Origin: an uncultured Verrucomicrobia subdivision 3 bacterium
GTDB lineage: Bacteria > Verrucomicrobiota > Verrucomicrobiia > Limisphaerales > UBA11358
NCBI GenBank assembly: GCA_903872345.1
Contig: CAIQKM010000074.1
Span: 54,592-118,591, forward strand
Direction: 5' to 3'
Length of the DNA: 64,000 nucleotides
A program made the position numbers and the translations under genes. Below the pieces are notes generated by a model. That model did no database searches and was not told the origin of the DNA. It saw only the letters and a program-made list of their open reading frames with translations. Every line of letters starts with the position of its first letter. Positions within the stretch are counted from its first letter, which is position 1. This document shows, in pieces, positions 1-64,000 of the stretch.

Positions 1-2
1 AT

Positions 3-1115
3 TTCAACAAATACGTCGTCAATGCCGGGGTAAGCGTGGGCGTAATGCTGCGGGCCTGGGAGGATTTCAGCGGTGCGCTGAAACCGTTGAAACTGCAACT
101 GCCGCCGGCGACCAACGCCATACCCGACTACCTGCGGGAGGTGAAATGGGAGCTGGACTGGCTGCTGAAGATGCAGGCGGCCGACGGGTCGGTGTATCAC
201 ATGGTGTCGGCGCAAAAATTCGACCGGTTTGAAATGCCGGAAGCGGAGGTGAAGCCGCGCTATTTTTCTTCCTGGAGCAGCGCCTCGACGGCCCTCACTG
301 CGGCGATGCTGGCGGAAGCCTCGCGCGATTACCGGCCGTTTGATGCCGCTTTCGCCGACCGCTGCCTCCAGGCGGCCAAATTGAGCTATGGTTTCCTGGC
401 CCAACACCCGGGCCGGCAGGCGACCGACCGCCAGCCTTTCGCCACCGGCATCTACCAGATTCACAGCGAAACCGGCCGGCTTTGGGCGGCGGTGGAATTG
501 TGGGAAACCACCGGCGAGGTTCAATATCTGCATGACTTCGAGCAATCCGCGCAAAAACTGGATCACCCGGTAGCTCCCGAATTTGATTACGGTGATATGC
601 GCGATCTGGCCATGTTCACCTATTTAAGCTCCCCGCGTACCGGCCGCGACGCCGGGATGGTCCGATTGTTGTCGCAGGAATTATTGGGCGCGGCGGACGC
701 GGTGGTGCGCAATGCGGCCGCCGAGGGCTACGCCCGACCGCTGGGAACCAGGTATTTCTGGGGTTGCAACGGCACGGTGGCGCGCCAGACGGTGCTGTTG
801 CACGCGGCGGAAAAAATCTCGGCGAACGTCAAATACCGGACCACGGCGCTGGGAGCCTTGAATTATCTGCTGGGCCGGAATTATTTTGGCCGCTCGTTTG
901 TGACCGGCGTCGGGTTCGAGCCGCCGTTGCATCCGCATGACCGGTTGTCGGCGGCGCTGGATCTGGGCGTCCCCTGCCCGGGCCGGCTGGTGGGTGGTCC
1001 GCAGCCAGGCGCCCGGGATTGGGTGGATTCGCAAGCCGACTTTACGCGCAATGAAATCGCGATCAACTGGAACACGGCGCTGATCTACGCGCTGGCGGAA
1101 TTTCTGCCCGAATAA
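3..1115 (+). CDS. Glycoside hydrolase family 9-like (endoglucanase) C-terminal part, truncated by window start
   Basis: Open frame runs off the left edge (FNKYVVNAGVSVGVMLRAWEDF...). GH9-like catalytic tail with LGRNYFGRSFVTGVG...HPHDR and ...DSQADFTRNEIAINWNTALIYALAEF. Confidence 0.85.
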   Translation, partial: FNKYVVNAGVSVGVMLRAWEDFSGALKPLKLQLPPATNAIPDYLREVKWELDWLLKMQAADGSVYHMVSAQKFDRFEMPEAEVKPRYFSSWSSASTALTAAMLAEASRDYRPFDAAFADRCLQAAKLSYGFLAQHPGRQATDRQPFATGIYQIHSETGRLWAAVELWETTGEVQYLHDFEQSAQKLDHPVAPEFDYGDMRDLAMFTYLSSPRTGRDAGMVRLLSQELLGAADAVVRNAAAEGYARPLGTRYFWGCNGTVARQTVLLHAAEKISANVKYRTTALGALNYLLGRNYFGRSFVTGVGFEPPLHPHDRLSAALDLGVPCPGRLVGGPQPGARDWVDSQADFTRNEIAINWNTALIYALAEFLPE

Positions 1116-3242
1116 TCAGGGCTGCCACAGGGCCCGCCAGAATTTTCGGCTGCCGGAGAGCGGATTCGTAACGTTCAGCGTCGTGCCAGTGAGGGTATTG
1201 GTGGCAACCGGACTCCAACCCGCCGTCAGATTCGTCGAGCTTTGCAGGATGTAGGTCGCGCCCGCCTGGCCTTGCAATTGGAAAACGATGTTTCCCTTGG
1301 TCGCGGGCAACAACCCCAGTTGCGGCGGCGGCGCCGGACTAAAAACCAACACCGAGGCCGAATAGGGCGCGAAGGTGTTGGTAAACTTGACACCCGCCGC
1401 CGGGAAATTGGTTTGCAACACATCCGCCGACCCAACGCCCGTGCGCGCGGCCGCGTCCTGCGGAATCCCATAGCTGTAAACCGGCGCATTGGTCGCCGGC
1501 ACATAACCGCTGATGTTCACCGCCGCTGTCAGGTTGGAGGAGGAACTTTTGTTGATGATCAGCACGCTGAGCGTCCCGTTGGTGCGTTTGACCGCGTAGG
1601 CGCCCAGCAAAGGGTAATCCGTGGTGGCCGCCACCACCTGGTCGCCGCCGCCGGCGAAATGGGTCAGAAGTTTGGCGACATAATACTTGGGATAACGATT
1701 CGTCGTCGCGCCCGCGTTGTAAACCACGCCGCCGTCCTCGAAAAAATAACCGGAGGAATTGGTGCGCCAGCCGTAGAGCGCCGGGTCGGAATTGGTGATG
1801 CTGCCGCCCCCGTTGCGCGTATCCCACCACAGCCGCGAGTTCAGTTCCGTTTGCAACACCTGGCCGATACTGTCGGCAAACAGCAGCCCGCCCACCAGAC
1901 TGACGCTTTGGGCGTCGCCGGTTGAACCGTTTTCGGTGCATTCCAGACTCACGTTTGTCCCCGCGCTGCCGAGATAATCCGTCACCATTTGCCGCAGGCC
2001 GACCACGTCGGAAGACCAGGTTTGGGACCAGAGCAGATTGCAAGTGTCGCCATCGGACGGCGGATACTTGTGTTCGATCAAAAAGTCCGGCGTCACGTTA
2101 TTGCTGCGCAGATAGGTCAGCATCACCGGCGTCCAGCCGTTGTGCTTAACGCCGGTACGCGGGTTCACCACCGGATGGTTCGTATAATTGGACGTTCCAT
2201 CCTCGGTGATATCGGCCACCGCGCCGATCTTGATGGTGGGGTCCACCGCCTTCATCAGCGCGTAATAATTGGTGAAGCGCATGGCGTAGGTCCAGGGATC
2301 GTGCGGCTGCCAGGGGGCGTTGGTATTGTTATCCTCCTCCCAACTGCCGCCCACTTCGTTGCCAATCTCCCAGTATTTGAAATTGCAATGGTTCGTGACA
2401 TTAAACATGCGCACGCCGAATGCCGCCTCGTTCGCATCGCTGCTGCCATAATTGCAGATGATGAAGGCCTGTGCGTGGGTGTTGGTCGCCAAGTTGATGA
2501 AATCACTCGAATAGGAACCCCAGCCGCGATATTCATTCGTCCAATGATAGCCGTCGCCCCAACTGCCGCCCGGCCAGCGCAAACAGGGATTGCCAAGGTC
2601 ATTCATAATGCCGACGCTCGTGGGGGTAAAGACATTGCCGTCCCAAGCCACCTGGTTGATGCCAAAAACCTTGGCATCCACCGTCCGGATAGTTTGCGTG
2701 GCCAGCAGGCTGACATGCACCAGGGCCGGCGCCGGATTGGCGACCAGGACAATGTCATCAATGAAAAAATTGGACTGCAACGTGCCGCCGTCCCAAATTT
2801 GGAAACCCGTGAGATTGGTGATATTGGCCACACCCAGGGAAGCCAGGGGGATGACAAACTGTTGCCAGCCATTGGTGGGAGCGACAAATGAAACCCGGTT
2901 GAGCTCGCTGCCATTTTGCTCGGCATTGATGCCAAAATATTGTCCGCCGATGGCTCCGCCATTCACCCACAAGGAAAGATTTGTGTATAGGGAAGTATTG
3001 ATCGGATCATGCTTCAGCCACCAAGCCTGATAGCCGCCGGTGGCGGCGAACACCATGGCATTGCTGCCGGAATGGACGGGCGCATTGGTGGGGTAATGCG
3101 TCACCCAGCCCCAGTCGCCCCAACCATTGTTGAGCTGGTCTGAATAAACCAGCAGATTGTCGCTGGCCCAAGCGGCGCTGGTGAGCCAAGTCAGACCAAC
3201 ACCTCCAATCATCGCCCGCAGGACATATATAAAGCGCCACAT
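1116..3242 (-). CDS. Secreted glycoside hydrolase (GH44/GH51-like, possibly alpha-L-arabinofuranosidase) with N-terminal carbohydrate-binding-like domain
   Basis: Signal peptide; N-terminal beta-sandwich-like region; CLRWPGGSWGDGYHW, WEIGNEVGGSW and ECTENGS motifs typical of clan A TIM-barrel hydrolases. Confidence 0.7.
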   Translation of the reverse strand: MWRFIYVLRAMIGGVGLTWLTSAAWASDNLLVYSDQLNNGWGDWGWVTHYPTNAPVHSGSNAMVFAATGGYQAWWLKHDPINTSLYTNLSLWVNGGAIGGQYFGINAEQNGSELNRVSFVAPTNGWQQFVIPLASLGVANITNLTGFQIWDGGTLQSNFFIDDIVLVANPAPALVHVSLLATQTIRTVDAKVFGINQVAWDGNVFTPTSVGIMNDLGNPCLRWPGGSWGDGYHWTNEYRGWGSYSSDFINLATNTHAQAFIICNYGSSDANEAAFGVRMFNVTNHCNFKYWEIGNEVGGSWEEDNNTNAPWQPHDPWTYAMRFTNYYALMKAVDPTIKIGAVADITEDGTSNYTNHPVVNPRTGVKHNGWTPVMLTYLRSNNVTPDFLIEHKYPPSDGDTCNLLWSQTWSSDVVGLRQMVTDYLGSAGTNVSLECTENGSTGDAQSVSLVGGLLFADSIGQVLQTELNSRLWWDTRNGGGSITNSDPALYGWRTNSSGYFFEDGGVVYNAGATTNRYPKYYVAKLLTHFAGGGDQVVAATTDYPLLGAYAVKRTNGTLSVLIINKSSSSNLTAAVNISGYVPATNAPVYSYGIPQDAAARTGVGSADVLQTNFPAAGVKFTNTFAPYSASVLVFSPAPPPQLGLLPATKGNIVFQLQGQAGATYILQSSTNLTAGWSPVATNTLTGTTLNVTNPLSGSRKFWRALWQP

Positions 3243-3365
3243 CTTAATTTTTAAAACTTGTAATGAAAGGGGACGGCCACCCCCTGGCCGTCCCCGCTAC
3301 CCCAATTCGGCTTGATTGGTGACGGCCGCCGCCGGAGCGGCCGTCACGTTAACCAATAACTTCGA

Positions 3366-6300
3366 TCACGGATGCGCCATGCGATAGAACACATGCGGCT
3401 TGGTCGGATCCAGCGTGATATTCACGCTGTTGGTGGCGGCCGAGCCGGGCACCGTGAACCATTGATTCGTATCGGCCAAGTTTACCACGTTCGATTGCAA
3501 CAGCCAGCCGATGTAGTTCGTGGGCCAGCTCAACGTCAGATTATTGCCGTTGAGGTTGACCGCCATGTTCGTGCCGGTCGCAGGCAGGGTTTGCACCACC
3601 GCCAGCGTGCCGTTGTTGTAGGTGATGGTGTAGTTGGCCACCCCCGTGCCGACGGCGGCGGACGGAACGATGCTGTAATTACCCACCGCCGCGCCCGCGG
3701 CGGCGCCGGTGCTGGTCAAGGTCACGCTCGTCACGCTATCGCCGGACACCAGTCCGCTGGCGGAGAATTCCGTGCCGAGGAACGTATAGGTCTGGCCAAA
3801 GGGCTTGGTCAGATTGCTGGCGGTGACGGACAGGGCCGCCGGGGTAACCGTGAGCGACGCCACGGCCGAGCCGGAGGTGTTGGCATTGGTCACCACGAGG
3901 GTGTAATTGCCGCTGGCCGCCACGGCGGGCTTGGTCAGGGTGAGCGAGCTGCTGTTCGCCCCGCTGATCGCGTTGGTATTGTTGTCATACCATTGATAAC
4001 CCACGGTGCCGCCCAGCGTCGTGCTGCCGGTCAGGGTGGCGTTATTGCCATAGGCAATCGTGGTCGTGGCCGGCGAGATGCTGATGGCCTTGACCGAGAG
4101 GGTGCCATTCACGGCGAGCTGGCTCGCATCCCAGATCAGGCCCGGACCCGGGCTGGGGGTGATGGTGGCGAAGGAGCCGACATAGGTGGCCGCGTTGAAC
4201 AACTTGAAGGTATCCCCGGCGGCAAGGGCCGTAAGGGCGCCATTCGTGCCAATCTGGAGAACGGCGCCATTGTTGGTCAGGTTGCCGGTCACCAAGATGA
4301 GGTCGTTGGTGATCAGCGTGCCGGACTTGTAGATATCCATGAAGTTCGTGCTGCCCGCCTGGAACGTCAGCGAGTTGCTGATGCACATGTACTGGTAATT
4401 GGTGCTGATACCGCCGGGCATGATGCCGGAGCCGGGCGCAGCCACCACGTTGCCGCGGATGAAGGAACCGTTGTCACCGCGCAGAGTCTGGTTGGTACCC
4501 AGCGTCAGGGTTGCGTCAACGCGACTGTTGACGTCAATGAAACCCGCATACGCCTGACTGGCGGAGACGCCTTGCATATAGATTTGCGAGGCCTTGGTGA
4601 TCGAACCGTTGCCTAACAGAGAAAGGCGCGTTCCGAGACCGCCATTGCCGGCATTGCACTGGGGCACTGTGATTGTGCCCGTGAACGTGTTTGACGCGGC
4701 AAGGTTCACATAGGTCTGGTATTGAATATTGAAACTACCAGAGCCGCTGATGACGTTGCTGTAGTTGATGGTACCGTAGTAATTGCCGTTGTTGGCAACC
4801 GTGGTGCCGCTCGGGATGTTCAACGGGCTGGCGATATTCAGCACCCCGCTGCCGAAGTTCATATTCACCGTGGCAGTGGGAAGGATGTTGATCGTGCCGA
4901 TGATGGTGTTTTGGCCGCCGCTGCCGCTTTCCGTTTGGATGACGGCACCGTTGCTGCAAATGATGTTTTTGTTCAACGGCACCGAGGCTTGGTAGAAGCT
5001 CAACTTGCCGCCATTGCCAATGATGATGCTATTGCTGGGATTGCCCAGGCCGGCGGTGCTGGTCTGGTAGCTCAAGATACCGTTCATAATAACAATGTTA
5101 CCCAGGTTCGTGCTCACCGTGGTGCCCACCAGACCGACATAACCGGCACCGACTTTGGTGAGGGTGTAGTTGGTGGAAGGCGAGTTCAACTGGTTGGCCC
5201 CGTTCCGGATGTCCCAACGGTTGGTGCCGCCGATGGTGGCGCTGCCCGCGAGGGTCACACTGGCCGGACCGTTGGCCGCCGCCGCATTGGTGTAGTTGGC
5301 TACCACGGTGCCGAGCCCGTTAAAGCCCGCACCGCTAATCGTGATGGCCAGAGCCGTGGGCGACTGGTAGTTGAAGTCCAGCGCACCATTGCCGGACACA
5401 TTCACCGTGCTGCCCAAGGAACCCGCCGCGCCCAGTTTGACGGTGCCGCCCACGATGTTCGCGCCACCCGTGAAGGTGTTCGCGCCATTGGTCAGCAACA
5501 GGGTACCGGTGCCCTCTTTGAGCAGGGCGGTGGTGCCGTTAATGTTGGATCCGGTGAAGGTATAGTAGCTGTTCGTATTATTGATAATAATCAAACCCGA
5601 TGAGACATTGGTGGCGAGGTACACGTTGGTGACGGTCGTGTCGTTGAAGGTCACGAAGTCACCGGGCTGGTAAGCGGTGGCCACGCCGTTGGTCGTCCAA
5701 TTCAAAGTGGCCAGATCCCAGTTGGTGCTCACACTGCCGGTCCAGAACTCCGGGGTGCCGCCGGGCACCACGAGATCAATGGAACTGTTGGCCACGTTGT
5801 TGGTCAGATAACCGGGGATGCCGCGCGCGCCCGGGGCGCCCAAAGCCAGATTGGCCAGGGAACCGGTGAGCGTGCCGTATTTGATCAGCGGGTAATCGCC
5901 GGCATTGGCAAACGCCAAGCCGGTCAGCAGCACCGTATTGGTGCCGGTCAACACCAGGTTCGTCGCCGTGATCGGGGCGTTGGTGGTGGTGAACAGCGTC
6001 ATCCGGATCAAAGAGAGGGTGGAGCCATTGACGGAGCCCAAGGCCAGCGTGGCCATCGGCAGGGTCGCATAACCGGTTTGCGTCGGCACATCCAGCACGG
6101 CAACGTCTTTATTGGTATAAACACCGCCACCCTGTTGAATCGAGGACAATGAGAGATTGCCGGCCGAGACCACCGTGGGGCCGGTGTAGGTGTTGGCGCC
6201 GTTCAGCACCACCGGATTGGTCGCACCGGTATTGAAGATGGCACCGGTGCCGGAAATGGCGCCGTTGAGCGTAACTTTGCCCAGCGTCAGCACATTGTTG

Positions 6301-9300
6301 GGTGAGCCTTTGTAATAGACCGTACAATTGATGGTCAGATTGCCGTTGAGGGTCACGCTGCCGTTATAGGTATCTTGGTCGGCCTGGCCATAGTACGGAC
6401 CATGGTCATCCTGAATCCGGCCGCCACCCGCGCCAATAATAATGTTATTGGGCACCGTGATGCCGGTCCAACTGGCCGAGTCCCAACTGTCAACGCTGGC
6501 GTTGTTGCTCAGAATCAACGTGGCCGTGGAACCGAACCAGTTGAGGTGGTTGTACAGGAGCAAGCCGCCATTGGCCACCGTGATGCTGGCGAGCGCGGAG
6601 GAAGCCGGAGCTTCCATGGCAAGGGTGTCACTGCCCACCTTCACCAGGTTGTGATTATTGCCTTGGATGCCGTTGACGCCATTCTTGCCGACCACGATCC
6701 AGGCGCTGTTATCGCCAATGGTCGCATCGCCATTGAGGATCAGGGCATTGACCCCGGATTCCGTGCCGCCCAGATAGGTCCAACCAGCGCTGCTAAACAG
6801 AGCGCCTTGATTCGCCACGCCATTGCCGGTGCCGCTGATGGCGACGGCATTCGTGACGCTCGGCGTATTGCCGGCGAAGTCCAGCGCGCCGCCGCTGTTC
6901 ACGGTCACCAAGGGGGTTCCCGCAGCCGGGGCACCCAGCACGGCGGTGCCGCCCATTTTCACCACGCCCGAATTCACCACCGTGCCGCCGGTGTAGGTGT
7001 TGGCGGCGGTGATGGTGACCGTGTTGGTATTATTCTGCGCCACCACGCCCGCGCCGCTGATGATGTTGCCGAATGAAAGATTGTCCGAGCGCACGAACGA
7101 CAGGGTGGCTTCGTCGTCAATGTTGGCGCTCCCGAGGTCGCCGGTGGCGCCGTTGGTACCCAACTGGAGGGTGCCGCCGGAGATGACGGTGCCGCCCAAA
7201 AAGTTGTTGGCGGTGGCCACGGCCAGCGTGCCAGAACCGTTCTTGGTCAGGGTGGCATTGTTCAGCGAACCGGCGCCGGCGAACAGATAATTCTTGGTGG
7301 AGTTCACCAGCATGCCGCTGGGATAAACGCCGGTGGTGACATTGATGTTATTCGTCACGGCCGTGTCATCAAAATTGACCTGGATGCCATCCGTATAGGT
7401 GACCGGGCTGGCGCCGTAAACCCAGTTTTTGGTCAGGCTCACATCCCAGTTGTTGTTGGTCAGGCTGCCGGTCCACTTGGTGACCTGGGCGGTGAGCACC
7501 GACAGGTCAATGGACTTGCCGGAAGCATTGGTCACGATGACTGCGGTGATGGTGGAGGGAACGCTGCCCAGCACAAAGCTGCCGTTGCCGGTGCGCGAAA
7601 GATATTTGATCAGCGGGAAAGAGCCAACCCCCATGCCGCTGACGTTGGCCAGATTGATGGTGGTGACGCCGTTGGCCGCCAGCACGCCGGTGCCGTTGGT
7701 GGCATTGATCACCACCCCCGGGCTGCCATAGTTGCCGAAGTCAATGTCCAGCGTACAACCGGTCGAGCCGCCCAAGTTTGCGCCGGCCGCCTTCAAGGAG
7801 GAACCCGCCACGCGATAGTGCATGCTGAATTCGGCCGTGTCGCCGACCGCCAGCAGTCCGCCGGTGGTGGTGCCGGTGGGAATATTGATGTCCATTTTGC
7901 CGCTGGTCACCACGTTGGAACCGGAATAGGTGTTTATCCCCAGAAATTGGGCGATACTCGTGCCCGTATAGACCAGGCTCAACGGGCCGCCGCCGCTATT
8001 CTTGACGGCACCGTTGAAAGTGGCCGAACCATAAAAGTTCAGGACGGACGGGCTGGCGGAAGAATTGTCAATGGTCGAATTACCTTGTTCTTCATCATAC
8101 AGGTAATTGATCGTCGCACTATTGCCATTCAGGTCCAACTTGGCGGAGTTCAGATTGACCGCGCCATTGGTATTGCCGCTGGGAAGAGCATAGGAAGAGC
8201 CCAATTGCAGCGTGCCGGCATTGACCACCGTGCCGCTGCCATCGTAGCCATAATTATTCGTGCCGCTCAAAGTGAGAATGTTGTTGCCCACCTTGGTCAG
8301 ACCGCCCTGGCCGGTCACATTGCCCAAAATAGTCATCTGACCATACTGGACACCGATGGTGGCGTCGTTGGCGAGCGTGATCGAGTTTTGGAAAAAGATG
8401 TTCGCCGCCGCGTTGGTTCCGTTCAAATGGCCGGTGTAAAGCGCGCCGTTGCCGTCCGTACCGCTGCCGCCATCCAGCGTAATGGGATTGGGAATCACCC
8501 CGACGTCCCATTTCACCAGCGCCGCCCCGTTGGCCACTTCAATGGGCACACCTGCGCCGCCCCATTGGGCGATGTCATTGGTGTCGTTGGCCAAGGTGTT
8601 GGCCACGTCACCCAGCTTGCCCTCGGCCACAAAAATGGAGCTGGCCTTGACCACTGTCAGATTGGTCTGCCAGTGCGTGGTGTCAAACAGACCGGCCCCG
8701 ATCTTGGTCCACTTAAAACCCGGGGAACCAATCGAACCGTCGCAATCAAACCGGCCGGCTTCATTGCCCAAATAAGAATCCGCCGTGAAGGGGGCGTTCA
8801 GTCCGGAGTAATAGCTGAAAATGTTCATGTCCAGCGAACCGCCGGCCATGGTGTAGGTGCCGTTGATGTTGCTGATAAAAACCGAGGCATTGCTGATGGT
8901 CGTCCCCCCCGTATAGGAGCCGGCCCCGGTGAGGGTCAGCTCGTAGTTCGTCCCATTGCCGCCGGTCACCACCACCGGCCCCGTGCCGCCAATGGTTCCG
9001 CCAATCGTAATATCGTAATTGGAAAGATTAAAGGTGGTCGGCCCGGTTAATACCAGATTTTGGCCGATAGTCTGCACGTTACCAACACTGTCGTTTTCAA
9101 TCACGCCGGCGGTGTAAATGTCATTGCCACCCAGGGTGAAAGCGCCGGCATTGACATCAAATAAAATGCCGCTGAAATTATAGGCATTGGTGGCCAGATC
9201 GTTGTTAGGCGAGGTGCCGGTGGTGCCGGTAAAGACCAGGCTGTTGCCGGTGGCGGGGGCGCCCGGCGACCAGTTGCCCGCCGTACTCCAGTTGGCGTCG

Positions 9301-9404
9301 GCGCCAAGACCGGTCCATGTGTCGGTAGTCTGCCCATGGGCAGCCAATATCCCGGCACACAAGGTGACTGCGGATAATTTTAGAGGACTTATTTTTCTTT
9401 TCAT
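3366..9404 (-). CDS. Giant secreted autotransporter-associated beta-strand repeat protein (2012 aa) with Ig-like and MBG-like C-terminal domains
   Basis: Repeated NTYTGGTVV..G.L.LG units; YTFLGTEFSASGLVSGDSVTSVTL is MBG-like; signal peptide. Confidence 0.88.
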   Translation of the reverse strand: MKRKISPLKLSAVTLCAGILAAHGQTTDTWTGLGADANWSTAGNWSPGAPATGNSLVFTGTTGTSPNNDLATNAYNFSGILFDVNAGAFTLGGNDIYTAGVIENDSVGNVQTIGQNLVLTGPTTFNLSNYDITIGGTIGGTGPVVVTGGNGTNYELTLTGAGSYTGGTTISNASVFISNINGTYTMAGGSLDMNIFSYYSGLNAPFTADSYLGNEAGRFDCDGSIGSPGFKWTKIGAGLFDTTHWQTNLTVVKASSIFVAEGKLGDVANTLANDTNDIAQWGGAGVPIEVANGAALVKWDVGVIPNPITLDGGSGTDGNGALYTGHLNGTNAAANIFFQNSITLANDATIGVQYGQMTILGNVTGQGGLTKVGNNILTLSGTNNYGYDGSGTVVNAGTLQLGSSYALPSGNTNGAVNLNSAKLDLNGNSATINYLYDEEQGNSTIDNSSASPSVLNFYGSATFNGAVKNSGGGPLSLVYTGTSIAQFLGINTYSGSNVVTSGKMDINIPTGTTTGGLLAVGDTAEFSMHYRVAGSSLKAAGANLGGSTGCTLDIDFGNYGSPGVVINATNGTGVLAANGVTTINLANVSGMGVGSFPLIKYLSRTGNGSFVLGSVPSTITAVIVTNASGKSIDLSVLTAQVTKWTGSLTNNNWDVSLTKNWVYGASPVTYTDGIQVNFDDTAVTNNINVTTGVYPSGMLVNSTKNYLFAGAGSLNNATLTKNGSGTLAVATANNFLGGTVISGGTLQLGTNGATGDLGSANIDDEATLSFVRSDNLSFGNIISGAGVVAQNNTNTVTITAANTYTGGTVVNSGVVKMGGTAVLGAPAAGTPLVTVNSGGALDFAGNTPSVTNAVAISGTGNGVANQGALFSSAGWTYLGGTESGVNALILNGDATIGDNSAWIVVGKNGVNGIQGNNHNLVKVGSDTLAMEAPASSALASITVANGGLLLYNHLNWFGSTATLILSNNASVDSWDSASWTGITVPNNIIIGAGGGRIQDDHGPYYGQADQDTYNGSVTLNGNLTINCTVYYKGSPNNVLTLGKVTLNGAISGTGAIFNTGATNPVVLNGANTYTGPTVVSAGNLSLSSIQQGGGVYTNKDVAVLDVPTQTGYATLPMATLALGSVNGSTLSLIRMTLFTTTNAPITATNLVLTGTNTVLLTGLAFANAGDYPLIKYGTLTGSLANLALGAPGARGIPGYLTNNVANSSIDLVVPGGTPEFWTGSVSTNWDLATLNWTTNGVATAYQPGDFVTFNDTTVTNVYLATNVSSGLIIINNTNSYYTFTGSNINGTTALLKEGTGTLLLTNGANTFTGGANIVGGTVKLGAAGSLGSTVNVSGNGALDFNYQSPTALAITISGAGFNGLGTVVANYTNAAAANGPASVTLAGSATIGGTNRWDIRNGANQLNSPSTNYTLTKVGAGYVGLVGTTVSTNLGNIVIMNGILSYQTSTAGLGNPSNSIIIGNGGKLSFYQASVPLNKNIICSNGAVIQTESGSGGQNTIIGTINILPTATVNMNFGSGVLNIASPLNIPSGTTVANNGNYYGTINYSNVISGSGSFNIQYQTYVNLAASNTFTGTITVPQCNAGNGGLGTRLSLLGNGSITKASQIYMQGVSASQAYAGFIDVNSRVDATLTLGTNQTLRGDNGSFIRGNVVAAPGSGIMPGGISTNYQYMCISNSLTFQAGSTNFMDIYKSGTLITNDLILVTGNLTNNGAVLQIGTNGALTALAAGDTFKLFNAATYVGSFATITPSPGPGLIWDASQLAVNGTLSVKAISISPATTTIAYGNNATLTGSTTLGGTVGYQWYDNNTNAISGANSSSLTLTKPAVAASGNYTLVVTNANTSGSAVASLTVTPAALSVTASNLTKPFGQTYTFLGTEFSASGLVSGDSVTSVTLTSTGAAAGAAVGNYSIVPSAAVGTGVANYTITYNNGTLAVVQTLPATGTNMAVNLNGNNLTLSWPTNYIGWLLQSNVVNLADTNQWFTVPGSAATNSVNITLDPTKPHVFYRMAHP

Positions 9405-9434
9405 TTTATGTTGGTTTGGGATTTCGCTGGCTCA

Positions 9435-9465
9435 CCAAGGCAGACAGAGCCACGGTCTGCCTTGG
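9435..9465 (-). promoter_or_regulatory. Perfect 11-bp stem-loop in the 5' leader of the 2012-aa gene
   Basis: ccaaggcagac-agagccacg-gtctgccttgg located ~30 nt upstream of the minus-strand ATG at 9404. Confidence 0.5.
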
Positions 9466-9757
9466 CAAAATTTTGAGTGATTGATGGGAAGCATAATGAC
9501 AGCACCCCCCCGGAGTAATCCACTACCCGTTTGGGTGGTTTTGGCCGTCTGTCCGCACGTTTCATGCCGCCACCGACGTGTTTCGGAAACCCATTCGACA
9601 GGCGTAAACCGCCCCGGTGCATGACTGGCCAATCCCCTTCCGCCAGCCAAGACCTGCCCATCGGCAGCCCAGCAAGCGGTTGAACGGGATAAATGTTTGG
9701 TAACCGGATACGGCCTGTCACCGTCTAAAAGCGCGACCAGTTCTACCAACCCCATAT

Positions 9758-10840
9758 ATGAATAAACCCAATTTGTTTGCCGCCACCCTGGCTCTGGGCG
9801 CACTAACGCTGTTTCCACCGCTTTCGTTTGCCCAGGACGAGCCTTATAAAATAGTTAATTCCACCAAAACCATGGGTGTGGGAGGCATTGACTATGTCTA
9901 TGCCGATAACGACGACCGCCAGCTTTACATCCCCCGCGGCAACCAAGTGCTGGTGTTTGACTTGGATACGCTAAAATCCACCGGCTCCATCACCAATGCC
10001 CGCGCCCCCGGCGTGGCGGTGGACCCCAAATCCGGCCATGGCTTTTGCAGCAGCAGCCCGGTGGTGATGTGGGATACCAAGACCCTGCAAACCATCAAAA
10101 CCATTGATGTGCAAGGCCGGCCCGATGGCATCTTGTACGAACCGCTGACCGAACGCATCTATGTCCTCAGTCATCAATCACCCAATGTGACCGTGATCAA
10201 TGGCAAGGATGGCTCAATCGCCGGGACGATTGACCTTGGCGGCGGACCCGAACAGGCGGCCAGCGATGGTAACGGCCACGTCTATATTGATATTGAAGAT
10301 GGCGATAATATCGCCGTGGTGGACGCGAATACCCTCAAAGTAACCGCCCATTATGATCTCGCCGGCAAAGGCGGCGGCCCGGGCGGTCTGGGGCTCGACG
10401 CGAAGAACCATATTCTCTTTGCCATGTGCCATGAGCCGCAGACGTGCGTGGTGCTGAACGCCGACGATGGCAAAATCTTGGCCACCCTGCCCATCGGTCG
10501 CGGCACGGACGGCGGCGGCTTCAATCCCGCCACCATGGAAGCCTTTAGCTCCCAAGGCGACGGCACTTTAACGATCATCAAGGAGAAGAGCCCGACCGAA
10601 TTTGAAGTGGAACAGAACGTAACCACCAAGGCCCGCGCCAAAACCTGCACGCTGGACACCAAGAACAACCAAATCATCGTTATTGCCACCGAACCGCTGC
10701 CGGGCACCAATGCCACCCCGGCAGTGGCGGCGGCTCCGTCCACCAACCAACCCGCCGGGGAAGCCCGTCGCGGCGGCGGCGGTGGCCGTAACCGGGGCGG
10801 CGGTCCGGGATACTTGGATATTCTGGTCGTCGGCCGTTGA
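9758..10840 (+). CDS. YncE-like beta-propeller protein with Gly/Arg-rich C-terminus
   Basis: Signal peptide plus repeated propeller motifs (DNDDRQLYIPRGNQVLVFDLDTLK, GHVYIDIEDGDNIAVVDANTLKV). Confidence 0.8.
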   Translation: MNKPNLFAATLALGALTLFPPLSFAQDEPYKIVNSTKTMGVGGIDYVYADNDDRQLYIPRGNQVLVFDLDTLKSTGSITNARAPGVAVDPKSGHGFCSSSPVVMWDTKTLQTIKTIDVQGRPDGILYEPLTERIYVLSHQSPNVTVINGKDGSIAGTIDLGGGPEQAASDGNGHVYIDIEDGDNIAVVDANTLKVTAHYDLAGKGGGPGGLGLDAKNHILFAMCHEPQTCVVLNADDGKILATLPIGRGTDGGGFNPATMEAFSSQGDGTLTIIKEKSPTEFEVEQNVTTKARAKTCTLDTKNNQIIVIATEPLPGTNATPAVAAAPSTNQPAGEARRGGGGGRNRGGGPGYLDILVVGR

Positions 10841-10888
10841 CCGATTCGAAAAATTCCTGTACAACCCCTTAAACACCAACCTAAAACT

Positions 10889-11437
10889 ATGAATAGAAGC
10901 AAATTCCTCCTGATCCTCACCCTGCTCGTCCTCGGCGGTCTGCCGCTGATGGCCCAACAAAAACGCGTCAGCCCGCATGAAACCGTCAGCGCCAACCTCG
11001 ACGGCAGCCGGGTAATCATTGTTTATGGTCGTCCTTACACCAAGGCCCCCAAGACCGGTGAAGTGCGCAAGATCTGGGGCGGCTTGGTTCCCTACGGCAA
11101 AGTCTGGCGCACGGGCTCCGACGAAGCCACGCTGCTCATCACCCAGAAACCGCTCGTTATCGGTGAAACCACCGTTCCGGCCGGAGCTTACAGTCTCTAT
11201 ACCCTGCCCAACGAAGATGGCACGGCCAAGCTGATCATCAACAAGCAGATCGGCCAATGGGGCACCCAATACGACGAAAGCCAGGATCTGGCGCGGGTGG
11301 ACCTGAAAAAATCCGACCTGGAAAAGCCGGCAGACCAGTTCACCATGGCGGTGGCCAAGGGTGCCGCTGGCGGAGGCGTGATCAAGCTGATGTGGGAAAC
11401 CACGCAGTACACGGTTGACTTCACCATCCAGAAATAA
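10889..11437 (+). CDS. DUF2911 family protein
   Basis: VSPHETVSANLDGSRVIIVYGRPYTKAPKTGEVRKIWGGLVPYGKVWRTGSDEATLLIT is characteristic of DUF2911. Confidence 0.85.
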   Translation: MNRSKFLLILTLLVLGGLPLMAQQKRVSPHETVSANLDGSRVIIVYGRPYTKAPKTGEVRKIWGGLVPYGKVWRTGSDEATLLITQKPLVIGETTVPAGAYSLYTLPNEDGTAKLIINKQIGQWGTQYDESQDLARVDLKKSDLEKPADQFTMAVAKGAAGGGVIKLMWETTQYTVDFTIQK

Positions 11438-11547
11438 CCCCCGTTCAATCCATCAACGGCCCGGGCCATTGGCAAAACCCGCCTCTTCCCGTCAGCGGGG
11501 AGAGGTGGGGCAGAAAACTGGCACCACACGGTAAAGTTTTCCACACC

Positions 11548-14052
11548 ATGACCAAATTGTTCAAGCAATCGGGCCGGCCTTTACGCCCGCTGGCCTGTCT
11601 GGCCGCCATCGGCGCGGGCTTGCTGGCCTTTTCACCCATCGGTCAGGCGGCCGAAACTCCCACGCCTGCCGCCATATTGCAGGAACTGCGCAGCTTTGAC
11701 CGCATGGGCAGCGTGCTCTACCTCGCCGCCCACCCGGATGATGAAAACACGCTCCTGATTGGCTATCTGGCCCGGGGACGGGATTATCGGACAGCCTACC
11801 TTTCCCTGACGCGCGGTGACGGCGGTCAAAACGTACTCGGCCCGGAATTCGGCGAGAAACTGGGCGTGGCCCGCACCCAGGAATTGCTCGCCGCCCGCCG
11901 GCTGGATGGCGGCCGCCAGTTCTTTTCGCGGGCCATGGATTTTGGTTTCTCCAAGGATTACCGCGAAACCTTGCGGTTTTGGGATCCGCCGCAGGTCACG
12001 GCGGATATTGTGCGGGTGATTCGCGAGTTTCATCCGGACGTGGTGGTGACCCGCTTTGCGCCCTGGCCCACCGGCACCCATGGTCATCACACCGCCTCGG
12101 CCTACCTGGCGTTGGCAGCGTTCAAGCAGGCGGGCGATCCCAAGGCGTTCCCCGAACTAAATCTCCCCCCCTGGCAACCCAAACGAATTCTTTGGAACGG
12201 TCGCGGCAATGAAACCGGTTCCAATACGGTTCATTTGGAAATCAGCGGCAGCGATCCCGTGCTCGGCATCTCCTTCAGCGACCTGGCCGGACGCAGCCGC
12301 GCGATGCACAAGACGCAGGGATTCGATAATTTTGGCAACGGCGGCGGCCGGGGCGGCGGAGCGCGGACGGAGTCGTTCCAACTGCTCGCGGGCGAACCGG
12401 CCACCAATGACATCATGGATGGCATTGACACCTCTTGGAACCGCATACCCGGCGGATCGGAAATTGGCTCGCTGGCCGACACCCTCATTTCCCAATTCAA
12501 CACCAACGATCCGGCCGCGAGCGTGCCCGTGCTGCTGAATCTGCGAAGCAAACTGGCCGGTCTGGCATCAAACGATCCAGTGGTGACGGAAAAACGCCGG
12601 CAACTGGACCACGTGTTGACCGCCTGCCTTGGGCTGGCAGTGCAAACGGAAATTCCGCAGGCCGAAGTCGTGGCGGGTGAAACGCTGGCATTGCATCACA
12701 CGGTCAGCATCGGCTCAGCCATCCCGGTGCGTTGGGTGGCCGTGCGTTATCCTGGCATTCAGCAGGAGGCGAAACAATCCACTCTCCTGACGACGAATGA
12801 CGCCAGCAGTAGTGACGCAAACGAAACTTTGCCCGCAAACACGCCGTTGAGCCAACCCTACTGGCTGCGGGAGGAATCCACGCCGGGAATGTTCCGCGTA
12901 GCGGATGCATCGCTGATCGGCCGGCCGGAAAATCCGCCGGTGTTTCCGGTGGAGTATGTATTTGAGGTGGGTGGGCAGACGTTGACCGTTCCGGATGAAC
13001 CGGTGGAAGTGATTCCCGATGCTTCCGCCAGCCGGGCACACCGCCGGATGGAAGTGATTCCGCCGGTAACGTTGCACTTTGATTCCGGCGTGGCATTGTT
13101 TGCGCCGGGATCATCGCATGTGGTGAACGTCCAAATCACCGCCACCCGCCCCGGCACCGCCGGCAATCTGCGGCTGGAAACACCGCGCGGCTGGAGCGTT
13201 ACGCCAGCCAAACAGCCCTTCCAATTCGTGGCCGCCCATGAACAGGCCAGCTTCCAGTTCACAATCACGGCACCGACGAAAACTGTCACCGGCACCGTCA
13301 CCGCCAGCGCGGAGATCGGTGGCAAGCGTTACCGGAATGACCGCGAGTTAATTGATTATCCGCACATTCCCATGCAATTGCTCCAGCCGCCGGCCACCAT
13401 CAAAGTGGTCAGCCTGAATCTGGTCACGCGCGGCAAGAATATCGGCTATCTGCCCGGCGCCGGCGACAGCCTCGCGGATAATCTCAGACAGATGGGCTGC
13501 AACGTCACCCAACTGGATGACACCAACCTGACGGCGGCGACATTGCAAGGGCTCGATGCCGTGGTCATCGGCGTCCGCGCCTTTAATGTTCGCAACAACC
13601 TAGCCAAGCAACTGCCCGTCCTGTTCAACTACGTTGAAAACGGCGGGACGGTGGTGGCGCAATACAACCGCCCCGATGGTTTGCGCGCGGCCAAGATCGC
13701 CCCGTACGACCTGCATCTCTCCGGTCTGCGCATCACGGATGAAACGGCGGCGATGACCTTTCTCGCTCCGGATCATCCGGTGTTGAACACGCCCAATAAA
13801 ATCACGGCGGCGGATTTTGACGGCTGGATTCAGGAACGCGGCATTTATTTCCCGGACAAATGGGACGCCCATTTCACTCCGATTCTGGCGGGCAACGACC
13901 CGGGTGAGACCGCCTTGCAAGGCAGTCTGCTGGTGGCACCGTATGGCAAAGGCCATTTCGTCTATACCGGCCTCGTCTTCTTCCGGGAACTGCCCGCCGG
14001 CGTGCCGGGAGCCTATCGCCTCTTCGCCAATCTGTTGTCGCTCGGCCAATGA
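11548..14052 (+). CDS. Large PIG-L family deacetylase with Ig-like middle and ThuA/GATase-like C-terminal region (834 aa)
   Basis: N-terminal AAHPDDENTLLIGYLARGRDYRTAYLSLTRGDGGQN and HTASAYLALAAF; C-terminal NIGYLPGAGDSLADNLRQMGCNVTQLDD. Confidence 0.88.
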   Translation: MTKLFKQSGRPLRPLACLAAIGAGLLAFSPIGQAAETPTPAAILQELRSFDRMGSVLYLAAHPDDENTLLIGYLARGRDYRTAYLSLTRGDGGQNVLGPEFGEKLGVARTQELLAARRLDGGRQFFSRAMDFGFSKDYRETLRFWDPPQVTADIVRVIREFHPDVVVTRFAPWPTGTHGHHTASAYLALAAFKQAGDPKAFPELNLPPWQPKRILWNGRGNETGSNTVHLEISGSDPVLGISFSDLAGRSRAMHKTQGFDNFGNGGGRGGGARTESFQLLAGEPATNDIMDGIDTSWNRIPGGSEIGSLADTLISQFNTNDPAASVPVLLNLRSKLAGLASNDPVVTEKRRQLDHVLTACLGLAVQTEIPQAEVVAGETLALHHTVSIGSAIPVRWVAVRYPGIQQEAKQSTLLTTNDASSSDANETLPANTPLSQPYWLREESTPGMFRVADASLIGRPENPPVFPVEYVFEVGGQTLTVPDEPVEVIPDASASRAHRRMEVIPPVTLHFDSGVALFAPGSSHVVNVQITATRPGTAGNLRLETPRGWSVTPAKQPFQFVAAHEQASFQFTITAPTKTVTGTVTASAEIGGKRYRNDRELIDYPHIPMQLLQPPATIKVVSLNLVTRGKNIGYLPGAGDSLADNLRQMGCNVTQLDDTNLTAATLQGLDAVVIGVRAFNVRNNLAKQLPVLFNYVENGGTVVAQYNRPDGLRAAKIAPYDLHLSGLRITDETAAMTFLAPDHPVLNTPNKITAADFDGWIQERGIYFPDKWDAHFTPILAGNDPGETALQGSLLVAPYGKGHFVYTGLVFFRELPAGVPGAYRLFANLLSLGQ

Positions 14053-14201
14053 AATCCCCGGACCCTGTTGAACCCCGGTCAGAAAGCGAAGCCACCGGAT
14101 TGCCGGGCTTTCGCACGTGGACGAAAGTTTATCTCTTCGTGCTCGGCAGCTTTGCCCTCTGGGTGGGGTTGCTGATCGCCCTGACGCTGACGTTTTCATG
14201 A
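14049..14201 (+). CDS. Small single-TM protein (50 aa), translationally coupled on both sides
   Basis: MKSPDPVEPRSESEATGLPGFRTWTKVYLFVLGSFALWVGLLIALTLTFS*. Starts in an ATGA overlap with the PIG-L stop and ends in an ATGA overlap with the SSS start at 14198. Below the length cutoff of the supplied ORF track. Confidence 0.75.
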   Translation: MKSPDPVEPRSESEATGLPGFRTWTKVYLFVLGSFALWVGLLIALTLTFS

Positions 14202-15904
14202 ACCCGCTCGATTTCATCGTCCTGATCGGCTCGATGCTGGGCATTGCCGCGTATGGCATGTGGCGGACGCGCGGGCGCCGCGATCTGAACGCCTACCTGA
14301 AAGGCGCGGGCAACACCCCGTGGTTCGCCATCGGCCTCTCGGTCATGGCCACCCAGGCCAGCGCCATCACCTTTCTTTCAACACCGGGACAGGGTTATGC
14401 GGGCGGTTTGGGTTTTGTGCAAATCTACTTCGGATTGCCGGTCGCGCTCATCATCATCGCGATCTTTTTCCTGCCCTTGTTCCGCCGGCTCAACGTATAT
14501 ACGGCGTATGAATACTTGGGGCGGCGTTTCGACGGCAAAACGCGATTGCTTGGCGCGGGACTGTTTCTCATTCAGCGCGGCCTCGGCGCGGGACTGACCA
14601 TTTATGCGCCCGCCATTGTGCTCTCCTCGGTTTTTCACTGGCCGCTCGACCTAACCATCATTTGCAGCGGGGTGTTGGTGATCATTTATACCGTCGCCGG
14701 CGGCAACGATGCGGTGACCGTCACGCAGAAATACCAGATCGCTGTCATCTTCGCGGGCATGTTCATTGCCTTCGGCCTGTTGCTGGCCAAACTGCCGACG
14801 GGTTTGAGCTTCGGCGACTCACTGGCATTGGCCGGCGGGTTTCACAAACTCGAAGCCGTCAATTTTTCTGGCAGCCTGCACGAGCGATACACCTTGTGGT
14901 CGGGGCTGCTCGGCGGCACGTTTCTAATGCTCTCCTACTTCGGCACCGACCAGTCGCAAGTACAGCGTTACCTTTCCGGCTCATCACTGCGGGAGAGCCG
15001 GCTGGGATTGATGTTTAATGCCGTGTGCAAAATCCCGATGCAATTCGGCATTCTGTTTCTGGGCGTGATGATGTTTGTCTTTTATCAGTTCGAACCGCCG
15101 CCGCTGTTCTTCAACGATACCTCCCGTCAATACCTCGCCGAACACGGCGCGAGCGAACAACTGCATGTCCTCGAAACGGACTTTAACCAAACCCATGCGG
15201 TCGCCCGCCAGCAACTCGAACAGTGGCTGACCGCCCGGCATAACGGCGATGCGGCCGGCGCACAGGCGGCTTTTGCAGCGGCCACGACGGCCCATGAGCA
15301 AGGCGAACAGATTCATGCCGCGGCCGCCAAAGCCTTGTCGGCGGCCAATCCGCACGCGACCACGAATGAGGCGGATTACGTATTCATCAGTTTCATCCTC
15401 CACTATCTGCCCCATGGCATTATCGGGCTGCTGGTGGCGGCATTTTTCGCCGCCGCGCTGTCTTCCAAAGCCGCCGAACTCACCGCCTTGGGCTCCAGCA
15501 CCACGGTGGATTTTTACCGGCACCTCAAATCCGACGCCACGGACCAGGAATGTCTGCTCGCCTCCAAATGGTTTACGGCCCTGTGGGGCGTGGTGGCGAT
15601 TGGCTTTGCCCTGTACGCGCATCTGGTGGAAAATCTGATCCAAGCGGTGAACATTCTGGGTTCCATTTTTTACGGCGTTATGCTGGGGCTTTTCGTTGTC
15701 GCATTCTTCCTGCGACGGGTGGGCGGCACGGCGGTGTTCTGGGCCGCGCTGGTGGCGCAGACCCTGGTTTTCGTGCTCTACTTCAATCTGACCATTTCCT
15801 ACCTCTGGTATCCGCTCATCGGCTGCGCGGCCTGTGTGTTCCTAAGCCTCATCTTGCAAGCCGGGTTGGGCCAAGTAAAACAAACCGACGTATCGGCCAC
15901 ATGA
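14198..15904 (+). CDS. Sodium:solute symporter (SSS family)
   Basis: MNPLDFIVLIGSMLGIAAYGMWRTRGR..., NTPWFAIGLSVMATQASAITFLSTPGQGYAGGLGFVQIYFGLP; multiple TM helices. The listed start at 14117 is an in-frame upstream extension. Confidence 0.92.
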   Translation: MNPLDFIVLIGSMLGIAAYGMWRTRGRRDLNAYLKGAGNTPWFAIGLSVMATQASAITFLSTPGQGYAGGLGFVQIYFGLPVALIIIAIFFLPLFRRLNVYTAYEYLGRRFDGKTRLLGAGLFLIQRGLGAGLTIYAPAIVLSSVFHWPLDLTIICSGVLVIIYTVAGGNDAVTVTQKYQIAVIFAGMFIAFGLLLAKLPTGLSFGDSLALAGGFHKLEAVNFSGSLHERYTLWSGLLGGTFLMLSYFGTDQSQVQRYLSGSSLRESRLGLMFNAVCKIPMQFGILFLGVMMFVFYQFEPPPLFFNDTSRQYLAEHGASEQLHVLETDFNQTHAVARQQLEQWLTARHNGDAAGAQAAFAAATTAHEQGEQIHAAAAKALSAANPHATTNEADYVFISFILHYLPHGIIGLLVAAFFAAALSSKAAELTALGSSTTVDFYRHLKSDATDQECLLASKWFTALWGVVAIGFALYAHLVENLIQAVNILGSIFYGVMLGLFVVAFFLRRVGGTAVFWAALVAQTLVFVLYFNLTISYLWYPLIGCAACVFLSLILQAGLGQVKQTDVSAT

Positions 15905-16674
15905 GCACTCCCGTCATTTGTTTTGGCCAGCAACCGTGCGGATTCTTTCCGAAACGGTTTCTCGTGGCCAAAATCCGGACGGCGCGACGGCTGCAAAAAG
16001 AGATTGGCGGGGAGATTGTCTTCTTCTGCCACGACAGCGACCATGATCCGCGCGAAACCAAAACCGGGCTGCGCCATCGCAAGACCAATGAACCGGCCTC
16101 GCTGAATTTCAGTTTCGCCAACAAGGTGCAGCGGAAGTTCACGCCGATGTATCTCAAACAAATCCCCTCGGACTGGCACGCAAAAACCTTGTTGCAACTA
16201 CCGAATTACGTCGGACATGATTTGATTGAAATTTTCAGAAAAACGTCCGCCCCGAATCATGCCGACTTTTGTCTCGCGATGTATCACGGTATGGGCTGGC
16301 TGGCAGGGATTCGTGTAGTGCGTTCCAGCGACCCAACCTTCCGGCGCGCGGCCTGTGACATTGATGACTTTTTTGTGGAAGTGCCGTATGAACAGGAAAT
16401 CGTCCGCGCGCGTTTTGCGGGTGATTCGTTCACCCTACACGAGGGCGGCAACTCATTCGTAACGCTGCCTGCCACGGCGTTCACCAAAGAACAGATCAGT
16501 CCGGCCCGCGACACGCGGCTGCGCTGGATGCAATCCGTGCTCCACTGCACGCATTACATTGCCGGGGCGGGTGAAAAAGCCTACCTTCGCACCGAAGACG
16601 CCCCGGAAATCACTTATATCAACCGCGACCCCATTGACCGCGCCGATGAAGCCTGCACCGAAATCTCCACCTGA
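15901..16674 (+). CDS. Compact BshC-like protein (257 aa), putative bacillithiol-type cysteine ligase
   Basis: MSTPVICFGQQPCGFFPKRFLVAKIRTARRLQKEIGGEIVFFCHDSDHDPRET parallels the BshC GQQ...DHD region; HYIAGAGEKAYL parallels BshC IAGPGE.xY. Lies directly upstream of bshB/bshA-like genes. ATG overlaps the SSS stop. Confidence 0.65.
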   Translation: MSTPVICFGQQPCGFFPKRFLVAKIRTARRLQKEIGGEIVFFCHDSDHDPRETKTGLRHRKTNEPASLNFSFANKVQRKFTPMYLKQIPSDWHAKTLLQLPNYVGHDLIEIFRKTSAPNHADFCLAMYHGMGWLAGIRVVRSSDPTFRRAACDIDDFFVEVPYEQEIVRARFAGDSFTLHEGGNSFVTLPATAFTKEQISPARDTRLRWMQSVLHCTHYIAGAGEKAYLRTEDAPEITYINRDPIDRADEACTEIST

Positions 16675-17383
16675 ATTGACGCCTCTGCTCGCCTTTGGCG
16701 CGCATCCCGATGATATCGAATTCGGCTGCGGCGGCGTCATCGCCAAGGAAACCCGCGCCGGCCGCCAGGTCCATCTGGTCATTTGCTCGCGCGGCGAAGC
16801 CGGTTCGCACGGCACGCCGGCCCAACGCACGGCGGAAGCCAAAAAAGCGGCGGCGATTTTGGGCGCCACCGTCGAGTTCATCAAACTGGATGGCGACGCG
16901 CATCTGGAAATCCGGCCGGCCCATGCCATCAAACTGGCGGGCCTCATTCGGCGATTGCAACCGGGCATCGTCCTTGCGCCGAGCGTGGTGGAAAACCAGC
17001 ATCCGGATCATGCCAAATTGGGCAAACTGGTTCGCGATGCGGCGCGCCTGGCCCGCTACGGCGGCCTGAAAGAATTGCGCCCGGCCAAAGCGCATGCCAT
17101 CAGCCAATTGTTCTTTTACGCGGTCACGCCGGAAGCCGAGCCGCGCGATGTTTTGCCGGTGATGCTGGACATATCCGAACCCGAAGTCATCGCGGCTTGG
17201 AGCGCGGCAATGGCGGCGCACGCGTCGCAGGTCAATGCCCGCAATTATGTGGAGCTGCAACTCACCCGCGCGCGTCTGCTGGGGGCAAGGGCCGGCATCG
17301 GTTACGCTACAGCGTTGTTTCCTAATGATCCGCTCGTGTTTGACTCACTGGCGCAGACCAGCCGCAGCGCCCGGCGTTTTTAA
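16646..17383 (+). CDS. bshB1: Bacillithiol biosynthesis deacetylase, BshB1-like (PIG-L family)
   Basis: LLAFGAHPDDIEFGCGGVIAKETRAGRQVHLVICSRGEAGSHGTPAQRTAEAKKAAAILGA; HPDHAKLGKLVRDAARLARYGGL. Confidence 0.88.
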   Translation: MKPAPKSPPELTPLLAFGAHPDDIEFGCGGVIAKETRAGRQVHLVICSRGEAGSHGTPAQRTAEAKKAAAILGATVEFIKLDGDAHLEIRPAHAIKLAGLIRRLQPGIVLAPSVVENQHPDHAKLGKLVRDAARLARYGGLKELRPAKAHAISQLFFYAVTPEAEPRDVLPVMLDISEPEVIAAWSAAMAAHASQVNARNYVELQLTRARLLGARAGIGYATALFPNDPLVFDSLAQTSRSARRF

Positions 17384-17385
17384 CC

Positions 17386-18504
17386 ATGAACATTGGCATT
17401 ACGTGTTATCCCTCGGTGGGCGGCAGCGGCATTCTGGCCACGGCGCTGGGCGAGGAGCTGGTAAAGCGCGGGCATGAGGTGCATTTCATCAGTTACGAAC
17501 GACCGTTCCGCCTGCCGGAAAATGTGCCGGGGCTATACTTCCATCCGGTAATCGTCAACGATTACGATCTGTTCAAGTATCCGGATTACACCCTGCCACT
17601 CTCAGTGAAAATGGCGGAAGTGAGCCGGGATTTTCAGCTCGATGTGCTGCACGCCCACTACGCGGTGCCGCATGCCACGGCGGCCATTCTCGCGCGGGCC
17701 ATGCTGCCGGCGGACCGCCAGCCGCGGGTGGTCACCACCCTGCACGGCACGGACACCACCCTGCTCGGTCGCGACCCGGGCTACGGACCGGCCATCCATC
17801 ACGCGCTGACGCATTCGGATGCCGTCACCGCCGTATCGGCCTTTCTCAAAGAAGAGACGCACAGCATACTCGGATTTAACGGACCGATTGAGGTCATTCA
17901 TAATTTTTTTGTGCCCAAGCCGCCCAAACGTTCACGGGAAGAAGTGCGGCGGGAGCTGGGTTTGCAGGCTGAGGCACTGCTGTTTCATTCCTCCAATTTG
18001 CGTCCCTTGAAGCGGATTGATCTCCTGTTGGAAGCCGTGGCCCGAGTGAGACCGCGCGAGTCCTTCAAACTGGTGATTCTGGCCGGCGGAGATTTTGCGC
18101 CGTTTGTCGAAGAAGTGCGCCAGTTGGGGCTGGCCGACCGGGTGATCGTCCGCGAGAAGGTCACGGACATTGAAGATTATCTGCAAGCGGCGGATTTGGG
18201 TTTGTTCACCTCGGATTCCGAAAGCTTTTGCCTGAGCATCCTGGAAGCCATGTGCTTCGGGCGACCAAGCGTCGCCCGGCGCGTGGGCGGCATTCCCGAA
18301 GTAATCGTGGACGAAGAGTCGGGTTGCCTCGTTAATTCCGATAACGCGGATGATCTGGCGCGAGCCATCGAACGACTGATTGCCGATCCGTTCCGGCGGC
18401 AGGTGCTGGGACAAGCGGCGCAGGTGCGAGCACGGCAGCTGTTTTCGGCCAAAGAAATCGTGCCCCGCTACGAAGCACTCTATCGGCGAGTCTGTGCCGA
18501 ATAA
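17386..18504 (+). CDS. bshA: N-acetyl-alpha-D-glucosaminyl L-malate synthase BshA-like glycosyltransferase
   Basis: MNIGITCYPSVGGSGILATALGEELVKRGHEVHFISYERPFRL, TTLHGTDTTLLGRDPGY, SESFCLSILEAMCFGRPSVARRVGGIPEVI. Confidence 0.92.
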   Translation: MNIGITCYPSVGGSGILATALGEELVKRGHEVHFISYERPFRLPENVPGLYFHPVIVNDYDLFKYPDYTLPLSVKMAEVSRDFQLDVLHAHYAVPHATAAILARAMLPADRQPRVVTTLHGTDTTLLGRDPGYGPAIHHALTHSDAVTAVSAFLKEETHSILGFNGPIEVIHNFFVPKPPKRSREEVRRELGLQAEALLFHSSNLRPLKRIDLLLEAVARVRPRESFKLVILAGGDFAPFVEEVRQLGLADRVIVREKVTDIEDYLQAADLGLFTSDSESFCLSILEAMCFGRPSVARRVGGIPEVIVDEESGCLVNSDNADDLARAIERLIADPFRRQVLGQAAQVRARQLFSAKEIVPRYEALYRRVCAE

Positions 18505-19775
18505 AGCGGAGCCCAATTCACATCGAAAATAAAAACGGGGGCGGCCACGGCGCGCCCGCCCCGGTCGCGGACCGCCCCGAGCTTTTCCAGGCGTTGATCC
18601 CGGGTGAGCTCCTGCCGTTGGATCTCCCCGAGCCGGTGCCAGAGGGCTTTGAGTTTGCGCCGGCGCATCGACCGTTCCTTGTGAATGCGCACGCCGCTCT
18701 CGGCCAGCACATAGACTTCGCCCGCCTGCGGCAGGAGCTTCACCCGCAGTTGCGGCCGCACTTCCTGCCAGGGTTTTGGGGCCAGCGCCTGTTCCAGTTT
18801 GGTCAGCCGGCCCTTGGGCGTGCCCACCAGATAACTCACTTTGGCGTCACTCTGCCGCAACTCCGCCAGCACCGCCTCGGTGGGGATGTCCCGGTCCATC
18901 ACCCAGATGCGTTCGGCCTGGCCGTATCGCTTTTAGATCAGCGCCAGCATGTCCTTGAGCGTGGTCTTGTCGGCCGTGTGGCCGGGGAACATCTCATAGG
19001 CCAGCGGCAGCCCCTCAGGTGTGACCACCAGCGCACGACCACCTGCACGCAGTCCGCCCGCTTGTCCCGGCTGTACCCAAACCGGCGGGGATCAGTTTCA
19101 TTTACGGCACGTCGCACTCGAAATAGGTGCTGGTCAGGTCGAGAGCAACACGTCGAACTTCGCCCCAAAGAGATCGCTCCAGCGCCCGCGCAGATGGGCG
19201 AAGAGCGCGTCCTGGTGGGCGAGCAGGTCGTCCAGACCGCGATAGAGAGTATCGTCCTGGGCGAGGCGCTCATCCACGCCCAGGAGATCGGCCAGCGCCG
19301 TGGTGCCGAACCAGTGCCGGTGCAGCCGCCATTCGCTGCCGGGCGAGAGCAGGCGGTAAAGCGTCAGCACGCGCAGCACCTTCTCCCAGTCCGTGCCTTC
19401 GCGACTGCATCCCAGGCGCGGGGCGAAAAAGGTGTCGAGTTGGAGTTCGCGCCAGAGCTCATCGCCCAGCCAGCAGGCACCCCAAGTGCGGGGCCGGGAG
19501 AGTTGCAGGTGGTCTAACCGCACTTGCACGGCGGTCGGATCGCCGGTCGCCGGGGCGTGATCTGCGGGAAAGAGCGCGCATTGGCGGGCCTGTCCCTGCG
19601 CCTCGTCAAAGACCGCGATGGACTTCTGCCAGGCGGCGCGCTGGGAGTCGTTGATCTCCCGCAGATAGAGGACGTGCCGCTGCACGACGCAGCGGCTTAC
19701 CCGACGGCTCTCCACAATGGCCCAAGAGCGATGTTCCTTGCCGTCCTGCCAGCGCGTGCTGCACTTGAGAAACAT
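18480..19775 (-). pseudogene. Degenerate IS1634-family-like transposase, broken into at least three frames
   Basis: Fragments 19134-19775 (MFLKCSTRWQDGKEHRSWAIVESRRV...), 18938-19273 and 18480-18902 (MMDRDIPTEAVLAELRQSDAKVSYLVGTPKG...) follow one another in different frames with stops between them. Confidence 0.8.
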
Positions 19776-20139
19776 GCCGCCACTGTACCAGCCGCCCTGC
19801 GAAGGGGAAGCGGCGGGGGCGCCACTACGCGCACTTTGGGACCCAAAATTGCGGATTCCTTAGGAAAATCGCAGGTGCCAACCTCAAAAATAGGCAAAAT
19901 TACGGTCCAGAAGCGGAAGTCGGGTTAGGATGAATGCAGCGTCCGGCTTGCCGCCAAATTCCAAATTCGCCTACAGCCTGGCGAGGCGGGCTCTGAATTT
20001 GCCCAGTCCGTACCTCGCCGGACCCATGTTCAGGCAAAAGACACTGGACAGGCCGGACAAATAGGTTTAGAACCGGTTTTATGAAACGGGCCAAACCAAC
20101 CCTTTCGCGGCTCACCACCCGGTCAGGAGGCATTCGCCT

Positions 20140-20328
20140 ATGAGTTCAGAAGTTGCCAGAACCACCGGCATTTTGATCGCTGGCGGCTGCGTGCTGGTAC
20201 GGACCTTATTTCTGAGTCGGTCGATGCTTGAGCAAGGCCGACGGCGCCGGACCGCCTTGGAGTTTTGCCTCATGCTGGCGGCGGTGGCGGCAATGGTGGT
20301 TGTTTTTATCATTTGGGGCCGGAGCTAA
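20140..20328 (+). CDS. Small two-TM hypothetical protein
   Basis: MSSEVARTTGILIAGGCVLVRTLFLSRSMLEQGRRRRTALEFCLMLAAVAAMVVVFIIWGRS; two hydrophobic segments. Confidence 0.4.
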   Translation: MSSEVARTTGILIAGGCVLVRTLFLSRSMLEQGRRRRTALEFCLMLAAVAAMVVVFIIWGRS

Positions 20329-20480
20329 ATGGTTCTGGACAAATAAGAAGGCTGGAAATAAAGTCGGGCTCATGGGGAAATTTAGCCGCATGGTATGGCA
20401 GAATAATTCTGCCAGTTCACTATGAGTGCATCAAATAACCTTTTAACGATGCTGCCTATGCTGAATTAATCCTCCGATTT

Positions 20481-21059
20481 ATGTATCGCTATTCGCCGCC
20501 AAAATCGAATATCTGGGGACATTCACTGCGGAATATGGAGCCGGCCCGCCAAAAGGGCCTGTTCGATGAATTCCTCCAGCAGGCCGTGGCGGAGCATTCG
20601 TATAATGGCGGCAGTATCACTCTCTTTGCTGGTGCGGCTCCGGTATTTCTGCCTTTGGCCGCCCAGGCGCAATGGGGACATGTGACCAGCGATGATGTGC
20701 AGCGGTTTGAGCAACTGCTGGGTGTTGGCGCGCGCGAGGGTGCGTTCCATTCGCTGACCAATCAACAATGCGAATTGGCATTGAATGAGCTGATCCGAAA
20801 TCCCGCGCTGCTGCCTGGCGCCATGTTCTTGCAGACCATTGATATTTCCAAATGGCGGATTGAAGGGCAGCCGGTGCCGACACAGTCATTGATTATGTTG
20901 TATTACGGCATGAAGCCGTGCCTCTCAACCTTTTTACAGTTCGAGACAGTGGATGAATTTGAGTTCGTCAAAAGAGTGCTAGCCGATTTGCAATTTTGCA
21001 AATTGAATGAAAAACATCTAAAACCGGTGAAACAGCGGGTGAAGAAGAACACCAAATGA
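20481..21059 (+). CDS. Hypothetical protein (start may be internal, at MEPARQ)
   Basis: 192-aa ORF with protein-like composition in a locally less GC-rich stretch; no family recognised. Confidence 0.55.
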   Translation: MYRYSPPKSNIWGHSLRNMEPARQKGLFDEFLQQAVAEHSYNGGSITLFAGAAPVFLPLAAQAQWGHVTSDDVQRFEQLLGVGAREGAFHSLTNQQCELALNELIRNPALLPGAMFLQTIDISKWRIEGQPVPTQSLIMLYYGMKPCLSTFLQFETVDEFEFVKRVLADLQFCKLNEKHLKPVKQRVKKNTK

Positions 21060-21140
21060 GAAGCTGATGGTTGAGCCAGCAAAAGTTCTTTGACTATGAA
21101 TTCTGCGCGGCTTGATGACCAGCACGAAACCCATGCAGCT

Positions 21141-21467
21141 ATGAAAATTTTTATCATACTGACCGGACTCATTGCCCTGTGCCTGATGGGGTGCGATCAA
21201 TCTGTTCGTATCACCACAAATTTCAGCTCAAGTGAGACGGTCAAAGCACGGGACATCACGTACAATCTTCCTTCATCGTCAGTCAGTTCATCCAGTGAAT
21301 CAGCGGATTCATTCACTTACAAGAGCGACTCTTTAACTTTTACCGAGACGCACGGCAAACTTGCCGTGAACGGGAAAGCATTTGGTCTCGTTAAGGCGGG
21401 CGATACAGTGGCCATTGATAGCGCAGGTGCAGTTTCGGTTAATGGCACCTCACGAACGGCGCAATGA
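21141..21467 (+). CDS. Putative lipoprotein, Ser/Thr-rich
   Basis: MKIFIILTGLIALCLMGCDQSV has a lipobox (LMGC). Confidence 0.6.
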   Translation: MKIFIILTGLIALCLMGCDQSVRITTNFSSSETVKARDITYNLPSSSVSSSSESADSFTYKSDSLTFTETHGKLAVNGKAFGLVKAGDTVAIDSAGAVSVNGTSRTAQ

Positions 21468-21559
21468 CCATGTACCGACATGCGGCCGTCTGACCGGTTG
21501 TTTTGCCAGCAAAAAGCTGGCGCGAAACCAAAAATTAACCCAACGAGAAAGCAAACAAC

Positions 21560-21742
21560 ATGACCCCGGACAAACTTATCGAATGGTGTTTTACGATTGT
21601 GATTTGCGTGATGATCCTCAGCGCCACCGGCATTCAGGACTGGGTGGCCAAGCTGTTCGGAAGCAAATATTCCAAAAAGGAATTGGAAGCGAAGGTGGCG
21701 GCGCTGGAAAGCCGGATTGAAAAGCTGGAAAAGAAATTGTGA
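21560..21742 (+). CDS. Small TM plus coiled-coil protein (60 aa)
   Basis: MTPDKLIEWCFTIVICVMILSATGIQDWVAKLFGSKYSKKELEAKVAALESRIEKLEKKL. Confidence 0.55.
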   Translation: MTPDKLIEWCFTIVICVMILSATGIQDWVAKLFGSKYSKKELEAKVAALESRIEKLEKKL

Positions 21743-21790
21743 GACCATGGGGCCCGGGGAGCATTCTGCCTTGAGTGCCGTCTAATTGGT

Positions 21791-22348
21791 ATGAGCATGA
21801 AAACAAAGACCCGGCAAATGGCGCTACGGCTCGCTTTCGTCGTGGCGTTCTGCCTCGCGACCTTCGCCGCCTTCGGTCTGGGGTCGGACTATCCGGACCA
21901 TCAGCCGGTGATTGGCGCGCAGATCGCCCGTTGGCCGGCCGGCATGCGGGAGTTGGCGGATTCGCCGGAGCGGGTTCACGGGTTCTGGGAGAATGAGGAG
22001 GAGGTGTTCTTCTTTGCCGGTACGGCCACCAATTTTTCCAGGTTTTTGCAGGCATACTCGCATATTTCGGGCATCGAAAAACATACGCTGATTCTTCATG
22101 GCGGCACACTGGTGGCGAAGTCGCCCTGGGCCACGAACGGCCCGCCCGGTGACTGGCAGGTCTATGGCTGCCCCAAGGGCTGGCACAATCTGGGCACGCT
22201 GGCGGGCACCAACTCGGCGGCGGACATGCGCAAGGCGGTCACGGAACCGGGTTATATTCTGGAGGTGCATTTCTGGACGGGAGGGCGCATTGCCTTGGCT
22301 CAGGTCAGCATTCCCGGGAATATTGAAGTCAGACGGGACGGGAAATGA
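21791..22348 (+). CDS. Exported hypothetical protein
   Basis: N-terminal hydrophobic segment (LRLAFVVAFCLATFAAFGLG); 185 aa; no recognised family. Confidence 0.6.
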   Translation: MSMKTKTRQMALRLAFVVAFCLATFAAFGLGSDYPDHQPVIGAQIARWPAGMRELADSPERVHGFWENEEEVFFFAGTATNFSRFLQAYSHISGIEKHTLILHGGTLVAKSPWATNGPPGDWQVYGCPKGWHNLGTLAGTNSAADMRKAVTEPGYILEVHFWTGGRIALAQVSIPGNIEVRRDGK

Positions 22349-22438
22349 TGAGTCTCCAGTTGTTGGGTTGCGTCCTCCCGTGTCACGGGCGGCGGGTTAA
22401 TGGTTGCACGTCAGGGGACAGCGCATTAATCTTCAATT

Positions 22439-22660
22439 ATGAGTTCAGCCGCGCAAGAGTTGATGGACATTGTGGACGGATTGCCCGAGGATAAAGCCCG
22501 GGAAGTGGTGGATTTTGCCCGTTTTCTCCAGCAACAGGCGGGCGACCGCGAATGGGAACGCATCCACGCGGAACCGCGCAATTACCCGAAGCTGGAGCAG
22601 TTCGCCGCTGCCGCGTTGCGCGAAGGCACAGCGGAACCACTTGATCCTTCCAAGCTGTGA
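22439..22660 (+). CDS. DUF2281-like / antitoxin-type small protein
   Basis: MSSAAQELMDIVDGLPEDKAREVVDFARFLQQQ..., typical antitoxin-like N-terminus; stop overlaps the start of the adjacent toxin-like frame. Confidence 0.65.
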   Translation: MSSAAQELMDIVDGLPEDKAREVVDFARFLQQQAGDREWERIHAEPRNYPKLEQFAAAALREGTAEPLDPSKL

Positions 22661-22920
22661 TTTCCTTGGTCCGCCCTGCCTTCTGGCGTGCTTATGTACG
22701 GCTTGCACCTTAGGTCAAAGCCCGCGCCCGGCTGGCCTATCAACTTTTTGCCGTGAACCCGGAGCATCCGTCCCTGCGGTTCAAAAAACTTCAGGGCGGC
22801 GGAGAAATCTGGTCGGTTAGGATCAATGAACAGTATCGCGCGGTGGGGGTGCGTTCCGGCGATACCATGGAATGGATTTGGATCGGCACACACAACGAGT
22901 TTGATCATCTTTTTTCGTAA
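22657..22920 (+). pseudogene. RelE/ParE-like toxin remnant with in-frame amber stop at 22711-22713
   Basis: Frame reads VISLVRPAFWRAYVRLAP*VKARARLAYQLFAVNPEHPSLRFKKLQGGGEIWSVRINEQYRAVGVRSGDTMEWIWIGTHNEFDHLFS*. The region after the stop has a clear RelE-like pattern. Confidence 0.72.
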
Positions 22921-23043
22921 TTGCTGAAGGTTGTCTGCGATTGTGCATGGGGCATGTTGAATCCTTGCCAACCCAATCCCCGGCTTGCCAGCCATTCCCG
23001 TTTAAGCTAACGTCTTATCCTTCAATTTCGATTTAATACCATT

Positions 23044-24282
23044 ATGGCATTTCTCAACGACAACTATTTGAAACTCAAAGCCGGTTACCTGTTTCCGGAA
23101 ATCGGCCGGCGCGTCAAGGCGTTCTGCGAGGCGAATCCCGAAGCCGCCCAGCGCCTGATCCGCTGCGGCATCGGTGATGTCACCGAACCGCTCCCCGCCG
23201 CCGTCATCACCGCCCTGCACCAGGCCGTGGATGAAATGGCCGCCCGTGAGACGTTCAAAGGTTACGGCCCCGAGCAGGGCTATGAATGGCTGCGCCATGC
23301 CATCGCCCAAAACGATTATCGCGATCACGGGCTGGACGTGGCGGACGACGAAATTTTCGTCAGCGACGGCTCCAAGTGCGATACCGGCAGCATCCTCGAC
23401 ATCCTCGGCTCCAAGAACAAGATCGCCATCAGCGATCCCGTGTATCCCGTGTACGTGGATACGAACGTCATGGCCGGTCACACCGGTGAAGCCAACGAGG
23501 CCGGCGCTTATGGCAAGCTGGTTTACCTGCCGTGCCGTCCGAGCAATGGTTTTATTCCCGAACCGCCCAAGAAGCATGTGGATGTGATTTACCTCTGCTC
23601 GCCCAATAACCCCACCGGCGCGGCCGCCACGCGGGAACAGTTGGAAGCTTGGGTGAAATACGCGCAGGAACACAAATCCGTGATTCTGTTTGATGCCGCC
23701 TATGAGGCGTACATCACCGAACCCGGCATTCCCCATTCCATTTACGAGATTCCGGGCGCACGCGACGTGGCGATCGAATTCCGCAGTTGCTCCAAAAACG
23801 GCGGTTTCACCGGCCTGCGCTGCGCGTATACGGTCGTACCCAAGTCGCTGCTGGCGCAAACCAAGACCGGTGAATTCAAGCCGCTGCATCCGCTGTGGAA
23901 CCGCCGTTCCGCCACGAAATTCAACGGTGTCAGCTACATCGTCCAGCGCGCGGCCGAGGCGCTTTACTCGCCCGCCGGCAAGGCGCAGGTCAAGGCGCTG
24001 ATCGAACATTATCTCGGCAACGCCCAAGTCTTGCGCGCCGGGGCCAAGAAGGCCGGCCTGAAAGTGTTTGGCGGAGTAAATGCCCCGTATATCTGGGTGC
24101 GCACGCCCCAGGGTGTCACGAGCTGGCAGGCGTTTGACAAGGTATTGGCCGATGCCAATGTGGTCATCACGCCTGGCAGCGGCTTTGGTTCCAAGGGCGA
24201 AGGTTTTTTCCGCATCAGCGCCTTCAACAGCCGCGCCAACGCCGAGGAAGTCTCCCGTCGTTTGCAGGCATTGAAGTGGTGA
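23044..24282 (+). CDS. dapL: LL-diaminopimelate aminotransferase
   Basis: [27 protein letters not shown]..., [65 protein letters not shown]. Confidence 0.95.
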
Positions 24283-24285
24283 CTT

Positions 24286-25191
24286 GTGTGGCGCGCCACT
24301 GTCATGCTGGCGTTCGTGCTGGCGACCGGCCCGGTCTGGGCCGGTCCGCCGGACGGCCAGGCGGTCATTCGCGCTCCCGCCGGCGATTCGGAAATCGTCA
24401 TCACCACCACGCATCGGCTGGCCGGGGCCATTCATTCCCTGAAATGGCACGGCCAGGAATTCATCAATTCCACCGATCACGGCCGGCAATTGCAGTCCGC
24501 CTGTTCCTTTGATAACACCGCCACCGCCGGTGCCGAAACCTACAATCCCACCGAAGCCGGTTCGCGTCGGGATGGGGCCGGCCCCGAGTCCACCAGCCGC
24601 CTGCTGGCATTGACCGCCCGCGACGGTGTGTTAAGCACGCGTACGCAGATGGCCTTCTGGCTGGCTCCCGGCGAACGTTCCGAAGGCAGTCTCGCGCGGA
24701 ACCCCACCAGGCTTTCGGAATACATCCTCACCAAACACGTCGCCATTGGTTTTCGAGGCTGGCCGCAAGCCTTGGATTATCGCGTCACTTTTACCCTGCC
24801 AGCTAGTGCTCACCATACCGCTGCCCAGTACGAGGCGTTGACGGGCTATATGCCGCCGGAATTTTCCCAGTTCTGGCAGTTCAATCCCCGAACCCGGCAG
24901 TTGGAGCCGCTCACGGCTGGTCCGGGCGAAATCAACAATCCGGTGGTACTGGCCACTCCCGATGGTCATTATGCGATGGGTATATATGCTCCGCCTACGA
25001 ATATCGGTCATCCGGGCTATGGCCGGTGGAAATTTGACCAGGCGCGGGTGGTAAAATGGAACTGTGTCTTCCGCGTGCACGATTCCCGGCAGATCCATGA
25101 CGGTGACTACTCGTATCAACTGCTGGTGCCCGTGGGGACGCTGGCACAGGTTCAGAGCATGTTAAGCGACTGGCAGACAGCTATTTGGTAA
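24286..25191 (+). CDS. Secreted hypothetical protein (start may be 24304)
   Basis: Signal-peptide-like N-terminus (MLAFVLATGPVWAGPPD); 301 aa; close behind dapL. Confidence 0.65.
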   Translation: MWRATVMLAFVLATGPVWAGPPDGQAVIRAPAGDSEIVITTTHRLAGAIHSLKWHGQEFINSTDHGRQLQSACSFDNTATAGAETYNPTEAGSRRDGAGPESTSRLLALTARDGVLSTRTQMAFWLAPGERSEGSLARNPTRLSEYILTKHVAIGFRGWPQALDYRVTFTLPASAHHTAAQYEALTGYMPPEFSQFWQFNPRTRQLEPLTAGPGEINNPVVLATPDGHYAMGIYAPPTNIGHPGYGRWKFDQARVVKWNCVFRVHDSRQIHDGDYSYQLLVPVGTLAQVQSMLSDWQTAIW

Positions 25192-25382
25192 GTCTTCTGC
25201 TGGTATCTTTCCGGCGCCACTCCAGTGTCTTGGTCATTTTCTGTTCCAAGCTGAATCTTTTTTCAAGGCGTGGGCAAAAAACGACACAAACACAGGCTGG
25301 CAAGGCTGGTCAAAAAACGACAGAGATTTTATTTTGCGCGTGAAACAAGGGGATTTGAACGGTTTCTTCAATAATTCACGAG

Positions 25383-25399
25383 TTGGCATCGTGGTTGCT
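25383..25399 (+). promoter_or_regulatory. Putative sigma-54 (-24/-12) promoter upstream of glnB-amtB
   Basis: TTGGCATCGTGGTTGCT: GG and GC elements with 12-nt spacing, ~130 bp upstream of the P-II ATG. Confidence 0.7.
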
Positions 25400-25406
25400 T
25401 AAATGA

Positions 25407-25868
<462 letters not shown>

Positions 25869-25908
25869 ACAACCAACCATCAACACGACCTCGATTACCA
25901 AAAATCAA

Positions 25909-27534
25909 ATGAAAAAAATCTTACTTACACTCGGTTTGATCGCCGCGACCGCGCTGACGACGATGAGTCTGCGCGCGGATGACACCAATGCGCCGGCCAC
26001 CAACGCCATGGCGGCGGCGGCCAGCACGAATGCGCCGGCAGCGGCGGCGGCCCCGGCCACGCCGGTGTCAACCAACGCGCCCTCCGTCGAACAACGCTTG
26101 GAATCCATTGAAGCCTACTTCCAAAACGGCGATCCGACGGCCACCTACAAGGACACCAACGGTGCCTGGACGGTGAACTTCGCCCTCGCGAACAACATCA
26201 TCAACACGAATCTGATCAACAGCACCGGCACGTATGCTTCGTATCCCGGCGCCGGTCATAACGCCTGGTTGCTCACCAGCACGGCCTTCGTGCTGTTCAT
26301 GACGCTGCCCGGTCTGGCCCTGTTCTACGGCGGCATGGTTCGCCGCAAGAACGTGCTGTCCGTGATCGCCCAATGCTTCTTCATCACCGGCCTGGTGACC
26401 ATCCTCTGGGTGTTCGTCGGCTACGGGATGATCTTCGGCGGCACGGGCGCGGCGGGCAAGGAAGACGTGATTGCCGGCTGGGTCGGCAGTCCGAAAATCT
26501 GCTGGATGATGAGCAACGTCACCTCGGCCCCCAACGCGAACTACTCGTACTGGGTTTCGGAAAACGTCTATGCGATGTTCCAGCTCATGTTCGCCATCAT
26601 CACCCCGGCGCTGATCCTGGGTTCGATTGCGGAACGCATGAAGTTCAAGGCCGTTTGCGTGTTCATGACGCTCTGGATGTTCATTGTGTACTTTACCCAG
26701 GGCCATGCGGTCTGGGGCATTAACGGTTACATGAACGGCGTGTGGAACGCCAACGCCAAGATCAAGGCGATGGACTTCGCCGGCGGCACCGTGGTGCATA
26801 TGACCTCCGGTTACTCGGCCCTCGTCCTCGCGCTGATCCTCGGCAAGCGCAAAGGTTTCGGCAAGGTTAACTTTGCTCCGCACAGTCTGGTGATGACCTT
26901 CATCGGCACCGGCATGCTGTGGGTGGGCTGGTACGGTTTCAACTCCGGCAGCGCCGTGGCCGGTGACATCATCGCCGCCAACGCGTTCACGACCACGACG
27001 ATCGCCACAGCGGTTGCCTCCTTCGTATGGCCCATGTGGGAATGGATTGTCAAAGGCCGTCCGAGCGTGCTCGGTTTCTGCTCCGGCGCCGTCGCCGGTC
27101 TGGTGGTGATCACCCCCGCTTGCGGTTACGTCACCACGACGGGTTCGCTCTGGATCGGTCTCGCGGCCGGTACCATCTGCTGGTTCATGTGCTACAAGGT
27201 CAAAGGCTGGTTCGGTTATGACGACGCGTTGGACACCTTCGGCGTTCACGCCATCGGTGGTACCACCGGCGCCATCATGACGGGTATGCTTGCCCGTAAC
27301 TCGGTGAACCCGAACTTCGCCACCAACATGAGCAAATACGTCACGGACAGCTGCTTCCAGCCGCTCGTGAAAGAACAGCTCAAGGCCGTTGTCATCACCA
27401 TCGTCCTGAGCGTGGTGGGCACGATTGTCATCGCGTTCATCACCAAGGTGCTGGTGGGTCTCCGCCCGACGGAAGACGTCGAAGAAGCCGGCTTGGATCT
27501 GGCCGAACACGGCGAAGAAGGCTACCACGGTTAA
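25909..27534 (+). CDS. amtB: Ammonium transporter with signal peptide and long Ala/Thr-rich N-terminal extension
   Basis: TSTAFVLFMTLPGLALFYGGMVRRKNVLSV..., DFAGGTVVHMTSGYSALVLALILGKRKG, DTFGVHAIGGTTGAIMTGML. Confidence 0.95.
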   Translation: MKKILLTLGLIAATALTTMSLRADDTNAPATNAMAAAASTNAPAAAAAPATPVSTNAPSVEQRLESIEAYFQNGDPTATYKDTNGAWTVNFALANNIINTNLINSTGTYASYPGAGHNAWLLTSTAFVLFMTLPGLALFYGGMVRRKNVLSVIAQCFFITGLVTILWVFVGYGMIFGGTGAAGKEDVIAGWVGSPKICWMMSNVTSAPNANYSYWVSENVYAMFQLMFAIITPALILGSIAERMKFKAVCVFMTLWMFIVYFTQGHAVWGINGYMNGVWNANAKIKAMDFAGGTVVHMTSGYSALVLALILGKRKGFGKVNFAPHSLVMTFIGTGMLWVGWYGFNSGSAVAGDIIAANAFTTTTIATAVASFVWPMWEWIVKGRPSVLGFCSGAVAGLVVITPACGYVTTTGSLWIGLAAGTICWFMCYKVKGWFGYDDALDTFGVHAIGGTTGAIMTGMLARNSVNPNFATNMSKYVTDSCFQPLVKEQLKAVVITIVLSVVGTIVIAFITKVLVGLRPTEDVEEAGLDLAEHGEEGYHG

Positions 27535-27558
27535 GCTAAAGACCGTTTAAGGAATCAC

Positions 27559-27590
27559 ACGGCGGGCGACGCAAGTCGCCCGCCGTTTTG
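27559..27590 (+). terminator. Rho-independent terminator after amtB
   Basis: acggcgggcgac-gcaa-gtcgcccgccgt followed by ttttgctttt. Confidence 0.88.
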
Positions 27591-27658
27591 CTTTTTATGC
27601 CATTGCGCGGGTTAAACCCGTCGAAGAAAATGGGGGCGATTGCCCTCAGGAAAAATGC

Positions 27659-28504
27659 TTACGCCACCTGAATGATCATCGCCGTGGTGTTGTCCCGGCC
27701 GTCGTTTTTCAGCGACTCGTTTACCAGCAGCTCGGCGGGATTGATTTTTTCGTCCGCCGCCGCCGCGCGCAGAATATCCACTAGATAATGATCGTACAGG
27801 CCTTCGGTGAGGCCGTCGGAGCAGATTAAAAAAGTGTCGCCGCGCTCACAGGCGACCGAGCCGGTCTGGGGATCCACGAATTGGTTTTCGCCGCCCAGGG
27901 CCTTTTGCAGAACGTTCCGGCGGGGATGGGTGCGAGCCTCGCGTTCGCTGATTTTCCCCTGGCGCAGCAGCCAGCCGACGTGGGTGTCATCGGCGGTGAG
28001 TTGTTTGATTTCAGTTTGCCCGCGGGGGAGATGATAAATCCGGCTGTCCCCGACATGGCCGAAATACATGCGGCCGGCGGTAAACCAGCACAAGCTCATG
28101 GTGGTTTGCATGCCGGCGCATTCGTCGTAGCAGGCGCCCAGATACGCGAGCGCCCGGTGGACCTCGCGATACAGTTCCTGGAGGGGATATTCGAAGCCTT
28201 CCTGAGTGCCGCCGACCGCCGGCTGGAAGGCGCGCGGGAGCAGCAGGGTGATTTTCTCCACGGCAATCTGGCTGGCATATTCGCCGGCCAGCGCGCCGCC
28301 CATCCCGTCGCACACCGCAAAGGTGAAATTATATTCCGCCGTGGACGCCTCGCCCGCCTTGCCCAGCCGGTGCGCCTCCCGCGCGTCAAAGCGCAAGCCC
28401 AGGAATGAATCCTCGTTGTTTTTCCGGACCTTGCCCCGATCCGTCCAGCCCGACCACCTCAGCGTGGCGGCCGGGGTTTTTGTGCCCGTCGTCGGCTTCT
28501 TCAT
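27659..28504 (-). CDS. PP2C-family Ser/Thr protein phosphatase
   Basis: GWTDRGKVRKNNEDSFLGL, FAVCDGMGGALAGEYAS, GDSRIYHLPRGQ, LICSDGLTEGL, DGRDNTTAMIIQ motifs. Confidence 0.92.
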   Translation of the reverse strand: MKKPTTGTKTPAATLRWSGWTDRGKVRKNNEDSFLGLRFDAREAHRLGKAGEASTAEYNFTFAVCDGMGGALAGEYASQIAVEKITLLLPRAFQPAVGGTQEGFEYPLQELYREVHRALAYLGACYDECAGMQTTMSLCWFTAGRMYFGHVGDSRIYHLPRGQTEIKQLTADDTHVGWLLRQGKISEREARTHPRRNVLQKALGGENQFVDPQTGSVACERGDTFLICSDGLTEGLYDHYLVDILRAAAADEKINPAELLVNESLKNDGRDNTTAMIIQVA

Positions 28505-28884
28505 GTTGGTTCCGGCAGGATGGTCGCGAATTCAAAATCAATCAAACAAAACCTCCCGTCGGCAAACCGGTAGGTGATATTGCGCGGATCGGCGTCATCG
28601 TGGCGCACGCCATATTTTTCCAGCTCGGCAAAGAGTTGCTGCGCGCGCTCCGCGTCAATGCGCTCCACCCGCGTGCCGCAATTGGTGGTGACAATGCGGA
28701 GCTGGACCGGGTCCGCTTCCAGCAGCCGGGGGACAAACGGGCAGCCGCGCGTTGCCAGATACTTGAGCACCTTGACCTCATTCGCGAAGCGCTTCCCCGC
28801 ATCCGGGCCGTGATAAGCCTTGTACACCCGGCCATCAAAACTCAGATGGACGGTGGCCCGGAGGGTGTCTTTGACTTTGAGCAT
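28501..28884 (-). CDS. Minimal kinase-fold (RIO/Bud32-like) protein, 127 aa
   Basis: GRVYKAY...ANEVKVLKYL...HDDADPRNITYRFADGRFCLIDFEFA has VxK, E, HxDxxxxN and DFE elements; ATGA-coupled to the PP2C gene. Confidence 0.7.
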   Translation of the reverse strand: MLKVKDTLRATVHLSFDGRVYKAYHGPDAGKRFANEVKVLKYLATRGCPFVPRLLEADPVQLRIVTTNCGTRVERIDAERAQQLFAELEKYGVRHDDADPRNITYRFADGRFCLIDFEFATILPEPT

Positions 28885-29244
28885 GGGACTCGCTTTAAAA
28901 TGCTGCTACGAACCTTTCAGATTCAATATCATTCATTCCCGGCCACTTGCAAAGCGGCATTGTTGGCCGCCTTAAACCCCGCAATGCAGTTGAAAACATT
29001 TCTTAACCACGGATGGATAAACACGGATGAGAAGATATTTCCGGACTGGAATAACCGGTGAATCAATGAGTACCCCAAACCCATCGGCCAAAACCGCCTC
29101 TGCCCCGGTTTTATCTGTGTTCATCCGCTTCTAATTTCCTTGTTTTTTCCTTAGCTTTTTTTGTCCTTGTATCACCAAGGCCGTGTCCGCCCGTGTTTCG
29201 CAAGCGGTTTGTTTGCAGAGGCCAACGGAAAACCGTTTTAAAAA

Positions 29245-29314
29245 GGGGAGATATAAGTTGTCATCACGCCGTTTTTTTGAAATTTTTTTTCCGGCGGTGA
29301 TGTCTGGGGAGATA
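29245..29314 (+). promoter_or_regulatory. Hairpin with T-rich loop flanked by direct repeats in the 5' leader of the PEP-CTERM gene
   Basis: ggggagata (29245-29253) ... catcacgccg-T-rich loop-cggcggtgatg (29262-29302) ... ggggagata (29306-29314). Confidence 0.45.
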
Positions 29315-29372
29315 AAAATGGGCAGACAAAAACAAGCCGCATCACAAAAACACTAATACTACAATCATTATT

Positions 29373-30128
29373 ATGACCAAATCAGAAGGTATGAAATTAA
29401 ATGTGACCGGCCTCGCCTTTCTGGCTCTGGCGGGTGTCTTGGCTGCGGACAAAGCGCAAGCCGCTCCGCCGTATTCCACGAATTATAGCAACACGGCCAG
29501 TTGGAGCGGCTCTGCCTTTGAAAGCTTCGGTGTTAGCGGCTCCGGTTCCGAAGTTCTGGGCCAGACTTTCACCGCCCCGGCCGGCGTGTCGGCCAACATC
29601 AACAGCTTTTCCGTTTATTGCACCCCGGGGGTTTCATCCGGGTACGGCACCATCTATCTGTCCGGCGAGATTTTTGCCTGGAACGGCGGCACCGCCATTG
29701 GCGGCCCCGTGTATTCCGGTGAAACCACCGCCAATTCCACCAAGTCCGGGAATGGAACGTACCAGACGCTGACGTTTAACACCGGCAATCTGGTACTCAC
29801 GCCCGGCAGCGAATACATCGCCCTGCTTACCACCCTTAACTCCATCAGTCTGGCTGACAATGGCAACAATTATCCGCAGTTGTGGTTTGCCTCCGAGTCG
29901 TCCTCCGGCCTCTCTTATGGGGGCGGCAGCCTTGAATATCAAAATACAACCTACTATGGAGCCTTGAACAACTACACTTATGTCGCTGGCAGCGCCTCCT
30001 ACTCCATTCTGGATTGGAACGCCAATTTCACCGTCACCGCTCCGGTTCCCGAACCCGCCACCCTGGCTCTCGGCGGATTGGGCGTGTTGGCCCTCGGCTG
30101 GGCGCGTCGCAAGGCGGGCGCGAAGTAA
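29373..30128 (+). CDS. PEP-CTERM sorting domain protein
   Basis: C-terminal VPEPATLALGGLGVLALGWARRKAGAK after a beta-rich secreted domain with choice-of-anchor-like features. Confidence 0.92.
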   Translation: MTKSEGMKLNVTGLAFLALAGVLAADKAQAAPPYSTNYSNTASWSGSAFESFGVSGSGSEVLGQTFTAPAGVSANINSFSVYCTPGVSSGYGTIYLSGEIFAWNGGTAIGGPVYSGETTANSTKSGNGTYQTLTFNTGNLVLTPGSEYIALLTTLNSISLADNGNNYPQLWFASESSSGLSYGGGSLEYQNTTYYGALNNYTYVAGSASYSILDWNANFTVTAPVPEPATLALGGLGVLALGWARRKAGAK

Positions 30129-30152
30129 TCATACAACATCCAATTCCAACGC

Positions 30153-30191
30153 AAGGGTTCAATCGCCTGAACGGTGGTTGAACCCTTTTTG
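30153..30191 (+). terminator. Rho-independent terminator after the PEP-CTERM gene
   Basis: aagggttcaa ... ttgaaccctt followed by tttt. Confidence 0.8.
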
Positions 30192-30450
30192 TTAAGGCTT
30201 TTGGCAACGGGGGTGCCCACCAGCATGACAACTGACGGGTGATTGGTTGCGGGGTGCATTGTAGGACTTTAAAAAGACGCTGGCTGAATTTTAACAATTG
30301 TGACGCGGTGTTATTTGCCCTGCATGATTAAATTTAAACACCTGACTGGCCCATATTGGCCGGACGCCCGGCCGGTGAAGATAAAAATATGCGGTCGCAA
30401 CCTTTGCAAATACGCTACTTTGGTCATGTAGGCAGCAAATTTCTTGCGGT

Positions 30451-30467
30451 CTGGCACCTGTCCTGCT
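30451..30467 (+). promoter_or_regulatory. Putative sigma-54 promoter upstream of glutamine synthetase
   Basis: CTGGCACCTGTCCTGCT: TGGCAC/TGC boxes with 12-nt GG-GC spacing, ~90 bp upstream of the ATG. Confidence 0.75.
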
Positions 30468-30553
30468 AATTAGCATTAATACAGGTCCAGTCACAAGGCG
30501 CCAACGTCTTTAGTCTGGGGTCCCTGCGTTTAAAAACATTAACCATTACGCAC

Positions 30554-31603
30554 ATGGCAAAATATAAATTAGAATACCTCTGGCTGGACGGTTATGAACC
30601 CGTCGCCAATCTTCGCGGCAAAACCCAAATCAAGGAATTCGCGAGCTTTCCCAAGCTGGAACAGCTTCCGATGTGGGGTTTTGACGGCAGCTCGACCCGC
30701 CAGGCCGAAGGCCGCAGCTCTGACTGCATGCTGAAGCCGGTGGCCGTTTATCCCGATACCACCCGTAAAAACGGTGTGCTGGTCATGTGCGAAGTCATGA
30801 TGCCGGACGGGGTCACGCCGCACCCCACCAACGGTCGCGCGACCATTCCCGATGATCCCGGCGCCTGGTTCGGTTTCGAGCAGGAATATTTCCTGTATCA
30901 GGATGGCAAGCCCCTCGGCTTCCCGGCGGATGGCGGCTATCCCTATCCCCAGGGCCTTTACTACACCGGCGTGGGCTACTCCTCCGTGGGTGACATCGCC
31001 CGCGAAATCGTCGAAGAACATCTCGACCTCTGCCTCGATGCCGGCATCAACCATGAAGGCATCAATGCCGAAGTGGCCAAGGGCCAGTGGGAATTTCAGA
31101 TCTTCGGCAAGGGTTCCAAAAACGCCGCCGACCAGGTCTGGGTCGCCCGTTATATCCTCATGCGCCTGTGCGAAAAATACGGCGTGGATGTGAACTTCCA
31201 TTGCAAACCCCTCGGCAAAGACGTGGACTGGAACGGTTCCGGCATGCACTCCAACTTCTCCACCACCTATATGCGCGAAGTCGGCGGCAAGGACTACTTC
31301 GAAGCCCTCATGGCGGCGTTCGACAAATACAAGAACGAACACATCGCCGTGTACGGTCCGGACAATCATCTGCGCCTCACCGGCCTGCATGAAACGCAGT
31401 CCATCGACAAGTTTAACTACGGCGTGGCCAACCGCGGTGCGTCCGTCCGCGTGCCCCACAGCTTCGTGAACAACGGCTACAAGGGCTACTTGGAAGACCG
31501 CCGTCCGAACTCCCAGGGCGACCCCTATAAGATCGCGGGCCGCATCCTGCAGACCATCGCCACGGTGCCGACACCGGCCGCCCCCAAGAAGGGCAAGAAG
31601 TAA
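30554..31603 (+). CDS. glnII: Glutamine synthetase type II (GSII)
   Basis: [77 protein letters not shown]. Confidence 0.93.
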
Positions 31604-31638
31604 TCGTTAGCAACCCGTTCGGAGGAACCGGGACAACG

Positions 31639-31669
31639 CGGCGCGGGCCTGATGGCCCGCGCCGTTTTT
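31639..31669 (+). terminator. Rho-independent terminator after glutamine synthetase
   Basis: cggcgcgggcc-tgat-ggcccgcgccg followed by ttttt. Confidence 0.9.
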
Positions 31670-31727
31670 CTTTTGCTGTCCCCGGTTTATCATTGCAAAA
31701 CCGGCCGTTCCGCCTACAATTCCCCCC

Positions 31728-32120
31728 ATGGAAAAGTCGCAGTTGCTGCAATATCTTCCGATCCTGTTTTTGCTGGCCGCCGCCGTTGGTTTCGCCGCCG
31801 GCACCCTGACCATCTCCGCGTTGCTCGGCAAGTTTGGCAAGCGCACCAAGGCCAAGGACGCCGCGTACGAATGCGGCAAGGACCCCATTGGCGAAGGCTC
31901 CTCCCGCTTCTCGGTCAAATTCTACCTCGTGGCCATGCTGTTCATCCTGTTCGATATCGAAGTGGTGTTCATGTATCCGTGGGCCGTGGTGTACAAGGAC
32001 ATGCTGGCGGATCACGCCACCCGCGACCTGATTTTTGTCTCGATGCTTTCTTTCCTTGGCATCCTATTCGCCGGCTATTTGTACGCGGTTAAGAAAAAAG
32101 CCTTCGACTGGCGCTCTTGA
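31728..32120 (+). CDS. nuoA: NADH-quinone oxidoreductase subunit A
   Basis: YECGKDPIGEGSSRFSVKFYLVAMLFILFDIEVVFMYPWAV. Confidence 0.93.
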   Translation: MEKSQLLQYLPILFLLAAAVGFAAGTLTISALLGKFGKRTKAKDAAYECGKDPIGEGSSRFSVKFYLVAMLFILFDIEVVFMYPWAVVYKDMLADHATRDLIFVSMLSFLGILFAGYLYAVKKKAFDWRS

Positions 32121-32223
32121 ACCCAACCCCGGCCGCAGCCGGGGCGGGTTGGTGAACATCGCTGGCGGGGTGTTTTTTGGATTTTGATTGCGGCATTCCC
32201 GGTTTTTCTGAATTCTCAACATC

Positions 32224-33657
32224 ATGGCTACCATCAAATTTGGCACCTCGGGCTGGCGCGAAATCATTGCGCGTGACTTCACCTTTGACAACGTCCAACT
32301 GGCCACCCAGGCCATTGCCGATTATCTCAACGCCGAACTGAAGAATCCGGCGTCGTCCATCGCCGGCCGCCAGCCGGTCATCATTCTGGGGCACGACACG
32401 CGCTTTCTCGGGCGCCACTTCTCACTGGCTGCCGCCGAGGTTTTGGCGGCCAATGGTATCACGCCGCTCCTGTGCGACCGCGATACGCCCACGCCGGTCA
32501 TCGCCCACACCATCCGCCAGCGCAAGGCCATTGGCGGCATCAACATGACCGCCAGCCACAATCCGGCGGAATATCAGGGCCTCAAATTTTCCACTTACAA
32601 TGGCGCGCCCGCCACACCGGATGTCACCAAGCAGATCGAAGCGAACATTCTCAAATTGCAGGCCGCGAACTGGTCGTTCAAAGGCGTCCAATTCGGCACC
32701 TACACCTGCAAGACGATCAATCCGCTGCCGGACTATTTCAAGCAGATCAACAAACTGGTGGATTTTGCCGCCATCAAAAAGGCGAAGCTGAAGGTGGCGG
32801 TGGACATCAGTTACGGCACCGCGCACGGCTACTTGGACGTGTTGCTGGAAAAAGCCGCGGCCAAGGTGACGATGTTCCATAACGAGCTGAATCCTCTGTT
32901 TGGCGGGCATCATCCCGAACCCAATGCGGAAGGCATGGCGGACGCCGCCAAGTTCGTCCGCAGCGGCAAGGCGCAGATCGGTCTCGGCACCGATGGCGAT
33001 GCCGACCGCTTCGGCATTGTGGACAAGGATGGCACCTGGCTCACACCCAACCAAATTCTCGCGCTGGCGCTGTACCATTTGAAGAAAAACCGCGGCTGGA
33101 CCGGCGCGGTGGTACGCACCGTGCCCACGAGCCATCAGGTGGATGCCGTGGCCGCGCTGCTCGGCGTGAAGGTGCATGAGACTCCCGTGGGTTTCAAATA
33201 CATCGGTGCCCTGATGGAAAGCGAACCGATCATTGTCGGCGGCGAAGAATCCGGCGGCTTGAGCGTGAAAGGTCATGTGCCGGAAAAGGACGGCATCCTC
33301 GCCTGCCTGCTCATGGCCGAACTGGTGGCCACGGAGAAAAAATCACTCGGCCGTATTTTGTCGGATCTCTCCAAAAAGACCGGGGAATTTTACAGCGACC
33401 GCATCAATATTTCCTTTTCCCCGGAGAAGAAAGACGCGCTACTGGCCAAGCTGGGCAGCGGGCTCACGGCCATTGGCAAGTTCAAGGTGGAACAGTTTAT
33501 CACCACCGACGGTTTCAAGTTTTTGCTCCCGAACCATGAATGGGTGGCCTTCCGCGCCAGCGGCACGGAACCGCTCATCCGCTGCTATCTCGAGGCGAAG
33601 AGCAAAGCGAATCTCAAGAAGCTCGACGCCGCCTGCCGCCAGTTGCTGGCGGTGTGA
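32224..33657 (+). CDS. Phosphoglucomutase/phosphomannomutase family protein
   Basis: KFGTSGWREIIARDFT, GGINMTASHNPAEYQGLKF, LGTDGDADRFGIVD, GGEESGGLSVKGHVPEKDGI, RASGTEPLIRCYLEA. Confidence 0.94.
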   Translation: MATIKFGTSGWREIIARDFTFDNVQLATQAIADYLNAELKNPASSIAGRQPVIILGHDTRFLGRHFSLAAAEVLAANGITPLLCDRDTPTPVIAHTIRQRKAIGGINMTASHNPAEYQGLKFSTYNGAPATPDVTKQIEANILKLQAANWSFKGVQFGTYTCKTINPLPDYFKQINKLVDFAAIKKAKLKVAVDISYGTAHGYLDVLLEKAAAKVTMFHNELNPLFGGHHPEPNAEGMADAAKFVRSGKAQIGLGTDGDADRFGIVDKDGTWLTPNQILALALYHLKKNRGWTGAVVRTVPTSHQVDAVAALLGVKVHETPVGFKYIGALMESEPIIVGGEESGGLSVKGHVPEKDGILACLLMAELVATEKKSLGRILSDLSKKTGEFYSDRINISFSPEKKDALLAKLGSGLTAIGKFKVEQFITTDGFKFLLPNHEWVAFRASGTEPLIRCYLEAKSKANLKKLDAACRQLLAV

Positions 33658-33678
33658 GACAATACCGTCCGGCGGGGC

Positions 33679-34320
33679 TCAAATGGGCAATGAGCCCTGC
33701 ACGGGCTTGGGTTTGGCGTTCTTCAGAGGCGCGCCGGAATCTTTCAGATTCCGGTGCCGGTAATGCAGAATCTTAAACTCCGGTTCATCCCGGATTTCTT
33801 CGACCAGATCGAACTTGTCTTCGAACGGCGGGAAAAAAGCATCGCCCCCCTCAATGTCACGCTTCACCAAAGTCAGGTACAGATCCGAGCACCGGGGCAG
33901 GGTTTGCTCATAAATTTCCGCGCCGCCGCAGATGAAGATGTCGTTGGGAAATTCCGCCGGATCCAGCTTGTCGAGCGACCGGAAAATGAGAATGTCCGTC
34001 TGCTGTTTGCCGGACATTTTTGAGAAATGGAACTGGTACGCGCGTTTGAGATATTTGCCACCGCGCCATTCGTGATACGCGCCGAAAATTTCCGGATGGC
34101 TTTTGATCAGCCGCTGCGGATGCCGGGTGAGCACCATGTTCTTGCGGTTGGGGAGGGGTTTGCCGATGGATTCAAAGGTTTTCCTTCCCATCACCACCAC
34201 GTTGCCCATGGTCATTTTCTTGAACCATTTGAAATCCTCGGGCAGATGCCAGGGAATCTTGTTGCCGGCGCCAATCACCCGGTTCTGCGACATCGCCACG
34301 ATGGCCTTGAAATATTTCAT
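33679..34320 (-). CDS. folA: Dihydrofolate reductase with internal insertion (213 aa)
   Basis: [66 protein letters not shown] ... [24 protein letters not shown]; start reassigned from 34530. Confidence 0.92.
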
Positions 34321-35018
34321 GGCGTATTGACGGAAACCAGAATGGGTTCTTGCGGGCCCAGAAATTTCGGCTGACGGTGCAGCAGGTACAAATCCACCGC
34401 GCACCAAGTGCGGGCAAATTGTTCGCGCACTTCCGCCCGGAGCGACCAGCTTTTCAGCCCCACATCGGGCGCGGCCAAGGCCACCGCCTCCAGCCCGTGC
34501 CGCCGGGCAATCCAGAGGGCGCGGGGACAATGATACGCCTCGGTAATGATCGTGCAGCGGGGCAAATTGAAAATCTCTTTCGCCCGCACCACTGAGTCCA
34601 GCGTACGGAAGCCGGCGTAGTCGCAGGTGATCGCCTCCGCCGGCACCCCGGCGGCGATCAGGGCGTTCCGCATATCCGTCGGCTCGTCATAGCTGGCGAT
34701 ATGGTTGTCGCCGCTCACGAGCAGGTGGCGCACCTTGCCGGCCCGGTAGAGTGCCGCAGCGGCGGCGATGCGCTGATTGAAATGCAGGTTGGGTTGACCG
34801 CTCCGGGTGACCTTGGAAGTGCCCAGAACCAGACCCACCTCGTTGGCGGGAACGGTGGTGACGGCAGAGAAAATTCGCCCGGCAGAAAGCTGCCGGCAGG
34901 TGCGGTTGGCGGCCAGCATCCCGCCAGCAGCCAAGGTTGCCAGAACCGCCATGCCGGCGACTAGCGCCAGCCGGTGTGCCCGGGCCCGGCCAGGGACTTT
35001 TCCCAAAGTTGATTTCAT
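34317..35018 (-). CDS. SanA/YdcF-like (DUF218) membrane protein
   Basis: [44 protein letters not shown]...[43 protein letters not shown] overlap with folA. Confidence 0.88.
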
Positions 35019-35082
35019 ATGCCTTGCCGTTAACAGTAGGTTCACCGGCGTTGCCTGTAAATCCCGTTCCGACCGCCTGCCG

Positions 35083-35880
35083 TCACACCGCCACCGGCGC
35101 CTTGATGCCCGGGTGCGGGTCGTAGCCGACCAATTCAAAATCCTCGAACTTGAAATCGTGGATGTCTTTCACCGCCGGATTCAGTTTCATCCGCGGCAGG
35201 GGACGCAGTTCGCGCGACAGTTGCAACCTGGCCTGCTCCAGATGGTTGGCGTAGAGGTGCAGGTCGCCAAAGGTATGAATGAAATCGCCCGCCTTCAACC
35301 CGCACACTTGGGCGACCATCAGCGTCAGCAGCGCATAGCTGGCAATGTTGAAGGGCACACCGAGAAAGATGTCCGCGCTGCGCTGGTAAAGCTGGCAGCT
35401 CAATTCGCCTTCGCTCACATAGAACTGGAACAGGGAATGACATGGCGGCAGCGCCATAGTCTGGATTTCGCCGGGATTCCAGGCGCTGACAATCAGGCGC
35501 CGGCTGTCGGGATTCTTTTTGATCTGGGCGATGACATCGTCAATCTGGTTGATGCTCCGGCCATCGGCGGTGCGCCAGTCGGTCCATTGCGCGCCATAGA
35601 CGCGGCCCAGATCGCCGGTCTCTTTGTTGGCCCATTCATCCCAGATGCTCACCCCATGTTCGTTGAGCCATTTGATGTTGGTATCGCCGCGCAGGAACCA
35701 GAGCAGCTCATAAATGATGGACTTGGTATGCACCTTCTTGGTGGTGAGCAGCGGAAAGGTGTCGCCCAGCGGAAAGCGGGCCTGCGCGCCAAAGAGGGAA
35801 TACGTGCCGGTCCCGGTGCGGTCGGCCTTGAACTTGCCGTGTTCCATCACGTGTCGCAGCAAATCGAGGTATTGAATCAT
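35083..35880 (-). CDS. thyA: Thymidylate synthase
   Basis: [50 protein letters not shown] ... [43 protein letters not shown]. Confidence 0.97.
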
Positions 35881-36122
35881 GCCGGGAAAACTCTAACCCC
35901 GCGCCGGGGGAAAGGAAAGAATTTGGATGCCGGGCCAAGGCGGAGGGCAAGTGCTGAAGGCCATGGCTGACAACAGACCGTTCCCCCGCCCGCCGGCGAA
36001 CCCGACCTGCGTGACAACCTGAACGCCGGAAATTCCGTCCGGCTGCACTTTTTTCAAACATCTTTGCATATTTGGCTGGATGACAGGTTGGATGGGGTAG
36101 TGTTAAATGCAACCATAACCAC

Positions 36123-37061
36123 GTGAATTTATCTAAAACACCCAAACGGCTCTGTCGTACCCATATTGGGGACGCTCAAGGAGGTTTCACCCTCATCGAA
36201 CTGCTGGTGGTCATCGCCATCATCGCCATTCTCGCGGCCATGCTGCTGCCGGCGCTGGCTTTGGCCAAGCAAAAAGCTTATCTGGCTGCCTGCCAGAGCA
36301 ACCTGAAACAAATCGGCGTGGGGCTCAACGTCTATACGTCCGACAATGCGGATTATTTTCCGGCGTCGGGGTGGGTGTCCGGCGGCAACCCTTGGGAAAC
36401 GCATGAGGTCATGCGTTATGGCGGGCTGGGCAAAGACGTGTCGACCGGCGGAATTACCCAAGGCCCTTATGCCATGGGGTCGCTGTTTTTCAGCAAGATC
36501 ATCCCGGCCGGCCAGGTGTTTTACTGCCCGTCCGTGCATTCCGGCGAATACTGGTTTGGCGCCTACAATGAGGCCGGGTCGCCCTGGCCTTCGATTCCGG
36601 CTGACTATTACTCCATTCCCGGCATTCCGTCGGGTGCCAATCCCTATGTCCGGTGCAGTTACAGCTACTATGTGCAGTCCAAGACGCTCGGTGCCGCGTC
36701 GGGAACTTATGGCGGCCCCAGCCTCCCGGTCCAAGCCTACTCCTCGCAAACGTTTAACAGCCCAAATCCGAGCGACGCGCCGAACACGATCAACACGCTG
36801 ACCCCGCTGAAAAGCTCCCAAGTGGATCCCACCAAGTCCATCGTCGTGGACACGCTTGACCAGACGACGGACATCCTGCACAAAAGCGGCAGCAGTCCGG
36901 CCGGCTTGAATGTGCTTTTCACCGACGCGCATGTGAATTTTGCGTCGGTCAAAGGAAACAGTCGCAAGGGTTCCTACCAGTGGTTCGACCCCAATCTGTG
37001 GCCCTCCGGGGCCGTGGATGCCGATAGTTTCCGCATCATTGTAAACTCCTTCCAACCCTAA
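36123..37061 (+). CDS. Pseudopilin with prepilin-type N-terminal methylation motif and H-X9-DG-like C-terminus
   Basis: [33 protein letters not shown] ... [13 protein letters not shown]. Confidence 0.92.
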
Positions 37062-37130
37062 CCCGGATTTGCTCCCATCACCTTAATATCGAGTTGATAG
37101 TCAGTCCAAACCAGCCAAACAACCAACCAC

Positions 37131-40100
37131 ATGAATAAGAAAACCACCAAAACATTTGCAGGCGCTCTCCTGGCGGGGATCCTGCCGATGGTCGTTTCCG
37201 CCCAGACGACTTTTTTCAGCGACAATTTTACCGGCGCGAGCACGGTTAATTCGGCCACGCCGGCCAACCCGACTTCGACCAGCACCGCTTATGAGGAGAT
37301 TTCCACCAAAGCCTGGGCGCCAAGCGCGCCGGTCATTGGCGGACATTTAAAATTCGGGTTCGTGTCAACGACCAGCGGCAATGGGCAGATTCAGGCGTTG
37401 TTTGCCAACAGTCCGGTTGCCCTGTTTCAAAACGGGGATTACGTCCAACTGACGATTGTCTTCACCAACACCGCCGGCTGTCTGACCGGTGCCGGCCAGT
37501 TGGGAGTTGGTTTGTATAGCAGCGGACAGGTTAAGCCGTATCCGGGCGGCTATAGTTCCGCCGGCGGGGGGGGATCCTTGTCCGGCTACGCCCAAGACTG
37601 GCTGGGTTATGTCGGCCAGATCAATTACAGCGGCTCCGCTTCGCGCATCATGACGCGTCCCAGCAATGCGAGCACTTCCACGGCCAACAATCAGGACCTG
37701 ATCTCTTCCGGCAGCAGCAGCAGCAGCTATGTGGGGTCGGCCACGATTGGCAGCACCGTGACATCCACCGTCACACTGACCGCCGGTGGCACCTACACCG
37801 AAGTGCTTTACGCGACGCTGAATGGCGTGAACAGCGTGGCGGTTACCAACTTTCTTTATAGCGGCGCCGGCACGGGCGGCACGTTGCTCACGAGTTTTGG
37901 GGCGGTTGCCACCAACACCACCTATACCACTTCCGCGTTTGACGGACTGGCTTTCGGGTATATGGACCGGTCAGCGGATACTTCCAACACTCTGGACGTA
38001 GCGTCCATTCAGGTCGTCGGCTCCGTTTCGGCTCCCACGCCGCCGAACATTGTCACTGAGCCTTCCGGGGTTGTGGTCGCGACCGGCGGTGCCGCCGCTT
38101 TTACCGTCAGCGCCACGGGCGTCGGCCTGACTTACCAATGGCATCGGCATGGCACCAATCTCATTGATGGCCCCAATATTTCCGGTTCTACCAGCAGCCA
38201 GTTGATTGTTTCCTCCGCCAGCAGCGCCGATGTGGCGTCGGCCGATGCCACCGGTTATTATGTAACCATCACGGGCGCGGGCAATTTGAGCACGAATTCC
38301 CTGACCAATTCCCTGTCCCTCATCGCGCCGGCCAGCCTGTATTATTCGGGCAGCGGTCCTTGGGATGTGAATACCAGCGCCAGTTGGAATACCGACGATG
38401 CGCAGGATCAATCGGACTATTTCAATTATGGCGATGCGCTGGTATTTGACGATGGCGGCGCGGGTGGCACGGTGACTTTGAACGGAAATTTTCTGAGCGC
38501 ATCCTCCGTCACCGTCAGTCATACCACGGCCAGTGCGCCTTACACGTGGACCGGCACGGGCAGCTTTGCCGGACCGGGCAACCTGATCTACAACGGCAAC
38601 GGTCAATTTAATATCAACAATGCCAACACGTTCACCGGCGGCACCGTTATCAGCAACGCCGCCGCCAACCTGCACCTCGGCAATGCCAATGGTCTGGGCA
38701 CCGGCCCGGTCACGCTCACCGGAGGTGGCGGAACCATGGAATGGACGGTGGCAGGCGGTAGTGCCAGCGGCCTGGGCAATGTCATTGTGGCGGACGACTT
38801 CACGATTCAATTTGACACGGCTTCCACGTATTCCGGCGTCATCTTGGGCAACCTTTCCGGGACGAGCGGCAAAACCCTGACCCTGGCTTCGGGTCCCGCC
38901 AACACCAGCACCAACGAACGCGTCCGTCTGTACGGCACGAACACGGTCTGCAACGCAAACATTACCTTCAATTCCGGCGGCAACACCCTAATGTCACTGG
39001 CTCCCTATGCCTCCAGCGGCAGTCAGGTATTCAACGGTGTCATCGCCGGCGACGGCAGCATCTGGCAGCGCGGCAGTGCGAGCTCGGTTTTGAATGCCCA
39101 GAACACCTACTCCGGCGGCACCTACACCACCGCCGGCGGCATCGGATTGGGCGTCAACAGCACGCCCACGACGGGGACCGTCACCTCCGGTCCGATCGGC
39201 ACCGGCCCATTGTATATCGCTCCCGAAAACGGCAGTGTTAGCGGCAGCGGCACCGTTTATGCCTCCGGCGGGGCCATCACGATCGCCAACGCCCTGCAAT
39301 ACCCGACCAACAACCAGATCCTGATCATCGGCGGGACGAACGCCCTGACGCTCAGTGGGCCATACTCGCTCCAAGGCAATGACGGTCTAATCACCAACCG
39401 CACCTTCCAGGTCAACAACACCAATGCGCCGGTAACAATCTCCGGCGTGATCGGCGATAACGGCACCGGTTGCGGCTTCATCAAGACCGGCGTGGGCAAT
39501 CTGTACCTCGACGGGGTGAACACTTATACCGGCATCACGACCAACAACAGCGGCACGCCCACCACCGGCCTGGGTGTGCTGGCCGGCACCGGCACCATCG
39601 CCGGCAACGTCTTCATCCAGACCAACTCCGCCATCGGCGGCGGCGACGCCGGCGGCATTGGCACCTTCAACATCGGCGGCAACCTCACAATCAACGGCAA
39701 CGGCTGGTTCCGCGTGAACCGTTCCGGCTCGGCGAGTGATTATGTGGCCGTTACCGGCAACATCACCAACCTCGGCACCGGCACCATTGCGGTCACCAAT
39801 CTGGGCGCAACGCTGCAAATTGGCGATACGTTTACCTTGTTCAACAAGGCGATTACCGGTGCCGGCACGCTGGCGGTTACCGGCGGAAACGTGACTTGGA
39901 CCAATAAACTCGCGCTCAACGGTACGATCGCGGTGGTGCAATCGCCGGATGTTGGCGTGCTGACCTCGATCCTGGCCAGCGGGCAGTTGGGCGTCAATCT
40001 CACCAACACGATCACGGTGACCAACCTTGGGCCCGGCACCGCCAGCGGTCTGGTTGTGACCGATTCATTGCCGGCCATTGTCGGTTTTGTGAGCGCCACC

Positions 40101-40571
40101 GGCAGTGGCACCACCAATGGGAATGTGCATCAGGTCGTATGGAGCGGGTTCAGCCTGCCGGCGAACACGGTTACCAACTTCACGCTGATTGTCACCGCGC
40201 CAACGGCGGGCAACGCCACCAATATTGTGACGGTGGCCTCTTCGGTGGTTGACCCGAATCTGGCGAACAACACGGTGACCAATGTCACCGCCATCGTCTC
40301 CACGATTGTTCCGACCGTGCCGCCGCACGTCAGCAGCTTCAGTCTGACCGGCGGCAACCTTGTGATCAGCGCCACCAACGGTGTGAATGGCGGAACATAT
40401 TACCTGCTGGGCACTACCAATGCGGCCCTGCCGTTGAACCAGTGGAAGGCGCTGGCGACCAACGTGATCACCGCCGGCAGCGGCGCCGCCACCTTCACCT
40501 TCACCGGCACCAACGTGATCAGTGCCGGGCTGAAACAGCAGTTTTATATCCTGAGCAGCACCAACAACTGA
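37131..40571 (+). CDS. Autotransporter-associated beta-strand repeat protein with DUF11-like domain (1146 aa)
   Basis: NANTFTGGTVISNAAANLHLGNANGLGTGPVTLTGG repeats; NTITVTNLGPGTASGLVVTDSLPAIVGFVSATGSG is DUF11-like; signal peptide. Confidence 0.88.
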   Translation: MNKKTTKTFAGALLAGILPMVVSAQTTFFSDNFTGASTVNSATPANPTSTSTAYEEISTKAWAPSAPVIGGHLKFGFVSTTSGNGQIQALFANSPVALFQNGDYVQLTIVFTNTAGCLTGAGQLGVGLYSSGQVKPYPGGYSSAGGGGSLSGYAQDWLGYVGQINYSGSASRIMTRPSNASTSTANNQDLISSGSSSSSYVGSATIGSTVTSTVTLTAGGTYTEVLYATLNGVNSVAVTNFLYSGAGTGGTLLTSFGAVATNTTYTTSAFDGLAFGYMDRSADTSNTLDVASIQVVGSVSAPTPPNIVTEPSGVVVATGGAAAFTVSATGVGLTYQWHRHGTNLIDGPNISGSTSSQLIVSSASSADVASADATGYYVTITGAGNLSTNSLTNSLSLIAPASLYYSGSGPWDVNTSASWNTDDAQDQSDYFNYGDALVFDDGGAGGTVTLNGNFLSASSVTVSHTTASAPYTWTGTGSFAGPGNLIYNGNGQFNINNANTFTGGTVISNAAANLHLGNANGLGTGPVTLTGGGGTMEWTVAGGSASGLGNVIVADDFTIQFDTASTYSGVILGNLSGTSGKTLTLASGPANTSTNERVRLYGTNTVCNANITFNSGGNTLMSLAPYASSGSQVFNGVIAGDGSIWQRGSASSVLNAQNTYSGGTYTTAGGIGLGVNSTPTTGTVTSGPIGTGPLYIAPENGSVSGSGTVYASGGAITIANALQYPTNNQILIIGGTNALTLSGPYSLQGNDGLITNRTFQVNNTNAPVTISGVIGDNGTGCGFIKTGVGNLYLDGVNTYTGITTNNSGTPTTGLGVLAGTGTIAGNVFIQTNSAIGGGDAGGIGTFNIGGNLTINGNGWFRVNRSGSASDYVAVTGNITNLGTGTIAVTNLGATLQIGDTFTLFNKAITGAGTLAVTGGNVTWTNKLALNGTIAVVQSPDVGVLTSILASGQLGVNLTNTITVTNLGPGTASGLVVTDSLPAIVGFVSATGSGTTNGNVHQVVWSGFSLPANTVTNFTLIVTAPTAGNATNIVTVASSVVDPNLANNTVTNVTAIVSTIVPTVPPHVSSFSLTGGNLVISATNGVNGGTYYLLGTTNAALPLNQWKALATNVITAGSGAATFTFTGTNVISAGLKQQFYILSSTNN

Positions 40572-40638
40572 CCCGGCCCGAGGTCGTCCCGCCCGCACCG
40601 GAATTTCCGATGGGCTGGCAAGGCACAATCTGACAAAA

Positions 40639-40667
40639 ACGGGGCCCGCGAGGGCCCCGTTCTTTTT
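40639..40667 (+). terminator. Rho-independent terminator after the 1146-aa gene
   Basis: acggggccc-gcga-gggccccgt followed by tcttttt. Confidence 0.85.
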
Positions 40668-40775
40668 CCCCTTGGAACCAACCATCGTCATTTTCTTGGT
40701 CTGAAACAAAATTGATTTATCGACTTTGCCTGGCGGAGTTAATAATTTTGAAGGACAAAATTCCCAGCAACCCTT

Positions 40776-41606
40776 ATGGCCACCAAACCGTTCAGCCCAA
40801 TCCACCCGGCATTAATCAAGAAGATGAATACCGTGAAACGGCGCGCTTTTACCTTGATCGAACTGCTGGTGGTCATTGCCATCATTGCGATTTTGGCCGC
40901 GATGCTGCTGCCCGCCCTGGCCCGTGCCAAGGAAAGCGCCAAGCGCACGCAATGTTTGAGCAATTTGCGCCAGATCGGCCTGGGCGCAACGCTCTATGCC
41001 GGGGACTATCAGGATGTGGTTCCGCCCACGAATAAAACCATGGGCGGGACTGGCAATAATTTCGTTCAACTGGCGCTCAGTTCGCCGGTGGTTGCGGCCG
41101 TCAACACCTACCTCCGGGTTCAGAATACGACCGGCTTGACCATCTGGAGCTGCCCCAATCGTCCCCCGGGTCTGCCGTTTTATGACAGCGCCGATGATCA
41201 ATGGATTCTGGGTTACTCTTATATGGGCGGGATTACCAACTGGTCCTACTCGACCACCTCATACAGCCCGGTCAAACTCGCCGCCGCCAAGTCCTGGTGG
41301 GTATTGGGCGCGGATCTGAATGCGAAGGTGGTCGGCTCCGGGTGGACCGGCCAGGTGGCCCCCCAAGGCAGCACCTACTACATTGAATATGGCAATGTTC
41401 CGCCCCATGCCATCAAGGGAAAACCGGCCGGCGGTAACGAGGTCTTTGCCGATGGCTCAGCGAACTGGTGCAAATTCCAGACGATGTGCCGGTTCAACAA
41501 TTACGCCGGCCTGGTGGGATCAACCGATCTCTGGTGGTATCAGGCCCCGACGGACTTCAATGCCGCGCTGCTCGCCCAGTTGCCGACGCTGCAAACGGTT
41601 CAATAA
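40776..41606 (+). CDS. Pseudopilin with H-X9-DG-like C-terminus
   Basis: [32 protein letters not shown] ... [21 protein letters not shown]. Confidence 0.92.
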
Positions 41607-41647
41607 TCGCGGTCACCGGCCCGGGCGCTGGCGAAGGCAATTCCATG

Positions 41648-43486
41648 CTATGCTCCGGGAGCGGTATTGCCGCCCGCCTCCGCCATCGCCTTTTCCAAAA
41701 CCACCCGGAGCTCGGTTTCGTCCACGGGCTTGGAAACAAACCGGTTCATGCCCGCCAGCATGCACGCTTCCCGGTCGGTGCGGGTGACACTCGCGGTCAG
41801 CGCCACAATCTGCGTGGCGGGCCAATTATTTTCGGCCTCCATTTGCCGGATTCGCCGTGTGGCCTCGTAGCCATCCATCACCGGCATCTGGCAGTCCATC
41901 AAGATCAACCGATACCGCTCGCGCGACCACGCCTCGAACGCTTCCGCGCCATCGCGGGCAATGTCCACGTTCACATAGCCCAGCTTTTTGAGCTGGTTCA
42001 GGCCCACGATCAGATTGATTTGATTGTCTTCCACCAGCAGAATCCGCAAGCCCGCCGACTGGCCCGCTTTTGCCGGCGTCACCACCGGCGTCGGAACGGC
42101 CCCGCCCCCGACGGCGGGCCGGGTGGCCACCGAACCATCCGGATGACTGTCAAACGGCAGGTAAAACCAGAACGTGGACCCCTTGCCCAGCGCACTGCTC
42201 ACCCCAATGCCCCCGCCCATCAGTTCCACCAGCTTGCGGGAAATTGCCAGTCCCAGCCCGGTGCCGCCGAACCGCCGGGTGGTGGAGGCATCCGCCTGCG
42301 AGAACGATTGAAACAGCCGGTCCTGGGCCTCCTCCGTGAGGCCGATGCCGGTATCGCTGATTGAAAAATGCAACTGCAACTGCCCGTGGGCGGCCGCCAG
42401 CGGCTTTACTTCCAGCACGACCCGCCCCTGATTGGTGAATTTGATCGCGTTGCCGACCAGGTTGAGCAGGATTTGCCGCAGCCGGGCCGGGTCGCCGGAC
42501 AAACTGCCGCCAATGCTGGGATCAATTGTGCTCGTCAGTTGCAATCCCTTGGACTGGGCTTGGGGCAGCAGCAGCGCCACCACACTGTTCACCGTGTCGG
42601 CCAGATTGAAATCCACCTTCTCGATGGTCATCTTGCCAGCCTCAATCTTGGAGAAATCCAGGATGTCATCAATGATGCGCAACAGGGCGTCGGCACTGGT
42701 CTTGATGGCATTGGCAAATTCCCGCTGATCACCCGAGAGGTGGGTATCCATCAGCAGCTCGATCATGCCGATCACGCCGTTCATGGGCGTGCGAATTTCG
42801 TGGCTCATGTTCGCCAGAAAATCGCTCTTGGCCCGGTTGGCCACCAGCGCGCTTTCCGCCAGCTTCTGGGTGCGTTCCTTGGCCACCAGCAGCATCTCAT
42901 TGGCTGACAGCAGATTTTTGTTCGTGGTCTGCAGTTCGTTGGTGCGTTCGCGGACCATCTTTTCCAGATCGTCCAGCCGCATTTTGGCCTGCTGATAGAG
43001 CCGCCATTTTTCCGTCAGCGAAATGGCTAGCTGCAACACCTCGATATTGTCGAAGGGTTTCTTCAGGATCACCAGCCGGTCGGTGTAGCCGAATTTCTTC
43101 AGCATGTCCTCCCACGAATAATCCGAGTAGGCGGTGCAGATGACCACCTGAAGATCGGGATATTTCTGCCAGATGTTTGCCGTGGTCTCCACGCCATCCC
43201 AGCCCGGCGGCATGCGGATGTCAACGAACGCCATCGCATAGGGCCGGTTTTCGGCCAGACTCTTCTCGATGAGGTCCAGTCCTTCCTGCCCCTGATACGC
43301 GGAATCGATCTGGAATTCCGGCAGGGTAATCTCCGTCGGCGCCTCGCCGAACAGCTCGGCCTCGGCCGCCGCCAGGCTGCTGGACATGGCCTTGGACTTG
43401 ATCAGGATTTTGCGGAAATCCTGGTGGATGGCCTTGTTGTCATCAATGATCAGGAGCCGGTGGTTTTGCTGGGGATTAAAATTCAT
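41648..43486 (-). CDS. Hybrid response regulator-histidine kinase (REC-HK-HATPase-REC)
   Basis: [18 protein letters not shown]...[81 protein letters not shown]...[19 protein letters not shown]. Confidence 0.95.
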
Positions 43487-45423
43487 AGCATCTCGGTTTG
43501 TCGCTGCATGGGCAGTTCCAGGGTGAAAGTGGCCCCCAGGCCCGGCCCTTCGCTGAAGGCGGTCAGACTCCCGCCCATTTCCTTGGCGGCCAGGGCGCTG
43601 CTGTGCAGGCCAAAGCCATGGCCCTCTTTGCGGGTGGTAAACCCATGGCCAAAAATCTGGGTCAGGTTTTCCACCGGAATGCCCACGCCATTATCTGTCA
43701 CGGAAATTTTAATGCGGCCGCTGCCGCCGGTCACGCGCAGGATGATCTGTTTGTCCGGCCGTTCAGCATCGTCACACGCATGCTTGGCGTTGCGGATGAG
43801 ATTCACGAGGATCTGGAGCACCTTGTGTTTTTGCACCAGGATGGGCGGCGTTTCGGCGAATTCACGGACCAGTTTCACATTGTGGCGCTGCAAGCCATCC
43901 GCATTCATGCGCAGGGCGTCCTCCACCAAGTCCACCACCGGCAGCGACTCCAGCAGGCCCGAGGTCCGGGCGTAATTCTGCTGCATGGCCACGATTTCCT
44001 TGATGTGCATCACACTGCTCAACAGCGTGCCGGCCTCGCGCAAAATTTCCGCCTGTTCTTCAATCAGATGGGACGCCAGCCCGGTCAGGTAACCCGGCAC
44101 CTGTTTGCCCTTGGGGTTGCTGCTGAAAAACGCCGGCAGATCCCCTTCGTGCTCCTTCAGCAGCGCCACCACCTTGGACAGCGATGACACCTTGGAATTT
44201 CTGATCTTGTCGGCAATGAGTGAACTGGAAACATTCACGCTGTTCAGCACGTTGCCGACATTGTGCAACACGCTCGTGGCCACCTCCGCCATGCCCGCCT
44301 GCCGGGAGGCTTCCAGCAATTGCCGGTGCACCTCGTTCAGCTTCGCCTCCGCCCGTTTCCGGAGGGTGATGTCAAAGTGCACCCCCTGCGAACCGATGAT
44401 TCGCCCCTCGGAATTTTTCACCGGCAGTTTCACCACCTGGAAATACAAATTCGTCCCGTCCGGCTGCGGATACATCTCCTCCATCTCCATGGACTGGCCG
44501 GTGCGCATGATCAATTCATGCTCCTTGGCCGACTGTTCCGCCTCCGCCGCCGACACGATAGCCTCCGCCGTCTGCCCCAGAATCTGTTCCGCCGTCCGGC
44601 CCTTGATCTGGCAGAAGCGCGAATTCACATACACAAAACGTCCTTCCGCGTCCTTGCGGTAAACATTGATCGGCAACTGCTCCACGAGCGAATGGTACAG
44701 CTCCTGCGATTCGCGCAATGCCATCTCGGCCTTTTGGCGTTCCGCATTTTCGCGCGTCAGTTCCGCCGTGCGTTCCGTCACCTTGATTTCAATGCTGGCG
44801 TTCACCGCCTCCAGCGACGCCTGCCGCTCGGCCAGGCCGTTCATTTCGTCCAAGCTCTGCCGGATGGAGATGACTAAAAAGATGTCTTCGAAGATCACCC
44901 AGCCGGCATGTTCCACCCACCGCCACGGGCTGGCGGCCAGCACGCCGAACACCGATTGCGGCCAGAGTGTCCCGCGCAGAAAGTGATCCAGCGCCGTCAC
45001 CACCGTGGCGGTGATCAGCACCCGCCAGTCCCGGTAAAACGCCAGAAACGCCAGCGCCCCGAAAATTTGAAAATGCGTTTCGATGCGGCCGCCCGTGAGA
45101 TGAATCAGCAGCCCCGCATAAATCATCTGCGCCACCGCAATGGTATGGCGCGTGAGCACCTGCCCCGGCTGCTTCCAAATAAGCATAACGGGAAAGCCCA
45201 GGATGGCGCCGCCCAGAAAAATGGCCGCCCAGACATGCCAGTGCACATAGCTGGTGCTGCCAATCCAGGTTTGCGGGGAAATCCACACGGCCGCCACGAT
45301 GCCCGCCAGCCATTGGAATATCATCAGCCGCGCAAACAGCCGGTCCGTCCGCAGATAAATTTTATGCTCCGCCTCTTGGAACAGGCTGGCCGCCCGTCCT
45401 GAACCGGCGTTGGTCATAGGCAT
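43483..45423 (-). CDS. Membrane sensor histidine kinase with PAS domain
   Basis: Six hydrophobic segments, PAS ([38 protein letters not shown]), [11 protein letters not shown], HATPase [35 protein letters not shown] overlap with the downstream regulator. Confidence 0.93.
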
Positions 45424-45437
45424 CAAGGTGTTGGCAG

Positions 45438-46106
45438 CTACGGTTTCCACGTGGTCCCTCCTTTGTCCGGACGGCATTCCTCATCCAGCAGCGAACACCC
45501 GAACACCGGGGTCTGGATTCGGTCCGTCAGTTGATGATTCACCAGCGCCTTCACGGCGATGGCACCGGGGTTGTCGCCAAAATGTCCCCGCTCAATCGTA
45601 ATGCCTCCGTGAAACAGCAGGTCCCCACTTTGATTATAAAGCACTGTCTGGCCCGAGGTGTCCGCCCCAAATCGTTGCGCTTCGCCGCCCGCCGCATCGC
45701 AGTGTACCGTCACACCGGGAATACGGGCGGCCGAGGCCCAGAGATCCGTATTGGTCCAATCTTCCGCCGTACCCGCCGGCTTCACAAACCAAACCTGCGC
45801 CGAGATCGTTCCGTGGCAATCGGCCATCAGCCGCGCCAGTTCGCCAACGCTCGCCCGGGTGCAGGGACAGTGGGGGTGGGCAAACATAATCAGCGTCGGC
45901 CGGACGGTATCCGGCACAATCCGGCTGGCCGACGGCCAGTGCGTCGGAATTTCCCCTTCGCGGCCCGGGGCAATGGCATACCGGGTGATACCGGCCATGG
46001 CCGCCACAATCCCGGCCAGCCAGAGCAAGGCCATGATCCACGCGCCGGCGGATGCACGTTTCCGCAGGCTGGCCGTCTCCACGGTTGGAGCATGGGCCTG
46101 ATTCAT
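45438..46106 (-). CDS. RedB-like thioredoxin-fold membrane-anchored protein
   Basis: N-terminal TM then PTLIMFAHPHCPCTRASVGELARLMADC and C-terminal CSLLDEECRPDKG. Confidence 0.7.
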   Translation of the reverse strand: MNQAHAPTVETASLRKRASAGAWIMALLWLAGIVAAMAGITRYAIAPGREGEIPTHWPSASRIVPDTVRPTLIMFAHPHCPCTRASVGELARLMADCHGTISAQVWFVKPAGTAEDWTNTDLWASAARIPGVTVHCDAAGGEAQRFGADTSGQTVLYNQSGDLLFHGGITIERGHFGDNPGAIAVKALVNHQLTDRIQTPVFGCSLLDEECRPDKGGTTWKP

Positions 46107-46464
46107 AGGCTGGGGCAGTTGTTCATTCGAGTTTTCAGCAAACGATTCTGAGGACTCTGCCAATGCGCCGGGGCACCTAAACCACCGCTGCCGGCCAACC
46201 GGGCCGGTCTTCACCCCGGCACACTTGCGCAAACCGTTGCCGCAGAATTATGCCTGTTGCAAAACATTACTGACCGGACCCTCCCTGTCAACGGTGTTTA
46301 TGCACAACATACGCAAAACTGTTGCCAATTGCCGTCTGGTGAATCCAGTGGTTGTCTGCCCCGTACCAGCCGCTTCCGCCTGCTCCGGCGGTGCCGTAAT
46401 TAATAACTCGGAAGACTTGGAAATGGTATTCTCAGCCGTTATGCTGCCCGGACAAATCACACTC

Positions 46465-47334
46465 ATGAATACCATATCCAAGTTGTTCGCGTGCGCCTGC
46501 GCCCTCCTGGTGTCCGGTGCCGCCGTCACCACCCTGCAAGCCACCCCGATTCCCGACGATTGCAAATCCGGCGACTTCGCCATCGGCTGCCAGGCCTGGT
46601 CCTTCAATCATTATACCGTCATGGACGCCATCCGGAAGACATCCGAAGCAGGCGGCAAGGTCATTGAATTCTATCCCGGCCAGAAGCTCAGCCCGGAAAA
46701 TCCCGTGGCCTTCAACCATGACTCCCCGGATGACCAAATCCAGCAGGTGCAGGCCCAGCTCGCCAAGTTCCATATCCGCGCCGTCAATTACGGCGTGGTG
46801 GACATTCCCAAGGACGAGGCCGGCGACCGCAAGGTGTTTGAATTCGCCAAAAAACTCGGTCTCTACGCCATCACCACCGAATCCATCGGCTCGCTGGATA
46901 CCATTGAAAAGCTCGTGAAGGAATACGACATCCGCGTGGGCATCCATGACCATCCCCGCCGCGCCAACGACCCCGGCTACCGCAACTGGGACCCGAATTT
47001 CATCCTCTCCCTCGTGAAAGACCGCGACGCCCGTATCGGTTCCTGCGCCGACACCGGCCACTGGGTGCGCTCCGGCCTGGATCCCGTGGACTGCCTGCGC
47101 ATCCTCAAGGGCCGCATCATCAGTTCGCACCTGAAAGACTTGAACGAAAAATCCCCCGGCGCGCATGATGTCCCCTACGGCGAGGGCGTGTCGCACGTCG
47201 CCGCCATTCTGGATGAGCTCAAGGCCCAGAATTTCGTCGGCAACATTTCCGTGGAATACGAATATGACTGGGAAACCAGCGTCCCGGAAATCGCCCAGTG
47301 CATCGGCTTTGTCCGTGGCTACGGCAGTCACTAA
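46465..47334 (+). CDS. Exported sugar phosphate isomerase/epimerase-like (xylose isomerase-like TIM barrel)
   Basis: Signal peptide then GCQAWSFNHYTVMDAIRKTSEAGGKVIEFYPGQ ... GIHDHPRR ... CADTGHWVRSGLDPVDCLRILKGRIISSHLKDL. Confidence 0.88.
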   Translation: MNTISKLFACACALLVSGAAVTTLQATPIPDDCKSGDFAIGCQAWSFNHYTVMDAIRKTSEAGGKVIEFYPGQKLSPENPVAFNHDSPDDQIQQVQAQLAKFHIRAVNYGVVDIPKDEAGDRKVFEFAKKLGLYAITTESIGSLDTIEKLVKEYDIRVGIHDHPRRANDPGYRNWDPNFILSLVKDRDARIGSCADTGHWVRSGLDPVDCLRILKGRIISSHLKDLNEKSPGAHDVPYGEGVSHVAAILDELKAQNFVGNISVEYEYDWETSVPEIAQCIGFVRGYGSH

Positions 47335-47402
47335 ACATCTCCGCAAGCCGCTTTAGGTTTGCCACCCGCCGGTCCGGTCTGACCGAACCGGCGGGTTTTT
47401 TC

Positions 47403-48758
47403 ATGAACCGCACCTCCTACACCAAACGCTTCAGTTACGCCGCCAGCGATACCGCCGGGCAATTGGTGTTTTGCGTGATCTCGTTCTACCTGCTCAAGTT
47501 TTATACGGATGTGTATGGCATCACCGCCGCCATGGCGGGCAACATCCTGCTCATCGCCCGTTGCGTGGATGCGGTGGACACCCCGGTCTGGGGCATCATC
47601 TTTGACAAAACCCACAGCCGCTGGGGCAAAAGCCGGCCCTGGTTCCTCTGGCTGTGCGTGCCCTTCGCCGTCTTTGGCGTGCTCACCTTTCTTACCCCGG
47701 ATCTTGGCCACAACGCCAAGATCGCCTACGCCGCCATCACTTACGTAACATGCAGCGTCCTTTATACCGGCATCAATACGCCGGTCACTTCCATCCTTTC
47801 CGCGCTCACCCCCGACCCGCAGGAACGCGTCACCCTCACCTGCTTCCGCATGTTTGGTTCCAAGCTGGGCGTGCTGGTGGTGAACCTCACCGCCCTCCGC
47901 CTGGTCACCTGGTTTGGCCACGGCGACGACCGCCTGGGCTTCATGCGCGTGATGCCTATCTACGCCACGGGCACGGTGCTGTTATACCTGTTCGCGTTTC
48001 GCAATCTGAAAGAAGTCGTCGTGGAAAAACGCCAATCCCTTTCCATCGGCAATTCCTTCAGCGCCATCCGGGGCAACTGGCCGTGGATCATCATTTTCAT
48101 CAGTAGTCTGTTTTTCTGGATCGCCTTCATCGCCCGTGTTTGCACCGCGCCCTACTTCTTCGAATACACCCTGCACCGCAAGGATCTCATCGGCGTGGCC
48201 AATAGCCTGGACTTTATCTCGCTCGCCACCGTGTTCTGCCTTCCGTGGTTCTGCCGGTTCGCCTCCAAGCGCAATGTCTGGGCGCTGGGCCTGCTCGGCA
48301 TGTTGCTCGGCCAGTTGATCGTGTACTGGGGTGTCCACACCGGTGGCTCCCTGCCGCTCGTGATGGGCGGCTGGATCTTTGGGTTTCTCGCCAGTGGCGT
48401 GGCCATGGCCATGCCGTTCTCCGTGCTGTCCGACAGCGTGGACTACGGCGAATGGAAGAGCGGCGTGCGCGCCGCCGGTTTCCTCACCGCCATCGGCGCG
48501 GCGTTTTGCCTGAAGGCCGGCAGCGGTCTCGGCGGCGCCCTCCCCGCGTGGGTGTTGTCCGCCTATGGCTACGTTCCTAACGTGGAACAATCCGCGACCT
48601 CGCTGCACGGCATCGAAATCGGTTTCATCTGGCTGCCCGTGCTGTTCTTCGGGCTCAGCATCATCCCGGTGCTCTTTTATCAAAAATACGAACGGATGGA
48701 ACCCGTCATCCACGCCGAACTGGAACAGCGCCGCGCCCGCGCGCAAGCCGCCGTCTGA
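47403..48758 (+). CDS. GPH-family (glycoside-pentoside-hexuronide:cation symporter) MFS transporter
   Basis: TKRFSYAASDTAGQLVFCVISFYLLKFYTDVYGITAAMAGNILLIARCVDAVDTPVWGIIFDKTHSRWGKSRPWFLW. Confidence 0.92.
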   Translation: MNRTSYTKRFSYAASDTAGQLVFCVISFYLLKFYTDVYGITAAMAGNILLIARCVDAVDTPVWGIIFDKTHSRWGKSRPWFLWLCVPFAVFGVLTFLTPDLGHNAKIAYAAITYVTCSVLYTGINTPVTSILSALTPDPQERVTLTCFRMFGSKLGVLVVNLTALRLVTWFGHGDDRLGFMRVMPIYATGTVLLYLFAFRNLKEVVVEKRQSLSIGNSFSAIRGNWPWIIIFISSLFFWIAFIARVCTAPYFFEYTLHRKDLIGVANSLDFISLATVFCLPWFCRFASKRNVWALGLLGMLLGQLIVYWGVHTGGSLPLVMGGWIFGFLASGVAMAMPFSVLSDSVDYGEWKSGVRAAGFLTAIGAAFCLKAGSGLGGALPAWVLSAYGYVPNVEQSATSLHGIEIGFIWLPVLFFGLSIIPVLFYQKYERMEPVIHAELEQRRARAQAAV

Positions 48759-48789
48759 ATCATCAACCCTTTCAAACTAATCCAATACT

Positions 48790-49881
48790 ATGAACACTCC
48801 CCGCAAACTTGGTTTGGGCGTGCTCGGCCTCGGCGAAGGCCGCAGCATCATTTCCGGCGCGCTGAACAGCGAGCTCTGGAACGTGATTCAACTCTGCGAC
48901 CTCAACGAACAGCTCGGCCGCGAACGCTGCCACGAATTCAACCTGAACAATTACACGCGGTCCATGGATGAACTGCTCGCCAATCCCGCCGTGGATGTCG
49001 TGGGCATTTACACACCCGACCATCTCCACGCCGACCACGTCATCAAGGTGCTGCGCGCCGGTAAACACGTGATCTGCACCAAGCCTTTTCTCAACGATCT
49101 CACCCAGGCCCGCGATGTCCTCACCGCGCAGCAGCAGAGCGGCAAGCGCGTGATGGTTGGTCAAAGCTCGCGCTACTTCGCGCCCTTTGCCCGCCAGCGC
49201 AAACACTATGACACCGGCGCCTTCGGCGACATCATCACCGTGGAAGCCTACTACAACGCCGATCACCGCTGGTTCCTGAAAAAAGGCTGGGCTCGCACCG
49301 ATGCCTTCAAATGGCTCTATGGCGGCCTGAGCCATCCCGTGGATCTCATTCGCTGGTACGTCCCCAACATCGTCGAGGTAATGGGCTATTCCTCCCTCAG
49401 CAAAAATGGCCGCGACCTCGGCCTGAAAAACGACGACACCTTCCAGTTCATTTTCAAGTCCGCCGAAGGCATTCCGTTGCGCGTCAGCGGCACCTACAAC
49501 AGCCCCGTGATTCCGCTGGAGCGCGACAGCAACATGAGCTGCATTATCCGCTGTGCCAACGGTGCCAGCCAGGGCGATTACTACGATCTCCGCTACGCCT
49601 GGAAACTGGGCGAACAATCCGTCGTCGAAACTTTTGAGGACAAGGACGACTATTTCTTCCGCTTCGGCGGCCACTCGCACCACGCCGGCGAATATCAGAA
49701 TTACATCGAACACTTCGCCCGCTGCCTGGCGAGCGGCGAAACGCCCAAGCCCGATGTCTCGGAAGGCATCGTCACCGTGGCCCTGATGCAGGCCATGGAA
49801 GAATCCTGCGCGCAAGGCCGCCCGGTGAAAATCAGGGACGTCCTCGCCCGCTACCAGCTCGAAGATTTGCTAACGGCATGA
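48790..49881 (+). CDS. Gfo/Idh/MocA family oxidoreductase
   Basis: LGVLGLGEGRSIISGALNS..., VGIYTPDHLHADHVIKVLRAGKHVICTKPFLNDLTQARDVL. Confidence 0.92.
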   Translation: MNTPRKLGLGVLGLGEGRSIISGALNSELWNVIQLCDLNEQLGRERCHEFNLNNYTRSMDELLANPAVDVVGIYTPDHLHADHVIKVLRAGKHVICTKPFLNDLTQARDVLTAQQQSGKRVMVGQSSRYFAPFARQRKHYDTGAFGDIITVEAYYNADHRWFLKKGWARTDAFKWLYGGLSHPVDLIRWYVPNIVEVMGYSSLSKNGRDLGLKNDDTFQFIFKSAEGIPLRVSGTYNSPVIPLERDSNMSCIIRCANGASQGDYYDLRYAWKLGEQSVVETFEDKDDYFFRFGGHSHHAGEYQNYIEHFARCLASGETPKPDVSEGIVTVALMQAMEESCAQGRPVKIRDVLARYQLEDLLTA

Positions 49882-49964
49882 ACCCGCGCCCGCGTTCCAT
49901 GGCCAATCACCTGACACTATTCCAGTGGTTCAAGGAACGTGAACCATCAGCCCGCTTGGCAGAG

Positions 49965-50026
49965 TCAAAACGCGGCAACCGATTCCCCCTCTCCCCGGGG
50001 GAGAGGGCCGGGGTGAGGGCGAGCGT
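49965..50026. repeat. Dispersed palindromic repeat copy
   Basis: aacgcggcaaccgattccccctctccccgggggagagggccggggtgagggcgagcgt; near-identical to 56760-56818. Confidence 0.8.
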
Positions 50027-50054
50027 CAGACCATATAATACCCCATTAAAAACC

Positions 50055-53000
50055 ATGTCCGATGGCTCCACTGAGCTTTCCCACGCGCAAACCCAACGCT
50101 CTCTTCCCGCCCAAACCTCCCGTTGCTTTTGGGCTATTATCTGTGCGCTACTCTTCACCACCACTCTCGTCCACGCCGCCACCGATCCACGGCACGACAC
50201 CCTGTTGGACGACGACTGGCGCACCATCGCAGCCGAAACCAACGCCGACCAATACGCCGGTTTCGCCGCGCCCGCTTTCGATGACCACGCCTGGCAAACC
50301 GTGTCCGTCCCCCACAATTGGGACGACTACGGCGGCGTGCATCGTCTCCTGCATGGCAACTACCATGGCAGCGCCTGGTATCGCCATGCCTTTACCGTGA
50401 ACGACGCCGAACGCGGCCGCCGCGTGTTTCTGTATTTCGAAGGCGTCGGCTCCTACGCCACCGTCTGGGTGAACGGCCGGTCCGCCGGCCACCACGCCGG
50501 CGGCCGTACCACCTTCACCCTCGATATCACCGACCTCGTCCACATCGGCACCATCAATGTTGTGGCCGTCCGCGCCGATGAACCCGCCGACATCCGCGAC
50601 CTTCCCTGGGTCTGCGGCGCTGACTCCACCGACCCCGGCTTTTCCGAAGGCAGCCAGCCGCTCGGCATTTTCCGGCCGGTCCATCTCGTCACCACCGGCC
50701 CCGTGCGCGTGGAACCGTTTGGCATCCACGTGTGGAACGACGCCACCGCCACCGCCACGAGCGCCGTGGTGCATGTGGAAACGGAACTGCACAATTACGA
50801 CCGCGCGCCCCGCAATTTGACCGTGGAAACCACAATCAACAATGCGCAGGGCAAACCAGTCGCCAAGGTCAGCTACAGTCCATCGGTGCTCGCCGGAGAA
50901 ACCCTCATCTGGAAACAGGATTCCCCCGAGTTGCACAATATCCGGTTGTGGTCGCCATCCACCCCCAATCTTTACACCGCCGAAACCACCGTACTCGATG
51001 GCCGGCAGGTACTCGATCACGTCACCACGCCGTTCGGCATCCGCGTGCTGCACTGGCCCGCGCCCGACGACACCAATGGCGGACCGTTGTTGGTAAATGG
51101 CCAGCCTGTGTTCATCAATGGCACCTGCGAGTACGAGCACGTCCTCGGCGGCAGCCACGCCTTTGGCGAGGAACAGATTCACGCCCGCGTCCACCAGCTC
51201 GAAGCCGCCGGCTTCAACGCCCTGCGTGATGCCCATCAGCCCCACAATCTCCGCTATCAGGAATATTGGGATCACGACGGCATCCTCTGGTGGCCGCAGT
51301 TTTCCGCCCACGTCTGGAACGACACCCCCGAGTTCCGCGCCAACTTCAAGAGCCTCCTGCGCGACTGGATTCGCGAACGCCGCAACAGTCCCTCGCTCAT
51401 TCTCTGGGGTCTGCAAAACGAAAGCCGACTCCCCGCCGATTTCGCCGCCGAATGCACCGCCCTTATCCGCGAAATGGACCCCACCGCCTCCAACCAGCGC
51501 CCCGTCACCACCTGCAACGGCGGCCGCGGCGTGGATTGGAATGTCCCGCAAAACTGGACCGGCACCTACGGCGGCGACCCGACGAAATATGCCGACGACC
51601 TCCGCCGCATGCATCTCGTGGGCGAGTACGGCGCCTGGCGCAGCCTCGGCCTGCATACCGAAGGCGGCTTTGTACGCAGCGGCACCCTCAGCGAAGACCG
51701 TTTCGCCGGGCTCATGGAATTGAAAATCCGGCTCGCCGAATCCGTGCGCGACCAAGTCTGCGGCCAGTTTCAATGGTTGCTCGCCAGTCACGAAAATCCC
51801 GGCCGGCTCATCGGCAAACTCCAAACCCAGGGTGGCGATGGCTGGGGCGACCTCAACGGCCTCGGCCCTGTCAACAACAAGGGCCTGCTCACGCTCTGGG
51901 GCGAACCCACCGACGCCTACTATCTCTACCGCGCCAATTACGTGTCCGCCGCGAAAGATCCCATGGTGTTCATTGTTTCGCACACCTGGCCCGATCGCTG
52001 GAGCGGCCCCGGCCGCAAGGACGGCATCGTGATTTATTCCAACTGCGAGGAAGTGGAACTGTTCAACGACTATCAACACGAGTCGCTCGGCCGGCATCGC
52101 AATGGCGGACGCGGCACGCACTTCCAATGGGACGGCGCGGATATCCGCTACAACGTCCTCTACGCCGAAGGGCGCGTGAACGGCAAGGTCGTCGCCACCG
52201 ACATCATCGCACTGAACAACCTGCCGACCGCGCCACATGCGGCCGAACTGCGCGGCCCCGAAACCGAGATCACCGCCGGCATGCCCGGTTACAATTACCT
52301 CTACCGCGTCCATTGCGGCGGCACCAACTATCAGGATTCGCTCGGCCAAATGTGGCTCGGTGACCAGGATTTTGTGACCGGCGAGAATTACGGTTCGCTC
52401 TCCTGGGCTGGCCGTTACGCCAATGTCTCCCCGCGCTTCGGCAGTCAGCGCGAAACGAGTGACCTCATCACCGGCACCCGCGACCCGTTGCTGTTCCAAA
52501 CCTTCCGCTACGGACGCGAGCAATTGCGCTATCGCTTCGCCGTGCCGCCGGGAGAATATCGCGTCGAACTGTATTTCATTGAACCCTGGTACGGCCGGGG
52601 CGGCGGCGACTGCACCGGCTGGCGGCTGTTCGATGTGGCCGTGAATGGCGAAACCAAGGTGCACAATCTCGACCTCTGGGCCGAAGGCGGCTACGACCAC
52701 GCCCTCAAGAAAACCGTTACCGCCACCGCCCGCGACGGCTGGCTGGAAATCTCCTTCCCCCACGTCGCCGCGTACGAAGCCGTGATCTCCGCCATCGCCA
52801 TCGCCACCACCGACCCGCTGGCCAAGACCCCGGTGCCGACTTACATCGCCCCGCCGCCCACAGCGAATACCAACACCGCCATGGCCATCGCCGCCCCGGC
52901 CGACGAAACCTATCCCGCCACCAACGCCACGCTCGCCGGCGGCAGTTTGCAATCCGAGTACGCCGTCCTGACCAACGCCAAAGAGGCGATCACCTGGACC

Positions 53001-53273
53001 ATCGAAGCCGGTCTCGGCGGCGCGCATGACCTGGAAGTCCGTTACAAATACAGCGGCACCGATCCGCTGCCCGTGGAGTTAAAAGTCATCGCGTCCGACG
53101 GTACTGTCGTGGACACCAAAAGCTGGAACCTCGCCCCGTTTAAGAAAGGCAAATGGAAATACTCCGGCCCCGAAGGCGGCCTAAGCTTCAACGCCGGCAA
53201 ATACACCGTTACCCTCACCTTGCAGGCACCTGGTGAGGTGCGCGTAGAATCATTGCACCTGCGGGCGCCGTAA
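50055..53273 (+). CDS. Secreted GH2 family glycoside hydrolase (beta-galactosidase-like) with malectin-like and C-terminal carbohydrate-binding modules
   Basis: VPHNWDDYGGVHRLLHGNYHGSAWYRHAF, GFNALRDAHQPHNLRYQEYWDHDGIL, SLILWGLQNESRLP; start set at 50055 because the longer ORF from 49878 crosses a dispersed repeat. Confidence 0.9.
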   Translation: MSDGSTELSHAQTQRSLPAQTSRCFWAIICALLFTTTLVHAATDPRHDTLLDDDWRTIAAETNADQYAGFAAPAFDDHAWQTVSVPHNWDDYGGVHRLLHGNYHGSAWYRHAFTVNDAERGRRVFLYFEGVGSYATVWVNGRSAGHHAGGRTTFTLDITDLVHIGTINVVAVRADEPADIRDLPWVCGADSTDPGFSEGSQPLGIFRPVHLVTTGPVRVEPFGIHVWNDATATATSAVVHVETELHNYDRAPRNLTVETTINNAQGKPVAKVSYSPSVLAGETLIWKQDSPELHNIRLWSPSTPNLYTAETTVLDGRQVLDHVTTPFGIRVLHWPAPDDTNGGPLLVNGQPVFINGTCEYEHVLGGSHAFGEEQIHARVHQLEAAGFNALRDAHQPHNLRYQEYWDHDGILWWPQFSAHVWNDTPEFRANFKSLLRDWIRERRNSPSLILWGLQNESRLPADFAAECTALIREMDPTASNQRPVTTCNGGRGVDWNVPQNWTGTYGGDPTKYADDLRRMHLVGEYGAWRSLGLHTEGGFVRSGTLSEDRFAGLMELKIRLAESVRDQVCGQFQWLLASHENPGRLIGKLQTQGGDGWGDLNGLGPVNNKGLLTLWGEPTDAYYLYRANYVSAAKDPMVFIVSHTWPDRWSGPGRKDGIVIYSNCEEVELFNDYQHESLGRHRNGGRGTHFQWDGADIRYNVLYAEGRVNGKVVATDIIALNNLPTAPHAAELRGPETEITAGMPGYNYLYRVHCGGTNYQDSLGQMWLGDQDFVTGENYGSLSWAGRYANVSPRFGSQRETSDLITGTRDPLLFQTFRYGREQLRYRFAVPPGEYRVELYFIEPWYGRGGGDCTGWRLFDVAVNGETKVHNLDLWAEGGYDHALKKTVTATARDGWLEISFPHVAAYEAVISAIAIATTDPLAKTPVPTYIAPPPTANTNTAMAIAAPADETYPATNATLAGGSLQSEYAVLTNAKEAITWTIEAGLGGAHDLEVRYKYSGTDPLPVELKVIASDGTVVDTKSWNLAPFKKGKWKYSGPEGGLSFNAGKYTVTLTLQAPGEVRVESLHLRAP

Positions 53274-53467
53274 TGCGTACCCGGCAAAGGCAGAGCGACA
53301 GCTCCGCTAAATCAACCCCGGCAGGGCGCATGCCCGCTCCGTGCGCGCCGTCATGGCGAACCAAAACGCCTCCGTTAGCAAGCATCACCCCCGTTAATCA
53401 GGGAGCTCTTGTTAGCCGGCGACGGCGGGCAGAGTACTGCCCGCCCTTCCTTGCCGTCCAAAGCCTC

Positions 53468-54820
53468 TTACTTCGCCGGTGCCAAATCCTGGCCAATGGC
53501 CCTTTCCAGCCGGGCGCGGGCGGCCACATAATCATGTTCCGCCTGGATTTGCGTGGTTCGGGACTGGGTTAGGGACGTTTCGGCGTCCAGCACATCTAGT
53601 TGTGTGCCAGTGCCGGCTTCGGCGCGGGCGCGGGCTTCGCGCAGGGCTTCGTCGGCCTGCTCCTGCACCTTGATTTGGGAATCAAGCGTTTCGCGGGCTT
53701 CGATGAAATCGGAATAAGCCGTGCGCACGGCCAGTTCTATCTGGCGGGACTGATCGAGCAGATCGGTTTTGGCATGTTCATATTGCGCGTTGGCCTGAAT
53801 TACTTTGCCGTGCGTCAGCGCACCGTCAAAAATGTTCCAGCTCAGTTGCGCGCCGGCATTCCAGCCGTCGAACTTGTCGCCCAAATCGGTGCTGAAGGAG
53901 GAATTCACCCAGTCATAACCGGCAAACACGGACACGGTGGGCTTGTAGCCGGACTTGGCGTTCACGATATTGAGGTCCGACAATTCCACCTGCTTGCGCA
54001 AGGCAAGCAGCTCCGTCCGGCTGCTCAGCGCCTGCTGGATGGCGTCCGGCAGCACCACGTTCCACGGGGCGGTGTTAAAAATATCGGTGAGGTTCAGCGG
54101 AATGTTTTCCCAGATGTCCCGCGGCAGGTTGTAGCCGAGCAGATTGGAGAGATTATTTTTGGCGATGCGATACTGGTTGCGCGCATGAATCAGATTCGGG
54201 CGTTCGTTGGCAACGGAAACCTCCGCGCGCAGCACGTTGAAATGCGGCACGGTGCCGGCATCGAAACGGCGTTGTTGATCTTCCAACTCCTTTTGCAGCA
54301 GATTCACGGAGGCTTCGTGCACGGTGATCTGTTGCGCGGCCAGCAGCACATCGTAGTAAGCCAGACGCACGTTCAGCAGCGTGTCGGCCACGGTGCTGTT
54401 GTATTGGGCGATCGCCTGCTCCTTGGTGGCCGTGGCGGCGCGGAAGGCGGCCTTGAGCCTGCCACCTTCATAAATGGCCTGGACGATTTGAATCCCGCCG
54501 TTCCAGCTCTGGTGCGGCGCCTGCGTGCCGGGATAATTCTGGACGAACGTGATTTCGTTGTCCTGATACTTGGCGCTGGCCTGCACCTGGGGCAACGCCA
54601 CGGCGCGCGTTTGCACCACCACACCGTGCGAGGCTTCGAGATCGTTCTTCGCCTTGAGAATGGTGGCGTTTTGCGCGAGGGCAATGTTCAGCGCATCGGC
54701 CACCGACAGCGGACGCGACAGCCAGGCGGCGGTATTGGTATCCATGCCCTCGGCCCGGACGGTTCCGGACGCAGCCAAACCGGCCAGCGCCAGGATCAAA
54801 ATGAGATTCAATGTTTTCAT
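53468..54820 (-). CDS. TolC family outer membrane efflux protein
   Basis: LSVADALNIALAQNATILKAKNDLEASHGVVVQTRA ... ARARAEAGTGTQLDVLDAETSLTQSRTTQIQAEHDYVAARARLERAIG. Confidence 0.93.
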   Translation of the reverse strand: MKTLNLILILALAGLAASGTVRAEGMDTNTAAWLSRPLSVADALNIALAQNATILKAKNDLEASHGVVVQTRAVALPQVQASAKYQDNEITFVQNYPGTQAPHQSWNGGIQIVQAIYEGGRLKAAFRAATATKEQAIAQYNSTVADTLLNVRLAYYDVLLAAQQITVHEASVNLLQKELEDQQRRFDAGTVPHFNVLRAEVSVANERPNLIHARNQYRIAKNNLSNLLGYNLPRDIWENIPLNLTDIFNTAPWNVVLPDAIQQALSSRTELLALRKQVELSDLNIVNAKSGYKPTVSVFAGYDWVNSSFSTDLGDKFDGWNAGAQLSWNIFDGALTHGKVIQANAQYEHAKTDLLDQSRQIELAVRTAYSDFIEARETLDSQIKVQEQADEALREARARAEAGTGTQLDVLDAETSLTQSRTTQIQAEHDYVAARARLERAIGQDLAPAK

Positions 54821-54831
54821 GCTATTTTAAA

Positions 54832-55497
54832 TCAACCTTTCACGGCCGGCAGATGTTTCATGGCTGCCAGCGAAAAATTTGTTATATGTTCGGCGAGCCT
54901 TTCAATGCCCGCCGCGTCCAGCGGCAAGTGCTTCGGATTCAACCGCGTGACCACCGGACGGCAATGATGGTAAAACACGCACTGGCTCACAACGCTGAAA
55001 GCACACTGCCGCACCTGCTCATCGCCCACCGGCCGGTCCAGAATCTCCGCCACAATCTGCCAGAGCACCGTCGCCATTGGCCGGATCCGCTCCTCCACCA
55101 GCGCATCCATCGCCACCGTCGGCTCGATCATTTCGCGCGACATCAGCTTGCCATGCCACGAGGACGACCCTTTGTCAAAAACGCGCCGCAAAAAAGAATG
55201 CACAAAGGCCCGGAGTTTTTTCTCCGGCGGCGTGCCGGGTTCCACCCCGGGCAGCAACGGATGCGCCTCAAACGCCTTGACATGCGCGTAACGCAGCACC
55301 TCGGTGTACAACCCCTCCTTGTCGCCAAAATGATAATTCACCGCCGCCACATTCGCCTGGGCGCGCCGGCAGATTTCCCGCACCGTGGCATCGCGGAACC
55401 CCGCTTCCGCAAACACCTCGCCGCCCGCCTCCAATAACTGGGTGCGCGTCGCCGCGTGCTGCCCCGCGGCGGGTTCGGCCGCCAACTTGATTCTCAT
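54832..55497 (-). CDS. TetR/AcrR transcriptional regulator, CecR/DUF1956-like
   Basis: TRTQLLEAGGEVFAEAGFRDATVREICRRAQANVAAVNYHFGDKEGLYTEVLRYAH. Confidence 0.93.
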   Translation of the reverse strand: MRIKLAAEPAAGQHAATRTQLLEAGGEVFAEAGFRDATVREICRRAQANVAAVNYHFGDKEGLYTEVLRYAHVKAFEAHPLLPGVEPGTPPEKKLRAFVHSFLRRVFDKGSSSWHGKLMSREMIEPTVAMDALVEERIRPMATVLWQIVAEILDRPVGDEQVRQCAFSVVSQCVFYHHCRPVVTRLNPKHLPLDAAGIERLAEHITNFSLAAMKHLPAVKG

Positions 55498-55539
55498 GTT
55501 TGAAACAAATGATTCAAACAAACGTTTGACATGTCAAAC
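55498..55539. promoter_or_regulatory. Probable TetR operator(s) in the divergent intergenic region
   Basis: Perfect 16-bp palindrome gtttgacatgtcaaac (55524-55539) next to inverted repeat gtttgaa-N8-ttcaaac (55498-55519). Confidence 0.75.
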
Positions 55540-55584
55540 TTTTTTTGTTTTGGTAGTGGCAAGTTCGCCGTCAGAAAGTCATCC

Positions 55585-56547
55585 ATGAAAACACGCCACC
55601 TCTTTGCCCTCGGAGCCCTGCTCGCCATTGTTGCCGCGTTGACGGGCTGCTCGCCGTCGCCCGCCGGCACCTGGCAGGGCTACATCGAAGGCGAGTATGT
55701 CTATGTGGCCCCGCCGCTCGGCGGCGCCCTCACCCATCTGACCGTGGCCCGCGGTGACACCGTGAAAGCCGGCCAACCCTTGTTCGACCTGGAGCGCCAG
55801 TCCGAAGCCGCCGTCGTCGCCCAGGCGGAAAAAGATCTCACGCAAGCCGAAGCGCAACTCGCCGATCTCCAGAAAGGCAAACGTCCCACCGAACTTGCCT
55901 CCCTGAGCGCGCAATTGGATCGCGCCCGCGCCAGCCTGAAACTCTCAACCGCCGAACTGGAACGCCGCGAACAACTGGTCAGCACCCACGTGATTTCCAA
56001 GGAGGAACTGGATCAGGCCCGTGCCCTGCAAAACGCCGACCAGGCCCAGGTGGACCAACTCACCGCCGATCTGGCCACCGGCAACCTCGGCGGCCGCGAC
56101 GACGCCATTACCGCCGCGCAAGCCGCCATGGAAGCCAAACGCGCCGCGCTAACCAAAGCCCGCTGGTCGTTCGATCAGAAACAACAGTTTGCCCCCGCCG
56201 ATGCAACCGTTCACGACACCCTGTACCGCGCCGGCGAATACGTGGCCGCCGGCAATCCGGTGGTGGTGCTGCTGCCGCCCACGAACATCAAAGCCCGCTT
56301 TTTTGTGCCCGAGGATAAACTTGCGCAGATCAAAACCGGTGCCGCCGTGACCGTGCAGGTGGACGGCGTGGCCCATCCCTTCACCGCCACCGTTAATTAT
56401 CTTTCAACCCAGCCGGAATACACGCCGCCCGTGATTTACAGCCGCGATAACCGCGCCACCCTGGTGTACATGATCGAAGCCACCTTCGCCCCCGCCGACG
56501 CTGCCAACCTCCGCCCCGGCCAGCCCGTGGATGTGTCGCTCAAATAA
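55585..56547 (+). CDS. HlyD family membrane fusion protein (lipoprotein)
   Basis: Lipobox ALTGC; GGALTHLTVARGDTVKAGQPLFDLERQSEAAVVAQAEKDLTQAEAQL; long coiled coil; AGEYVAAGNPVVVLLPPTNIKARFFVPE. Confidence 0.93.
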   Translation: MKTRHLFALGALLAIVAALTGCSPSPAGTWQGYIEGEYVYVAPPLGGALTHLTVARGDTVKAGQPLFDLERQSEAAVVAQAEKDLTQAEAQLADLQKGKRPTELASLSAQLDRARASLKLSTAELERREQLVSTHVISKEELDQARALQNADQAQVDQLTADLATGNLGGRDDAITAAQAAMEAKRAALTKARWSFDQKQQFAPADATVHDTLYRAGEYVAAGNPVVVLLPPTNIKARFFVPEDKLAQIKTGAAVTVQVDGVAHPFTATVNYLSTQPEYTPPVIYSRDNRATLVYMIEATFAPADAANLRPGQPVDVSLK

Positions 56548-56651
56548 CGAAACCCGGCGAAAACCCAGTATGTACCAACCCTCGCCCTCCCAATGAACCT
56601 CAATTTATGGTTTGGCAACATTGAGAAAGCGGCCGCAAAAGTTTGTTTTGT

Positions 56652-56818
56652 CGCTCGCCCTCACCTGTGTCCTCTCCCCCGGGGAGAGGAGTTTCCCCGG
56701 ACACATTTTCTAAAAGTTCGTCCACCAGTCCGACCAATCCAGCGGCTTGATTTTTCTCCAGACGCGGCAACCGTTTCCCCCTCTCCTGGGGGAGAGGGCC
56801 GGGGTGAGGGCGAGCGTT
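56652..56818. repeat. Inverted pair of the dispersed palindromic repeat
   Basis: tcgctcgccctcacctgtgtcctctcccccggggagagg (56651-56689) and the opposite-orientation copy ccctctcctgggggagagggccggggtgagggcgagcgt (56780-56818). Confidence 0.8.
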
Positions 56819-56873
56819 TAAACCAATTTAATCCGCCCGTCTGTTCCTCGAACATCCGCCCGCCCACCCCCGC

Positions 56874-57797
56874 ATGAACTCCGCCTTCGCCATTGACGTG
56901 CAGGGGGTCACGAAGAAATTCGGGACCCGCACCGTCGTCAATGCCATCGCCATGCAGGTGAAGTACGGCGAGATCTACGGCTTCCTCGGCCCCAACGGCA
57001 GCGGCAAGACCACCTTCCTCCGCATGCTCTGCGGCCTGCTTACGCCCGATGGCGGCAGCGGCCAGTGCCTGGGCCTCGACTTCCGCCGTGACTCCGCGCT
57101 GATCAAAGAACGCGTCGGCTACATGACGCAGAAATTCAGTTTCTACGAGGACCTCACCATCGAGGAAAACCTCGACTTCATCGCCCGCCTCTACGGCATG
57201 CCGCAGCGCAAGGCCGCCGTGGAAAAAAGTCTCGCCCGGCTCGGCATGATCGAACGCCGTCGGCAGCTCGCCGGCACCCTTTCCGGCGGCTGGAAGCAGC
57301 GCCTCGCCCTCGCCGCCTGCCTGATTCACGAACCCAAACTGCTCCTGCTCGATGAACCCACCGCCGGCGTGGACCCCAAGGCCCGGCGCGATTTCTGGGA
57401 GGAAATCCACCGCCTCGCCGCCGAGGGTCTCACCTTCCTCATCACCACGCATTACATGGACGAGGCCTCCCGCTGCCACCGGCTGGGCTACATCGCCTAT
57501 GGCAACCTCCTCGCCCACGGCACGGTGGACGACGTCGTAAACGCCGGCGGCCTCACCACCTGGGAAGTGACCGGCCCGAACCTGTCCGCCCTCGCCGATA
57601 AACTGCGCGGCCTGCCCGGCGTGGAACAGGTGGTCGTGTTCGGTCTCGACCTGCACGTCAGCGGCCGCGATGCGGAAAAACTGCACGCCAGCGTCACGCC
57701 GTTCATGACCGCACCATGGCGCTGGGCGCGAATCGATTCCGGCCTCGAAGACGTTTTTATCAGCCTCATGGAAACCTCCAAGGACAATTTCGCATGA
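56874..57797 (+). CDS. ABC transporter ATP-binding protein (YbhF-like half)
   Basis: GFLGPNGSGKTTFLRMLCGLLTPDGG, LSGGWKQRLALAACLIHEPKLLLLDEPTAGVDPKARRDFWEEI. Confidence 0.95.
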   Translation: MNSAFAIDVQGVTKKFGTRTVVNAIAMQVKYGEIYGFLGPNGSGKTTFLRMLCGLLTPDGGSGQCLGLDFRRDSALIKERVGYMTQKFSFYEDLTIEENLDFIARLYGMPQRKAAVEKSLARLGMIERRRQLAGTLSGGWKQRLALAACLIHEPKLLLLDEPTAGVDPKARRDFWEEIHRLAAEGLTFLITTHYMDEASRCHRLGYIAYGNLLAHGTVDDVVNAGGLTTWEVTGPNLSALADKLRGLPGVEQVVVFGLDLHVSGRDAEKLHASVTPFMTAPWRWARIDSGLEDVFISLMETSKDNFA

Positions 57798-58933
57798 GCC
57801 GCCGCGCCTTCAGCTTTCACCGTTTCCTGGCCGTCACGCTCAAGGAGTTCATCCAGATGCGGCGCGACCGCGTGACCTTCGGCATGATGGTCGGCATCCC
57901 GATGATCCAGCTCATCCTCTTCGGGTACGCCATCAACACCAACCCCAAGCATCTGCCCACCGCCGTGTATGCGTCCGATAACAGCTCCTTTTCCCGCACC
58001 ATCGTCTGGGGCCTGCGCAACAGCAGCTATTTCGATGTCTGCCGCGAAGCGCACGGCCCGGCGGAAATCCAGAACTGGCTCGCGGAAGGCATAGTCCAGT
58101 TTGCCATCACCGTGCCCGTGGATTTTTCCCGCAAACTGCTGCGCGGGGAAAAACCGGACCTCCTGCTCGAGGCCGATGCCACCGATCCCACGGCCGTCGG
58201 TTTTGCCGTGGGAGCCGTCAACCAGCTCGTCAACACCGTGGTGAACCGCGACCTCAAAGGCCCGCTCGCCAGGCTCCAGGCCACCACGCCGCCGTTCAAC
58301 CTCGTCATCCACCAGCAATACAACCCGGAAAACATCAGCCAGTATAACATCGTGCCCGGCCTCATCGGCGTCATGCTCACCATGACCATGATTATCATCA
58401 CCGGTCTGGCCATCACCCGCGAACGCGAACGCGGCACCATGGAAAACCTGCTCTCCACCCCCGTCCACCCCGGCGAAGTCATCATCGGCAAAATCGTGCC
58501 CTACATCATGGTCGGCTATGTGCAGGTGGCGCTGGTACTGCTCGCGGCCAAATTCCTCTTCGCTGTCCCCATGCTCGGCAGCGTGCCGCTGCTGGTGGTG
58601 CTGACCTTCCTCTTCATTGTGGCCAACCTCGCCGTCGGCATCACCTTTTCCACCATTGCGAAGAACCAGTTGCAGGCCGTGCAAATGGCCTTCTTTTTCT
58701 TCCTCCCTTCGCTGCTGCTCTCCGGCTACATGTTCCCCTTTCGCGGCATGCCCGGCTGGGCACAGGACATCGGCGAATGCCTGCCGCTGACCCATTTCCT
58801 CCGCATCGTCCGCGGCATTCTGCTCAAAGGCAACGGCCTCGCCGAAACCGCCCCCGACCTCTGGCCCATCGCCCTCTTTGTGCTGGTAATGCTCACCATC
58901 GGCATCAAACGCTACCGCCAGACACTGGATTAA
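57794..58933 (+). CDS. ABC-2 type transporter permease (YbhS/YbhR-like)
   Basis: VTLKEFIQMRRDRVTFGMMVGIPMIQLILFGYAINTNPKHLPTAVY ... RERERGTMENLLSTPVHPGEVIIGKIVPYIMVGYVQV. Confidence 0.94.
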   Translation: MSRRAFSFHRFLAVTLKEFIQMRRDRVTFGMMVGIPMIQLILFGYAINTNPKHLPTAVYASDNSSFSRTIVWGLRNSSYFDVCREAHGPAEIQNWLAEGIVQFAITVPVDFSRKLLRGEKPDLLLEADATDPTAVGFAVGAVNQLVNTVVNRDLKGPLARLQATTPPFNLVIHQQYNPENISQYNIVPGLIGVMLTMTMIIITGLAITRERERGTMENLLSTPVHPGEVIIGKIVPYIMVGYVQVALVLLAAKFLFAVPMLGSVPLLVVLTFLFIVANLAVGITFSTIAKNQLQAVQMAFFFFLPSLLLSGYMFPFRGMPGWAQDIGECLPLTHFLRIVRGILLKGNGLAETAPDLWPIALFVLVMLTIGIKRYRQTLD

Positions 58934-58962
58934 GGCGCAGCCCCCGTTCGGAGTCCCGCCTT

Positions 58963-59045
58963 CAGGCGCTCCCTTTCCCGGGGCGGGGATGGCTCGTCCC
59001 CGGGTCACTGGATGTTGGGCGTTCGATTTTGGTTGTTGGATGTTT
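58963..59045. repeat. Direct repeat, left copy flanking the RhuM gene
   Basis: caggcgctccctttcccggggcggggatggctcgtccccgggtcactggatgttgggcgttcgat...gttggatgttt. Confidence 0.8.
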
Positions 59046-59209
59046 CGGCAAACGGCCCTCGCCCCTTCGCCATCCTCGCCCCTTCGCCCCGGTCGCCTCA
59101 CACCAAAAAAACAAAAACTCGTTCCGTCCTTCCGTTATATGCTTTACCTTGATTCCAAAGCTGCGGTTGGCAAAATATCATCCGCCCGCAGCCCAAAAAG
59201 TTTCACCGC

Positions 59210-60205
59210 ATGAGCGATCTGATTCTCTACATCACCGAAGATGGCAAAACCCGTCTGGATCTCCGGATTGATGGCGGAGCGGTCTGGCTGACCCAGCTAG
59301 AGATCGCCGAGCTGTTTGCCACCAGCAAACAGAACGTCAGCCTGCACATTCGCAACATTCTAACCGATAAAGAGTTGTCAGAGGATTCAGTTGTCAAGGA
59401 TTCCTTGACAACTGCCGCCGACGGCAAGAGTTACCGCACCAAACTCTATCGTTTGGAGATGATACTGGCGGTGGGCTACCGGGTGAAAAGCGCCCGTGGC
59501 ACTCAATTCCGCCAGTGGGCGACGGTCAACTTGAGCGAATACCTGGCGAAAGGCTTCGTCATGAACGACGAGCGTTTGAAGAATCCCGGCGGCTGGGATT
59601 ACTTCGACGAGCTGCTGGCCCGCATCCGCGAAATCCGGGCCTCGGAAAAACGGTTTTACCAAAAGGTGCGCGACCTGTTTGCCCTGAGTTCGGATTACCA
59701 TGTGCGGGAACAGGAGACGAACCTGTTCTTCGCCGAGGTGCAAAACAAGTTGCTCTTCGCCGCCACCCGTCACACGGCGGCGGAACTGGTGGTCAAACGC
59801 GCCGACCCCGCCAGTCCCAACATGTCGTTGACGGCCTGGAGCGGTTCCCGCGTGCGCAAGCAGGACGTGATCATCGCGAAGAACTACCTCACTGCGGATG
59901 AAATTGACACGCTTAACCGGCTGGTGATGATCTTCCTGGAACAAGCCGATCTGCGGGTGAAGCAGCGGAAGGATCTCACGCTGGATTTCTGGCGCACAAA
60001 CGTAAACCGGATGCTGGAGTTCAACGATCAGCCCGTCTTGCAAGGCGCCGGATCGGTCAGCCACGAAGACATGAAGCGCATCGCCAACACGCGTTACGAT
60101 GCTTTCGACCAAAACCGCCGCCGCGCGGAAGCGCTCGCCGCCGACGCCGCCGACCTCCGGGAAATCGAACAACTGGAAGACCAACTGAAAAAGCAGAAGC
60201 CCTGA
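59210..60205 (+). CDS. RhuM-family (virulence RhuM-like) DNA-binding protein
   Basis: RIDGGAVWLTQLEIAELFATSKQNVSLHIRNILTDKELSEDSVVKDSLTTAADGKSYRTKLYRLEMILAVGYRVKSARGTQFRQWA. Confidence 0.92.
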   Translation: MSDLILYITEDGKTRLDLRIDGGAVWLTQLEIAELFATSKQNVSLHIRNILTDKELSEDSVVKDSLTTAADGKSYRTKLYRLEMILAVGYRVKSARGTQFRQWATVNLSEYLAKGFVMNDERLKNPGGWDYFDELLARIREIRASEKRFYQKVRDLFALSSDYHVREQETNLFFAEVQNKLLFAATRHTAAELVVKRADPASPNMSLTAWSGSRVRKQDVIIAKNYLTADEIDTLNRLVMIFLEQADLRVKQRKDLTLDFWRTNVNRMLEFNDQPVLQGAGSVSHEDMKRIANTRYDAFDQNRRRAEALAADAADLREIEQLEDQLKKQKP

Positions 60206-60278
60206 CCCGGCCCAAATCCTCCATACTCCATCCGCGCCCCGCGTCCCCATTCGCGGCCCAACTGCATCGTCAAGGCTA

Positions 60279-60354
60279 CAGGCGCTCCCTTTCCCGGGGC
60301 GGGCACGGCTCGTCCCCGGGTCATTGGATGTTGGGCGTTCGATGTTGGATGTTT
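60279..60354. repeat. Direct repeat, right copy flanking the RhuM gene
   Basis: caggcgctccctttcccggggcgggcacggctcgtccccgggtcattggatgttgggcgttcgatgttggatgttt. Confidence 0.8.
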
Positions 60355-60511
60355 GGGTGCGGGGTGAGGTGGTGCTCGAAAAACATCCAACACTGCTTAT
60401 CCGGTGAATTCCCCTTTTTCGCGTCGTTCGCGTCGTTCGCGGTGAACCTCCCCGGCCTGCCCGAAAAAGATTGCTTTGAACGCCTCCCGCTTTCCACAAT
60501 CAAAGGCTACC

Positions 60512-61897
60512 ATGAAGCTAAACCGTTATTTTGTGCTGCCGGTCCTGCTGCTGGGATTCTCCCTCGCCGCCTCGGCGGACTTGGCGTCCCTTTTCACCAA
60601 CCTGCCGCCCGGCCAGACCCCCGTGCTGCCCCGGCGCCCGAGCATGATCCTGATCGTGTGTCACGGGATCGGCTATGGCGACCTGAGCTGCTACGGCCAG
60701 ACCAATTACCAAACCCCGAATCTGGACCGCCTGGCCGCCGAAGGCATCCGCTTCACCAGCTATTATGCCGGCAACGGGGATGGCACCGCCGGCCGCGCCG
60801 TGCTGCTTACCGGCCAGAAAGACATCACGCCGCCCGCCACCCCCGAGGGCGACCTGCCCCTGACGGCGAAAGAAATCACCGTGGCCAAGCGACTGCATGA
60901 CGCGGGCTATCACACCGGCTTGATCGGCGAATGGGGCTTGGGCGACCGGCCTTGGGAAGCCGGCTTCGATGAATTTGCCGGCTGCCTCGGCAGCGCCGAA
61001 GGCCGGGATTACTTTCCGCCCGCGCTCCGCCGTTTTGCCGCCGGGCTCGTCTATGACCGCACCAACAATGTCCACAAGGATTTCAACAGCCAGACGGTCC
61101 TCTATCCCAATCGGAACGGTCTCAAAGGCGAGTTCTTGCCCGACCTGCAGGTGAAGATGATGCTGAACTTCATCAAGAACAACACGCCGGACCAGTTCAA
61201 CCATTACAAACCGTTCTTCCTGGTCACGGACTTCTCACTGCCCCGTTCAGCGGCCATTGGCGCGGATGATTATCCCGTTCCCACCGATGCCCCCTTCTCC
61301 GATGAACCCTGGCCCCAGGCCGCAAAAAATCGCGCGGCCCTCATCAGCCGCCTCGACACCGGCATCGGCCAGTTGCTGGAAAAGCTCGCCCAGCCTTTTT
61401 ACAGCAACACCGTGGCCGTCTTTTTCACCAGCGATGCCGGCCCGGAACAATTTGCCGACCCCAAGTTGAATCTGCTCCAACCCGCCGGCAGCTTCAGCGG
61501 TCACCGGGGTGAACTGAACGAAGGCGGCCTGCGCGTGCCGATGATTGCCCGCTGGCCCGGTCATATTCCCGCCGGTCAGACCAGCGACCTGCCGTGGGCC
61601 GCGTGGGATTTTGCGCCCACCGCGCTGGAAATCGGTTTTGTGCTGCCGCCGGCAGAGCTTGCCGGCAAGTCCGTGCTACCGGTGCTGAGCGGCGAAACCG
61701 TTACCAACCGGGAGGAAACGCTGTCGTGGTCATTACCGGGAACGGTGCCGGCCCGCGCGGCGCGCTTCGGGAATTGGAAGGTCATTCAGACCGGCACCAA
61801 TGCGCCGGAATTCTTCAACCTGACGGTTGACCCGCAGGAAAAGACGAACACACCGAACGCTGAAATTGCCGCCAAATTCGCCGCACTGTCGCAATAG
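60512..61897 (+). CDS. Sulfatase-fold protein lacking catalytic residues (putative pseudo-sulfatase)
   Basis: Overall sulfatase pattern (MILIVCHGIGYGDLSCYGQTNYQTPNLDRLAAEGIRFTSYYAG...GRAVLLTG...GGLRVPMIARWPGHIPAG), but the Cys/Ser-x-Pro-x-Arg motif reads GTAGR and GKWHLG reads GEWGLG. Confidence 0.85.
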   Translation: MKLNRYFVLPVLLLGFSLAASADLASLFTNLPPGQTPVLPRRPSMILIVCHGIGYGDLSCYGQTNYQTPNLDRLAAEGIRFTSYYAGNGDGTAGRAVLLTGQKDITPPATPEGDLPLTAKEITVAKRLHDAGYHTGLIGEWGLGDRPWEAGFDEFAGCLGSAEGRDYFPPALRRFAAGLVYDRTNNVHKDFNSQTVLYPNRNGLKGEFLPDLQVKMMLNFIKNNTPDQFNHYKPFFLVTDFSLPRSAAIGADDYPVPTDAPFSDEPWPQAAKNRAALISRLDTGIGQLLEKLAQPFYSNTVAVFFTSDAGPEQFADPKLNLLQPAGSFSGHRGELNEGGLRVPMIARWPGHIPAGQTSDLPWAAWDFAPTALEIGFVLPPAELAGKSVLPVLSGETVTNREETLSWSLPGTVPARAARFGNWKVIQTGTNAPEFFNLTVDPQEKTNTPNAEIAAKFAALSQ

Positions 61898-62040
61898 GGC
61901 GGTGGTGGTTATACCCGAAAAGCAAGTTAAACGGCAGGCAAACGCGTAGCGCAGTCTTTCCAGCCTGCGAGATGGTCTTACGCTCGCCCTCACCCGCCGG
62001 GAAGATTGCAGACCTCGTTCATCCATGCTTTAATTTGCCC

Positions 62041-63813
62041 GTGCTGCCTCATAAACAGATTCAAATTCGCCTGCAAGCCGCCGTCCTGGCGATCTTGCCG
62101 GATGCGGATGTCTCCGTCGTCCTCGTCCGCCCCTGTCCCGAACCCAAGTTCGGCGATTACCAGAGCAACGCCCTGATGGCCCTCGCCAAGGCCCGGAAAC
62201 TCAATCCACGCCAACTCGCCACCGATGTCCTCGCCAAACTGGATTTGGCCGATACCTGCGAAAAGGTGGAGATTGCCGGCGCCGGCTTCCTGAATTTCCG
62301 TCTCAAAACCGCCGTGCTCGCGGAAAACCTCGCCGCCGCCGTGCGTGGCGAGCACCTGTTTTTTGACCGGGCCGCCACGCCCAGGACGGTGGTCATTGAT
62401 TTCAGCTCGCCGAACGTGGCCAAGCCCATGCACGTCGGGCACATTCGGTCTACCGGCATTGGCGACGCCCTCCAGCGCACCCTGCGGTTGCTGGGGCATA
62501 ACGTCATTACGGACAATCATATCGGCGACTGGGGCACGCAATTTGGCAAGCTCCTGATCGGCTGGAAACAGGCCTTGGACCGCGCCGCGCTCGAACGCGA
62601 TGCGATTGCCGAACTGGAACGGCTGTACAAGGTCATCAACGCCGAGTGCGATGCGAATCCCGCCCGCCTCGAAGAGGCCAAGGCCGAACTCGTGAAACTC
62701 CAGGCCGGCGACGCCGAAAACATCGCCATCTGGAAAGAGATGATCCGCCTCTCGCAGGTGCAGTTCGACACCATTTACGGCCGACTGGGCGTGAAATTTG
62801 ACCACACCCTCGGCGAAAGTTTTTACAATCCCTGGCTCGGCGAAGTGGTGAATGATTTGCTCGCCCGGGGCATTGCCCGCGAGAGCGAAGGCGCCGTGGG
62901 CGTGTTCAGCGATGGTTCGCTCCCGCCCAAGGAAGATCCGTTTCTGGTGAATCGCGATGGCGAATGGGTGGCCGATCCCGCGCTGGTCCGGAAGAGCGAC
63001 GGCGGGTTCAACTACATGACCACCGACCTGGCCACCATTGATTACCGGCTCAAGACGTGGTCACCCACCGAGATTGTGTATGTGGTGGATGACCGGCAGT
63101 CGCCGCATTTCAAGAAGCTGTTCCTCACCTTCGCCCGCTGGCAAGGCGGGGCGGCCAAGCAGGTGAAGCTCGTGCACGTCGGCTTCGGCAAAATTCTGGG
63201 CGACGATGGGAAACCTTTCAAAACCCGCTCCGGGGATACCGTAAAGCTGGGCGATTTGTTGGATGAAGCCACGGAACGCGCCCTGAAAATTGCGGCTGAA
63301 AAAAATGCCGCGCTGCCCGTCGGCGAATTGAACCACATCGCGCAAGTGATCGGTCTTGGAGCCGTGAAGTACGCCGATCTCCTGCCCAACCGGCAGAGTG
63401 ATTACATTTTTAGCTGGGACAAGATGCTGGCCTTGCAGGGCAACACCGCGCCGTATTTGCAATACGCCTGCGCGCGCATCGCCAGCATCCGCCGCAAAGC
63501 GCCGGTGGTGGACGCCTCCGGCCAATCCACCGCGCCCATCGGTCTCGATGCGCCGGAAGAGGCGGCGCTCGCAAAACATTTGCTGAACTTCGGCCTGACG
63601 CTCGAAGCCGTGGCCGAGGAATACCGCCCGAATTATCTCTGCAATTATCTCTATGAACTGGCGGGCAAGTTCACCTCGTTCTACGAAAACTGCCCCGTGC
63701 TAAAGGCGGAGGAACCCACGCGCGGCTCCCGGCTGGCGCTGTGCGATCTGACCGCCCGCGTCCTCAAAAAAGGCCTGGAAACCCTGGGCATTGAAACGGT
63801 GGAGCAGATGTAG
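62041..63813 (+). CDS. argS: Arginyl-tRNA synthetase
   Basis: VIDFSSPNVAKPMHVGHIRSTGIGDALQRTLRLLGHNVITDNHIGDWGTQFGKLLIGW ... GFGKILGDDGKPFKTRSGDTVKLGDLLDEA. Confidence 0.96.
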   Translation: MLPHKQIQIRLQAAVLAILPDADVSVVLVRPCPEPKFGDYQSNALMALAKARKLNPRQLATDVLAKLDLADTCEKVEIAGAGFLNFRLKTAVLAENLAAAVRGEHLFFDRAATPRTVVIDFSSPNVAKPMHVGHIRSTGIGDALQRTLRLLGHNVITDNHIGDWGTQFGKLLIGWKQALDRAALERDAIAELERLYKVINAECDANPARLEEAKAELVKLQAGDAENIAIWKEMIRLSQVQFDTIYGRLGVKFDHTLGESFYNPWLGEVVNDLLARGIARESEGAVGVFSDGSLPPKEDPFLVNRDGEWVADPALVRKSDGGFNYMTTDLATIDYRLKTWSPTEIVYVVDDRQSPHFKKLFLTFARWQGGAAKQVKLVHVGFGKILGDDGKPFKTRSGDTVKLGDLLDEATERALKIAAEKNAALPVGELNHIAQVIGLGAVKYADLLPNRQSDYIFSWDKMLALQGNTAPYLQYACARIASIRRKAPVVDASGQSTAPIGLDAPEEAALAKHLLNFGLTLEAVAEEYRPNYLCNYLYELAGKFTSFYENCPVLKAEEPTRGSRLALCDLTARVLKKGLETLGIETVEQM

Positions 63814-63861
63814 TCTGCGTTACCGCGTGTCATGCCGGCGGGGGGACTGCCACTGCCGCTG

Positions 63862-63936
63862 ATAGGGGTAGGGATGGGGGATTAGCCCCACCCCTCCCTC
63901 CGAACCGGACGGGCGGATTTCCCGCATCCGGCTCTC
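63862..63936 (-). ncRNA. Putative group II intron domains V and VI (3' end of intron; remainder beyond window)
   Basis: Minus strand: GAGCCGGAUGCGGGAAAUCCGCCCGUCCGGUUC (D5-like hairpin with GAAA-type loop) followed by a stem GGGAGGGGUGGGG-cuaau-CCCCCAUCCCUACCCCUAU (D6-like). Confidence 0.65.
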
Positions 63937-64000
63937 CAGTCAGTGGGTTCGTAGTTTTACGATTGTCCGCGTATAAGCATGTTCCGCCACCAAGGATAGC

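Follow-up and report, generated by a model that had tools for sequence, protein, structure and literature searches.

Does the 257-aa protein encoded directly upstream of bshB- and bshA-like genes in an uncultured Verrucomicrobia subdivision 3 bacterium supply the cysteine-adding enzyme of a bacillithiol-type pathway? A 2018 survey of thiol genes concluded that no low-molecular-weight thiol was documented or predicted for Verrucomicrobia, among other lineages, and recommended that genomes whose thiol pathways are partial or go unrecognised be studied (PMC6282198). A 2025 survey accepted only matches of similar length with coverage above 80% (PMC12719100), a filter that would exclude the protein described here. 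Canonical BshC itself was described in 2015 as an enzyme of unresolved mechanism, its activity never shown in vitro and its energy source and binding order unknown (PMC4360819). In the open-access full-text literature we found no prior description of the minimal BshC-like family.

The locus lies in a stretch of 64,000 nucleotides (the window). We consider it likely that the 257-aa protein, P0001, is a minimal, highly divergent BshC that adds L-cysteine to GlcN-malate. What the computation shows is a conserved gene whose product matches BshC in predicted fold, and which takes the place of canonical bshC in the operon and is linked to bshA. The cassette comprises the following features.

10889..11437, plus strand: DUF2911 protein, a frequent first member of the cassette (PF11138, 138.8 bits)
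11548..14052, plus strand: PIG-L / NEW3 protein, 834 aa (PF02585, 58.6 bits; PF10633)
14198..15904, plus strand: sodium:solute symporter (TIGR00813, 200.6 bits, over the cut-off)
15901..16674, plus strand: minimal BshC-like protein (P0001), 257 aa, predicted cysteine-adding enzyme
16646..17383, plus strand: BshB-like PIG-L deacetylase, 245 aa, with AHPDD and HPDH metal-site motifs (PF02585, 87.5 bits)
17386..18504, plus strand: BshA, N-acetylglucosaminyl L-malate synthase, 372 aa (TIGR03999, 388.6 bits; cut-off 273.7)

The minimal BshC-like family

The open reading frame of 257 codons claimed in the original prediction is borne out, with an ATG at 15901 and a TGA stop at 16672-16674. Its product starts with MSTPVICFGQQPCGFFPKRF, followed further on by HDSDHDPRET and then by HYIAGAGEKAYL. 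The assembly containing the window is 6.5 Mb in size and 94.6% complete; among named relatives, the closest are Verrucomicrobia subdivision 3 / Limisphaerales MAGs. A pattern-based scan of GTDB genomes recovered 293 relatives, the best 80 of which were kept for locus analysis; aligned members of the family are 54-91% identical.

In an alignment of 100 homologues, G9, Q10, Q11, K24, D47, H48, E52, G222, E225, Y228 and R242 are invariant, and 99 of the 100 have D49. The GQQ, DHD and late G/E/Y landmarks, which had been proposed to occur in the order known from BshC, are thus conserved across the family. The composite pattern GQQ-x12-K...DHDxxE...GxxExxY was present in 112/114 minimal-family ORFs and in 7/7 canonical BshC ORFs, and absent from 2,453 other ORFs of at least 150 residues and from 200,000 shuffles, a test that is partly circular because the pattern was written after both families had been seen. 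C124, C216 and H218 are also invariant in the alignment of 100 sequences, and C13 is near-invariant; these additional Cys and His residues distinguish the minimal family from canonical BshC. We do not claim a zinc site of C13, C216 and H218 as in CysRS and MshC, since C216 and H218 are found where a strand begins rather than where it ends.

Predicted fold and relation to canonical BshC

Sequence searches with P0001 returned no match at E ≤ 1 in Pfam or NCBIfam and nothing significant in the PDB; neither of the BshC models, TIGR03998 and PF10079, recognises it. The AlphaFold2 model of P0001, built from the family alignment (pLDDT 90, pTM 0.88), is predicted to be BshC-like, the outcome that the original prediction implied. 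Among 350,542 PDB chains its best Foldseek match is Bacillus subtilis BshC, 4wbd (E=1.3e-10, probability 1.00, TM-score 0.61 over the query), and the next is a class I LysRS (E=1.9e-4). The Foldseek superposition on 4wbd has an rmsd of 6.9 Å over 311 alignment columns, and the two structures are therefore not closely superimposable throughout.

Profile comparison against five canonical BshC sequences (hhalign) gave an E-value of 0.004 but a probability of 8%, over 53 columns around GQQ-DHD, the aligned stretch being exactly that from GQQ to DHDxxE. With hmmsearch the scores relating P0001 to BshC were near those of decoys and shuffles, that is, near noise. We rejected a proof of homology from sequence alone on the basis of both results. 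Because the sequence relation is at noise level, it is the predicted fold, the order of the motifs and the genetic evidence that carry the claim of homology to BshC.

Canonical BshC proteins are about 520-550 aa long. We compared P0001 with one of 521 aa from a Verrucomicrobiota locus (L115, the same protein as L121 9538-11100; TIGR03998, 347 bits). Common to P0001 and BshC, in the same order, are the predicted Rossmann-like core fold, GQQ-x12-K, DHDxxE, GxxExxY and a subsequent Arg. The distance from GQQ to the Lys is identical in the two proteins, and DHD and AGxGE are about 174 residues apart in P0001 and about 203 in the canonical protein. At the two ends, in contrast, P0001 falls short, by about 79 residues N-terminally and about 143 C-terminally; only 15 residues follow its last shared Arg, as against about 158. 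The P...QER..N region conserved near the C-terminus of canonical BshC is missing from P0001. BshC has a documented coiled-coil domain (PMC4360819), and we read the absent C-terminal part as this region, which serves BshC for dimerisation. The original description of a reduced or divergent BshC lacking the middle and coiled-coil regions thus stands as regards a divergent BshC-like core and an absent coiled coil; the middle, however, is present, and it is the N-terminal extension that is missing instead.

Gene order and the bshB- and bshA-like neighbors

The ATG of P0001 overlaps the stop codon of the symporter gene (ATGA), its reading frame runs 29 nt into the bshB-like gene (ATG 16646), and only 2 nt separate bshB from bshA. 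Based on this tight packing, the symporter, P0001, bshB-like and bshA genes look like one operon. Of the two downstream genes that had been called convincing, bshA is so, its product scoring well over the cut-off of its family, but the BshB-like protein has TIGR04001 (BshB1) as its top match at 140.5 bits, below the cut-off of 182.5. Where canonical BshC occurs, in two of the Verrucomicrobiota genomes, the gene order is methyltransferase-BshC-BshB-BshA, and P0001 therefore occupies the bshC position.

Among the best 80 of the 293 relatives, bshA is present in all 67 loci with enough downstream DNA, and bshB is adjacent to the P0001 homologue in 64 of these 67. In three loci (L039, L067, and L071) the minimal BshC gene is followed by bshA with no bshB detected in between, and the lack of a detectable bshB extends to L054 and L062, where the downstream DNA is short. 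Another deacetylase may therefore serve in such cassettes.

Directly before canonical bshC, at L121 8799-9557 and L122 7982-8779, is a SAM methyltransferase-like gene, possibly encoding an NmbA-type N-methyl-bacillithiol synthase judging from a family search on the L121 copy. Just 3' of bshA in the window, three overlapping ORFs occupy different frames of the minus strand (18480-19775); by eye they look like a broken transposase, and the two that were searched had no Pfam match. Rfam gave no match, and promoter and terminator scans no clear excess over shuffles.

Accessory genes of the cassette

Also part of the cassette, and new here, are an amidase-like PIG-L protein with an apparent signal peptide and a sodium symporter. 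In the 69 loci with enough upstream DNA among the best 80 of the 293 relatives, the symporter gene and the 834-aa PIG-L gene were each found in 68 and the DUF2911 gene in 58. In the order-level sample described below, the PIG-L protein occurs in the 19 genomes with P0001 homologues and in one 62%-complete genome. The symporter ORF opens with a GTG at 14117, its likely start being the ATG at 14198; its nearest solved relative is 5nv9, followed by SMCT1, and it is possible that it imports the GlcN-malate moiety.

The 834-aa protein has an apparent Sec signal peptide (by eye), as do many of the homologues examined, and is predicted to be an extracytoplasmic amidase. Its top NCBIfam match is Mca (mycothiol conjugate amidase), far under the cut-off, and the fold of its PIG-L domain matches chitobiose deacetylases. 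It shares with the Mca and Bca amidases of the PIG-L/LmbE superfamily a PIG-L domain with an HPDD motif, but is about three times longer and carries a NEW3 region as well as the apparent signal peptide. In known systems thiol S-conjugates are cut by Mca, and presumably by Bca, which frees the sugar part (presumably GlcN-malate for Bca) for re-use (PMC4101496).

Distribution and complementarity with canonical BshC

A protein search of 146 genomes of the order found P0001 homologues in 19, and BshA over the cut-off was encoded by exactly these 19; canonical BshC (PF10079) was found in none of the 146. Across a sample of 241 genomes of the phylum, the P0001 family was present in 14 and BshA in 16, namely these 14 and two with canonical BshC. 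The samples overlap only in the window's genome, giving 386 Verrucomicrobiota genomes when combined. BshA is encoded by 34 of them, 32 with the P0001 family only and two with canonical BshC only; no BshA-encoding genome in the 386 has both types or neither, and all 32 sampled genomes with the P0001 family encode BshA. Fisher's test on the combined samples gives a p-value of about 1e-44, in which independence is overstated as the genomes are related. Like canonical BshC, the P0001 family is represented once per BshA-encoding genome. The original prediction had named a full-length bshC elsewhere in the genome, together with an unrelated fold, as evidence against itself; a search of the window's own genome (94.6% complete) with PF10079 found none, nor did PF10079 match in 38 further genomes with the P0001 family.

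Verrucomicrobia predominate in the record titles of the best 80 of the 293 GTDB relatives; Melainabacteria/Obscuribacterales and four Rokubacteria also occur. Titles of metagenome-assembled genomes are unreliable taxonomy. Verrucomicrobia- and Melainabacteria-type sequences fall largely apart in a tree of 100 sequences, and the Rokubacteria-titled sequences are nested inside those of Verrucomicrobia, which fits either horizontal transfer or mis-titled bins. Of 194 Cyanobacteriota genomes only the centre genome of the sample has the family, which is therefore not a general feature of the phylum. A plasmid search found no P0001 relatives.

Alternative explanations

MshC, the cysteine ligase of mycothiol synthesis, performs the analogous step in that pathway and is a known recruitment of a class I aminoacyl-tRNA-synthetase-like ligase. 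A HUP-type Rossmann fold is shared by MshC and the class I synthetases and predicted for P0001. With MshC as precedent, a class I synthetase-like ligase might have been recruited here independently of BshC, in which case cysteine ligation would still be possible, and the LysRS in second place among the Foldseek matches and the near-noise sequence profiles agree with such convergence. We regard it as unlikely given that the E-value puts BshC about six orders of magnitude ahead of LysRS and that P0001 has the identical GQQ-x12-K spacing and the motif order of BshC. The match to class I synthetases is the weaker one, MshC is not among the matches listed, and the neighbors of P0001 have far higher scores for BshA and BshB than for MshA and MshB.

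The fold could also be that of BshC and the reaction another, the ligase attaching a group other than cysteine or using a modified sugar, with some other small molecule, possibly no thiol, as the product. Such a change of product would be in keeping with the score of the BshB-like protein under the BshB1 cut-off, the failure to find the usual bacillithiol reductase and bacilliredoxin families (see below), the extra invariant Cys and His residues and near-invariant C13, and the genes that the cassette has beyond those of the canonical operon; yet BshA is well over its equivalog cut-off, the BshC landmarks are kept and the gene order is that of the canonical operon, and we think it improbable. 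Very unlikely, in our judgment, is that the BshC-like fold serves another step of the cassette, such as processing an imported conjugate, while the true cysteine ligase goes unrecognised elsewhere in the genome. The ligase role of P0001 is a prediction and its homology is invisible to sequence profiles, which leaves room for this reading, but in the sampled genomes that encode BshA the P0001 family and canonical BshC replace each other without exception, and the gene sits where the operon has bshC. P0001 probably works like BshC and derives from it, but lies outside the sequence family as currently defined.

Proposed pathway

We infer the ligation reaction of P0001, the amino acid used and the product as follows. 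BshA, as an above-cut-off member of its family, would make GlcNAc-malate, which the BshB-like protein, a top match below the cut-off, may deacetylate. Judging from fold, motifs and genetics, P0001 would then join L-cysteine to the amine of GlcN-malate, yielding bacillithiol or a close relative. These data suggest that Verrucomicrobia and some other uncultured bacteria with the P0001 family make a bacillithiol-type compound, and the cassette provides a specific, testable thiol prediction that covers part of the Verrucomicrobiota as well as genomes titled Melainabacteria. If P0001 is a natural BshC of 257 residues, the coiled coil is dispensable and the candidate catalytic residues are narrowed to the few common to both families.

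The presence of the PIG-L amidase-like protein and the sodium symporter suggests synthesis plus recycling, a proposal we make because Mca and presumably Bca free re-usable sugar from thiol S-conjugates. The extracytoplasmic PIG-L protein may cleave exported bacillithiol conjugates, and the symporter may bring GlcN-malate back for re-ligation by the minimal BshC. The YpdA-type bacillithiol disulfide reductase (TIGR04018) was found in none of the 146 genomes of the order, with positive results in the Bacillus subtilis, Thermus and Deinobacterium controls; this reductase need not occur in every bacillithiol producer. The bacilliredoxins BrxA/B (PF06491) are absent from the window's genome, which is weak evidence because B. 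subtilis was the sole positive control. Since neither was found, downstream use of the thiol would differ from that of Bacillus. We tentatively propose, as a possibility rather than an expectation, a self-contained thiol economy in Verrucomicrobia and Melainabacteria-related lineages, in which a coiled-coil-free minimal BshC makes bacillithiol or a new relative and the extracytoplasmic PIG-L amidase and sodium symporter recover GlcN-malate from exported conjugates, instead of the cytoplasmic recycling genes and the reductase genes that are usual.

The cassette PIG-L protein has plasmid relatives in Alphaproteobacteria (about 31-37% identical) and Deinococcus (29% identical over the PIG-L part). 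A sugar ABC transporter, a ROK gene and an argininosuccinate-lyase-family gene lie alongside in six of the seven plasmid loci viewed. The plasmid PIG-L loci are as follows.

L125, 1-8361
L126, 70-8337
L127, 3445-12756
L129, 86-8307
L130, 1-8361
L131, 1-8340

These loci are possibly catabolic for bacillithiol or GlcN-malate, in which case the lyase would release fumarate.
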